A DNA stretch of 64,000 nucleotides from Paramacrobiotus metropolitanus (lineage: Eukaryota > Tardigrada > Eutardigrada > Parachela > Macrobiotidae), in contig NW_026570222.1 in NCBI RefSeq assembly GCF_019649055.1, forward strand, positions 1,426,001 through 1,490,000. Reading direction: 5' to 3'. Each line of letters opens with the position of its first letter. The stretch's first letter is position 1. Of this stretch, positions 1-64,000 are shown one piece after another. The translations under genes were made by a program, and so were the position numbers. The notes under the pieces are model-generated. The model saw only the letters and a program-made list of their open reading frames with translations. It did not search any database and was not told the origin of the DNA.

Positions 1-3
1 GTC

Positions 4-532
4 TATGGAATTCCGAATGGCCGGGAGTTTTGTTGATGTTTGCTGTTTGATTCAGAAAGTTTGATCAAAGATCAATGATTACAAGACAATGAATTTGGAT
101 AGTTTGGTTTAAAACCATTGATTTTCAAATCAGTGATTTTCAGTCAATGATTATGAATCAATGATTTTCGGACACCATGATTTGAAATCAGTGATTTTTA
201 GTGATTATGAATCAATAATTTTCGGACACCATGATTTGAAATCAGTGATTTTCAGATCAGTGATTTTCAGCCAATGATTACGAATCTATGATCTTCGAAA
301 ACCATGAATTTGAAATCAGTGATTTTCAGATCAGTGACTGTAAATGACTGACTTAAATGGCTTGATTTTGGGTTAGTGAATACATTTCACAGGCGATTGA
401 ATTAAAATCAATGGTTCATTAAAGACTGATTTGCAATCATTGATTGCCCTGCACTGACCTGCCATCAGTGATTTTCAATACGCAACCGTCGCCGCGTGCA
501 CTGGATGCCGCTATTCGGACTTGGAAAACACG
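4..532 (+). repeat. Left inverted repeat of the 3.4-kb element, TGATT-rich
   Basis: This is the reverse complement of 2938-3419, with scattered mismatches and small indels. It has a unique outer part of about 60 bases, then many imperfect copies of units such as tcagtgattttcag and tcaatgattatgaatc, then an inner unique part ending near cggacttggaaaa. The arms differ in length because some sub-units are present in different copy number. Reiterated motifs inside long terminal repeats are typical of multiple binding sites for a transposase or accessory protein; that role is inferred. Confidence 0.8.
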
Positions 533-1789
533 AAAATGTTTGGTATCCAGTGCACCGTAGACTCTGCGGCACAAGAAAACCGTCTTAAAACGCGGCTGCG
601 CACTCCTGTTCACTACCACCCAACCAATCCGAATTGCGCACAGCTACTCAATACTGAGTCCAGATAACTAATTGCTAGTGCAGCTTTAATTCTAGCATAA
701 TAATGATGTATTACTTGTGACATTCAACTAAAATAATATCGAAATAATACATTTTCTTCTGGATAAGAACTTGACATTTCATTAGCAAAGATGAAATAAC
801 AACCACCATTGCTTTTACATCTTCCATTAACTGGCAAACTGAAAATCGACGAGAAGCAATATGTATATCAATTGAACATCTTAACTTAGAAAGCTTATTA
901 ATCCTTTTGTAGTAATGTACATAAAAAATGATAACAATGCGTGCACATAGATTTTACTTACTTTTCGAAAACAAAAACTCCGTTCAGTATATATGGATAA
1001 ATTTTGTAATGCTCTGCAAGAAAATTTGACAACATTCTAAACAAATACGAAAGCAACACATGTATCTGAATCATAGAAAGCAAACATTTTACAACAGGTC
1101 GTACATTGAGATGTACTGCTGGCTGTACGATAAATAATGCTAATGGTATTGCTAAATTGAACTTGGTGCTCTACAGGTTAGACTGCAGGGCATGCACTAG
1201 GTTGTACTCGGGCTGTGCTGCAGGTTGTACTACAGGAACATTAGGCAAACAAGCGAGGCAAACCAGCACGCCGGGGTCGGCCGCACTATAGCCATATGGC
1301 ACAAGATATCAGCTAAGCATCTTGAATATTTTCTTAATTGTATTTTATCACATCAGAAAAACAAATATAGTAATAGCACACAGAATTTAGGATATTAAAA
1401 AATTTAGGCAGCCCATCGCAATGATTGTTGATTTGTTTAACGTAATGCATCTGAATTCTTAAATACTTTTCTGAGCGCAATATAAGTCACCCTATTAACA
1501 CTTTTTTTGCAAAAAACTAAAGACAAAAGTGTTTTTTTTTCTGAAAGCTGCAGATTGTCCGCGTCTCTGGTTTTATGAATTTGTTAATTCGGCTCGATGC
1601 AGTGCTAAAATTCATTAATAATTTTGTCTTGCGTATCAAATATATATCCATGCTTCCAGTTTACCGGTTTCAATTTTTACGCCTCAAATTATTTCTAATG
1701 TGATTAAGTATAATTACAAAAATATTCAATATGCTTAACTAATATCTTCTGCATTTTAACTATACTCCGGCGTGTACAGAACTTGTTTG
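533..1789. other. AT-rich interior of the 3.4-kb element, no gene seen
   Basis: I see no convincing coding region. Two patches, near 1100-1275 and 1765-1835, carry short related units of the form gtactacagg followed by cattaggcaaacaag, in opposite orientations. Related units recur near 2570-2660. They look like short internal repeats belonging to the nested structure. Confidence 0.5.
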
Positions 1790-2590
1790 CCTAATGTACC
1801 GCCTGTAGTACAGCTCGTAGTATAGCCGTAGTACACTAACAAGCAAAATATTTCCATTGAGTTATTCTCACATACCAGACGCCTATCGCTTTATAGAAAA
1901 AATTTTTGTAGTGGGTTGGTTTCTATTTTTATCGTTTAAAAACATGTAAATTAAGTATAGCATTTCGTCCTGTGACGTGTCTGTGCGCACTTCAAAGATG
2001 CCGCCCATCACGCATCGGAGATACCGATCTTCTGCAGCGCTGATTGCGGGCATGCTGCATCGCGTGGTTATTAGCTTGGCTGATCATATCCGGATTTAGC
2101 TGAAGCTGGCACAAAGTACGCTGTAGATTCTGAGCACTAAACACTTGAACGCGGTGTAATTTTGTTTGTGTTCTAAAATTCCAAATCTAATTTCGACGAT
2201 TTTGAACCTTAAATGCACATGAAAATATCAACAATCTATTTTGTGAACTCTTTGTAAACTCAAAACTAAAGCAAATAAAGACTCTTTATTGCCAACGCAG
2301 ATGTCGTACAGGCGGGCCAGCGCTCAGTTTTCACCGAATTTCAGTATTTCGGATGCGTGATGGGTGGCGTCTTTGAAGTGCGCACAGACGCGTCATTGGA
2401 CGATTTGCAATACTAACTTCATTTTTTTTAAACGATAAGAATAAAGACCACCCCGCTATAAAAAACACTGCTTGACAAAGCTAATTTTTCTCCATAAAAC
2501 GATATGCGTCTGGTATGTGTGCGAATAACTCAATGGAACTATTTAGCTCGTAAGTTTAGTTAGTGGGAAAGCCTGCAGTACAGCTTAATG
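1790..2590. repeat. Nested inverted repeat inside the 3.4-kb element
   Basis: Bases about 1790-2040 pair with about 2310-2590 in inverted order. Matching blocks include ttccattgagttatt, cataccagacgc, atcgtttaaaa and gtctgtgcgcacttcaaaga, followed by cgcccatcacgcatc (left) against the complement of gatgcgtgatgggtggcg (right). The loop between them is about 270 bases. The arms have diverged more than the outer ones. This could be an older element into which, or around which, the outer element formed. Confidence 0.75.
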
Positions 2591-2937
2591 TTCAGCTATC
2601 ACTGGTCAGTCTTACTTAATGTACATCCTGGAGTACCCGTTAATGTCCTGCCTGGAGTAAAAGCTTTATGTTTTTCGTGACCGGATCACTGGAACACTTA
2701 TATTATCTCGCTTGCATAGAATGCCATCCTTTTCTTCTTTTACAGTATAACAGAATTTATGGTGATATACAGAACTTCGTTTAACTTGTTTTTCGCATTT
2801 TTCATCAAATAATTAAAAATGTGAAGCACTGCAACATATCATTATTTGTGTATCACTCTGAATGATTTCTAAACCTTTTACTGGAGTAAATTTATTGGAA
2901 TCGGTAGATAGGAATCGGAACTTGTAAAGCGTGAAAA

Positions 2938-3419
2938 CTTTTCCAAGTCTGAATAGCGGGTTTCCATTGCACGCGGCGACGGTTACGTATTGAAAATCAC
3001 TGATGGCAAGCCAATGAATGGCAATCAATGATTGCAGGTCTGTCTTTAATGAATCATTGATTTAATACAATCACCAGTGAATCACCAGTTAATTGTATTC
3101 AGTGATCCAAAATCAAAACATTTAAGTCAGTCATTTTCAATCACCGATCTGAAAATCACTGATTTCAAATCATGGTGTTCGAAAATCATTGATTCATAAT
3201 CATTGACTGAAAATCACTGATCTGAAAATCACTGATTTAAAATCATGGTGTCCGAAAACCATTGATTCATAATCATTGACTGAAAATCACTGATCTGAAA
3301 ATCAATGGTTTTAAATCAAACCATCCAAATTCATTGTCTTGTAATCATTGATCTTTGATCAAACTTTCTAAATCAAACAGCAAACATCAACAAAACTCCC
3401 GGCCATTCGGAATTCCATA
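2938..3419 (-). repeat. Right inverted repeat of the 3.4-kb element
   Basis: This is the mirror copy of the left arm. Shared landmarks in inverted order are the gcacgcggcgacggtt block near 2970, the atcaatgattgcaggtc block near 3025, repeated tgaaaatcactgatctg units, and the terminal ccggccattcggaattccata. Confidence 0.8.
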
Positions 3420-3486
3420 CGAGTCGGGACTCTCCTCCGTGAAAGTCGGAGTCAGTGTGACACTATGCTGCTGTGTGCGCCTGATA

Positions 3487-3787
3487 TGTACTGTACTATG
3501 GCGTACAAAACGCGCAAAATTAACATAACGTGAAGTGCTGAGTTATGAATGGTGATCTATAATTAGTGAATAATAACTGCTGATTAATAAGTGTTGATTT
3601 TAATTACATCGGTGATCTTTAAGTGGTGATTTAACAACGGTGAATCAATAGTGCTGATTAAATAAGTAGTCCTGATCAGATAGAGCTGATTAGATAGTGC
3701 TGATTTAACAATGATGATAAGACTGGGGTGATTAAAAGTGTAAAAGTGGTGATGATAGAGTGGTGATTTATCAACGTGACTGCCGCC
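3487..3787 (+). repeat. Left terminal inverted repeat of the 15.1-kb element
   Basis: This matches the complement of 18316-18592. It opens TGTACTGTACTATGGCGTAC, continues cgcgcaaaattaa, aacgtgaagtg and attagtgaataataactgctgat, then becomes an array of about fifteen ggtgat/gctgat/gatgat words, and closes with tttatcaacgtgactg. The spacing of the TGAT words is irregular. Confidence 0.85.
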
Positions 3788-4429
3788 TCCTGAACCGGAA
3801 GCCTAATTTCCGGACTTCGAAGAATTTTCTGAGTTCTTGTACATTCCAATTCCACCCACCAGTTCCAATGAGTGAGTGGAATTTAACGCATTCTTTGGAA
3901 GTGACAGTTATTTTTACTGGAAATGCTCTTCTAATGGTACTGAAATTTGTTTATTCTTAGCGACTTTGGATTATTGCGATCCATTTAAGAGCAAGTCTCT
4001 AATTTTTCAGTATTTATCACTTTATTTGTTTAGAAACCAAGAGAAATTTGAAATGGATCAGTTTTTTCAGTTTGCGTACTCGGTTGTAAGACGTGCGGAG
4101 CGTTATTTAATAGTCCAGAATGGGATCAGGATCAAGATAGTTGACGGAGCGCTGACAGATGGATTATTTATGGGTAACTTGCCCAAACAGCAACGGTTGC
4201 TGATAAATTTGTTGGAATTTTGAATGTTTTCTTTGTTAGATATACGAGAGATATCTGCGAAAATATTCCGGAGGAGCGGACGGTAAGCGCAAGAGCTTTT
4301 TGATGTGTTAATAAACTACTCCAGTCGCTTACGGGATCTACTGCAGAAGACGAAAACGGACTGTGTCCGTTTCCCATCACGCAGCACACCAGATGGAAAA
4401 ATATTCTTCCGGAGGATGATTTACTGATC

Positions 4430-5566
4430 TGCGGTTCGAGGTTATGAATGTATTGCTGAGCTGTATGGAGTTTCTAAGAGGACCGTCACGTACAGATTGG
4501 CAGATGCTGGCTTGAATAGGAAAGTAAGGGATGTGCCAGCATCACGGCACGGTTGGGTGTAGTACTCGTAGATATTTTAGTTCGTTGCAGATTTGCATTG
4601 GTGAATTCTTATCTTTTTTGATTGTTATATACGGTATAAGCAGGCTATGTGTTAATTTAAATTCGTTTGCTTTTTCAGTACTCGGAATTGAGTGATGGAT
4701 TTGGATCGCGTGATTGTGGACATTTTAAATTCGTTCCCGAACGTAGGATATCGTTACATTAACGGCCAGTTAAAATCAGGAGGTTTAACAGTTCAACGCA
4801 CGAGAATTCTGGCTTCTATGAGAAGAGTGGATCCTTATGGCATAGCCAACCGGTTTTTCCATTTTGTTCCTCGCCGCGTTTATTCAAATGCTGGACCGAA
4901 CGCGTTGTGGCACATTGATGGCAATCACAAGTTGGTCCGCTGGGGATCTGCATCTACACGGTATTATTGACGGTTATTCTCGGACGGTTATTTCCCTCGT
5001 CGTTGCAACGAACAATCGGGCAAGCACAGTGCTGCAAGCCTTCCTCGTTGGTGCTGAAGCTTGGGGAGTACCGTCCAGAGTGAGAAGCGATTGCGGCGGT
5101 ACAATACCATTTTTGCGCTTTTGTCAGTTTTGCGATTTTTGCTTTTCCTCAGTGTATTTTTCTTTTTACGAGTCGTCAATTCTCAGTAGTGAATGATCTT
5201 ACTATTTTTTTCAAATTAGGAGAAAATTTCGGAGTTGCACGCTGGATGGAGCATTATATGGGGCCGAACCGCGCCAGTATCATTATGGGACCGTCAGTTC
5301 ACAATCAGCGGATAGAACGGCTTTGGAGAGACTTGGGTCGCGTTGTGATTAAATTGTTTCGATCTATCTTCATTCACATGGAAAATATGCGAATTTTGGA
5401 TATGACCAGTGCCCGCGACATGATGGTTTTGCACTTAGTATTCACGGAAAGAATTCAGGATAAGCTAAATAGCTTTATTTCCTTTTTTAATAACCACAAA
5501 TTGCGCACGGAGGGCGAGAAGTCACCAAGGCAGTTGTTTGTTCTCGGCTGTAATCAGAAGGATTGA
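4430..5566 (+). pseudogene. DDE integrase/transposase of the 15.1-kb element, frameshifted
   Basis: A short helix-turn-helix-like stretch (ELYGVSKRTVTYRLADAGL) lies near 4460-4516. An intron ends at the ttttttcag before 4680, and the catalytic core follows. The core shows WHIDGNHKLVRW with the first catalytic Asp, DGYSR, NNRASTVLQAF, then VRSDCGG with the second Asp, and after a 121-nt intron (5099-5219) HNQRIERLWRD with the catalytic Glu. This layout is that of the integrase-core transposases widespread in cnidarian, mollusc and fish genomes. One extra base near 4698 and another near 4945 each shift the frame, so this copy cannot make a full enzyme unless these are assembly errors. The stop is at 5564-5566. 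Further N-terminal exons may lie in 3760-4230 but I cannot join them with confidence. Confidence 0.8.
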
Positions 5567-5685
5567 AAGGTTTTCCTCTGGAAGAAATCTTGTCGGCTGA
5601 TACTGCCTGACGCCGACGTGGATGTCGCAGAAAATTTCCGCAGTACTTAAGAAATCAAGTTGGCCATTCCAGGGATTCTGTCCCG

Positions 5686-5985
5686 GTGTGCGATATAATC
5701 AGCCGCTTCCCTGTTGAAGCTCAGTTAATTCGGGCTAGTATGGATCTGATGCGGGATGATGGGTTTCATGGAATTCAGGTTTTGCGAAGCAAAGGAAATG
5801 TTACAACATTATTTTGGATAAAGGTAGATATGACAAATCAGTGTATCCGAATTTTAGAAAACCCGTGGTGTTACTCCGTTGATATTACTGATACCGGCAG
5901 AGTTAAAAGCGATAGTTTAGATGGAAGAAGTGAGCTTTATGTCATAGTAAGTGAGCGTTGTATTTACTGCTTCTGCCGAATTTAA
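5686..5985 (+). pseudogene. Probable C-terminal tail of the integrase
   Basis: An open frame of 99 codons begins 120 bases after the integrase stop. Its first 35 codons, around PVEAQLIRASMDLMRDDGFHGI, resemble the conserved tail that follows the catalytic core in this transposase type (a proline-rich start, a short helix, then a DDG-HGI motif), by my recollection of the family. The tail is separated from the core by stops in this frame, so it is either a further exon or another break. The last 60 codons are not recognised. Confidence 0.4.
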
Positions 5986-6389
5986 GGTTTTGTAAATTCT
6001 GGATGTGTTGTTTTATCGTGAAGGCGCAACGGCCTGTTGAAAACTAAACATACGGCGAGCATATTAAGTGAAAAGGCCGCTGCGCTGACAGAAAAGTCTA
6101 ATTTAATACAGTAGTAACTATTACTGCGCATTAAATTTAATACAGTACGCCGCCTCCTGAAAATGTGCCGCCGGTATTGACGACACATAAAATCCGATGA
6201 AGTGCTATTCCGTACAGGCTGCTATTAAAATTTACGTCTATAAAGTATGATACATTCACGTGCATTATTTTATTGTCGGAAGTTTTATGAATTGATCCGG
6301 TTTGTTTCTGGTCTCATTCAGCTGCGTTAAGGAGTCCGGCATCCCTGCACGCACGCGGGATCGGTTGACGTGGATCACGCTGCATCATT
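5986..6389. other. Spacer between integrase tail and Piwi remnant
   Basis: I see no gene. The sequence is likely to include decayed upstream Piwi exons, because the Piwi similarity starts abruptly in the PAZ region, but I cannot align them. Confidence 0.4.
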
Positions 6390-7735
6390 TATCTTCCCAT
6401 GGCTATGAAGATCGGCAGATGAACAAGCGACGACTCTGTCAGCTGACTGGCATCCAGGATGATTTGCGGGCAAGTTTTGCGGCCATGAAGGTACCATTTC
6501 TCCGCTGATGATTTATTTACTTTTGTATTATAGAAAATTCTGTGCCTAAAAGTGCCTTTTGAAACTTGAGATGATTGTGGTTGAAATTCTGATGTACTTT
6601 TAGTACACCGTTTAATTAATTCTTTGTAAATTTCAAGTATAACAAAACATTGTAAGGTTGCACAGAGGTTGCGAGTATTGTTGCTTGCTACACGTACAAC
6701 GCTTTGTCTGTACTGTGGAACTTTTAGTACTTCAGTACGGCGTTTTGAAATATCGATATTTGATACTGGTTAAGGCGTTTATGTTTGACAAATTCACTTT
6801 GCTCAGGCCATCGCCATAGCCACCAAACTGAATCCCCAACAGCGTGCGGAAACAATCAAGGGTATTTTAAATGACCTTGACCGAGGCCAAGAGGCCCAGA
6901 AAATTCTACAGACGTTCGGCATCAAAATTAGTAAAGAATTGCTACGTATGCCTGGGCGAGTGTTACAGCGCGAACAGCTTTATCTGTGGTCAATCACCAA
7001 ATCCCGTTACTGTTCCGGAAAACGGCGACTGGACGCGTAATACGACCGGTGGAAAGCTTATGGATCCCAGAGGGCGGAACATTGGACCTTGATTTTCGAA
7101 AAGCGGGACCAAAAATGCGGAAGATTCTGCTCGCGCCTTCCGTGACGCCAGTCAAAGTCTTGGCATGCCGCTCGGAAATCCTCAGATAATGATGCTAACT
7201 GCCGATCAAAACATCACATATGCCCGTAGCATTGCTAAAGCCGCGGTGGAAAACGAAGTATAATATTTTTCTCTAATAATTAAACAAGTTTTTCTATGGA
7301 TATCACAGTTCTAAACTTGTTTAATCGCTTCGCAGGTCATTATGAGTCGTACACTGGGAAGGTCAGATCGTTTGCGCGCATTTGCGCAGAAAATCGCTTT
7401 GCAAATCAATTGCAGGCTGGGTGGATCCATTTGGCATGGCTAAAATGCTGACAATGTAAGGCTAAATCTGCTTTTATGAAGATAATGATAACAAATTTTG
7501 TATTGTTAATTTGTTTTTCAGAAGAAAAGATCCAATGAGTCTTGTGGTGATTGGAGTGGACGCCTGTTACGACATCAAACGAAGAAAAGATTCGATCGCA
7601 GCTTTGGCTAGCACGGACGACGATTTCACGCACTGGCATAGTCGTTGTAACTTTCAGCCACCAAAAACGGATTTGGCATCAGGGTTAAAGTTTTCGTTCG
7701 CTTGTGCAATGATTTCGTATGCAAGGGTATGAGCG
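6390..7735 (+). pseudogene. Decayed Piwi-clade Argonaute, PAZ end to first part of PIWI domain
   Basis: Consecutive blocks match a Piwi protein in order. LCQLTGIQDDLRASFAAMK (end of PAZ) is followed after an intron by LNPQQRAETI and MPGRVLQREQ near 6820-6970, then GDWTRNTTGGKL near 7024, a MID-like stretch SARAFRDASQSLGM near 7122, SRTLGRSDRLRAFAQKIALQ near 7342-7402, and the PIWI core IGVDACYDIKRRKDSIA near 7550. The first catalytic Asp is at 7559-7561. Block frames change at least twice (near 6970 and 7110) and there are in-frame stops, so this is a pseudogene. Introns are retained, so it was copied from DNA, not from a processed mRNA. The exon that should carry the second catalytic Asp is absent; an aminomethyltransferase fragment occupies its place. 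Piwi proteins use piRNAs to silence transposons in the germ line. Confidence 0.85.
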
Positions 7736-8143
7736 TTTTAGTAGAACATAAGAGATTTGACTTTCTCAGACGTTTTGCAGGTAGTCCCGGTCAATGCCGT
7801 TGATTTATCAAGACCAGTCCATTTCGGAATCTCACATCCATACTCGGAAACACTACAGTATTTTTGATGAAAGTACAGTATTGCTGACGGAAGGTCTTGC
7901 ATTTTTCTTGCGTGCCGTGTATTAAATTATGATTTTATTTTCGTGTTGATATTAATTTATGCTTAAAAAAGTACCTGTTAAGTATCTCATGGTCAGTCAG
8001 CGGTTACGATACTCGTACTGCCGATTACGTTATCCTGTACGTTACCACTACCGTAAAGTCCATGTATTATTTTCCATGGCTGTATGCATCGGATTGTCTG
8101 AATTTGTGAATGTTTACTTTTTTGTTATGCTGTTTTAATTGTT

Positions 8144-9660
8144 GTGCAGGTGTCTCACAAGCAACAGCTGGTCATTCACGGCAACGATCGGCATGAGTTC
8201 TGGGAATCTGTTTGCGTGTCGGATGTTAAAAAGCAACCGGAAAACAGCGGCACATTAAGTTTGTTATCCAACGAGAGCGGTGGCATCATTGATGATACGG
8301 TGCAGATGAACACCAGTCACGGACATCTCTTCGTAGTTGTTAACGCCGGTTGTGCGGCAAAGATCTAGAATATTTAACGAAAAAAGTCTTGGACTTCCAG
8401 AAGAAGGGGAAGGGTGCTCAAATGGGCATCGTGACTGTGCAGGAAAGAGCTTTGATTGCAGTTCAAGGTTTGCTGTAACGGAAATCTGTATTCATAATTG
8501 CTGTTCAGGTTCAGTTGACTTATTGCACGTCTTTACGGGTTACGGATTATATAAGTGAGTTCTCACGTTCTGTTTCAGCATGACGACGTTTAAAAAACTG
8601 TTAAAAGTATGTATTGGCATGGAGTTATCATATTATCGATAAAAACAGACTTTTTGTCAGTATTGTACCTATTCGGCATTATGTTAAAGAAAAATCTGCT
8701 TTGGTTTTCGTTCGTTTGATTCGAAGTTACGGTCAGAGTGACACTTAACCTTTTGCCGTATATATGTCCTTTTTTCTCTGATTAGAACCGGAAATGTCAA
8801 GAGTTATTCAGCCCGGCTTAAAGGATTCGTTGGATAGCTTGGAATTCCTGCAGACTACGTTTTGTACACTGTACGGATTTGAGGGATGTCGAACTACCAA
8901 ATGCGGCTACACCGGCGAAGATGGCGTTGAGGCACGTGCTTAGTGCTTACACTATGGACGCTCTAGTGTTCCCATGCATAATTCAAACTTCAGATATCCT
9001 GTCTTTCCATGGACGCTCTAGTGTTCCCATGCATAATTCACTATGTACGCTTTAGTGTTCCCATGCATAATTCAAACTGCAGATATCCTGTCTTTCCAAA
9101 GATGCTGCGCCTTTATGTGATATATTGTTAAAGTCGCATGAAGGGCAGGTACGAATGGCTGGTTTGGGAGCCAGGGATTCACTCCGGCTGGAAGCCGATC
9201 TGTGTTTGTCCGGAAACGATATTAACGAACAAGCGACACCGGTAGAAGCTAACTAACCTGGACGATAGGTAAACCTATTAAAGCAAGCAAAAAATTTCAA
9301 AGTATTCCAAAATTTTTTTAATTGTTGGAAATATATGCGTAATTGTAGGAAAACGCCGTCGCAAAGAGGGTGGAATTCCGGGTGCAGAGAAAATCCTTCC
9401 CCAAATCAAAGGGGGGTGCAGAAGAAACGTGTTGGAATTATTTCCACTAGAGCACCTGCCCGAAGTATGAAAACTTGCGGGCATATTACGCATGACATTG
9501 TATGGATGTGATTTATCAAGGATGTGGTATCGTTTGCATGTCATCCCAACAATGCTTTTGCAAACTTGGAGTTTGTCCGTAAAATGTGGAGGGAAAAGTT
9601 TCGAAAATGCCTTTTGTGGAGGCAAATTATTACCATGCCAAAGGACATAAACAGAGCTAA
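8144..9660 (+). pseudogene. AMT: Decayed glycine-cleavage T protein (aminomethyltransferase)
   Basis: Blocks in order match mitochondrial aminomethyltransferase, which passes the glycine methylene group to tetrahydrofolate: VSHKQQLVIHGNDR (8150), SGTLSLLSNESGGIIDDTV (8249-8305), VVNAGC, FEGCRTTKCGYTGEDGVE near 8880-8932, [19 protein letters not shown] near 9168, TPVEAN, then GKRRR across an intron near 9350, and SKMPFVEANYYHAKG before the stop at 9658-9660. Frameshifts occur near 8355 and 9253, and there are internal stops. The N-terminal quarter is missing. The retained intron shows this is not a retrocopy. It lies in the middle of the Piwi remnant and on the same strand. Confidence 0.85.
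8954..9097 (+). repeat. Tandem repeat inside the aminomethyltransferase remnant
   Basis: A unit of about 55 bases, beginning atggacgctctagtgttccc, occurs at 8954-9008 and 9042-9097, with a truncated copy of about 33 bases between them. It falls in what would be an intron of the remnant. Confidence 0.85.
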
Positions 9661-9968
9661 TGTCTGGCGTTACAGTATTACAACGCGCTAAGCAAAAGTA
9701 TGTAACTGGCTGACCTATGATTCCGTTATGTTTTTGGTTTCGCTGTCGTTCGTTTTTTAGCCTGTGCAAGATAACGGGATCGTCATAACTGCATTGTTAT
9801 AACTGCACTCGTTTTTTTGTTACTAATTGTTAGTTGTTTGAGTTAATAATCCTATGCGCAAAAAAACCAAAGGTCCATAGTTGTATTTGACCGGCGGTTA
9901 GCTTCATTTGCCGCATAATGTGTTGAATGCATTGCAAATAAAATTCTACCTGTTTTTTTACAAAGCGC
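9661..9968. other. Spacer between aminomethyltransferase and Piwi remnants
   Basis: I see no gene. A short pyrimidine run and AG precede the Piwi block at 9983, consistent with a former splice acceptor. Confidence 0.4.
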
Positions 9969-10393
9969 ATGATGTTATTGCAGAAAAATACTTTGCTGAA
10001 TCCTAAACCAGGAACCGTGTGCGATGAAGGAATTACTCGCCGGGATATGTACGATTCCTATCTTGTGCCGCAAAATGTGCGTGAGGGGAGCGTATCACCG
10101 GTTCGTTTCATTGTGTGCTGCCAGCCGCCGGAACCGAGGTTGACCGTGGATGACATCCAAGGCTTAAACTGACCGACATGTACTACCACTAGACACCGGA
10201 ACTATTCGTGTGCCGGCATCTTGCATGGTACGTTCGGAATAATATGTTTCATTTCAGATCGTAGTTGAAATCAATACGCTGTTGATATTTGCAGTATGCC
10301 CGAAAATTGGCGTACCAGAGTGGAGCATGCTATGAACGCAGCAACCGGACACAGCGCTGCTGGAAACATTATTTTATCTGTAAACAGCTGAAA
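9969..10393 (+). pseudogene. Piwi C-terminal exons, catalytic His replaced by Arg
   Basis: This continues the Piwi copy after the aminomethyltransferase interruption. LLNPKPGTVCDEGITRRDMYD and VREGSVSPVRF match the late PIWI domain. After a frameshift near 10180, LDTGTIRVPASCM leads through an intron (about 10229-10292) to YARKLAYQSG. In Piwi proteins the corresponding stretch carries the last catalytic residue, a histidine after Tyr-Ala. Here the codon at 10301-10303 is cga (Arg). The stop lies at about 10391-10393. With one catalytic exon missing and this residue changed, the copy could not slice RNA even if it were expressed. Confidence 0.85.
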
Positions 10394-10439
10394 TAAGATC
10401 CCGCATGGTAGAAACGGTGTGATTGTATTTTACGGATGT

Positions 10440-10545
10440 GAGTTCGCCATGCTGGATGATTTGCGGGTAAATTCTGCGTCGATGAAGTACTTCGTATGTC
10501 AATTCGCCTCTGCTGATTCATTTTACTTTTTTCCTCAAAAATCGT
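10440..10545 (+). pseudogene. Second, very short Piwi PAZ remnant
   Basis: The bases gatgatttgcgggtaaattctgcg and the following aagta and ctgctgattcattttactttt match 6453-6530, which is the PAZ-end exon and the start of its intron in the main Piwi remnant. Because the similarity crosses the exon border, this is a DNA-level duplicate. It lies just after the C-terminal end of the main copy, as expected for a former head-to-tail pair. Confidence 0.65.
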
Positions 10546-10967
10546 TTCACACGAAAGTTTGTTGTCGAGAATAATACGCGTACGGTAAAAATCTGCAGTG
10601 GAACACGACTAATGCGCGGAAGCCTTTGTTTTATGCCGGCCAAAATTTGCAGACAAATGATTTGCGAGCGGCATGGAAGATCTAAGTTACCGCATGTGGG
10701 CTGTCTGTTCTTGTTCCCACCTGCATGCCGCTGTAAGCTGCTGAGGCGCCAATGGTTATTTATTCGCAGCTTGCTCGTAGCTGGTCAGTTATTGCCACGC
10801 CTTACGCATGGGCTGCTGTAAGAACTGTTAAAATCATTTTAAGCGGCAGATTCAGATTAATTCACATCATTCGGTTTCTTTTAAAGTGGAGCGTAGAAAC
10901 ATCGAATTTTATCTAATTTTCGTTGACAAAACATTTTTTCGTTTTGCGTTTCGTGTGTGTGACTAAA
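10546..10967. other. Region upstream of the HECT gene
   Basis: No gene is recognised. It should contain the promoter and 5' leader of the HECT gene. I see no clear TATA element at a convincing distance from the start codon. Confidence 0.4.
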
Positions 10968-13900
10968 ATGGTTGATTTTAGCTATAAATGTGGGGTAAGA
11001 GATTGCCCATGTGTGATCCCATTAAAGGCTGACATCGATTTTTCCTGGAGCGGACCGTTGGGCGGGCTTAAATGCAGTGTTTTTGGATGTAATCACGAGT
11101 ACGGTCTGCATATTCGCTGTAGTTTATTGGCAGCTGTTAATCCCGAATTGAATTCAAACATGGGAAACTCCGCTAGCCATCGCCCCTTATGAATGAAAAT
11201 GAAAATGCTGCAAGTATCACCGGATCCACAACTACAGCCCAGCACGCTGCTATCAGCCCGCAAGGAAGCGGAGCACAAATTGTTCAGCCGCCAGTTCCTG
11301 GAAGCAGAGCTCAGGTTTTCACAGGAAATGCGGGGCAGGGTCAATATCAAGCCTTTAATATGGAACCTTACGGCTTGGGAAGTAGTTCAGTACAGCCATT
11401 GCGAAACTTCCAGCAGCGTGAGTTGCCATGGAGTACATTTGGCGGTGGACAGCCAGGCATTCCAAGAGCACCGGCACGTGGATCTGTACCACCTGGATTT
11501 TCAAGCAATTCGAATGTAGGAATTTCATCTTTGCCGGTCGGCAGTGGCCGGGGCGGCCGGCGAGGCCGTGGTGGGCAGCAGTATGCAGTCAAACGACCCA
11601 GAACGGAGGAATTTCGCTCAATGACCAGTTCAAACCAATTCGGACAGCCAGTGAATCAGAGGCCAGTAGTACACCGTAAATATCCCATGGAGATTTACTT
11701 TTTTCGTAGCGCCGAAGGAAATCAGATTCCGTCCCAGCGAGTGGGGTAAGTTTTTGAATTTTGTGGGTGTAAGGGTTTTTTATTTGAGCAAAATTAAAAC
11801 CTTAAATATTTGTCCAGTTTTAATTAAAAAATAAAATGTTTGTACGCTAGTTAGTTTTTAACGTACGTTTTATGTTTGAAATGTATACGTTTTTTTATAG
11901 TGATGTTATTTACAGCGAATATCAGATGGAACTAGATTTCATGCGGAAAGCGGGACTAATTCGGCAAGTTGAGTTTGACGTACTGGAAGGACGTCACATC
12001 TATACAAAAATTTCCGAAGCATTTGGCGATTGTCTTGGCAACCAGGAATGGACGTTGTTGAGCCGACTTGATGAGCCGGGAAAGCTAAAGAGTCCGTTTA
12101 TTTGGCCAACAGATTTGGATGTTTTATCTCCATCTTGGGCGGATCAAGACTTGTACGTACGAAGTGAAAAATGTTAAACCGTTAATTTCGCATAAAATAT
12201 TCTGTTGGTTTGAACTGTCGCGTACGATTTTTAGATACACCGAGAGGGCCCTAAACCAAGCGCGAAGACGCATGTATATCGCTCTAGCTCATGGTACACT
12301 GAATATCCCGCGGGAAATTTTTGAGGAATTTGCTGCGGTAAATAGTTTGTATAAACAAAACGATATGACGTATGCCGCTGTGATAATGTGTGTTTACAGG
12401 ATCAAGGAAGAACTGTGGAAGAACTGGATTTACGAAACGTTCCAAGTAATAAATACATCCGAGGTTAAAACTATATTGCTATCGTTACTAAAAAAGACTT
12501 TTCCAGCTGGTATCACAAATTCCCGATCCCCTTTTGGTCTGCGAGAAACATCCCGTGCTTCTACATCCGCCTTGGGGAGTGCCTCCCGTGCTTCTACATC
12601 CGCCTTGGGGAGTGCCGGCCGTGCTTCTACATTCGGCTTCGGGAGTGCATCCAGTGCATCATCCGGCTTCGGGAGTGCATCCAGTGCATCATCAGGCTTC
12701 GGAAGTGCCTTCGTTGCTTCTACATACGGCTTTGGAAGCGTGTCCGCATCAAGGAATTCCTTTCGGGGACGGTTAGACGATACTTCTCCGTCTCCACCGT
12801 CTTCACCGGATTTGCCTCGCCGTCGTCGCGGTCGATTAATGTTCAACGATAGTGCTTCTGGTCGTCAATTAAGCAATAACGTCATCGTACTTGGTGACTC
12901 GGATAACAGCGAAGCTGAAGAGGAGAAGAAGAACGCTGTCGCGGCCAGTAGTGCCGCAGTTACAGAACAGGTTATTGGCTTTGAACAATTAAATCGAACA
13001 AAAATTTATGGTTTTTATTTCGCAGATTATTGAAGTCGCTGAATTTCCTGAAGTTGATCCAGGCGCAAGTGAAATATCGATTGAAAGCATGAGATCTCGG
13101 CTGTGCTTAAAAGTTACCGGTCAGCGACCAATGGTCAAATCCGACATCGTATTTGTTTGGATTAAAAGAAGCAGCAACGTACAAAATTTTATCGACTTTT
13201 ACTATGCGCGTGCTGATGGTTTGGCTTATGGCGGAAGAATGGAAGTGGAAATGGATGAGTAAGTGTAATAACTTTGCTTTTCAGTTTGAAGATTTTTGAC
13301 ATGTACATAAGCGCGCTACTGTAACAGACACGGGCTGTAACTTGTGAGATGTATTATGTAGTTTATGCACCGGTACTGAAAACTTTATTAAAATACGCCG
13401 TGTTAAAGATAACATGCACACAAAAAGTTTATTCTTGTAGTGCGTCGGATTGGGACGGGCCTTTCAAAGAATGTATCACGGAGCTTTTGGAAGGGTTCCG
13501 CTCGTACAAGATTCCGGATGTTGATATTGATTTATTCGAAGTGACTGATGGGATTACTTTGATAACCGGAAAAGCGATTACAACAGAAGGAGGTATCTCG
13601 GCTTTGCGGGCATTTGGATTTCTTCTGCGTGAAGCAATACTTCATGGGAGTCCGTTCCCTCAGTGGTTTAATAATTCCGCTTTCCGGTACGTTCTGAACT
13701 TGCCAGTAGAAGTGAATGACATTTTCCGCTTCAACGTTGGAACCGGCGATACCATCAAGGACATCCTATCGGGCACGGGGCCGATCGTCTGGGCAAATGA
13801 AACATCCTTGCAGACTTGGGCAGAGAATCATCCAGCTTTCCCGGTAAAATTCGACGAAATTGCCCTATAATATTAAATTTAAGAAAATTGAACAGCTAAC

Positions 13901-14567
13901 AACGTCTCTAAATTGTGGATAGCACTGAAATGTTGTATTGCAGACTGTTGCGTTGGTGCAACAAGGACGCCAGAAATTGTGTCGACACATCGCCGAGTAT
14001 GAACTGTGCGGGAAGCGAGCCTCTAATTTGAAATATCTAAGTGAAGGTTTGCTGGCCGGAACGATGGGAAAGGTATGAATCACTGTTTTTGGTTCCTTGT
14101 GATTTCCCTTACTTGCAATAAAATCGTTGTAGGAGCTGAGAGAAATACGTGCTCAATGGAAATTCTTCGAGAAAAGCCTTTATCGAGAATTCGAAGAAGT
14201 AGACGATTTGCTGGAAGAGTTTCTGCCGTACAATGAACATGCCGAAGATATTAGCGATGAATTGATGGCTGAGCAGCTGCAGATTGTGAACTGGTTTGAT
14301 GAAATTGTCAAACACGACCTGAGCCACCATGAACGACGACAACTGCTCCGTTTTGTTACTTCCGGGTACCGCATTCCGGCCACTCCGAAAATCGCAATTG
14401 TTTTTTCCGTTGGACGAGAAGAAGAACGTCGCCCTCAGGCATCTACGTGCAGCCATAAGCTTATGCTGCCCGTCGGATGCGAGTCCAAGGACAAACTGCG
14501 GCTGCACCTTCGCGAGTGCATTTTATCTGTGGACAGCGAGATGGCGGGATTTTTCCAGATAAAATGA
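10968..14567 (+). CDS. HECT-type E3 ubiquitin ligase carried by the transposon
   Basis: Ten exons join in phase without a stop to give 939 residues: 10968-11135, 11177-11745, 11901-12152, 12235-12337, 12400-12463, 12507-12970, 13026-13258, 13441-13843, 13944-14072 and 14133-14567. Residues 8-51 hold a compact Cys/His cluster (C8, C13, C15, C36, C41, H43, H48, C51), probably zinc-binding. A Gly/Ser/Arg-rich linker, a Ser-Ala-Gly repeat (about 396-464) and an acidic Ser stretch follow. The last 400 residues resemble a HECT domain: the N-lobe motif RAFGFLLREAILHGSPFP, then LLRFVTSGYRIPATPKI and PQASTCSHKLMLP, where the Cys at about residue 901 (14448-14450) is the thioester cysteine, 38 residues from the end as is usual for HECT enzymes. 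The E2-binding part is divergent. The first intron (41 nt) is the least certain join; if it is wrong, the protein starts at 11189. Confidence 0.8.
12540..12745 (+). repeat. Coding minisatellite in the HECT gene
   Basis: Six imperfect units of 30-33 bases, beginning cgtgcttctacatccgcctt, encode repeats of the type RASTSALGSAS. The first two are nearly identical and the later ones are more diverged. Because units are multiples of three, copy number can change without breaking the frame. Confidence 0.85.
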
Positions 14568-15412
14568 ACAACGTGTAAGAGAAATTTACTTTATTAATGA
14601 CTATTTGAATTTTTAACACCTCTAATTCAACCATAAATCACATAATTAAATTAAATTATTGCTAAATCGCTGTATTTTTTGAGGGATTGTTAAGCGGTAG
14701 CTGGGCAGTCGTGTGGAGTGAGAAATAACGGATTTGTTTTCGTTCCTGATTTGGGTGGAATAATCAACTAAATTTGGATCCGACTTGAATGGATTACGGA
14801 ATATTGGACTTCATTTAGTTTTGCAACATGCTGTTAATGGCTTTAATAACCGTTAAGTGGAAATCTGTTTGGTTTTAAAGGAAATTCTCCAGCACAATTT
14901 GCTGGCCGCATAGCATATGAATAGCCGCATGGCATTTGAGTACTAGTTCCTTCGGCAACGGGAATGTTTTTTATGTTCCAGCGTAATTAATTTCAATAAT
15001 TTGTTATCCGTGTTTCATGTTATGATGGAGAAACTGAACTGATTTTGATTAAACGCGATGTTCGTCAGCCGAAAAATCTGTTACCGGCTACTCGGAGCCA
15101 ACTGCAATATTTCCCACACGAGACTTTCAAACTTTTAACCGGTACCTATACTTAAATAACATCTATTATCACTCAAGTCTTAAGCGCGCAGCCCACCTGG
15201 ATCATGATCTGTTCGGCTCATATTAAAACCATCTAACAAATAAAATTGACAGAATTAGGTATGTAAAACACAATTGTAGTAAAGAAATCATTATGACAAC
15301 GGAATCAAATGCATCAAGAAAACTTCCTCGAACTGAACACTTCGATAACTGCGGTAATCGGAAATAGCAATCCATTCCACACGGTGCCCAGTTAATGACC
15401 GACCTTCCCCGC
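14568..15412. other. Non-coding stretch between HECT gene and ADP/ATP carrier remnant
   Basis: No gene is recognised. The stretch contains the presumed 3' region of the HECT gene and lies downstream of the carrier remnant, so the two are tail to tail. A short direct repeat of the type gccgcatagcatatgaa is seen near 14907. Confidence 0.4.
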
Positions 15413-16779
15413 ACCTGGCTGCAGTTCCATAGCACGTCTCAATTCATCAAAAATAACTAATACAAGTGCACCACCAACGCCACGGAACATGTTGGACAGG
15501 GCGCCCATAAAGAATGTCGGGAAACCTTAATTTTTGGCAATTTTCATCATGGCGTCCAGTGAATTCTTGTAGAGAATTTCGTTGCCTGCCGACTGCATCA
15601 TCACGCGTCGTCGCACGGTATCCCACGGATACCTAAAGCACAAACAAAATTCAGAAAACGTACTAATAACGGAGCTGAGTTAGAATTATGCCATAAATTC
15701 GGCAAACGCCGTGACGGTGAGGGCGATCTTAAAGTTAAGCATGATGGGCACTCTGCCTTCTTTGAAGTAAATTTTAAATGTGTCAGATACACCAAAATAT
15801 GCAGCTCGATAAATAAATATTCCCTGGACGGAAACGTTGAAGCTGCGATACAAGGCGCGAATGCCATCGGTTTGGTAGGTTTTTCTCATACAGTTTCATA
15901 AACCAGTGAACTTACGAGTCCCCGCGTTCTCACTGACATCCACTCCTAAAAAACAGCTCATTTCAAACGTAGTCAGCCAGTCAGCCAGCAATTCCATGCA
16001 CGTCCGATCTACTGTACTAAACTGTTGAAATCTTTTTGCAATACTTTTGTTCAACATTTGTGTTTGTTGTTCAAATTCCAAAATTCTGAGATTAAATTAT
16101 GGAAATCACATAACATTACACAACAAATGACGTCAATTCCGAAAAACACTGTTGAAAGCAGAAAGAGGGATTGGAACATACGTCTTAATGTAATTAACTC
16201 GGAAATCCAAGTTCTACACTATAAGCTGGTATAATTCCATAAATCTATTAATTTTAAAAAAATAATTCAGTTACTCGCAATAACGGATAATCAACAATTT
16301 CGATCCGGTTAAATGAAACGAAGAACTAAACTTTCTCGCAAAGAACCAGTCAGTATATAGTACTCGTACAAGTACATACCAAGCCGAGTTCGGGCAAAAT
16401 CCAAGGTAAAACCAGCGACGTCATACCAGCTGCACCCCCGGCCAGAACATGCCCAAGAAGGAGTAGAAAAACTGTTTATTCTTGTCAACGCCCGACAAGA
16501 AGATGCGCTCACATTGGCCTTTAAATGCAAAATTCAAGGCTTGCGTGGGGAAATACCGAATGACGTTGCCCCAGTTACCACATCAGAAATTGATTTATCC
16601 CCGCTCCTCCAAATACAAATGAAAGCGCCCATCTTGCCTTTATAGCGCTGCTGCTTTCTATAGTCTTTCTGCACCTGTTTAATGAGCTTGACACGCTCTA
16701 ACGGGGCTACAGCCGTTTTGGAAATGGCTGCGGCAATTCCCCCGGTCATAAAATCCTTGAATACTGCTGTCGCATCCAT
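15413..16779 (-). pseudogene. Decayed mitochondrial ADP/ATP carrier
   Basis: Read on the minus strand from 16779, blocks match the adenine nucleotide translocator in order: [20 protein letters not shown] and [11 protein letters not shown], the matrix-side signature of the first repeat; [17 protein letters not shown] in another frame; TDGIRALYRSFNVSVQGIF and YRAAYFGVSDT; PWDTVRRRVMMQSAG, close to the hallmark RRRMMM motif with the first M of the motif changed to V; and GVGGALVLVIFDELRRAM at the end. Frame changes near 16590 and in-frame stops (for example near 15690 and 15530) make it a pseudogene. The gaps fit retained introns, one without a normal GT donor. The protein exchanges ADP and ATP across the inner mitochondrial membrane and has no obvious role in a transposon, so it looks like captured cargo. 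Confidence 0.85.
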
Positions 16780-17316
16780 GATGAAGGTATCAGCTACGTC
16801 AAATTATCCGAGGGAGGAACCAGCGATATGCAGTCCTACGAAAATATAAAAGTACGGATGACCACCTGCGGCGGCCGCTGTCTGTATGCACAAGCAAGTT
16901 TACAGTGTCAAGGGGGATACACGCTGCACACGCAGTCATTCAAATCAATTTAACAATGACGAAAAACCTCGCAACTTGCTCAAAGATGTTGTCCAAACTA
17001 GTACTGTAGCAGAAAACGCAACAAATCAGATACCTTGCAATCCTTATCGTAAGCATGGCAAGGTTTACGATAAATTGTTTATTGTAGGCTTTTACGACAA
17101 TTCGATTAAACGCAGGAGCACTAGTGTTACTTAAATTTTAATAAAACGACACGTAGCGAAACCACTTACAATCAAGAGACAACCAGTGGCAGAAGGTCTG
17201 TAGTCGTTCCTGCCGGCCGACTTATTTTCAAATTTCGAAAAACTTTAACCTGTTTAATTTTTACGCAAACCTTAACTTTATGGTTCTTCATTTTCAACAC
17301 GCCCACAGAAAGTCTT
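16780..17316. other. Spacer between the carrier remnant and homeodomain gene
   Basis: No conserved coding region is seen. An open frame at 16886-17134 has no recognisable motif and is within the length expected by chance. Confidence 0.4.
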
Positions 17317-18106
17317 TCACGCCTTCAATCTCAATCTCGTCCGAATCCACTGCAAGCATAACGTCCTTGCGCGCAACAACTTGAACAAGACAAAATCATC
17401 GTGTAAATAACTGTATCGACCACGCAAGCTGGCTGCACACCGAAATGCAGCGATTACGAGCACGATGCAAATCCTCAAGTTTTCACAGACCTTTTTAAAC
17501 TTTTCCACCATTTCTGGGCTGAATTTACCGCAGCCTGCCTTCAAGCTGCAACACAAAATAAACCGTTTTAAAAAATGAATTTAAAATCATTACTTAATTT
17601 AAATGATTACTAATTTCGGATCGGTGCACTTACTTTAAACTTTCCAGAAAAGCAAAATTCAACGGAATGCCGTCATGCACTTCGGCCGACTGGTTCTCCG
17701 GAACAGTCGCAGATGCGGCAGATAACGAGGAAAACACATCTGCAGGCTGCAGCAAATTCACATCCTGTGGTAGACGAGGTTGAAACATAACAGTAGCGGA
17801 TCCCACATCAGCCTGTTTCTTCTTTTCTGCCAGTTGTGCGAGTTTCTTCCCTTTCTCTCGGCGATTCTTGAACCAAGTCCAAACTCCTTTTTTCCCGTGG
17901 CTTCCAGGTTGGCCGATTTTTTCAGCGATATGCGCGCGGGCCACGGAATAAGGAATTTTCAGCCCTCCATTATAATAAGCACATAATATCAAGCTCTGCT
18001 CAAGGCTGAAAATGCTCTTTAGTGGTGTACTGGCGGATTTTTGGGTTCTCCAGAACTTCTCCACCGGCTTCCATTTTCCAAATGATAAATCAAATGACTG
18101 CCACAT
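17317..18106 (-). CDS. Homeodomain-like DNA-binding protein next to the right terminal repeat
   Basis: Two exons, 18106-17634 and 17545-17317, join in phase through an 88-nt GT-AG intron to give about 233 residues. Residues around 31-80 fit a homeodomain fold: FSLEQSLILCAYYNGG (helix 1), VARAHIAEKIG (helix 2), a loop about five residues longer than usual, and the recognition helix VWTWFKNRREKGKK, in which W, F, N and R occupy the conserved helix-3 positions. A Lys-rich stretch follows and could serve as a nuclear localisation signal. The second exon is Cys- and Arg-rich with no known domain, and its reading is less secure. The start codon lies about 210 bases from the inner edge of the right terminal repeat and transcription runs inward. 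A role in binding the TGAT words of the terminal repeats is plausible, because homeodomains favour TAAT/TGAT cores, but this is inferred. Confidence 0.65.
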
Positions 18107-18315
18107 GAATCAAAATATTCCTAGAAAACCCAAGAAATGGGAAGAACGGGAAGAATTCAGTTTTAAAAAGCTGGGCGCATATTCGCAAGTACAGTACTGT
18201 AAAGTGTAAACAGTAAAACTAGCACAGCGGAATGGCAGACACAGATGACTCAGCATTTAGTGAGTCGAACGTGCTGAACGAAACCACAAGTTCGTAATGC
18301 CTTTTCCGGTGCACA

Positions 18316-18592
18316 AGGCGCCAGTTACGTTACTAAATCACCACATTCCAATCATCACTTTTACATCAGGAGTTTAAGCTCACCGCTTTTGAACTCACCA
18401 CTCTTAACTTACCGCCCAGAACTCACCGCATATAAATCACCGATTAACTCTCACTTTCACATCCCCATTTTCTAATCAACACTAATTTATCAGCAGTTAT
18501 TATTCACTAATTATAGATCACGGTGATCACCACTCATAACTCATCACTTCACGTTATTTTAATTTTGCGCGTTTTGTACGCCATACTGTACA
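18316..18592 (-). repeat. Right terminal inverted repeat of the 15.1-kb element
   Basis: Read on the minus strand it opens TGTACAGTATGGCGTAC, then cgcgcaaaattaa, aacgtgaagtgatgagttatg, attagtgaataataactgctga and an array of ggtgat/ggtgag words, ending gtggtgatttagtaacgtaact. The unique blocks are almost identical to the left arm, while the TGAT-word array has diverged. Confidence 0.85.
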
Positions 18593-19315
18593 TATGTAGT
18601 ACTGTAGTGACTGTACTTACTGCTTTGCTTGTTTATGTGACCCAAATCGGAATCCGACGATAACTGTTCAGGTAAAGCTAGGGAATTGGGCGGTAGGACG
18701 ATAATGTTCAGAACCCAACCTGGGAGTGCACTTACCTGCAGAATATTAAAAACGGAATGTGCACGGCATTAACGATAAAATAAATCAACACAACCTAGTG
18801 AACCTACATTATTAATTTTATTTGTTACGTACTTATAACTTATAAGTCGGTGGTTGTCCAATTGTCAGCAGTTATTAGTTAATTTGTTACCGAAAATTTT
18901 TATCTGGAAACCGAGATCTGCTGATTAGGAATTCGAATTTTTCAATGATCCCGCATTTTTCACTGTAAATCAGTAAATGTGACCTGCTGTAGTTTCTGTT
19001 TCGTTAGCAGATGATGCTCTTGAACACCAATCTTAACCTCAAACCGAGGTACCACTTCGACCAAGATAATTATGTTTTAGAACCAAATCATGTTCGACAT
19101 CAAGCGAGGGCTAATGATAATGACCCCTCATTTTTTTTCTTATTATTAGGATGAGATTCGCAAGGTAACCGAATACCATAATATTATGTTGTGGTGCTTG
19201 TAATTCAGCGAATTCACATGTCTCACATCATTTGTTTGCAACACTGCTTAGCTAGTTGCAAATTGCAGCGAGAAATAGCGTCAACTGGACGTGGAGGCGA
19301 ATTCCTGTCCGTGAA
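18593..19315. other. Upstream region of RIC1
   Basis: No gene is recognised. It separates the transposon end from the RIC1 start codon and should hold the RIC1 promoter. A 45-codon open frame beginning near 19012 is the only coding-like stretch and could be an upstream open frame or chance. Confidence 0.4.
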
Positions 19316-22300
19316 ATGTATTTCCCAAGTGGACTGGCTAAAGTTATCAGCACTCTCCCTCAAGAGGAGGATGACCAGTTTCAGTACATTTGCTGCAATC
19401 GCGAGAGGATATTCTGCTTGATTCTCAGAAAATACTCCATAGCAATATGGCAGCTGCGGGTAGGCAAGATGTGCTTTGTGTCCAGAACGACAGTTCTTGG
19501 CGTGCGTTCTACACTTGTGACTCGTGCATTCTCTGTTTCTGCTCGTGATTTTAACCTAAACATGACGATACATTCGCTACGCGTTTAACGAAGTGCGTTT
19601 TGCGTCGCACAGCCGCTTGTCCAGTTAACTGCCTACAGAAGATCGGAGATGTCCATACGAAATTTGGGACATAATGTCAGCGCGCTCTGGAAGCCTGACT
19701 CATCGGCCATCGTCGTACAAGTATTTACCTAAAATCACCAATTTTTTGCCGACTGAATGAGAAACTTTTTCTTTCAGACGGTGGAGATGGGATTAGTTTT
19801 TTTCGAAATCGATGCCGATATGTCCGATAATGGAAGTTATCAGCTGGAGGATGTGAAGTAAATACTGGGAATTCAGTTAATTAAAGCTGATACGCGGAGT
19901 GAGTTGTGTGGTGTTATTTTGTTCGGCAGAAACTCGAAACGGGTTTCCGATGAGTTATACGTAAAGGAGATGATCCCTTATATCTCGGTCGCGCTTACCG
20001 CCAGTATACTTGTATCCGGGAAGATTACGAGGTGATGCGAATCGTGTTTGCATCTACCGCTTCGTGCTGACGAAATCCTTGCTTTCCAGTTTGGAATCTC
20101 TGCGCGATCATGTGCTTGTGTCCACATCCGATGGGTTTATTCAGCGCATTCAGTGGGATGGATCTGTCAGTGAAAAAATGACATTAGTAGTGGATAGAAT
20201 TCCATTTTCCGTCGATTTTCCGCAATCGAAAAGTGAGAGTAGTGTGAAATGGATTTTGCTCACGCATCTTTCACAGTGTTTTGCTACGCTGTAGAATCTT
20301 ATCTGCCACGCAGCTCCGTTCATGTGGTTGATATGGATTATTCTTTCCTGTTGGGGGGATTTTCCGTCGTGTTTTCAAACGGCCGCGGAGCTTTGCTAAC
20401 ATCTACCCATTCCGATTTTATTCCGGATTCTGTGTATTGCGTATGGGTGCCATCTGAGTCGACATCCTTTACATGCACCGCAGTCAACCACAAATATCGA
20501 CTCATGGCTTTTGGTTGCGAAAAGTATGTGTTGCCTTTTGGCGTTTATAAACTATGTGTGAAACGTTGTTTTGCTTCCTGCAGTGCACAAGGAGCATTAT
20601 ACAGTATCGAAGATCAAACGGAAGGCATTCAGCTGACACACAGACTGCAGCTGCTGGACAAAGACTGTCCGGATATGGTGGGCGCGTGTGGCCCCGTCGT
20701 TGACATGAACTGGACGCCCGATGGCTGCGCTCTGGCCGTCATCTGGAAGAACGGTGGATTTTCAATATGGAGTGTATTTGGAGCACTCATGACGTTCTGC
20801 TTATCCGTTGCTCATGAAGGTTTATCCCGGACAATCAAAGCTCTGGTAAAATACTCAACGAATCCCATCGTGTAGATACACAATTTTTTATGGATTTAAA
20901 AATCTGTATTTCAGGACTGGGGCACCGAAGGTTATTCCCTGTGGCTAATGGATCCTAAAATCGTTTTTACATACAGCTTTTTGAAGAGCGCCCTTGCGAT
21001 GAACAATTGTTCTGTAAGAAGTGTAGTTTTGCAGTGATTACCTTGTTTACAGTATTTTTTTATAGACAAACCGAATGTACGTATTGCTGCAAGGAGAGCA
21101 GTGTCTGTATTTGAACACGGGAGACCGTGTGGTTTCTCCACCCCATGGAGCAGTTGTGAGTTCCGGTGATTCCAGCTATAAACTCTTCAGCAATAAAGCA
21201 TGGACTATTATACAAGTATTTGGAAAAGAAAATTTGCTCTAATTTTATGCTTTTAAGAAAAATGTTGCAGTTGGCATATCGTTACCTCGCTACGAATTGT
21301 CCTTTGCGCTACGCTGTTGTGGACGCAGATGCCGAAGCCATTGCGGTAGCGGGACGGTTCGGCTTAGCCCATTACTCCGTTTCTAGCCGGAAGTGGAAAA
21401 CGTTTGCCAACGATACTGCTGAGCAGCTGTTTGTTGTCACGGGGGGATTGGTGTGGTGGAAAGATTTTATTGTTTGTGGATGTTACAACACAAAAACGGA
21501 AAGCGATGAGGTAATAATGTGATTGTTAATTAATGTCTTAATGCCCTTGGGAATTTCAGAACACGTTTTTATCCAGTTTTTGAGTCTAGGTGCGGTTTTA
21601 TCCAAAAGGGAAACAACTGGATCACAACTCGGCTGTTGTTTGGAAATCCCAGGCTTCAGTTATTTCATTGAATATTTTTCGGGATATACTGATTATATTT
21701 TCCGGTGATTGGATGCTGACTTTGTGCAGTTTGGAAAGAAAACAAGCTGACAGTAAGCGTGCTTAAATGCCCGCGATGTTAAGATTCTTATAGTGACTGG
21801 TTTTTCGTTTCAGCTCCAAGCGTTTTGATTCGGATCTTGCAAATTATCTCTGTGGAAAATATAGCTCCTCATCCACATTGCGTCGTATCTGTTGACTTAA
21901 CACCTTTACGCACCGAAGCCGGTAAAGTGGTTGCCGTAAGCATGCAGCTTTTCGGCAGCAATATCGAAGTATTATCTTTAGGACAAAGGAAGCACCCGGG
22001 AACACGGGAAGCTGAAAGCCTCTTGATAAATGTTTGCGGACGTTTATGGATAATTCAACGAGAGCCAGATCTTAAAGCCGATATGAAAACTGAATCCCGG
22101 GATTCGGTGGTACGGACTTTGTAGTAGCGACTGAATTCATTCAATGAGCCGATTCATTAACATTTTACAATATCCGCAGAATAATATCATTACCCCAATG
22201 TTACTATCGTCGTGTGTGGAAATGCTCTGGGTTTATCCGGGTTTAACTCCATCCAGAGAGAAGCCACAATTAAGCGAAGCACTTTGGATGTTCTGCGGAG

Positions 22301-23629
22301 CACATGGAATGAAGGTTGTTGGTTGAAACATTGTTTGATTTTTTCAAAGGTACATCATGCTCCTGAATGTTAGGTCTGGGTTCCTTTGTTTTCCAAAGAA
22401 GTCAATAAGAGGACAGCCTTTCACTCACGCAGAATCATGCTACCGAATCGATTGAAAATTTTGCCGCTGTGTGTGTTATTTGACGAAGCTATGGTACATG
22501 GAGCGGAAAGCGACTTCATGTTTGACTCTTGTTCAGTCGATGGAAAAAGCATATCTTTACCGGCTTTCACAGTTCAGAGGACGGTAAGCGTCGAAGCTTC
22601 TCTTTTTTACCAGAAATTTTGAAGTAATTACAACAGATGATAGTTTCTTTTATTATCCCATTTTAGAGTGAAGTATATTTGCCACAAGTTTTAAGGCAGC
22701 TTCTCCGCAAAAATTTGGGTGCTCATGCCTTGGATATAGCTCAGACATGTACAAAATTACCGTACTTCAACCATTCATTGGAATTACTTTTGCATCAAGT
22801 GCTGGAAGAGGAGGGCACGTGTTCCGAACCTATACCTGATCCTTTGCTGCCGAGTGTGGTGGCGTTTGTGCAAGAGTTTCCGGTCTTTCTGCAAACTATC
22901 GCTCACTGTGCGCGGAAATCAGACATTGCCCTTTGGCCTCAATTGTTTGCGGAAGCTGGAGAGCCCCTTGATCTGTTTCGGGAGTGCCTGGATTCCAATC
23001 AGTTGAATATTGCCGCTTCATTCTTGATAATTTTGAATAATACGTTGAGCGTCTCTTCAGTTAAAAAACAGGCTTTGATCCTCCACGATAGAGCTAAAGC
23101 GGATGACGACAGCAGTTTAGTACATGAGACGGTGCGATTTCTTCGGGCATTGGATCTTGAGGAGCAAGAGGGTCAGCGGAAGACTCCAGAGAATTTAAAT
23201 TCCAGCAAGTCGCCAACCGGTTTACAGCATAGTGTGTCCGTGGGAGAAGGGTCGGACTATGCATCGCCTCTGTCACCGCAAGGCACATCGACATTCAAAT
23301 ACGGGCCGACGGTGCGGACCAGAACCACCTCGGAATCGGTTCAGAAAGCTGCAAATCTGAAGCGAACAAGTAGCGCACCCTTTGCCCGGGATGATATTAT
23401 GCGATCAGTGTCATTGCTGTCCAGCCAGACGAATGGAACATCCGCTGAGAACGGCTCGATGGCTGATGTGGGAGAAAAAGTAGACCCTGCTAATCCGTCC
23501 AGTTCAGTGAATTATATGCATATTCCTGTTTCTTCTTCGACACCGTCCATGGTTTCCAAGCAGAAATGGAATCGACGCCGTTTCCCAGGCTACGCTCAAG
23601 CGAAACTTGATGGTCCACAGAATGCTTGA
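19316..23629 (+). CDS. RIC1: RIC1 homologue, subunit of the RAB6A guanine-nucleotide exchange complex
   Basis: Fifteen exons join in phase to 3339 bases, 1112 residues: 19316-19459, 19613-19720, 19778-19857, 19930-20031, 20090-20232, 20277-20523, 20584-20845, 20915-21013, 21066-21215, 21271-21510, 21590-21752, 21814-22106, 22180-22314, 22374-22583, 22667-23629. Conserved stretches include MYFPSG at the start, CTAVNHKYRLMAFGC, IWKNGGFSIWSVFGA, YVLLQGEQCLYLN, GRFGLAHYS, VVTGGLVWWKDF, and the RIC1 domain with RIMLPNRLKILPLCVLFDEA, LPYFNHSLELLLHQVLEEE and PIPDPLLPSVVAFVQEFPVF. With RGP1, RIC1 activates RAB6 on Golgi membranes for endosome-to-Golgi retrieval. The N-terminal half is a WD40-type propeller. 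The protein ends soon after the RIC1 domain in a Ser-rich basic tail, about 300 residues shorter than vertebrate RIC1, so the usual C-terminal region is absent or in unrecognised exons. Confidence 0.92.
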
Positions 23630-23790
23630 TGTGTTTTTAAGTTTGTATTTCCGGTGATTGCCTCGTTTTATTTGTGAGCCATTATGACTCGTATCAATGT
23701 GTGTGTATTATAGTGTTTGGCTGATCAGTAATTTTATTTTCATCTTGGTGCTCCTGAATGATCATCGGCTACAAATTGATAGTTATTTTC

Positions 23791-23796
23791 AATAAA
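23791..23796 (+). promoter_or_regulatory. Polyadenylation signal of RIC1
   Basis: AATAAA lies 162 bases after the RIC1 stop codon, in the same orientation. It is the first such hexamer downstream. Confidence 0.6.
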
Positions 23797-24453
23797 GAGT
23801 ACGAATTATTTTTCCTTTTTCAGTATACCAGATAGACGCCTGCAATATGTGCACTGGTTGAGACAATAGGTAAAATAAGGGTCAAAATGTTGAAAATGAG
23901 TATCGCCCCTCTATGCAGGCCCGGTGCTATGGTCTGTCATTCTTCCATCCATTGTGTTAGTTAATATCCCTCAGCTAGTCAACTTATTATTGTCTATGCA
24001 TTTGCAAAGGGTTCGGGACCTTTTCATGTTTGGCAGTTTACTTAGTTACATATTAATTTTGGCTTTTTTATTAGAAGAACCCTGTGCGCTAGTTGCAAAC
24101 TCCTTTTTTTATTGGTAAGTTGGCGCTAGCTCCACTAACAGTACGATTGCCTCAAATGGCAGATACTAAATTAAAGGTTTTTGTTTCTTTGCGTAAGTGG
24201 TAGTGGCATAGAAACCACTTCCACGTCTGCTTCGTGTTTCTGATGACCCCGCTCTCTGCATTTTCCTGACACCAAATATTTTCACTTTTAACCACTCATG
24301 AGTTTGCAGTCTTGTCCTGAGAGCTTGGGTCACCGTTGGAAATAAACGTCCGGTGGCCGTAACTATTGCTGACCATCAGCATTCCTCTTATTGTTAATGC
24401 TGCCATATTCGCCATTTGGTGAAAGTGGAACCTTAAATTTCTCGCCACTTGAA

Positions 24454-24487
24454 GAGTGTTACCCATTTACGAGTGTTACCCATTTAC
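24454..24487 (+). repeat. Two-copy 17-bp tandem repeat
   Basis: gagtgttacccatttac occurs twice, back to back and perfectly. Confidence 0.95.
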
Positions 24488-24568
24488 GTAACAAATATAT
24501 TCATACCGGCTTTTCTTACCACATTTGTAACGACCGTTACCGTTAGTTCCTGTGTGCCGCACGTGTAT

Positions 24569-24636
24569 AGGCAGCATAGCCGAAACATGAAGCATATCAT
24601 TAATTAGGCAGCATAGCCGAAACATATCATTAATTT
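24569..24636 (+). repeat. Two-copy imperfect tandem repeat of about 33 bp
   Basis: aggcagcatagccgaaacat occurs at 24569 and again at 24606, each time followed by atcattaatt. The first copy has nine extra bases before that block. Confidence 0.9.
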
Positions 24637-25051
24637 TATCTCAACTTTCCACTAAACGCAACAAATTTTCTGCTCCTGACGAGTACGAATACAAACCCCT
24701 GCGATTCGTCGCCGCCGTTCAGACTAATAAAAGATAAAAATATTAAAAAGCTATAGGTAGAATCGTAGAAGGAAAAGGGTTCACGTTCACACATTGGAAA
24801 GCTAAAACGTCGAAACTCGGAAGCCATCTCCTTAGGGTGAGAGTCGCTTGAAATTAGTGTACCGTTGTTGGGCACTTTACTGGTCTTGGCCACCAAGCAA
24901 CCATAGGTACTACTGGTTGTCAGCAGTAAAATTTATTCCCAGGTACTGTCAGTGTGATCGGTTTTGTCGAGGTACGCATTAACAGCGCACCCTGTCGACG
25001 CATTTGGATACTGTCTATGGATCGATTGTGAGTGTTTTCCCTTAAATTGTA

Positions 25052-27869
25052 ATGGAGCTGACCGAGGAACAGAAGCAGCGGATAGAGAAGAATAAGCAAG
25101 AAGCCCTTCTACGACGTAAACAAAGCGAAGCCAGACTGCAAGCCCAGCGACAATTGTCCGCTGTCTCGATATCGACAGGACAACCACAACAACACCCTTC
25201 AGGACCGCCGCTCCCTCAACCGCGTCCTGCTTTTAGCGGACCGAGAGTACCATTTAATACTGTTCATTCAATCGCTCCGATCAGTACTGGCGTGATTGAT
25301 CCTCTGGTCCGCCCCCATGCCTCAGCGTCCGCATCTTTTCCAAACGGATCAGTCACACAGTCTGTGGCGCCAGCACCTGTGCAGTTCAGACCGGTAACCG
25401 GTCCGCGACTGCCACAATGCTCGGATTATCCCCGACAGCCTCCTCCAAAACCTCTTCCTGTTCGCAAAGTCAAGGCATCGGCTGTGGTGACGTCGAAGAA
25501 CCGTGTGGAAATCCATAGTCCATACTGCGCGCAGTTGATCGAAACGTTCAAGCGCTTCAAAACGAAGCAATATGACACAGCGAAACGCATCTGGTCGTTC
25601 GAATTCTCAGACTACGAGACGCTGGAACGGACGATCCGCACGGAGTTGGGGAATTATGTGGAGTTTGAAGGATTGGCGCGGTTTGTCGTGGATATTCTCG
25701 TCAAAGGCCGCCATAAGCGGACGCCCGCTCAAGATGTGGATTTGGCCGAGAAGATTCCCGACAGTCTGCTGCTGCGGTTACTGCCTTATCAAGTGGAGGG
25801 AGTCACGTTTGCTGTCAGAAATGGGGGACGGATTCTCTTGGCGGATGATATGGGTTTGGGAAAAACCGTACAGGCGATTGCGACGGCAGCGTACTTTAAA
25901 AACGACTGGCCTGTTCTGTGTCTTACTCCCAGTTCCGTGAGGTTTGAATGGAGAGAACAGTGGCTTAGGTGAGATGTTGCTGCAGTTATTTAATTTGGAA
26001 GGTTCAGAGATTACAGTATTTTTAATACAAATTCAGCATTACCGTTTTTTTGTAGTTGGTATTGTGTTTTTTTTTCCCGAATTAATAAGATACGGATAAT
26101 TAATGTGAGAAAAATGTTTTGGGCTAAGCGAATAATGGATGATCAATTCTGTAATTTCTGTTAGCTTCTTCCGAAATTTTTTTTCAGTTGATAATTAACG
26201 AAAGAAAAAAATGAATATCGAATTTTAATAATGCAAACCTAAATTCTTGCTCTGCGTATTAGTTAATCATTCGATATTACTTTATAATTCGGTTGAATGC
26301 ATCCTGTTCTAGGTGGATTCCAACGCTGAAACCGCAAAATATCGTCGTAGTGACGAACAGTAAACAGTCTGATCAGTTGGCGAATGCGCATGTTGTAATC
26401 ACCACTTATGATCTCCTTGTCTCAATGAAAAAGCATTTTCTGCCCCACACATTTCCATTTCTGATCTGCGACGAATCTCATGCCTTGAAAAGTTATAAAG
26501 CTCAACGTACCAAAGTGGTGTCTGAAGTTGCGAAGAAAGCTGTCCGGATTTTGCTGTTGTCGGGCACCCCTGCTTTATCCCGGCCGGTGGAATTGTATTC
26601 CCAAATCGAACTGCTTGACCGGACCATTTTTAGAACATTCCCCGACTATGCCAAACGCTACTGCGATGCACACGTAGGAAGTTTTGGGCATATGGATTAT
26701 TCGGGTATGTCAAATGTGGAAGAATTGCAATTGATTCTGGAGGCCACGGTAATGATACGCCGAATGAAGAAAGACGTTGCCAGTCAGCTACCCGACAAGA
26801 CTCGGAGTATAGTGGTGTTGGATCCGGGGAAGGTTCAGTTCCCATCCGAGTTGAGCTCATCGGCAGAGAGTTTTCGAGAAATGCAGTCGCACTCAGCATC
26901 ATATGCACAAATTCGCAAAACTCTGCTGACTTACTTCCAACATACGGGAAAAGCCAAGCTGCCGGCTGTCGTTGATTATTTAAAGGTGAATACTTACTTT
27001 TTTTATCTGAAACTTTTGATGAACTTTACGCTCCATAACTGCATTATATTGTTGTCCGGATTTTTGCTGTTACTTCCTTAGTAGACAATGCAAGCTGCAT
27101 GTAAATTGCGATGTTCAAATTGAAAGTTTATAATGATGTTTGTTATCTTTCTGCAAGAATTTATTTTAATCTCCGAAAATTGTTGTGCCGTTAGGATCTG
27201 CTGGAGGAGAATAGTTCCTTAAAAATGGTAATTTTCGCTCATCATACGCAAGTTGTTAAAGAAATTCACGAATCCCTTGGCGGTGATAGCCACGGCATAA
27301 CCATCGACGGATCTACACCGACCGAAACAAGAAAACATCTTTGCGACAAGTTCCAGCGCGATAACACATGCCGGAGTGCTGTGTTGTCCATAACAGCTTG
27401 CTGTACCGGCATTACATTGACGGCCGCTTCCTTGGTTGTCTTTGCAGAGTTGTATTGGAATCCCGGCATTCTAGTGCAGGCGGAAGATCGCCTTCATCGA
27501 TTGGGTCAACAGAACAATGTTATGGTCAGGTGAGTAGCAGAAACATGTGATTTGTATCGGGGTCTGTGCCGGTTATATTAAGTACAGTTTCTGTTTTCTA
27601 ATCATATTAGGTATCTTGTCGCGAAGCAGACGGCGGATGACGAACTGTGGCCATTGCTCAAAAGAAAACTGGAATTTTTGAACGATGTTGGTCTGAGCAC
27701 AGACAATTTTAACAATATAAAAACTACAATACAGCATGCTGAGGTGGACTCAGCTAAACTGGAAAAAGCTTTGGAAGATGAAGGTGACGGCGAAAACGGG
27801 CCACCTTTCAAACGAACGCGGACAGACGAAAACATTGATATGACGGGTTTCGATAGTCCGATGGAATGA
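25052..27869 (+). CDS. SMARCAL1: SMARCAL1/HARP-type annealing helicase
   Basis: Four exons (25052-25968, 26313-26985, 27195-27529, 27611-27869) join in phase to 2184 bases, 727 residues. The N-terminus MELTEEQKQRIEKNKQEAL resembles the RPA-binding helix of SMARCAL1. A Pro-rich linker leads to a HARP-like stretch, YDTAKRIWSFEFSDYETLE (about residues 171-190). The SNF2 ATPase follows: LLADDMGLGKT (Walker A, about 268), LTPSSVRFEWREQW, ICDESHAL (DEAH-like Walker B), LLSGTPALSRP, then helicase-C motifs MVIFAHH, TLTAASLVVFAELYWNPG and QAEDRLHRLGQ. SMARCAL1 rewinds RPA-coated DNA and remodels stalled replication forks. The absence of a NZF finger or HNH nuclease argues against ZRANB3. Only one HARP motif is visible; vertebrate SMARCAL1 has two. 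The first intron (344 nt) is long for this window. The C-terminal tail is acidic with a basic patch. Confidence 0.92.
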
Positions 27870-28146
27870 GTATTTTCCAATTCTTTTCTGAGTATGGAGT
27901 TGCTTGTACAGTTTTTAGTTTTGACTGGGAACAGAGTTAGTCGGGCAGAAAGGCGGATTGTGCATGTCGAATCTTACAAGTTCATATTTTCGCAATCAGC
28001 CCGCTGCATGCTATGGGTAGGATTGTTTTGAATTCTTATTGTACGAGTAAAATAACAACATCTCTGTGGAAATCATGTTTGGAATTGGAATGCAGATTTA
28101 AGCACCGTGTAAGCTTGTCAAGATTCACGACTATAGGAAAATTAAG
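27870..28146. other. 3' flank of the helicase gene
   Basis: No gene is seen. It leads into the left copy of the 0.3-kb direct repeat. Confidence 0.4.
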
Positions 28147-28475
28147 AAAAACCGCAAGCGCTGATAGTCGTACTCATTTTTTAACGGAGTTAACAAAATA
28201 ATTATACTGTTTCGTTTTCGGTTTATACGCCGCATCTCTGCAGTGGGCAGCAGTGCCACGTATTAAATTTTAATATGCAATTAAAATTAAACAACAAAGC
28301 AGAACTGCAGATATTTAACTCCGCTGACAATTGTGAATACTGTCAAATGCAACCAACAAATTCAGATTAAGAGCCAAACGAAATAAAAACATTGCAAAAT
28401 CACGCACACGCTGGAATTGACGTCATACAATGCAATTTTGTGGAAGAAGTTAAAAAAGGTCAACCGTGAAAGCAT
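28147..28475 (+). repeat. Direct repeat, copy 1
   Basis: About 330 bases starting at aaaaccgcaagcgctg and ending near caaccgtgaaagcat match 30930-31242 in the same orientation. Shared blocks are cgcatctctgc, ttaaacaacaa, aactgcagat, caaccaacaaattca and gaaataaaaacattgcaaaa. Identity is high in blocks, with several indels. Confidence 0.85.
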
Positions 28476-29361
28476 TTCTGCAAGAGATCCAGAAGAGCGG
28501 GAGCAAAGCGTCCGACAATGAGTGAGTCCGTTTCCGGCACGGCTGTCGTGGTTCCCGTTACGCAGACTCAGCGGCATTCTGATGCGTTGATAGTGGTGGG
28601 CCGTGGCGTACGATGAATTATTAATAATGACTTTGATTTCTGCTAACACCTGCGCCATAATTCACAGCAACTTAGTATGAAATAAAAATGCACGGAACAA
28701 TTCGGAGAGTTTGAAATCTGTCGACACAGTATGCTACGTAAATTAAGTACATAAATATTGTAAATAATAAACAAAGCAAACAACCGAGCACCTGTTGCAC
28801 CGGTTCTAGCACCTTTATTGCATAATATTTGTCTTCACCCGTGTTAAAAGCTCACTTTTACCCGTGTTAAAATGACGTTTTGTAGTGAGTCAACGAAACT
28901 GGAGAATTATCGAGTGACAACCCCGGCCAAAGCTGGCATGCATATTTTAATCCTGAAAACTTTCGATGCCATGAGAACGTTACCAAAGAACTGCGCTGCT
29001 CCTAAAAATCGGGTAGCATTCAAGGAATACTGTTTAATCTAATGATAAAAGACAACTCCGCAACTCTATTAAAACTTATAATACTGCATGAAGGAAATAA
29101 TCTAGTAAACAAACCAGTAAAACTATCAAACAATCGAATAATCAAACTGGCACACACAAAAGCTTTGTAATGTGGTGATGCACAACATTAAATACCATCG
29201 GTTCCTGTGCAGAAAACGGTAATCCTTCGGATTCCTCCCAACATTGTCGAGCTGCCCACAGTGCCCAGTCCTATCAAGCTAGCATCCCCGTGAAACTACA
29301 AAAATATTCAAATTATAAAAGAACTCTTTTCTCCGTTTTCTGGTTGTTTCCTTCTCCCTTC
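28476..29361. other. Non-coding stretch
   Basis: No recognisable gene. A 30-codon open frame near 28519 is too short to judge. A short duplication, ctcacttttacccgtgttaaa against acccgtgttaaa, is visible near 28840-28870. Confidence 0.4.
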
Positions 29362-30189
29362 TCACAGCAACAACCACGGGTCTTTCCTAAAGAAAACAAT
29401 CAAATGGGTGCCAGGTGTCGGACTAGCGGCTCTGGCCATCACTTGTGGCATTGGAACTGCTGGCATGGGCACTCCTTGCGCTATCACTTCGTTGAGGTGG
29501 TTGTGGAAAGCAGTGATCGTTCTGCCAGTGCAGCTTCGCACTAGTGTTACCAAATCTTTCAGGGTCGCCGTACTTTTTGCATCAAACTTCGCACACCACG
29601 TTCCAGCTGCATACTCTTTTTCGTACATGTATACAGCATGAAGAGGGTCCAATACTTCATCAGTCAGGTTCATCCGCAGCTTGAAAAATGTGGCATCAAT
29701 GTGCTGAATCCTCGAAGGTCTGAAATTCCGGCGGAGCCTTTTGGAGTTGGCTGACTTAGCAGTGCCCTGAGAATCAGGGTCGTCAGAATCTAGATTGAGC
29801 GCAAAAATAAGAATCGGCAAATGATTCTCTCGACCTCCAACATGAACCAACATCCGCAGATGCCGAGACTCTTGCAGGGTAGAGTCTTCCACTGGCTCTC
29901 TGCTTGGCCAAATACATAATTCCCGCTTTTTCGCGACCAGTTCGGAACACCAGAGGGCGTCAATAATATCTTGGAAGTCTTTTTTCCAACTGGCCTTCAG
30001 AAGAAATGGTCGGTGTGAGTCCTCATGTGCCAAGAAAACAACAAGCACCGCATAATCGCTGCAGTTGGCTTTGATCAAGGACATCTGATCGCTGTACTTG
30101 CAGCTGATGATTTCACCTTCCGGGAAAATCAACGTTATCCGAGAATCGTTCTGATCTTTATCCATTTGCAACACCTGAGCGGCCATCAT
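29362..30189 (-). CDS. Unrecognised single-exon protein, 275 residues
   Basis: An uninterrupted frame of 275 codons starts at MMAAQVLQMDKDQ on the minus strand and ends at 29362. This length is very unlikely by chance at about 40% GC, and the composition is that of a soluble protein: mixed charged and hydrophobic residues, no long hydrophobic helix and no signal peptide. A proline/alanine stretch (about 245-262) precedes a short hydrophobic tail. I recognise no domain. Stretches such as AKSANSKRLRRNFRPSR are basic and could be a nuclear localisation signal. The gene sits alone between two 0.3-kb direct repeats and points back towards the helicase gene. A downstream exon cannot be excluded. 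Confidence 0.6.
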   Translation of the reverse strand: MMAAQVLQMDKDQNDSRITLIFPEGEIISCKYSDQMSLIKANCSDYAVLVVFLAHEDSHRPFLLKASWKKDFQDIIDALWCSELVAKKRELCIWPSREPVEDSTLQESRHLRMLVHVGGRENHLPILIFALNLDSDDPDSQGTAKSANSKRLRRNFRPSRIQHIDATFFKLRMNLTDEVLDPLHAVYMYEKEYAAGTWCAKFDAKSTATLKDLVTLVRSCTGRTITAFHNHLNEVIAQGVPMPAVPMPQVMARAASPTPGTHLIVFFRKDPWLLL

Positions 30190-30442
30190 TACTTTCGATC
30201 AAGTACTTAAAATGAACAGCAGGTCGTATGGAAATCGTCCTTTTAAAACTACTCATTCCTCACCAACAGAGAAAGAGATCAAAATAGTTACGTAACATAG
30301 GTCATAATAGCAAAAATGAATTTGGCATTTGTTGGTAATGCGCCAGTCGTGCGCCGGGATATATTTAGAAAATTTAAAAGTCAGACATCTTTCTCTGCTG
30401 GCTGGTATACGGCCAGTGCAGCGCACTATGGTGCATAAGTTA
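30190..30442. other. Upstream flank of the 275-residue gene
   Basis: No gene is seen. This should contain the promoter of the minus-strand gene; no clear core element is apparent. Confidence 0.35.
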
Positions 30443-30677
30443 TGGGGAGTGTGCGCTAAGCAATTCAGAGCGATTACGATTCCGATTAAAACATTTCCTC
30501 GGAGAAATTTCTTAATCGGACAACTTCTTAATCGGTAGTGATTAAGAAACTTCTCTAGGAGGTGGCTTGAAATTGGCCAATAGCAGCGTTCTGTGAGTCG
30601 AGTCGCTTTCAGTGACTCGGGCAAACTCTTAATCGGTCATGTTTTTAATCGGTTTTGGAGCTTAGCGCACTCTGCCC
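30443..30677. mobile_element. 235-bp MITE-like element with terminal inverted repeats
   Basis: The left end tggggagtgtgcgctaagc and the right end gcttagcgcactctgccc are imperfect reverse complements. Inside, the word ttaatcgg occurs at least four times, together with its complement ccgattaa near the left end. The element is flanked by TA on both sides (30441-30442 and 30678-30679), compatible with a TA target-site duplication. It has no coding capacity. Confidence 0.75.
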
Positions 30678-30929
30678 TATGTTTTATAGAGATAAGGACG
30701 GGTATGTTAAAAAACGGAGTTGTGCAGCGCGGTATCTTGAATACGTGCGGTATAGTTGTTTTGACCATTCGGAGCGCAGATTATAAGCTCCGGATCGTGA
30801 TGACATCATGATTCATGACACACGTTACCCGTCGTTATCTACGGCGCATTATGCACAAAAACCAACTGGCGTTGGAAAGATACCGGAATGTCTGAGTCTT
30901 CGTATTGTAGTATTCACAACAGGATAAAT

Positions 30930-31242
30930 AAAAACTGCAAGCGCTGGTACTGGTACGCATTTTTTACAGAGTCAGCAAAATAATTATTATAATATGGTGT
31001 TTTGTTTTTCGTTTTTACACGACGCATCTCTGCTGTGGGCGGCAGTGGCACGTAGTTTATAATTAAACAACAAGGCACAACTGCAGATCTTTAACTCTGC
31101 TGAATACTGTCAATGTAACCAACAAATTCAAATTACGAGCCAACGAAATAAAAACATTGCAAAAGCACGCTGCGTCAGAAGGAACGTCATAAGATGCAAA
31201 TGTGGACGAAGCTTAAAATGATCGATTGACCGTGAGGGCATG
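30930..31242 (+). repeat. Direct repeat, copy 2
   Basis: This is the second copy of 28147-28475, same orientation, about 2.8 kb away. It ends about 50 bases from the 3' end of SMC4. It lacks a few short blocks present in copy 1. Confidence 0.85.
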
Positions 31243-31292
31243 GACCAATGAGGTTTGACTAAGCCCTGCTCCCAATTCGGGACACAATTTCC

Positions 31293-34200
31293 TTACACAT
31301 TCGAATTTCGAGGACCTAAAACTGTATGCTGAGAGAATGTTGTGCCCCCGGTGGGCCGCGGACCGCCTTGCGTGCCCTGCGAGAAGATACTTCCGGTGTT
31401 GCGTCGCTCGTCCTCTTCACTGTATACATGCTTCTGGGGATCAATGTACATTGACATGCTGTGATTGTCCGGTTTACAAATACCAATCAGGCGGTAAGCT
31501 GTCTCGAACATCTGGTTGCGCAATGATACAATTATGAACTGCGCTGACACTGCCCGCTCCTAACAAAAAAAGGTCAACAATCGCGAAGCTGGAAAACTTG
31601 TACAATGAACACTGAACAGCATTCATACCTTGACGAAAAATGCAATTACAGATGTATTACGAAAATCAAGAGCAGCATCGATCTCGTCCATAATATAAAA
31701 CGGAGTCGGCTTGAAATAGTGCAGAGCGAATATCAAAGCCAGGGAACTGATGGTCTTTTCACCGCCCGATAAGTAACCAATATTCTTCCAGGACTTGGTT
31801 TTGGGTTTCACCCTAAACGAATTCTCATGAAATAAATGTAGAAAGAGAACAAACAGGACAAATAAACAATTACAGATACTTCTTGTAACTTCTGCAATAA
31901 TGTTGTTAACCATAATATTTTAATAACTCACATAAATTCCAGTCCTTCCGAAAAAGGATCAAAACGATCAATGGGCTCCAATGATGCATCTCCCCCGAGC
32001 GTCAACTGTCGGTATGTAGTTTTCACAATATTTTTAATGATCCGCAAGGCAGTGTTAAATTCGGTAAAGCGGCGGTTTTTCAGTGCCATATAAAATGAGA
32101 AGCCGAGTTTTCTTCTTTTTCGAACTTCCTCAACACGATCCATCAGCTGCTTTCTTTTTGTATCCTACAAACCCACCATGTATAACAATTCGAAGCAAAT
32201 GTAAAGCAGCATGTAAAGCAACACTAACAATATCATAATATTCTTTGAGCTTCGTTAGATCGGGTTTGAGACTGGACATTCTGAACTTCAGCTGACCAAT
32301 TTCCTCCTCAAAGTCGCGATCCGCTAGTTCCTTTATGGCGGTTTCATTGAGTTTTTCTAAGGCAAGTTTTGCACGCCTATCATCGGACTGCACTTCATGT
32401 AATTTTATAGCATCCATCTAAAACACCATCAATTTTATTATTAGCACGAGTATTAAACTGCAAATAGTACTGTAATATACTCGTATATGCACGTACTAAT
32501 AACTGCTATTGGCCACAGCCTTGTCACTGATAGTGAAATAAAGTTACTAGGTAGTATTGTGGCTTACGTTGCTTTGGATCTTGTGGGCCTCTTTCAGTAA
32601 AGCCTTCTGGTCAGCAGCCGCCTTGTCTCGTGCCACTTTGAATTTCTCCATTGCGGTTTTTTCCGCTTCTAACTTTTTGTCCAAAACATCGACCTGAACA
32701 TTGCTCTTCTGATACTCATTTTTTTTCTGATCGAGCAGCTCCTGTAAGAACAATTAACAGATGTTTAGCATCTCACTAACAGACAAAAAAAGCCAGCAGA
32801 AATCGTACTTCTACTGCTAACAATGTAAGGGCTCACCTTGTCAGCTTCTCGTTCTTTCTGTGCAGCTTCGGCGGCAGCAACAGCACCCTTTAATTCTTCA
32901 CCTAAGGTTTCAATTTCTGCAGTCTTTTTTTCGAGATCTTCGTCGCGTTTACGAAGATTTTGTTCAGCACGCTCCTTGTCACTACAGTGCAACGAAGAGT
33001 TGATGAAAACATACCATAACCTTTTATATACCGGGAAATTAGCGTTACCGTCCATGAGAGTGGATTTTGTTCTGTTTGTCCTGTTTCTGCTTTTCCAACT
33101 TTTCCAGAGCGCTCTTGGCGTCATCCTGTTTCTTGCGCAGTGGCTTCACTTTGTGTTCGGTTATGCGAGCGATTTCCGTATTCGTGCTCTTTATCTGGTC
33201 TTCCACCTTAAATAAACAGAAATTTTCCTCAGACAATGCAGCATTATTTTTTATCACGGACCTAATCCTGTTGGATATATCAGTTGTTCAATAGTTAGTT
33301 TATTCACTATTTGTTTGTATTAATTTGATACCTGTTTGAATGCTCCATCCACTTTATCGAAATCAGTTTGCAACTTTTCCAGTGCACGCTGAAAGTCAGC
33401 TTGTATTAACGGATCTGGTGTCAGTTTTTTTACAACAGTCTGCTGTTTCTCCAGGCTTTCTTTGCATCGCTTTAATTCTGCGTCATCTATCTTGAGCCGA
33501 TTCTGCATTGTCCGCAGGCCTTCCTCTCGATTGCGAACGCCAGGCTCAAGTTCGAGCAATTCCGCTTCCGCACGCTCAATATCTCTACGCAATTGTCCTT
33601 GGCGGGCTTCTAATGCTTCGCATTCGGTCTGCAAATGTTCCAACTTGGGTCCATTATAGGCATCCCGCACTAGCTGACCCTGAGCGCTGGTTCGAATTCG
33701 TCCTCGTAAGATGTCACCCCCACCAGTCATACTACCCGATTTACCGTCTACAAACAATTCGCATTCCATTAAAAAAAACCTGAATAAATCAACTACCTGG
33801 ATCGTTTTTCAGACAATTAACGTAAACTGCCCTTCGTATCTGCGTACCGACTACTTTCCCGTCCAATGTTATCACGCGAAATTTATCTTTTCCGTAGGCA
33901 ATTCTGGCGGCTGTGTCGATGTCATCTGCTACTAACGTATTACCCAAAAAATAATAGAAAACGGCTCGATAAGCAGGATCCGCTACTTGGATGAGATCAA
34001 AGAGTCGTTGACTACCGGCTGGCCTGTCAAAGATAATCAACGGTATAAAATACGTCCACCAAATGTCGGAAATATATGCACACAAAAAACCAGTACATGT
34101 ACAACGGCACCAAAACAAAGTAACGTACGCTCGAAACGGTGCGTTCGCGGTGTTGCCTTGTTTTGCGGCAATTTGTTCAAGTGCACAAATACTCGCTCGT

Positions 34201-37200
34201 CCCAGATTTTGGTACTTGAGGTATTCCAGCAACTGTTTGCCTTGGTCTTTGTCTCCAACAACAATGTGGTTTAGCGGACCGGTATAATTCGTGGATATCG
34301 CCGCATCGTATTTTTCATCGATGGTTGCCAGTTCCCCGAGTCTAAGACGATATCAACAAATAAATTACTCGTTATACATATACATTATAACTTATAAGCT
34401 TATTCGCAAAACCGCATACCGTCCGACGATGCCTGCTAACTGACCCTGGTCCTGGGCTTGCAGAATACGTTCCAGCATTTTATCGTTGGAAGCCGTTTCA
34501 GTCCTCGCCCGTGCTTCTTGCAGCGAATCGCGTTTTTGATTTAGCGAATCTGTTACTTCCGAAAGACTACGCTGGGCTTGCTGAATTCCACTTTTTCTGG
34601 CGGCGACGTTCTCTTTTATTGCAGGCAATTGTTGAGTTACGATATCAAATTCTCTGCAACATGTACTACTTTATTTCCCTGCTGAGGTAAGTTACTTACT
34701 TCATTGCTCTGACCCAGAAACTTCCGCAATTCTGTGCTCAAGTGCTGCAATTTCTTCGGTGAGTTCTTGCTGGCGCTTTACAGCCCTGTCGTACTGGGCG
34801 GTAAATCCATCCTCTTCTACTTTTTTGTCATCGAGCTGAGAAGCAGGACACAAAACATAAAACACGTGCGTCCCCGTCAGAAAACCAATGAAATGTCAAC
34901 AATAAACGAGTTACCGTTTTTAGCTTTTCATCCCGTTCTGGCCGAATCTTATTCAGCTTCCCTTCCAACTCTTGCTGTTTGTTGTTTAGCTCGGTCAAAT
35001 GCTGAGGTAACTCTTCCAGCGCCGCCTGCAGTTGTGTGCGAGCTTCTTCCAGAACGTTTTTAGACTCATTAATTTCAACGTCTAATCTTCGAATGTCCGA
35101 TTCAAGTCTCTCCGGAGCACCATGCAGTTTTTCTAGCTGCAAATCATTGGATTTATAATGAAGATTTCGTGTCGTGTTCATTACATTACTCCAAAATGGG
35201 CATGATTATCTTCCAAGCCTCACTTCTTGCTGAAATTTTTCCCGTTCCTTTTCGAGGCGAACGACATTATCTTCCAACGCAGCGAGTTTCGTATGGAGCT
35301 TTTCCTTGGCCGTATCGGCATTTTTGACCTTTGTTCCACTAACAGAAGGACCTGATTCCAGTTCTCGAATCATCCTGTCAGGAAATCGTTTTACTATCGT
35401 TTTCACTTACAAAGAATCAACGAAACATTGTGAAACAGATATATATACTTTTCTAAGATTTTATGTTCATCCGAAACCGTCTTCAGTTCCACCTCCACGC
35501 GTAGATATGCTTCTTCCGCCACTTTGAAATGCTTATCACATTCTTTCACAGCTCCGACGGCTTGTTCATGGTCAGCCATAACTTCCGAACTACAGACAGC
35601 GGTAAATGATGGTGAGGTCAGTGCTTCAGACATGTCACATACGAGCCCCACTGCAGACATGTTACACAATGACAAAATTCAAACTTACTGTCGAATCTGC
35701 TGCAGCAGATGCTGTCGATGGAAAACCTCATTCTCCGTCAACAGAAAATCTTCGGTTTCTTTCTTCACCTGCTCCAGGCTTGTAAGCGTCTTGCTAAACT
35801 GGAACACCTCCACATTCTGCAAGAACAAAATTTTTCACACTGAATTTCCTGAGTCACCGTGGTCCGGTATAAGGTTATACTGCGCCATGCACGCAAATAT
35901 TTTGATTTAAGAAAGCTGTAATTTATAAAAGTTGCAAAGCTGTTTACTTGTCTCTCTTCCTCTTCCGCCAGATCTTCCACCTTCTGATTCATGACTTTTA
36001 TAGGATCAATGTACTGATTCGTGCCAACAATGTCTTCGATATACTCCAGCATCTCTTCGTCTTTTTCAGTTTTTCCTTTCGGCTTCATCATCGCTATCTG
36101 TTCCACTTCACCCTGTAAGAAAAAGTCCGTTAAAAGCATAATCATTAAATGTCGTCACGTATCATTGCTCTCGAAAGATAAGAGCGAAAATACGATTTAC
36201 TCGGCAGCAATATGATCACACAATGTGAACAGTGAACTAAAGGATTTCTTCACCTGGAGTATCAGGAAGCGATTGTGGTCAATATCGATGCCGTCATTTC
36301 GGAGTCGCATCACAACTTCCTCGCGCTGCCTTCGCACGCCGTCTATATAATACAATGATTTATCCCCTTCTTTATATGCTTCACGAGCGATTGAATACTC
36401 AGATCCCGAAACGACTTGATGGGAATACAGATCATTCGCCTAAAGATAAGGTGGTTCCCATAAATTCTGCTTATTAAGCAACAGCGATTAACGATAACTT
36501 ACGTCAAATATTATTCGAGCAAAATGAACTGTCACGCGGCACATTTTGCAGTCTGGGTATCTGGCGCTCTTGTGGATCAATTCGCTAACTTTACTAGCTC
36601 GTAGCCGCTTTGGCTTGTAGCCGAACACAAATAAAAGCGCATCAATGGTGTTGCTTTTGCCGCTTCCATTAGGTCCAATTATGCAAGTAAAACTCTGGAT
36701 ATAAAACAGCTCAGTTATCAGTTCTTCGGTAAAATTTAAAGACAGAAGAAATAACTGGACCACATTATGGAAGATTTATACCCGATGAAACGGCCCGATA
36801 GCAATGCGACCAGCATACGATTTGAAATTCTCAAGAACCAACGAAGTAACAACGAAGCGACCGTCGCTTTTGTTAGCATTCATGCGCTGTCGGAATGTGG
36901 GAAGCGGCGGAGGCATGGTCACTCCAAATACTAAAACAAGTTGCACATGGCGTACAGAATTTACATGAAAACATTACGCTTACTGATTTCACATGACATA
37001 AAACATTACGCATTTAGGTTACATTACGCTTATTTCAAAAACTTCCTATGTAATATGGGGAGGTTGAGCAAAACTTAAATAAAAATAAATCACAACATGT
37101 AAAAAACAGTAATTAAATTCAATATTTCAGCTAGGCCTGATCCAGTTGGCTGCAACATACGGAGTATCATACTTACTTCTTTCTGCATTTTCTAGTGCGT

Positions 37201-37789
37201 CCTCCAGAGGTACAGGCGCGAATTCGTCCACATCCATGGCCTCCGCTTCTAAATCCAATTTGATAGATTCGAAGTCTTCTGCGTCACCGTTCTGCGTTGC
37301 GTGGTCTTCTTCGGTGTCCATGCCCAAAGCAGCACAGCTGGCTCGATACGTGCGACGCTGTTTAGGTGTGGCCGTATTGGGCTTTGGCGTAAGACTGACT
37401 CGCCCATCGCGTTCGATGCGCTTCGCTACCTCCGGGTCCACTTCCCGGGAAGCGCCATCCACATGCGCTTGGCGATCTTTCAACAGGTTGATGGGCGAGG
37501 TTTTGGTTGCAAACCGGGTTTTTGAGATCTTTTCTGGTGTGACAAAACTGCCGTTGGTAGCAGGTGCACACTGCTTTCCTGATGCAAAAAGTATCGCTCA
37601 AGTCATGCACGAACAAATTAAAGAATCAAGATAATCAAGATTCTGCATCAGCACTGGAAATGGTGAGTCGAATAACTAACCAGCATTTGGGCTGAGATTC
37701 TCTGTGAGTGTGTCCCGGGTGCTTTGACGGGTTTCGTCTTTACGACTAGCATTCCATTCCGAATCACCAGCTGACACAAGTGATTCCAT
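31293..37789 (-). CDS. SMC4: SMC4, condensin core subunit
   Basis: This is a many-exon minus-strand gene. The start codon is at 37789-37787 ([13 protein letters not shown]) and the first introns join in phase: 37789-37681, 37578-37177, 36930-36782, 36694-36503. Landmarks in order: [20 protein letters not shown] (Walker A, about 36694-36640); NRFLILQ followed by [20 protein letters not shown] and [10 protein letters not shown], diagnostic of SMC4 rather than other SMCs; a long coiled coil; the hinge with [20 protein letters not shown] and [20 protein letters not shown] (34230-33940); a second coiled coil; then [20 protein letters not shown] (signature) and [12 protein letters not shown] (Walker B) near 31800-31660; and [20 protein letters not shown] in the last exon. 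With SMC2 it forms the ATPase ring that compacts mitotic chromosomes. No frame break is seen in the parts I followed; not every middle exon border was checked. Confidence 0.93.
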
Positions 37790-40700
37790 TTTCTGAACTT
37801 TCTACAGGCACATTAACAAGTGCGGGATAATTAGGAAGCATTCCATGAAAGCTGAAAATAGCGCCTAAATTCGTAACGTTTCTTCTTTTCAAAAAAAGAA
37901 GAAAACGAAATCATCAGTTTTCGTGATAAACTATCGCGCGTAGACAACAAACTGAAACAGCCGTTAGTTCTCAAAACAGTACTTAATAGTAAGTTGGTCC
38001 ACTTGAATTTACTTGCTAATCTGTACAGGGAAGCACAGCAATAGACCGCACTGTAAATACGTAAAGTTTGACATGCCTATCGCAGGCGCATTCTCAAATT
38101 CTCTGTATGGGAGCAAAAGCAATTTCGTCTCTTACAGCAAGCCATAACGACCACTCGTTTTGTGAATTGCCCGCTATAAATTGGCAGAGTTCGTCTCTTC
38201 CCGTACGGTTTCCCGAATGTCTATTAGCAAATTAATTCCAATATTTCCATAACTTCCGTTCAGATATTTAGTGTACAGCAAAGTTTAGTGTACTGTACAC
38301 TGTACAGTAAGACTTTTTACCGCGATTCACTCGCTTTCGGCTACTAAAAAATAGTAGGCTGGTAAGTGGTAATTTGGTAACCGTATGACACGGCCGGTAA
38401 CGCTCCAGTTGGACCAGTGTGCTTCCAACTTCCGGTGCATGACAAAACAAAAGCCGCGAGAAATACTGGAATACGTAGATATGCTCAAAGGTTCCGAATA
38501 TCGCAGCTTACTATTTTTGAGAAGCAGAAAGCCAGTCCTGGTAAATGTGGATTAAAGTTCAACTACTTAATAGTCATTTTATAAATTTATGATTATAAAA
38601 TAATGCATTTGTTGTTTTGCTGTTGTAGTTTGTTTTCTGGCAATTCCGACATAATTTTGACGGATGAAGATGAAACTTCCTGAATCCAGTTTCCCGGAGC
38701 CATTGGCTTAGAAGCAGATAGGCAGTGACGTGCTAAAAGGATAGCATAACCCGGAACGGGGAACTGAGTTTGTACGAATATGAAACCGTGTCCGGTTCAT
38801 CCTTTGGACTTTGGTCAGTCACTATCGTACTCGTACCCATTCTAATACCTTCCGTTGTGATAAATCAGGAGAATATGTTAAAAGCCTGCATATCCCACCC
38901 GAAATTCTGGGCAGGAAATAAATGTTAATCATTCTCTCAATAAAAAATAAAATAATGTAATCCGAGACAGTTATTATTGTGGCGTTGGGGTGTCCTTCTT
39001 TGCAGTCTGCTGCGGGCTGTTAGCACCTTCGTTTATTAATTACAGCCTCTACTGACTGAGGTTACTCTGGATATTGGAAATACATCCGCCTTATCCTGCT
39101 ATTTCATCCCATTATGCGTGATTATTTGGTCTGATTGTGTTGACTCTCATCTCCGTAGTTGCGAAATGAGGCTATCCGTGGTCAGAGACGTCGAATTGGC
39201 CGGTTTGCAGAGGCTGGGCAATTAAATACGAGCACGACCGGCAACGTGCACATGACATTGCGAATGGCATATCATGGAAAGTAGCACCGCACGGCTCATG
39301 GCTGAAAGAGCACGTAAAAGACCTGGCCGTCAGCGTGTAGTCCGATCGATAGTGCAGCTTCCATGTCTCCCACGATTCGGCAGGGAAACAACGTACACAC
39401 ATGCATATTACGCGTTTGATCCAGCTCAAATGGTTCTGTGCACCACTACTGCAGTGAGGAATTCCTTCGTTGTGATTTGTGTAAACTGAATGCTAGTTTG
39501 TCCCCACCAGGAATTCTATCCAGAAAATAAAGCCATCAATTCATTGGGCATGGAAAGGTGTCGGTGTTGTGGATTGCAAGTAAGCCCGTATGTCTACTGT
39601 ATGCATGCATGGCAGTTATGTATATAATATATAGATATACGCGCTCGACGATATAAATGGTCAACTGAAAAGTGTATTATCTCATATCATGGCAGTAAAA
39701 TGGTGCTGGAAAATCAGAGATAGTAACAATTTTATTTTAATGATATGACATTGAATGTGCATTATGTGCTTACTGTGCAGCACCTCTGTATCTGACTTGA
39801 AGGTGTTTTGTAATGCGAGACCAATGATAAAATTGTTTACTGCTGCCTCAGAAATGCATGTGCAGACTTTAATGTACCTCCAAGGCCTTTACTCGTTGAA
39901 CCGATCGCGCAAGCGGTGATTTTCGGCGACTGTGTGAATTATCTGGCCTGACAGCATGTACGGGTGATATTTCATTTTTAATCTGATAGACACCAAATTA
40001 TGCATATTTTCAGTTTGACATTGTGTGCTGCATCTTGTTTTCTTAAGCCGCTGGACTAGACGGAGTGTCTGTGGAGCCGATGGACTAACGAGTAACGGCG
40101 GCACTTATGTACTCGTATCTGTGGACGGCGTAAGAAACACGGAGGAAATTGTAGTGCAATGTGTGCGCTGGATAGAAATATGAAACTATCAACTCACCCT
40201 GATGTGCGATGAACAGAGATCTAATGGTTTATTGAATATTCGATAGGAATCGCTTTCTGCTCCGGATGTGGGTCCATTGATTTACAAATGTTGATAGACC
40301 ATTATTTTCACGGTAAGTTGTAAATTCCATCCAACTGATTAATTTCCGTCCGTATCATCCTTTTTATTGAGCACGCAGCATGTTGTGCGCAACTGTCGCT
40401 TGAATTGTTTAGCAATGTTTGTCAAGAGTGTTTTTGTATCATATTGGCTCTTGATTATCTAGTGCTTGTTGCTCTTTACGAGATATTAACAGGTCAGCTG
40501 GAATGGCTGTATCTTGTGCTCGTACGATTAATCGAACGTGTATATACATTATACATACATATTATTTTTGTCCAATTTTCGATTGTTAGCGGCACTTTGT
40601 AGAAACGAATATTGTTTCAGTTGGTATTTGGTTCGAATTTCCGTCAGATCCGCAGTGGTATTCGTATATGTTTGAACGACGTTAAATTAGTAAATTGATG

Positions 40701-43700
40701 CTGCTCATACATCGAGATATTTGTTTACTGACCCTTGCTTTTAGGCTAGTTACAGTCAGGTTTAATCATTTACCTTCGTTTCACCTGGTTGAAATTTGCT
40801 GAACCTTATGGTCAGTTATGGATAAGATGTTACATCATTCACCGTAAAAAGTTCTTAATGCTGGATGTGATCGTTTAATACATACTGACAAAAGTCAGAC
40901 GTTCGGATTATACTGACAAAATGGTGCTATAATTTAAAACATTTTTTCGTAATTGCGAACCATACTAATGCGTATAAATATTTGAGAGAGCACACGCGGT
41001 TTGGTATAAAACCGGTTTTTGGCTTTGATAGCATTATCTAGAAAATATATATAGCTATGTAGAAGTATTATTTTTGAGTACATAGTTTAATTTGGAGCTG
41101 CTTTAATTTGAAAGAGGTGGGAAATGCTTCAGTTTGCTTCTTTCTTCCTGATTTCTTTCCCTTATAACATATCCGCAACGGGCAACCAATAATTTCATCA
41201 TTTAACGGAATCATTACAAACTACTTATGTGAGAAAGTTAGTTGATGTGAAATTTCTTACCAATCAAAATATGTGCGCAGTTTATACCGATTTGGTTTGT
41301 TACGAACGCAGGCGTAACTGCATAGTTCTTGCCAACCGTTTATAGAGATTTCCCACATCGTTTCGTTGATAAGTAAACATTTGCAGATGCACCGCTCGAT
41401 TTGCAAACCGTTATGTTACGCTTTTCTTTTTGTCAGACCTTCCAGCGATGCTGCATCGCTACTCGTACGCCTTCGGCTGCATGTTAGCAGTTCCCATATA
41501 ATACTGTATGAGTAAATAATAACTGTAATTATATATTTCGCGACATGTGATAAGTTTTGATAATGTTGTATTTCAAGGTGAACACTGGGTAATGCAAAAA
41601 TCTTTAACAAACCGCAAAAATGGCTTGTGTCGCTCTTACGGTTGGGATTTTGAAACAGAGCGCTGGTACTTGCATACGGTTTAATTGGGAAAAAATTTGA
41701 ATGTTTGTCATTTTCTGCTTGGTCTTTGTTAGTGTGTCCCTGGAGCGAGTGAATTCGGACCGTAGCCTGTAGGTAATTAAGCGGCGAGGAGCTGTATATG
41801 CAGTCGTAATCAACTAGTTAGCGATTCAGCACTCGTCGCAGAGGAACCGAATAGTTTTATGTGATAGTGCCGGATCATTTGACGTTCAGCCTAGTAGGCA
41901 CTGACGAGTCCTAAACATCCGCAGGATAAAATAGGTCGTCGTTGGTGTATTTCTTGATTTACTCCCACACACATACATTTGAATCCCGAAAATGCGCTTG
42001 AAAGGCGGGGAATAATTAGGGATGTGCTGTGGCTTTTGTGTTAATTTTGCAGTTTTGCCGATGACAGGGAATAAAACAGCACCAACTCGCAAGACGCCTC
42101 AAGTGTGCTTGATGGTTATCGGGCGTCACTTTTTAACAACAGTGATTATGGTTGAAGATGTCTTCTATCGTTTTGTGATTTGCTGAATGATTAATCGTCC
42201 CAGCTGACAATGTTGGTTTGTTGTGCTGAGAGGAAATGTTTTCACATTGTCAATTGGAATTGCAGAATGCTAGCGGAAGCTGCAAACATGAAATATACTC
42301 GAACAAATTTATGCGCAGAATTTTGTTATTCAAACCGCTACAACTTTATGCGTTTTATGACAGCAACGGCTCCGCAGATCACAACAGGAAAAATTTAGCA
42401 GAAACTCGGAATACTCTAGGATCGCGATTTTGGAAGTAGTCTTTACAGCAGTTGTTGCTGTTGCTTGCATAAGTGTCAATGATTTAGATTCTTTTGATCA
42501 TTCATAATTCTGCGGCACGTACGTACGGATAATTTTGCTTTGAAATCTCACGGGTACATCTGAAATCGTCGCTACCTGTAATTTATCTTATCATTGCGTT
42601 GTTTAATAAAATATATGAAAATAAAGTGCACTCATACTGCAGTCTTTGTTACATTACAAGAGTGGTTTATAGACAGTTAATAATAAGAAATTTTTCAGTT
42701 TTTTTCACAGTTATCTATTGCTAGTACTTAATCCTACGGAGTAGCGTCACTAGCGTGTGTGCATTAAAATCAAAAACGATCCGGGCCGGGTATTAGGATA
42801 AATTGCCATTTTGAGGCCGCAATATCCAACTTAGGTGTTAAGCCTAAAGTTGTTATTGGTATCCCGCTTCGGACGAGTTGAACTACATAATCGTCTATTT
42901 AATCCATTTTTAGGCTTGTTAGAATTTGGGTATTTTGTGGGCGCATTAGCTAACCGGCCTGTACCAAAGATGGATACATCGATTTATCCGATTTGCAAAG
43001 TGCGTGATTGGCACTGCTGGATGCTATTCAGTAGGTCAGTGCAGGCATGGAGTAACGATTTTTCCTGAACTTGCATCTGGGAGAGAGACGCGGAGTGCGC
43101 ATTTATATGTGTAGAATTACAGCTGTACAAGTTGTCAGTGAATTTCCTGGTTCCCAGTGGTCCGAAATGGACAATGCATGCTCCTGGTCAGTTGGACGAT
43201 AGTCATAGTCTGACAGCCTTATGCCACTGTTATTCCTTTATGAAAAGCTTTATCGATTTGTTAAAGGGAAAATACGACAATTAATGTATGAGTGGAGGAA
43301 AACGGGCTGGGTGATCATGCCAGTGGCTGATTCTTATATACAGATACGCTGCTACAGGAGGATGCTATAGAGCCGTCAAAGATCCCTTTTGTTATGGCTC
43401 ATGCATAATCGAGCACGTAATTTCCCGTTTGCGTTCTCAAATGTTGCTGAACTCTGTGCTGTTTCTGTATGCTTATGAAGTCTTTCCTTCGAAGTCCTAT
43501 CCGCCGCTAAATATTCTTTCCTATTATTTCTGTATCTTCAAAAAAAAAAGTTTATACTCTAAAACGGAAAAACCTGCTGCGCTGTACGCTTATTGGATAA
43601 AACCTTTTTGTTGTCGCTTTTCCTGAAAGTTTGGTAATATGGTTCAGTTGTACGGCATTGTATGTACATGTACGAGCAGTGCAACACAAATGGATTTCTT

Positions 43701-45000
43701 TAGTCTTTAAAGTTTAATGTACCGAAACCTTCTCGTCTTTTATCCCGAATATTTGGTGAATCATGCTTGTTCATGCAAAATTGCCGAATTTTCTAGATTT
43801 TGGGCTATATTACGTAAATATATGCGGATAATACGGATAATGCCGTACGTTTAACACAGTACTGAATTTAGTGAACACATGCCAGTTTTTCAGATTTCAC
43901 TTATAAAACCTCCTTTATCTGTCGATGTACGATTTGTCGTCCAGTGGCTATCGGGGTTTTCTTCGTGAGCATCGGGAACTGATCAGTGGTAGTTCTTCAC
44001 CTTCCTATTCATGAAGAAGTAACGGGAACAACATTTATTTGAGTATGCAGTAATAAAGTATCGTGCATGGTATTAAGGAAGTTAGAAACTGATGGGTTTT
44101 GACCGTTTTGTTTCAACTTAGCTGTTCCTGGACAGCTCTCGGGTAGTCATTGTGGACACATCCGTGTTTGAAACGAGAAACAATGGATGTACCCACGAAA
44201 AGGGAGTGTGACAATACGCTGTTTGAAATCTGGGACTTGCAGGCTGAATATATGGCATGGCGACTAGGAAAATTAATTTAGCAACTTTTGAAATACAGCC
44301 ACTGGTACAGGAGTTAATTAACCGTGGCCATTATTGAGGTTTTAATTTGTTAATTATATTCGTCTGCCCTTGTTGACCCTTGATGTTTATTCCTGTCATA
44401 CGCCTGATTTTTATTATGAACATGTTTTATAATAATAATTATAACACAACATACATTCCAACGTGCGCACTGTACTACTGGCCTACTGCTCAGTTATTGT
44501 TTGTATCACAATATCCCACAGTAAAAGGTTATAATTACACAACTTTGCTCAGATAAGGCTCGTTCAACGCAAAAAAAGGTTGTGATCCAATGCAGCAATA
44601 GGTTTGGCTCGCTAATTTTTTAGTTGTATCTTCGCGGTTCCGTGTATGTATTCATGCGCTTCAGCCAGCAAACCAAAAAAGACAACAGTCGAAGAAATTA
44701 ACAAGAGATCCTTTATTAAAGGCAAAACCACCCAACGTATCGATACCTCATGTAGTGCGGAATCTGCGGATAGCACAGTTATGATATGTCGTGAATCTCA
44801 AATTAAACATTGCTATACTTTGCGATGCAGCTGTACTGCTGTACGAGTGTTGCTTCATTTTTTTGCGCAATCGCCAATCAACAAAAGAAAAATGATATAA
44901 TTGTATTTGCTGAGCGAAGCTCCGCTTAATACAATGTATTACGTTATTTACGTATATGTACGTATAGAACTAATAAAATTGATAATAATATCTATAGAAT
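37790..45000. other. Non-coding region, first part of a 26-kb gene-poor stretch
   Basis: I find no conserved gene. Open frames here are of the length expected by chance. A Cys-rich exon-like piece near 39490-39580 and a second near 40247-40312, both followed by strong GTAAG donor-like sites, are the only hints of coding sequence; they do not join in phase. Confidence 0.5.
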
Positions 45001-48000
45001 TTCGCACAAGTACTTGTAGTCTTGTACATCGAAATACTTAGCAGCATGCGTTCGTTATCGGGCTTAATGCAATGCAATACATACATCATTACTTTCAGGT
45101 ATTTTGTAAAGTTATTTATAATTAAGTATTTCACTATTGTTAATTTTGGTACACGGGCGATGCTTCTATGTAGCGGGTTTCAAAACACGGGGTACTAAGT
45201 TCTCGGATGTTAATGAAATACCATAGTACCACTACAGCCAATGTTTTATATGGAAGAAAACCGTAATATGTTGGGCTAACAAGTAAAGTCTAACTGCTTT
45301 CTTGATCCGGTTCTCTGCAGTATTAAAACCCAGTTTCCGGTGTTAGAAATCAAGAGTTCGAAAATACTACGACCACAAACGCTTTTTGCACTTGCTCATT
45401 GGAAACAGTTTTTAGATTGATACATATTTGACAGTTTTTGGGTTTGCTGTTACAGGGTGATGATGGGAACAAGGATGTAAGCCCCTGCTGTAGCGCTTCC
45501 GCATACGGAAACTGAGCTTGATATTGTATGGACGTGATATCTGGACACTCGGTACGTCAAATTGCTTTCCCTTAAATTTCTCGGCAAAGGTGGCATTAGA
45601 ATTTTGTGGCGTTGCTTATCGTTGTGGTTTACAAACAATTGTTAATGAGTTATAATAGCGCAGTGGCAGTTGAAGACTGCTTTTGTTTAGTTGGATACTG
45701 TACTTTACTTCTGTACATAGCTGCAGTGAGTTTGCAGTTCGACAGGGATTTTTTATTTCTCTGCTTTCCTGTAGATAGGTGTTTTAATTCTTCCGTTAAA
45801 AACCGAGCATCTTTCAAAGCAAAGTATGAAAGGCTTGATAAAAAAAGCTACGAAATATTACTGCACTATCATGATTAATTTCCATATATCAAACTGTTAA
45901 AAAACTAATGTAAAAACATTTTCATGCTGCGTTGCATTTGAATTGCGCACGAGAGAGAGGTAGTATATCCACTCTGCTAAATCTTCCGCTGAGGCATGAG
46001 CGATCATTCGGACAAGGTGCTAATATTGCATCCAGCCGGCCTGAGAAATCGGTCAAGTTTGACAATCCAAGCCTCGTGTTGACGTCCTTAAAAACCATGA
46101 TTTGCTGTACATTTGATGAGGAAACTAGAGAGACTGAGAGGCAGGTCAAGTGGTTTAATGATTTTTTGGAAGACTAAGAAAAATACCATTAGTACTCGTA
46201 CTCTGAATCCGCCGTCATCCTGCATGCCTCGTGTTTCTGTGGAACGCTTTTTTGCTGCCAGCTGGAGGTAATGCGGCTGCCAGTTGGACCCGATGCTCTA
46301 CAGCTTACACTGTTGATGGGAGATTCCTGTTCAGCTACCAGAGGCATGCCGGGTGTACTGCATGGCTGCGCTACAGGAGCTTGTTCACGAGTGAAGAGGT
46401 CCGCTTCGGCTTTACTTGATGAGTAGAGTGCCCGTGTAATAACAGAATGTAGCGGGACAGACAAAACGCGCTGGTTGCTGACAAGCAGTTATAGAGTATT
46501 TCTGGATCACTCAGCTAAATGCTTTTGACTTTGGGACGGAAGCGGTAGTACGGGACCTTTGGAAAGTGCCCTGTCGGGCTGAATCTTCTTACGGCATGAC
46601 TCTATTGGTCTCAATGGAATCAATCTTAATTAACAATAGATCATACCTGTCCACAAATTTAATCGCCCACTTGTCAGCTGTGTTGTGCGGACCGTAATAC
46701 GATTGTCGCACTTCAGGAGTTGTTGTCTTCGTATAAGTCATAACCGCTCTTTTTTCTACAGGAAGTGTATTTTATTTCTGTAAAGATGCTAAAAAGTGAA
46801 TTTAGTTTTAATACACAATATTTAGGACGGAGCTGTCTCTGCAAGGTTAACACGTTTTAAGGTTCATTTTTGCCGTCTTTGTCTTTCAAACCGGAAGCTT
46901 TATAAAGGGTTGGCGTACATCCGTCTTAGTTCTTGTAGGCTCATACGGGATACTCACAAATCCGAGTAAAATGCGTATTTTGATATGCAAATGTTGCCAT
47001 ATATGCGGCTTCGAATCTGCTTGGCCTAGAACCTGTCGCAATTCAGCCTAAAAGCAGAAATGAGCGGAAAATGTCTGGATCTGTCAGTGTTAGCCAAATT
47101 TAATCTGTTCCTTGCGGTGATAAACTGCATTAGTAAGCGCATGGGAAGGACAGGATAAACATATACATGGTAATATGATCTGCTATTGCGAAGAAGCCTA
47201 CTGTGTGTGCTTAATGGGCTGTCGACTATATGTGTGTGTCCAGTATATATCGGACTTGATCGTACATCGTTAATCGCTAATTCGAGCAGGAAAAAGGGAA
47301 TGTGGCTGCCGCGCGTCCTGAATTGGATACAATCGAAATTAGTACCATGCCGCTTTCGTCCCTGAAACGACGGCGTAACCCAGCATGGACGGGCATTGTT
47401 AGGCGATTCACTTAAACGTTGCAGTAGTTTCGCAAAATTGGAGAGTCCATATTCCAGTTAATGTAGCATTTTTAAAATGGCACCAAATGGAAAATTAATA
47501 CAGAAATTCCCTCGTCATGTCCGGTTATCCTGGTTGGATTTTCTCTTGAAGCAGGCAATCTGCCTGTAGATATGAAAGCCCAAATTCTCCGGTTATTTGC
47601 GATACGTATGTACAATACAATCCAGTTGTGGTCGAATGTGTGTGTGTCGTTGGCTAAGCCGATCGCTGATGAATGCATTAAAATTTTGGGCTGGAAATCG
47701 ATCAATTTTGCCTTGTGTTGTGGAGCTTGCCCTATCGTGGTCGGTAGATCAGTCGTCCAATGTATGTGCACAGTCATGTGGCCACTTTGTGGCTCCCATC
47801 TTCCAGTGTGGAGATATCCAATGTGCAGCTACAGATCACTACAATTGCTGTCCTGTATCGTTAGTATGCTAGCATAAGCTGGGAATGGCGAAATTTAGCG
47901 ACAATTTCATCACATAACGCTTAAGTAAAACCTATTGAAAGCCGAGGCTCACTTTGCCGCTTATTCTCTTTTTCGTCATGTCGCCGGCAACGGCGCTGAT

Positions 48001-51000
48001 CGCACCACCGTGGGATATACGCATTCTGGGACAACGGGAATAGAACAAACTAGCTGAGAGTGCGCTTGTTACCTTGTTAACTCTCTCTGTGTGTTTTTCT
48101 AAATCGTGTTGGCTTGAACTGAATGTTTTATTCCATTCTTACGTTTGACTTCGTGCGGACGCATCCTATAGTGTCTGTTTTCTTTCCCAAACTTGCACAG
48201 TTGCTGGCGGATCGTGTATAAAGCTCCGTGCATATCTATGTTGCCGAACGTCGTCGCGGACATGTGCCTGACTCTTGAAATTATATGGCACCAGTGTCTT
48301 CCCATTTTATGAAACGACTTGCGCAGGGTGTAAAAACGTTTTGTACACTGAAACTTTTATTTTACACTGTTTGACCCTCGTGAGCAGCCAATAACCGGAA
48401 CAGTGTGTATACATTATCCTCCGCGGTGTTCCGGGGATCTGATGCGATTATGGAGCGACGAAGCGCACCATCAGATAATTGTGTCATGACTCGTGTATTC
48501 TTCTACGATCACTGGAATTTTGTAGCCATGGCGTTGTATTTTTTGCTGCAGACATAAGTGGTTGGAGACACTGATATTGCAGGAAAAACTGATTTTGTGT
48601 TAATTAACTCTGCCACCTTTGCCGAAATCGATCACTTACGGCTGTTCGTATGATGGATATCTTTACGGATGAGTATTAACTTTTTACAGATGTTCTGTGA
48701 ATAACCTACTGCTACACGTACATCGGTAGATACGATGTTGCGGAGCTTAACACTTCGCCTGATATGCATAATCTACTTTCAAGTACTAACAACGGAAGCT
48801 GAAGGTGAGTTTGAGTTCTCAGAGTTGAGCGGGATGGGAATTTGCGGGTTGCCGCAAATACTAATGAAATTGCCTTTCTGCCTATTGTCAAGGCAAAAGT
48901 TGCAGTTTCTTTCACTACCAATTTTTATAAATAAAATTAGCGTTCGACTGCTTGAATATATCTATGTTTTACTATGTGTTATTCAGTCAAATTTTCAAAA
49001 ATTAACAAGAACCTTAAATTTGTCACTGTAAAATCGGTATAAATGGTTTTGTTATAAAAAGCATATTTTGGAATTAGTGAACGCTGCTGCACTGATTGGC
49101 ATTAAGTGTATTTACGCGCACAGTGCTCACTTGAAAGAGCGATTCAGTTGATGAAGTTAAATGTTTGAATAATCCACCGGATATCGGTCGTTAAAACGAC
49201 ATTTTATCATAGTCAACTAAATAAAATTATTTGCATCTTCTGGAATTCTTCTTATATGCAGCGGGCGCATTTGTGAACTGTGTGTGAGCTTGTCTGGCGG
49301 ATACATAGGAACATTGTGCGGTTGCCTAAACCTACAAGTGTGTCAGTATTGATTTTATGGTTGTAAAATATATAACGGAAAAGAGTTAGGAAACATGCAT
49401 GTAACTCAAACCCAGATGTCTGTCGTTCGGAAAATTTATTGCCGGTCGCTTTTAGGAGATGTTCAGTGTTCTTTGATATTTAAGGAAAAACGAAATAATT
49501 ATGCAGTAAAAAAGTGATTAAACCTTACATTTTCGTGACAAGTGCACAGACAGCTGCGTCTGTATGATGTGACTTTTCCTTACTGTTTCTGCTAAATGGA
49601 TCTGCGAGAAAGAATTTCGCCATAATCTTAACCAAAATTATCCAAAATACGCAAGCTAAAGGAATTTTTTTAAAATATTAAATCTGTGAAACACTTAAAA
49701 ACTCGTTTACCTTGCCAGACTGGGAAATCAAGAATATTTTGTAGTGAAAACATGCACATCGTTCTGGACCATCCTTGCTTATTGAATTAACATTCACTTT
49801 GCCTTACTGGTTAGTAGACACAATTTGTTCTTCAAATTTTTAAAATAAATACTGATGCTGCGGACTCAGCTTCGAAGCTTAATTTCGCTTCGCTGTGCTC
49901 AGTTTTTACAGGTAGCCAGAATGTTTTTTTGTAGAAAGTTAGTAACGAAGTTATTGCAGGTTTGCATTGGTAAAAGGTCCACTTGGAAAAGTTTCTGCAA
50001 ATGCTTTGCGACTCGTGTCGCTGTTGCGCAACGTCTGGTGTGAACGCACACTGCTAATTGGAACATTAAAGTCCGCCTGGTTTAAGTTTGATTGTGACAA
50101 GGGAGAAATATGCCGCTTTGGAACTGGCTTTTTGGAAGGGGTTTTAACAGCTCACTTTTAAAATTATGTTAAATTCCTTGGCTGATATACCCAGTGCACT
50201 GTTCTAGAGCTACTTCGCACAGTATATTTTTGTAAAATTTTACATAAAATGTTTTACGATTACATTGCAGAGTACAGAGCTTAAACCGTATATAAAGGGC
50301 ACAAGTTAAAGCCAGCGAAAACCACCGCGTAAATGTTTCTGCGCAACCCAGTTTTCAAAATTAAACTAAATTAAAATTACAAATTTAATGTCAGATAAAT
50401 TAGGTCTAAATTTATAATCCAGCTCATTCTTTTTTGGGTGTTGCCTGTTTTTGTGTATCACCTGTAACGCGAAAGCGATTAAGGGATTGCGTGACATGAA
50501 TCTTCATTCCATTTCGATTAATTTAAACCACTTTTGGTCGTTTACCTTTTTGGCGAGAATAGGGGCACCCTATCGTACCTTTTGTCAGACATTTTAAGTA
50601 CATACTGACGGAACCGACTTCCGAACACTAACGTATTGGCCGCATTGTTGGTCCCGTGTTGGTGTAACCAATCAACATAATGCATGTGTGTTGCCATGCG
50701 GCTCGTGTCTCACACTCACAAACAACAAGCCTGTCGACAGAATCTTTTCTCTTCGGTGTTTTTTAAGATCTGATGAATTTTACTTGTGCATCTTTTTCTG
50801 CTGGCTTTAATGTTGTATCTTTATATTTCTAAGGTAATAATCCGAATTTTCAATAGAATTGTATTGGTTTCCAAATAGTATAACCCGTGAAAACTTTGCG
50901 TACTCCATGATCAGGAATTTAACGCAGTTGATAAAGAAGAAGCAAGTGTCGGTTACTGATGGGTCTTTCTGAAGGCCACCATCTGATTTACTGTAATTGA

Positions 51001-54000
51001 ATGCTAAAAGTCGGTGGCTGAGATTTTCGATGATTTTTTTGCATGTTGGAGTGTGTAATTAATTTTCGCAGTCTGTTGGGTTAGGCTGATGTTTGAGTAC
51101 GCAATGGAGAAAGAATTCGAACTGTACTCACGATTGTTCCAGTGATTATATTAAGACGCTGCTCTCCTTGATGTGAAACACACCCCGTGTATAATACCGC
51201 TTTAGATTGTTGACAAAATTTCATCTGGAAATACGCAGTAATATCTTTGATCAGTCGCTCGTGAAGTGTTTAATTAACTTAAAGAGTTTTATTATAAAAT
51301 TTTATCGATTTTAGTCTGTGGTCTTTGTGCCACCCACGACCAAATTTTTTTGAAAATTCGTGATTTTGATCTTATTTGTATGCATTTATACAAGCAGTGC
51401 GGACAAGTGCATGACGTTCTGGAAATTTGGTAGCACACTGAGGTCACATTTACCATACATGTTTTCGTTCGATACTGTAGAATAAATTATCTTTCTTCAC
51501 TGTAGAATAAAATTCTTGATTTGCGCCTTGAATTCTTTGGATAAAATGGTATGCCGTTGCAACTGAAAAGTTGAACAGTTGTGAGCATTTCTTTCCTGTT
51601 CTGATTTCGGCAACCGCATCGTGCTCAGTATTGCAATAAAAACATGAAATTTACTAAATTTCATTTGTGTAATCGATAGAGATTACGATCACTTGGATGG
51701 CTGTCATCATGTATTTTCTGCTTCACTCATTTCGTTGGCAGCAGGGATTCACAGTATCCACAACTCCAGTGTCTGTGTGACGATTTTTATCGTTCAGTTT
51801 TCCTTCTTGTTTTTAATTCGGGACATTCAACTATGCACGCTTTAGCTTATCATTGCGCAAGGCGTTTGAGCAGGGTTTCAGCATTCATAAAAATGGCTAA
51901 ATGTCAGAAATGCATAAAAGGCCAAAACATTTAGTTAAGCATTCGAGTATGCAAAGTAGCGAAGTATTAACAGTTGGTGGGCTTCCAGTGTATGTGCATG
52001 TCACAGTCAGCTGATGACATTTGCGCGGGTCGTTTTTATTGAGTTACTTGGGATAAATCAGTTAACAAGTCTGCCGTCACTGATCGCTGTAATGGGATAA
52101 TGATGAATTGCGGATTGTGGGTTGGTTAGGGAAGCTCCAAAGAAAAGGAGCAAGAGAAAGGCCTTCCATCCAAAACAAAAATGTTCTTTGTGATGTACTC
52201 AAACTGGCGTTGTATTGTGGTTCCTTGTTGCCAAATGAAGAGCGGACATCGATTCTTCCGTCTCCGCTGAATGACATGTGTTCCTAGTCGGCACTGGGGT
52301 AGACGCAGTGATGAATTTGTGTTATTCATCCTCGATATACATTTCTCCGATCCTGTGTGTTGCTCACGCACAACAAGTTGACCGGCTTCGCTCGGTATGC
52401 CTACTAACAGCAGCAAAACAGTCCTTAATTACAAATGTCCATTTTCGGGACTTTCACTATAGCGGTCGGTGGCTGCAGTAGATTGATTGACTACTAGATG
52501 TGCAAGCCGCTTTCCAATGGATGTCCCGTTTTCGTTTAAAGGAATCCTTGCGGGTCTTTTAGAGTTTACTTGGCAAATTTAAAACCAGGCCTTTTAGAGA
52601 CAACATGTATAGCCACCATTCTGGAAAGAGTTGTGTTAAAATTGTCGCGATAATGGATTTGCACATTCTTGTTCTCAGTATTATGTACTGTACAATAGCT
52701 AGCGTACTACCGGTAGATTTGAAATGTTTTGTTTATATATTATAATGTATCGAATCCCAGTGCTAAGATTTTGTTTAAAGAATATTCCAACATATATATT
52801 ACAGGCACTATGGTATAAAAGAAAACATAAAGGTTTAATTTTGGAAATGAAACTTTATAACTGCCGTTTTTCTGTCACATACAGCATCATGGAATATCGT
52901 ATGTTGTGATATTTTCTCCGTATTTATACTCTGCAGCAACATGCTATCAAGTAGTGATTACATTTTTTATAAATTACGTCTTTCGGAGATACACCCATCA
53001 GGAAAAACTTTATGTTTTTTAAGTCGTCCATGGAGTTCGTGGGTTTGCCACTCAGTAGTAGTTCTTGTTGCAGCAAGTAGCAACTACACTCTGACAGAAA
53101 TTTTTATATTTAAATCAAAAACATGCGATTGGCAAGGTTCGTATTCTGCCGTAAATATAAATCAATGATCGTCATATTAATTTTGATTGTAGCAGGTGCT
53201 CAATGGATTCATAAAACTTATTTTAACCTTTTGCCCATCCAATAGGCAATAGGTAATAAGTACCTCACAATTCAGTAAATAGCAAAATGGTGTACCAAGT
53301 GTACGCTTTTGTTTACAATATTCTGAAGGAAAACGTTTAGTGATTAAAAGGGGTGTCCGAAACCGGCCTTTAATGTTTTTTATTGATGCTAGCAATCCAA
53401 AATCTTGTTTTAAAAACGTCTTACGTCTGCCGTTTTTTTCGCATCGCCCTGCAGCTTGTTAATCAGCGGCATGGTGTGTCATCTTGGATGTTTAAAACGA
53501 ACATGAATATTTTTCATAACTTCAATAAATAGGAAACATTAAACAACGATGAACAAATTGCGGAAGAATTATGGCTGCTGCAGTGCCAGTTCCCCTAGTG
53601 CGTTGTAAATTCTGTAACCGTTTCGTAAACACATAAAAATTCATATATAGTTATGGCTAACTGCTAGAGCGCTTTGAAGTTTTGTCGCTTCCGGAAATCA
53701 CGTTATCATTCGCTTTAGTGCAGTTTTCATTAACAATGCTACGTGCAAAGATAAATTTTAAGTCAAAGACTTATTCTGTAAAATTGTAGAAAAGTGTTTC
53801 TTGTGTTTCGGATCTATATACGTAAGCATAGTTACGGTACAAATTTAAGTAACGGCTGCTCCGGTGGCAGGGATGTTGTGCTTATCGGTACATGCCGCCT
53901 GGCGTTCTACCCCTATTTCCGGTTGTGGTCCAGGTTGCACTTTAACTGGAGGGATATACGGTAAAAGTACGCTTATTAGAGCTTAGATTCTGCGTTAACA
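45001..54000. other. Non-coding region, middle part of the gene-poor stretch
   Basis: No conserved gene, RNA gene or mobile element is recognised. The longest frames (about 100 codons near 46189-46490 and 47472-47877) are within chance expectation and overlap on both strands. Confidence 0.5.
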
Positions 54001-57000
54001 TGTTATCCGTACGTATACGTCACTAACAAAGTAAGCTGAAAGTTTATTACCGTCGCTTTTTTCACGTTTTGTTTTGTTTAACTTTTTCGGTGCTTCCTAA
54101 TAATGAAATTTGTACTGCAGCCACATGCCGAAGTCAACATAGGTTGTTGCAACTCTGGCGGTATTTTCGCCCAGTGAAAATGTTGCAACCCTTAATGCGC
54201 TTTTCCCAACAACTAATTAATAAGTGTTTATTTTGTCGGATACGCTAATCTTTGTAATTTTATGCAGTTCAGAAATTCTCGAGCATTTGACACCACTGTA
54301 ACATCGTAGCAGCCCAGTTTACACTTACATGTTGTATTTTACCACTATCTCCGATTCTCCACTCACTTTGCATGGTGCATATAAGTACAGAATTGTGGAT
54401 ATGGCAGTGTAATAAACTACTGTGTAATGTATACTTATAAGTATTGTATATGCAGCAGCCGAATGGCAACAGGCACAACAATGGAAACTAATCCAATTTT
54501 AGAAAGTATTATGATACTGTCGTTACAACGGCAAAATTTTCGCTAACGGTTAGAGCGGAAAAACTTAATGATGTGCCGACGTAGGTGACTGTTACATTCG
54601 ATGCGTGTCCGGTTGCTTCATCTTACGAAAGTCCTTTTGCACACCTTCCAGCTTATACTTGATTTTTTTCCTGAAACTGCACAAGATATTGAGACTGCGA
54701 ACTATGAAGTAACTCTACGTAGCCGTTCAATGTTAAATTACATAATAAGTACATATGGCTTTATGCTACATAGTTTCTGTGTGTGCAGGTGAATATTAAT
54801 TAAGTTGAAGATCTGTTATAAAAATCTCAGTCAGTGCAGTTCACTGAGGTAACTAAATTTAAAAGGTTATAATTAAGCGTATTTCGCAGTTTTCTTATGT
54901 ATATATAAAGCATGTATGCAAATATATAAATGTAAATATATATATGTAAAATATATGTAAATAAATGCACCTTGTATTATAGGTAAGTGCAGTCGAGCTT
55001 TTTTCTTCGGACCAGTATTGAAATCACAGCGATGAAGTCAGACAGTGAAAGGGTTTTCATAACAGGTAGTAGTGAATCGATCAGCTAGGACCGGCTCGAT
55101 TTAATTAAGCAAAAAGTAAGCAGATAAATCTGCTGCAAATTCACGAACTGTACATGCAGACTTGCTGCCATCCCGTTTGCTTCAGTTTATACGAAGATCC
55201 TCCCGGTATTGTGAGGTCTACAGGCTCTTGTGATGGAACATCGTACAAAATGTTCCTCAGGGAACTTTTCCCATGGATGCTGGTGATCCGGTTCAGCTGT
55301 ATTTCAAGTGGTTTACCGAGACCAGATTAACAAGCTTTAAAATTGGGAGTAAGTTTGGCTAAGTCATGGAAGAATCAGTGCAGTAACCCGTGCTCCAGTT
55401 GGAAATGTGGATGTGTGCTGCAGCTATATTGTATAATGCCTTAACACTCAATGGGCACTGGGTGACGGGTAAATCGTTTAATTAGGAAGTGGGAGAAGGG
55501 AAGCGTGCGCGTGGCCACACATTAAGAATTCGAAGCAAATGATCAGGTTGTACACAGCCTCCTTCGCTTTTTGCTCTCCCCTTTATAAAATGTGGGGAAA
55601 GGAAAATTAAGATTCGATCAAACTAGGTTAGCGCATCCATCATGTGTAAAGTACGTTTAACAGCTAGAAATTTGCTCAAGTGATGGAATAATGTTAAGCC
55701 GGATTATATTCAAAGCTTTTGTATGGTCGGCTGTATGCGCTTATGCAGAGTGACTGGTGTAGTCCAGGAATTGGGACTTTAGTTTGCCTCGTCTGTTCCC
55801 GTGTCTGCGGACAAATAGGAGACAGCAAGTTCAAAAAGAGTGAAAAGTGTACAGAGCGTCAATATTGCTTTCTGGTACATTTGATCTGGTGTTTCGTTGG
55901 GGGAGTACGTCATATCGATCTGTCTTGTTACAAATGCAGCAGGACAGGGTTAAGACTGTTTCCTTGGTTTTTGATCCTAAGTTGCTGTAGGTTACAAGTG
56001 AATGCGTTTTTCTATTCTCCGGCTCACTTAGCGCACTCCCGCATGCATTTTTCCTATTAGGACAGTATGTTGCTTTTCCCAGCGATATATTGGTTGGAAG
56101 AAAAATGTCGCCATAGTGAAGTGGCACAATAAGTAGCGTTACGCGGTGGGATTCTCTTGGTTGTTTACCATTCGCTCCCAATTGGCAACACTTGATTTAC
56201 GGGATATGATCGGCAGGCATTGTTGTTGCTCGCCTACGTTTTTATTCGACCGTGCGTTGGAATTGTGTAGAAATGCGTACGTTTTGTATCTGCACCGTAT
56301 GCCTGGTTCAGCGCTGCTCCCAGTGCGCTGCCCGGTGTGGGCTTGTTTAAGCCGCAGCAGTCCAAACCAAATATTGGATGTTATATGTTGTGATTTATTC
56401 TGACACGCTTATACCGCATTGTCAACATTAGGGTTCCTGTTTTTTCAAGATTGTGTTCAAGATTGATTCTGGCTAATCGAAGCTGGTCAGGCTGAATTCA
56501 TCGTAATTTACTGATTGGTTACTTACTTTCCCAAGATTAGACTGACGTGGGAACACGAACGGTCTTCGCTGTTCAATTTTAATGCACCGCGTATTATGTT
56601 GCGGGAAATCGGCATGTTATCTCTGTGAATATTTCCGCTTACATACACGCAATGTATAAAGGAGTTGGCGCGGAGTATTGAGGGGCAATTTGGAGTGGGT
56701 TTGGAGATCAGAAAACTATTTAAGCCCAATAGTTGTATCTTCCGTCTGGCTCTTCCTGCTAGCATTGAGAATTAATCGGGCGCATGTGTTCTGTTTGGAT
56801 GTTGCCGACGCTGGTATCAGCCGATTGACCAGAAAGATGCCTCAACATCGAGGCATGTATAATTTGTCCAGTTGGCAACTTGTATTCCAAACGCCGTTCA
56901 AGTAGTTGGTACAAGTCTAAACGTCCTTGTCGCCGACAGCACGATAACGAGGATAGAACAACCGTCCAATATCACTGACACGCCATAATCCCGATAGTGT

Positions 57001-60000
57001 GGATATAGCCCACATCCCATCCAGAACGATCTTTAACGGATTCTTTGTCAGTCGATAGTCTCCCGAATGGCCAATGCCATTGCCGGCACGTTGTGGCTGT
57101 ACGGATCGTAGCGTCCAGACATGATGCTCCTTTCCGTTTTTGATGACTTTGTGTGCATTTCACACCATCCCCGATACCACATCTCGCGTATTGCGTGATG
57201 GGCGCTCTTTTTCTGTTTGATCTGCACAGCTCGGGCTATGGATTACTTCCTGTATAATTAGGTGGAATTGGGTGACAAATTACGACATTAGAAGCTCGTT
57301 TTCTGTCACTTACTGGCGTTTACGCATAGCGATCAGTTATCCTGTGTTATATGGAGGAGGGGATCCGTTTTCCATATGGACTAACACGGGACTGACATGT
57401 TGAAATGAATCATTTTTCTCAACTATCGGTCCTATTGTTTTTTCGTTATAACCATCCGGAAACCAGTTTTAACTTAGTATTTATTGTACTCGTACTGTAT
57501 TTGATGGGTAGATCTCAAATGTGTCATGCATTCCATATGACCTGGATTGCTGAGGAATTGTATTAATTGATCTTAGCTAAGTGATGTGCAAAGCTGCCTC
57601 TGGGGAAAAATGCTCACAGCTGAGGCAGTTCTCAACATGGTCCTTATCCTGTTCAGTAAGTTTATATTGTTGTTCATGTACACTGCTGAAATCATCCCGG
57701 GATTGTGTCTAGTTGGTGTGAAAAGGCGATGGGCCAAAACTCGTAATTAGGCAGGCCAACGTGTGGTGAAGATGGGCATCTCGCGCTCTTTTTACGGCTG
57801 CATGTTGTCCATTATTTATCGAACAAATACGCCACACGAGCGTTCTTTGTTCGCTTGAATAAATCCTTTATATGCTCCGACAAGTTTTATTGGATTTATT
57901 TTGATGGACTAATTTTCTAGGACGTTGTGTGAATATGCTTGTCAGCGGCCTTGCGTAGAGGCATATGTGACATACAGTACATGCTGATTTAGTTTTTCCT
58001 AAATAATCATTTTGTTAGAGTCGCGTCGTAAGGACAAGTGTACGAAGACACATAATTACAGAGCGATATAAAAAAGTCCGCTGCCGGAAGTGGGAAGCCG
58101 GCATCAGAACTAATTGGGTGTAAATTGTGTAACGTATTGTCGTTCGGATACAAAAAGTGGTGAGTTAATGCGGTTTTTGAATGGATGTCTCGATGAGGTG
58201 TGCGGTATATTTTGTTTAGCTTAACAAGGCTGGTATGCTTTGTGTACAGCCAGTGCGAAATAATTAGGAATCAAATCAATGCGTCCCGGAGCGCATTGTA
58301 TACTGCATGCTGCACAGTGGAAGATCACTGCTGTTCTCGATTCTGTTCCACATCCGGTCAGAGCCGAATGTGGTCAGGGCCTTCTAATTAAGTCACTTTG
58401 CACTGTTCAAGTAGGTTAGGTGGATTAACGTCCCACCAAATTGGGCTAACTTTCACTGTGATGCTGGACGCAATTCAACAGTTGACCGATACTATTTACA
58501 AAATTGAACTGTTTTCGGGATTTGCTGCGCCTGTACAAATTAAATGCAGCACTATGCTGGTGATGGCCCCAGTACTAGCGGCACTCAAGTGTTGTACTAA
58601 CTATTGGAGTAAATTATATATAAATTCGGAAAGAAGAAATTTCTATCGAATGCTAAATATTCATTCCTTTAAATTTATTATTAGCGTGTGTTTTCTCTGT
58701 AACGCGTGTGAAATCATGGACGATGGTACGCACATTAGAGCCTCTACTGTCTCTACAAATGCCGGTAGTCCATATCTGCAGAGATTATGCTGCTGAAAAG
58801 ATAACGGATATAACATTTTGTCCGAAAACGGTTAGCATAAAATTTCTTTTCAGATTTGATTCCTACTGCTGTATTATACCCTGTTTACTTGCTCTACAGT
58901 TTTCTTTTATTCAGTGAAAATATCTGATGGTGAATTGATTTGCCAGCAATCCGACGCCACAACTGGTTTAACTGTGTTTTTTCTGTAATTGCTGAACATA
59001 AAATACAACTTGCCTATTTTCCTTATTATTGTGGACGTGTACATAAGCCGTGTCCTTTTATTTTTTGAGAAGTCAGTTAGAAGCTTTCTGGTGTAATGCA
59101 CAATAAAATTAGGTCGAGTTGGGAACGTTGGACTGCAACTGACTGGGGAATGAGTCTCAGTTATGTAGGAAGTTACTTTGAACAAGGTAGAGAGCTCTTC
59201 AGGTTGATGAATACGCGTAAAGAAGTCTGTTGCCAGCCGTATTCAACAGCATCCTCTTGGTAAGCCCGAAGATTTAAAGTTCGTTCTGCGCACTGGAATG
59301 GACATGACATAAAATTAGAGCAATCCATATGTTTGCGCCAGTGCTTTGTGCCTTTGCGGGGTAAGTGTCCTCCGAGGAGGTTTGCATTTTGTACACCGGA
59401 GGTGTCGATGGTTTATCTGGGTATGTGTGAACAGGCGTTGAACTACCTGTACAGGTTGCATGCATGAAGTCTGGACTGACCGTTAGGATGAGTTGAGGAC
59501 CTGCTTAACTTTGGCGGTTTAGCCGATGGAATGCGTGATGTAAGCAGGATTGAAAGCAGCTTATACGCTTGTATGTAAATATTTGCAACAGACGGGTATC
59601 GCGGTTTCCTTACAGTTAATTAAATTAGGCGTTTAGCACAGCCCATTCGATCAGTGATGTGTGGCTGTATGTACGATACTACAAAATTTTTGCAAGTATA
59701 AATATTTGTGCTGTATTTGTGCGATCACTATAACTGAGTATAACATACTGTACATGGTTATCGGTAATTAAACAAGAATAAAGTATTATATATTTGGTTA
59801 AAGTACTACGTTCTGAAATAAGCTATACGGAATCTCGATCGACCTGTTTTCTGGTTTTTCGAGGTGTCCATAGAACATAGAGATGTTTTCCTGTTTGTTA
59901 TCAACGTTTTGATGAAAAGAATGACTGCAAAGCACCGCAATAGGGATACTTGTCTCGTATTTCGTAGAGGTCGTATCGGTTCAAAATATGCCTTTGTGCA

Positions 60001-61228
60001 GCAACCGACGGAATGTTGTGAAATGTTGCTCTAATGAAGTCTTTATAGAAGCCGTAGTATTTGTGTGCAAAACTGCACAAAAGGGCTTTGTTGTGGCTAA
60101 CACTGAGTGTGAGTGTTGAATGATAGATTTGGGAAGTGAAACGAATCACCCAACCGGAAAGGGTATTCCAAGTTCCGTTTGGTCCAGTTGATCAATGCAT
60201 TCAGCACATGGAAGTGGACATTCAGTAACATGCGGCAGCATAGAATTATTTCCCAAATCGGAAATGGTCGATAGCGGTCATATTAAGTTCAGAATATCTT
60301 GTGGGAATTTTTCGGATATGCGTTACTTCATCGAGATTTCAGGTTAATGCATTTGGGCAGATATGTACGAGTACCTGGTATTTGTGTCTGGACCCTGGCG
60401 TATTATTAATTACCAGAATTCGGGTATGCACTCTATTTGTAAATACGTACACATGTATTCTTTGCAGACCGGAAAGGTATGCAAGGAAAAAGTCTGCAGC
60501 CACTATGCAGGATGAAGAAGTGTCATCAGGAAAGTTCGGTTGTGCGATTTGTTGTTTGTCTCTTTATTGCTCGATCGCTTTTCATTTCTTCTGCGGTTTA
60601 TTAACCGTTTATGGGAAACATGTTTTATTTTGGAAAGCTGGGGAGCTGTATGTGAGAGTAATACGGGTCAGCGGTTGGACGCTACCAGCATTTCTGGAGA
60701 TCTGCGAAAAATCAGAAAAATTCTCCATTGCTGGTCTTTGAAAATAATTTATTTGAATAAGTACCTGAAAGCTTCGTAACCATTCTTGGCACTATTGTTA
60801 AAATGATGTTCGAGGATCTCGCCACTGCAGTGCCATACAAGTGCGCTGTAGAACTTTGACTAGTATATTATCGTTCAATGTTAACTTTTGCATCTTTTAA
60901 GATTTGTTATACCAGCGACTATGGTTCCTTTCTTTTCGAGTAATGTATGAAGATTTTACGAGGCTAGATCTACTTTTTTCAGTTTTTGAACCAGTTGTAC
61001 AAAATCAAGCAGAATGTTCTCGTCAAAGGTCAGTACATTTTGTTAGGTGTACTAGAAGGCTATTTTCAGACTTATCTGGCGAACCGGTGTATGCTTGCCG
61101 GTGTATACTTGCCTCCTCTGTTAGTACAACCGACTATTATTACGTAGGGTCGGTAGGGAAATCGTAGTAAGGTTATTATTGTTATATACGTAAGAGTGAT
61201 CATATCCTTTTCGTAAGTATATTAGTAG
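54001..61228. other. Non-coding region, later part of the gene-poor stretch
   Basis: No conserved gene is recognised. There is an AT-rich low-complexity patch at about 54897-54968. Frames of 132 codons (58398-58796) and 146 codons (60301-60741) are the longest here and show no known motif. Confidence 0.5.
54897..54968. repeat. AT-rich low-complexity patch
   Basis: Repeated atatata and atgtaaatata words run over about 70 bases. Confidence 0.8.
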
Positions 61229-61290
61229 GACCAAGCTCTAGGAGCACGGAATGAATGAATTAAGTACTTCGGTACTCCTAGAGCGCGGTC
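61229..61290. other. Long imperfect hairpin with an inner TTCG tetraloop
   Basis: gacc (61229-61232) and gctctaggag (61235-61244) pair with ctcctagagc (61275-61284) and ggtc (61287-61290), with two-base mismatches between the two stem parts. Inside, agtac-ttcg-gtact (61263-61276) forms a perfect 5-bp stem with a C(TTCG)G loop, sharing two bases with the outer stem. If transcribed on the plus strand, this would be an unusually stable structure. Confidence 0.6.
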
Positions 61291-61839
61291 GTAGTAAGCG
61301 CGGTCCTGATAATAGCCTCGAATATGGATGAGCATACATGAAACTGGAAATAATTGCAGTTCACGTTTGGCGAACGGATAGAAGGTTCAGTGTTTACGAG
61401 GTACAACGTACGAGTCAAAAATGTCTGTAAAACATATGCGATTGAAACACGGTTCTTAGTTCTTACCTTGGCGAATTATTTGCAGTTGCTAATTGCTCCT
61501 GGTATCTACAAAATATACAGTACAAGGCTAAGCGGTTATCGCGCTCCAGGTACTCGATCTTCCTTTCGTGTTATCCAAGTTGGTTATAAGATTTCTTGTA
61601 CGCTGAGAACTGTTTGGTGCTTTCCGCCGCATGTTTTTTGGCGTACAAGGGGAAGCTTTTGCAAAGCAGAGGAAAACATGGGCCACTTAAGAGATCTAGA
61701 AACACAGAAATTGCTAGCCGCAACGGAAATTGGATTCATTTAATCGACGATTGCGGGTTTCTCGTACCACGTATAAGTAAACACGAGATATTGAGAAGAA
61801 AGGAAATTGAATTTTGCCAACAAAGCAACCATATTACTG

Positions 61840-61871
<32 letters not shown>
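61840..61871 (+). repeat. CTA trinucleotide microsatellite
   Basis: There are about ten and a half uninterrupted copies of cta. Confidence 0.97.
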
Positions 61872-62070
61872 GTTAAATGTTGAATGAGTCACAATATTAC
61901 ATTTATTAAAACACATCATTTTAGAAACGCTTGTAATCAGTAATTACGTGTATGGGTACAAAAACCATTATCACTTCTTTTTTAAGGCCATAATTAGGGT
62001 CTAGGTTAATCGCGACCAAGTTTGGAAATATGAATTCGTGTAAATCGAAATATTTCTATGATACTGGCAC

Positions 62071-62784
62071 GTGATTACTATTTTTAAGGGCAATTGCAAA
62101 AGTGAAGGAAAAATATTTTTAGGATTTTTCACGCAGTTTCGACGATGTTGTAGTGGCCACATTAATTTCTCTCATATCTATGCTTACATAATACAGTTCC
62201 ATATGTTTTCCAAACAAAACACCAAGACGATTAACAAGCTACAAACCGTGAGTTTCAGCTTACCATTAGTCGGTATTGGAGTACAGAAATACAGTATTAT
62301 TATATTGCAACTTTATTCCCGCATCGTCAAAAAAATGGTTGGGAAGGTTTTACGCGTGTACTACAGTGTAGGACTTTCGAATAAGTATGTCAATTGTTGT
62401 CTTGATTTAACTGTTAGAATTTCGGTGTGGATTTTTCATGAAATTATAAGTGAGTATGCACAAATGAAAATGCACACTGACCTTGCAGGTAGTAACTATG
62501 ATTCTGGACCTTACTGCTGTGTTGAAAGTATTAGCACCGTACACTGTATGATCTCATTGATCTGTATCTACACTCTGCACAATAGTGTAGTTTTTTCTAT
62601 GGCAGTAGCAAGGTATATAGTAGCGATAAACCTATATATCGTTATCCCATCTCATCTTGGTATAGTAATACTGTATTTGTACCATCCTGAATTGTGGAAA
62701 AGCTGTACGCATATACGGAAACTGTTTTTGGACACTGGGCATTGTCTGTTATGTGTCAGTGAGTGTGCTTGCGTAAATTATTAA
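62071..62784 (+). CDS. Unrecognised open frame of 237 codons
   Basis: An uninterrupted frame runs from an ATG-proximal start at 62071 to a stop at 62784. With roughly 60% AT the chance of a frame this long anywhere in the window is small, by my estimate below one in a hundred. The product would be rich in Ile, Tyr, Val and Cys, with hydrophobic stretches around residues 155-205 that could be membrane segments. I recognise no family, see no conserved neighbour, and the composition also fits an AT-rich non-coding stretch that lacks stops. Treat as hypothetical. Confidence 0.3.
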   Translation: MITIFKGNCKSEGKIFLGFFTQFRRCCSGHINFSHIYAYIIQFHMFSKQNTKTINKLQTVSFSLPLVGIGVQKYSIIILQLYSRIVKKMVGKVLRVYYSVGLSNKYVNCCLDLTVRISVWIFHEIISEYAQMKMHTDLAGSNYDSGPYCCVESISTVHCMISLICIYTLHNSVVFSMAVARYIVAINLYIVIPSHLGIVILYLYHPELWKSCTHIRKLFLDTGHCLLCVSECACVNY

Positions 62785-64000
62785 AGATTTACGTAGACAT
62801 TTAATCACATTTTGATACAGATGCAGCTGTTCCCATATTGATTAAGAAATTATTATAACGATTTGACCAAGTTCCGACACACTGGGTTGGGCAACATGTG
62901 ATATATTATAGTATTTTATCGTTTGACCTGATCTAGTCCAGTCAATTATATGGAGATATGATGACATAGAGTACTACGCCATCCAACTGAGTGAGATGGC
63001 AACCATGATTTATAAAAGGAAGATGTTATAAAGAAGTGCAGCAGTGAATCAGATTGGCTAGTCGGGAGAGCAGCCCGGGATTTGGTAGCAATTGGCCCGC
63101 ACTGTACTTTCTGTACTACAGCTGGATCTGTGCAGTGCTTAATCGGAAACAGCAATGAGAACGATTATTTTGAAAAGCCCCCTTTCATAATTTCGGTCCT
63201 TTTATTTACTTGTGGGTTGTTGCCAGTTGTACGCCGGCGATCGTGAGGGGCGATAGAGAGGGAGAGTATCCCCACGCTAGTGCGTGATTCCACCGATTAG
63301 TCTGTACTAACTGCCACACTGCAGTCGGCATCCCCGGCTTCTCCGGATTCCATTCTCCCGTTTAGCGCAAGTTGGCTGCTTTGTGTGACTTTGTACTCTT
63401 TTGCACCTACACTTGTTTCCCGAACAGCTCATAGTACACAGGCTCATACATCCCGGTCGGTGACTGAGCTCTAAGGGAGCATATATCGTCGCGCCGGTAG
63501 AGCAGCGATGATTCGCGTAATATTTGGTAACTGGATGTATGAAGAAGTTGCATGCCAGGACATGGTGCAGCGGGATGAAGATTAAGCCGGCTGGATATCC
63601 TAGATGTGGTTTCTAAAATGGGAATTTTTGCTATTGTGCACCATGTTTTGCCGAAACCGCATGCGACATCCATTTTCATTAGGCTTTCATGAGTTATTAG
63701 TTGCGGATTGATGTGCTGTGGCAGCTTATGAGCAAAACACTAAGCAGTCGCAGCGGGTTCTGATGTGGTCGATCCGATATGACACCATTGTGCTTTGTGT
63801 GACTGGAATATGTTAACATCAGAAATATTTTTGAATATTATTCTTCTCACACGTAAGTAAAAATGCCTCAGATCGTGTTTGTGTTAATTTTAATTGTAGG
63901 TGTAAATAATGTAATGCAGAATACCGGAGTATGAAAGTGCTCCTTTTAAAGCAAATCTGTACTTTAATTACGGAATTGCAGTTTCGATGTTTTTTTGTGC
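62785..64000. other. Non-coding end of the window
   Basis: No gene is recognised. A tataaaag word occurs near 63012 but no coding start follows at a useful distance. Confidence 0.45.

Follow-up and report, generated by a model that had tools for sequence, protein, structure and literature searches.

IS3EU/GingerRoot transposons, as characterized in excerpts of PMC10045372, have TA..TA termini and usually 6-bp duplications, and their transposases lack an HHCC motif before the core and carry the first catalytic D 100–300 residues from the N-terminus. Transposons with silencing-related enzymes of their own are known, involving TET/JBP, SET and Vandal proteins (PMC12730594, in part). The TET+ IS3EU elements of rust fungi, with ends TAYGG..CCRTA, carry an alpha-kinase and a TET/JBP dioxygenase beside the transposase, and that text contains neither HECT nor ubiquitin (PMC12730594). 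Giant eukaryotic transposons and Burro are large and bear accessory host-like genes, with ubiquitination among the suspected targets, but Burro is an LTR retrotransposon with ubiquitination-related motifs, and the word HECT is absent from the review PMC6431247. No HECT-bearing transposon appeared among the listed titles and abstract openings of open-licence papers (Repbase lies outside this scope), and the main text of PMC4255032 contains none of the words HECT, G2E3 and ubiquitin.

The locus described here lies in a window of 64,000 nucleotides (the whole stretch of DNA analysed) from the tardigrade Paramacrobiotus metropolitanus. The element fits the IS3EU/GingerRoot type as placed by termini, duplications and general transposase features rather than by a tree. 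It shares with that type the TA..TA termini, the 6-bp duplications, the lack of an HHCC motif and the position of the first catalytic D (excerpts of PMC10045372). Its TATGG..CCATA ends match those of the rust-fungal elements, which also have extra enzyme genes beside the transposase (PMC12730594, in part). In contrast to IS3EU/GingerRoot, the tardigrade elements have a stable HECT partner and measure 14–17 kb unless they contain a large insert, and one tardigrade family holds captured Argonaute and carrier pieces. An earlier note on this DNA knew of no described family with this gene set. The kind of element appears to be a known one; what may be new is the stable HECT partner in an IS3EU-type giant transposon, which was found in none of the literature listings covered.

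Boundaries and content of the element

The interval probably represents a single, recently inserted giant transposon of the IS3EU/GingerRoot type, whose core consists of an integrase-like transposase and a HECT E3 ligase. The element measures 15,089 bp with exact ends at 3497 and 18585 of the window, and these ends are inverted (TATGGCGTAC...). The terminal repeats are 95% complementary over 3497–3557 and 18525–18585, and the match extends to 3599 and 18474 at 87.5% once 9 extra nt on the right-hand side are allowed for. The bracketing repeats reported in the earlier note were confirmed and are flanked on both sides by the 6-bp duplication CTGTAC, but the limits then given, 3487–18592, were too wide by 10 and 7 bases. 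By analogy, the D,D35E transposase would cut at the TATGG..CCATA ends and insert with a 6-bp staggered cut. The foldback element 77 bp to the left is a separate insertion outside the giant element. The features are listed by window coordinates and strand:

4..3419, no strand: neighbouring foldback element, 3,416 bp, second-type termini (TATGGAATTCCGAATGGCCG), duplication CGAGTC
3491..3496, no strand: left target-site duplication CTGTAC
3497..3599, +: left terminal inverted repeat, TATGGCGTACAAAACGCGC...
4053..5776, +: gene for the D,D35E integrase/transposase (rva_4), with a disrupted frame in the window copy; P0007 and P0008 are homologues
6789..10166, +: decayed Argonaute pieces, with ArgoL2 at 6789–7040 and Piwi-like stretches as far as 10166; introns seem to be kept (judged by eye)
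10968..11192, +: Cys-rich N-terminal portion of the HECT gene, in a different frame from the remainder
11360..14564, +: gene for the HECT E3 ligase, mapped by tblastn with P0001 (811 aa); exon boundaries approximate
15392..16803, −: degenerate ADP/ATP-carrier-like fragment (Mito_carr, above cut-off)
17630..18109, −: homeodomain-like ORF of 159 aa whose coding frame is not preserved between families
18474..18585, −: right terminal inverted repeat
18586..18591, no strand: right target-site duplication CTGTAC

Integrase and HECT ligase genes

The integrase was identified by a match to PF24764 rva_4 (122.8 bits, Pfam scan of the window ORFs). Its frame is broken in the window copy, and the earlier note called it a relic. 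However, the window copy differs from its sister copy C34 by 113 indel events against 32 substitutions, so the broken frame looks like assembly error, and the relic state is probably in part an artefact of this kind. The homologue P0007 has the catalytic residues D225, D282 and E317, which places the first catalytic D within 100–300 residues of the N-terminus. Before D225 it has one Cys and three His, one His being two residues from D225, and P0008 has three Cys and two His; in both the spacing, judged by eye, is not that of HHCC. A sequence search of P0007 against solved structures gave no match, and the 120 integrase homologues listed of 2,943 are without family labels.

The HECT match in the window (PF00632, 55.8 bits) lies in open catalytic exons, to which the NCBI 811-aa model P0001 maps in tblastn blocks at 11360–11746, 11917–12159, 12236–12976, 13023–13259, 13442–13846 and 13935–14564, some with introns inside. 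P0001 itself scores 59.3 bits, spanning 35–299 of the 306 positions of the Pfam model. The gene had been described as intact, which holds for the catalytic exons but not for the N-terminal Cys-rich part, which loses frame near 11,180 in the window copy. Frames are also broken or cut in several other copies, where true decay is confounded with assembly indels. In an alignment of the HECT profile to UBE3A the C-lobe catalytic Cys is matched, as in UBE3A-type HECT E3 ligases, and P0001, P0003, P0005 and P0006 have TCS. The similarity to solved HECTs is only weak (best profile E 7.4e-6); the single protein P0003 gave no match in a sequence search of solved structures. The structure model of P0003 is poor (pLDDT 34.1 overall, better across the last 150 residues), and the fold search, whose ranks 1–23 (E no higher than 7.1e-3) are occupied by HECT ligases alone but with mostly low TM-scores, is only supportive of a HECT identity. 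Among 6 matches from 7,997 scored candidates none came from beyond P. metropolitanus, where relatives from other families have 47–49% identity to the query.

Substitution patterns show both genes to be under purifying selection between subfamilies. Between the window and C5, dN/dS was 0.05 for the integrase (23 synonymous and 5 non-synonymous changes), 0.13 for the HECT catalytic exons (17 and 8) and 0.32 for the HECT N-terminal part (14 and 15), all from small counts. Between the window and C4, substitutions by codon position numbered 18/8/43 and 18/9/49 in the integrase and 49/40/82 and 50/36/93 in HECT.

Related copies, passengers and alternative origins

Across the genome, the window terminus pattern occurs at 13 sites and its reversed form, used as a chance control, at none. 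Termini of this type pair inward at six places, all six with perfect 6-bp duplications, and five of these pairs are giant (15.1–41.8 kb). A second terminus type was found at 21 sites forming 10 pairs, among them five giant copies; its duplications are perfect in 8/10, match at 5/6 positions in one and are missing in one, and all five long pairs have integrase, HECT and homeodomain-like matches. The loci C28, C8, C4 and C312 were picked for carrying both genes, with ends sought from the gene matches. Two further families were located in this way. C28 has one candidate end pair with the duplication CTGAAA (1/1 of the usual 6 bp). C8 has a 252-bp inverted repeat with TATGGTGTACC ends 14,287 bp apart and the 5-bp repeat TATAG only, no exact 6-bp duplication being found at its ends. 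At C312 no termini were found in 14 kb. The ends are TATGG..CCATA in four terminus types, except for one C88 end (TAAGG) and one C9 site (TATCG). C231 has a 3.9-kb terminus pair with unmatched flanks.

The giant cut-and-paste element proposed earlier is borne out by these copies: all ten giant copies from the terminus search have integrase and HECT matches, and the order of the two genes and the termini around them are constant in five of five copies of each type. Genome-wide, 20/28 integrase loci have a HECT gene within 15 kb, corresponding to 20/33 HECT loci near integrases where 0.17 would be expected; when these lists were recounted using only the Pfam HECT model, the figure was 19/31. Since the copies are related, these 20 loci are not independent. 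HECT was absent within 15 kb of 8/28 integrase loci, including C231 and also C86:257k and C158, the longest unbroken integrase matches (the remaining loci are interrupted by introns or frame breaks). HECT is therefore dispensable for some rva_4 elements, if these loci are elements. In the best reading, integrase and HECT form the stable core of IS3EU-type giant transposons.

Two of the three broken host-gene copies noted earlier were identified, the Argonaute and the ADP/ATP-carrier-like pieces. Both would be captured host fragments that are decaying as passengers, with dN/dS between subfamilies of 0.50 and 0.88, respectively (small change counts). The Piwi-like part is present in all five giant window-family copies and exceeds the Pfam cut-off in C5, C26 and C112, whereas the window copy falls below it (28.2 vs 28.9 bits). 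The window ArgoL2 is likewise below cut-off (32.9 vs 33.3 bits), and the stretch bearing it (6420–7051) lacks a counterpart in C5, C26 and C112.

The homeodomain-like ORF, proposed earlier as a possible working partner gene, is a relic. It scores 21.8 bits, just below the Pfam cut-off of 22.9, survives as a short remnant in 3/5 window-family copies, is broken in C34 and carries a common 7-nt insertion in all five second-type giant copies. It was looked for in the other two families and not found there. Codon-position counts of 19/20/21 reveal no constraint, and it was rejected as a partner on these grounds. Its single-sequence structure model is poor (pLDDT 40.9), and none of 37 candidates matched in a protein search. 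An open homeodomain match at C416 belongs to a different gene with a genuine homeodomain (44.5 bits).

There is a negligible probability that the two repeats are separate short elements bracketing unrelated genes by chance, as the 979-bp copy with both window-type ends at C88 and the foldback element 77 bp to the left might suggest. This reading is refuted by C34, which has other duplications at its ends and is 98.7% identical to the window copy over the full length between them, and by three further giant copies that match most of the interior; paired termini flank both genes across copies. It is very improbable that the element is Polinton/Maverick-like or a virus-like giant of another sort. 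The ends here are TA..TA, with which Polinton ends contrast. Polintons have DNA polymerase and capsid genes of their own, and no polymerase or capsid domain occurs among the selected ORFs scanned with Pfam. Similar size would favour such an element, as would the 6-bp duplications, which occur in Polinton too (excerpts of PMC10045372).

Possible roles of the HECT ligase

The predicted HECT ligase is presumably active and may be kept for the benefit of the element rather than as a neutral passenger. It is unlikely to be a captured host gene that merely travels with the element, as the Argonaute and carrier pieces do. The same elements do bear such decaying pieces, and eight of the 28 integrase loci lack a neighbouring HECT, but the gene occurs in 10/10 giant elements of two terminus types, stands in at least three relative strand arrangements with the integrase, and has a catalytic-exon dN/dS of 0.13, compared with 0.50 for the Argonaute and 0.88 for the carrier passenger. 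A gene retained by the element suggests that protein tagging is used to aid its own movement or its survival in the host. The likeliest role, though a tentative one, is that the ligase marks some host protein by which the element is held in check. Only slightly less likely, it may act on the transposase or on proteins of the transposition complex, within the element's own cycle of transposase turnover or complex disassembly, a role with which the close association of the two genes would be consistent. Improbable is an animal IS3EU lineage in which HECT, as a regular second gene, serves counter-defence by directing the destruction of a host factor for transposon silencing; the Argonaute fragment, fixed in all five giant window-family copies, could then be a remnant of earlier or parallel interference with small-RNA silencing.

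These elements are a cautionary case, since a young element may seem dead on account of indels in the assembly. The very young copies and the small animal genome make both the binding of the ligase and the dependence of movement on it testable. A ubiquitin ligase kept by selection next to a transposase, in elements with several kinds of termini, would represent a novel lever on host proteins.

Window-type termini and their copies

The 169.8-Mb genome, in which the window corresponds to C2:1426001-1490000, was searched for further copies of the element's ends. The inverted repeats described in the earlier note were borne out: the element starts with TATGGCGTACAAAACGCGC at 3497, its last base is 18585 and the direct repeat CTGTAC stands in both flanks. 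The first 27 bases (≤3 mismatches) matched 13 sites genome-wide, compared with none for a reversed control pattern. Twelve of these form six inward-facing pairs (the thirteenth, on contig C82, is unpaired), and every pair has a perfect 6-bp duplication at its flanks, with a different sequence each time.

Copies with window-type termini, named by contig
Window copy (C2): 15,089 bp, perfect 6-bp duplication
C34: 15,091 bp, perfect 6-bp duplication
C5: 17,460 bp, perfect 6-bp duplication
C26: 17,344 bp, perfect 6-bp duplication
C112: 41,832 bp with ~24.7 kb extra inside, perfect 6-bp duplication
C88: C88:417214-418192, 979 bp, duplication CTTCAG

Over its full length the window copy shares 98.7% identity with C34. 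A second subfamily comprises C5, C26 and C112, 99.3-99.6% identical among themselves and ~91.5% identical to the window copy over aligned parts. The interval therefore moves as one unit. The 979-bp copy seems to derive from this family by internal deletion. The extra ~24.7 kb in C112, whose remainder is 99.6% identical to C5, is perhaps made up of nested elements.

The earlier note had called the integrase a relic. Its frame is indeed broken in the window copy, but 113 indel events against 32 substitutions separate it from C34; 76 of these events are single-base and 70 adjoin the same base, a loose criterion for homopolymers. In the first 8.9 kb, C5 differs from C112 by 9 substitutions and 23 indels and from C26 by 4 and 35, respectively. 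PMC11191345 describes the published genome, presumably the assembly analysed here, as assembled by Canu, with ONT reads. An excess of indels is the pattern expected from error-prone long-read assembly, so neither the decay of the integrase nor some of the HECT frame breaks are safely biological. The copies may be younger than gross identity implies.

Other termini and the integrase-HECT association

A foldback element (window 4-3419, 3,416 bp, duplication CGAGTC) lies 77 bp to the left of the giant element and shares its terminal 20 bases with the C4 locus, which was originally picked for holding both integrase and HECT. This C4-type terminus occurs at 21 sites genome-wide, ten pairs and one lone site (reversed control, 0). 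Five pairs of 15.3-24.3 kb all contain integrase, HECT and homeodomain-like matches. The other five are short (3.0-3.9 kb), namely the window foldback, C10, C37, C137 and C231, the last of which has an integrase and no HECT match. Perfect 6-bp duplications flank eight of the ten pairs; five of six bases match at C4, and the C231 flanks are unmatched.

Loci C28 and C8 were, like C4, picked for having both genes. C28 was scanned for TA..TA termini flanked by a 6-bp duplication, and a single candidate of 16,529 bp emerged (TATGGCGTACC, 20/20 end bases matching, duplication CTGAAA). C8 carries an inverted repeat of 252 bp whose TATGGTGTACC ends are separated by 14,287 bp, together with the 5-bp repeat TATAG; an exact duplication of 6 bp was not detected there. 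No element ends were found within 14 kb at C312, where an ORF between HECT and integrase (7527-8000 of the locus sequence) resembles a piece of an ABC transporter on visual inspection and gave no match in a Pfam scan. The searches for ends starting from gene matches covered C4, C28, C8 and C312; integrase and HECT also stand together at C2:458k, C3, C421, C88:19k, C45, C61 and C86:54k. Twelve giant elements were thus defined; the ten from the two terminus types searched genome-wide all carry both genes, and C28 and C8 do so by choice of locus.

Integrase and HECT genes are associated across the genome. Among the best-scored candidates, grouping left 28 integrase loci (rva_4 model, PF24764) and 33 HECT loci (PF00632 or the element's own HECT as query). 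HECT lies within 15 kb of 20 of the 28 integrase loci, whereas uniform placement predicts 0.17 HECT loci near an integrase; the copies are related and not independent, and some integrase matches are weak scraps. HECT loci C61 and C56 matched only with the element's own HECT as query, and a recount omitting them placed 19 of 31 HECT loci near integrases. The layout is not fixed: integrase then HECT on the same strand, convergent, and HECT then integrase all occur. Thirteen HECT loci, including one weak match at C56, are distant from integrases, and twelve of them are presumably host genes. The longest unbroken integrase matches (C86:257749 and C158:198217, 436-aa open frames with no HECT within 15 kb) could be smaller elements or domesticated genes.

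Gene content and selection

Among the matches listed, the named database proteins nearest to the HECT and integrase of the window come from the tardigrade Paramacrobiotus metropolitanus. The integrase, as seen in protein P0007, has a D,D35E core (D225, D282, E317) preceded by a weak helix-turn-helix. The HECT model P0001 maps onto the window; database models at three other loci have 881-897 aa and that of the window 811 aa, without the N-terminal part. HECT domains score 56-59 bits, and a four-sequence profile, aligned to the C-lobe of UBE3A, matches its catalytic cysteine.

dN/dS between the two window subfamilies, window copy vs C5 (change counts, synonymous + non-synonymous, are small)
Integrase: 0.05 (224 codons; 23 + 5)
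HECT catalytic exons: 0.13 (391 codons; 17 + 8)
HECT N-part: 0.32 (298 codons; 14 + 15)
Argonaute fragment: 0.50 (198 codons; 13 + 25)
Carrier fragment: 0.88 (204 codons; 6 + 19)

Both core genes are under constraint. Comparing the window copy with C4 gives, by codon position, 18/8/43 and 18/9/49 substitutions for a pair of integrase stretches, and 49/40/82 and 50/36/93 for a pair of HECT stretches. The higher dS of the integrase (0.18) than of HECT (0.07) between the window subfamilies may be a sign of mosaic exchange. A stretch of ~100 bp 3' of the HECT gene (window 15003-15101), 81% identical to C4, could represent a small exon under conservation or a cis element.

The homeodomain-like ORF shows 19/20/21 substitutions by codon position between the window and C4, and a 7-nt insertion common to all five giant C4-type copies. 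It is broken in C34 and survives as a short remnant in C5, C26 and C112. The search of C28 and C8, which covered in full the interval between HECT and the nearer end but not the middle, did not find it. At the nucleotide level the ORF is closer to C4 (83-84% identity) than the integrase is (72%), and it was therefore probably exchanged between families later than the core genes.

The Argonaute piece resembles a gene at C2:260-262k (72% aa) and the carrier piece one at C62:687k (78% aa), both genes presumably being the host's own. Among the elements, no copies other than the five giant ones of the window family were found to contain these pieces. The Argonaute fragment is Piwi-like and occurs in all five (window 6789-10166 and matching parts of C5, C26, C34 and C112); speculatively, small RNAs from it might touch the host Argonaute gene.

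Classification and the possible role of the ligase

IS3EU elements are recognized by TA..TA termini, duplications that are usually 6 bp long and a transposase without HHCC (PMC10045372). The tardigrade element has all three and is placed by these features. We consider it probable that the interval 3497-18585 is an IS3EU/GingerRoot-type giant DNA transposon with an integrase and a HECT E3 ligase as its core; our confidence is slightly reduced by the selection of two of the twelve giant elements for their possession of both genes. The partners of fungal TET+ IS3EU elements are alpha-kinase and TET/JBP, and the rust-fungus elements end in TAYGG..CCRTA (PMC12730594), in contrast to HECT as partner in the tardigrade elements. 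No HECT-bearing transposon was among the matches listed in the open-licence papers searched. By analogy with IS3EU as described, the DDE transposase would act on the element ends. The predicted ligase would be active and benefit the element, either against host restraint or by acting on the transposition machinery.
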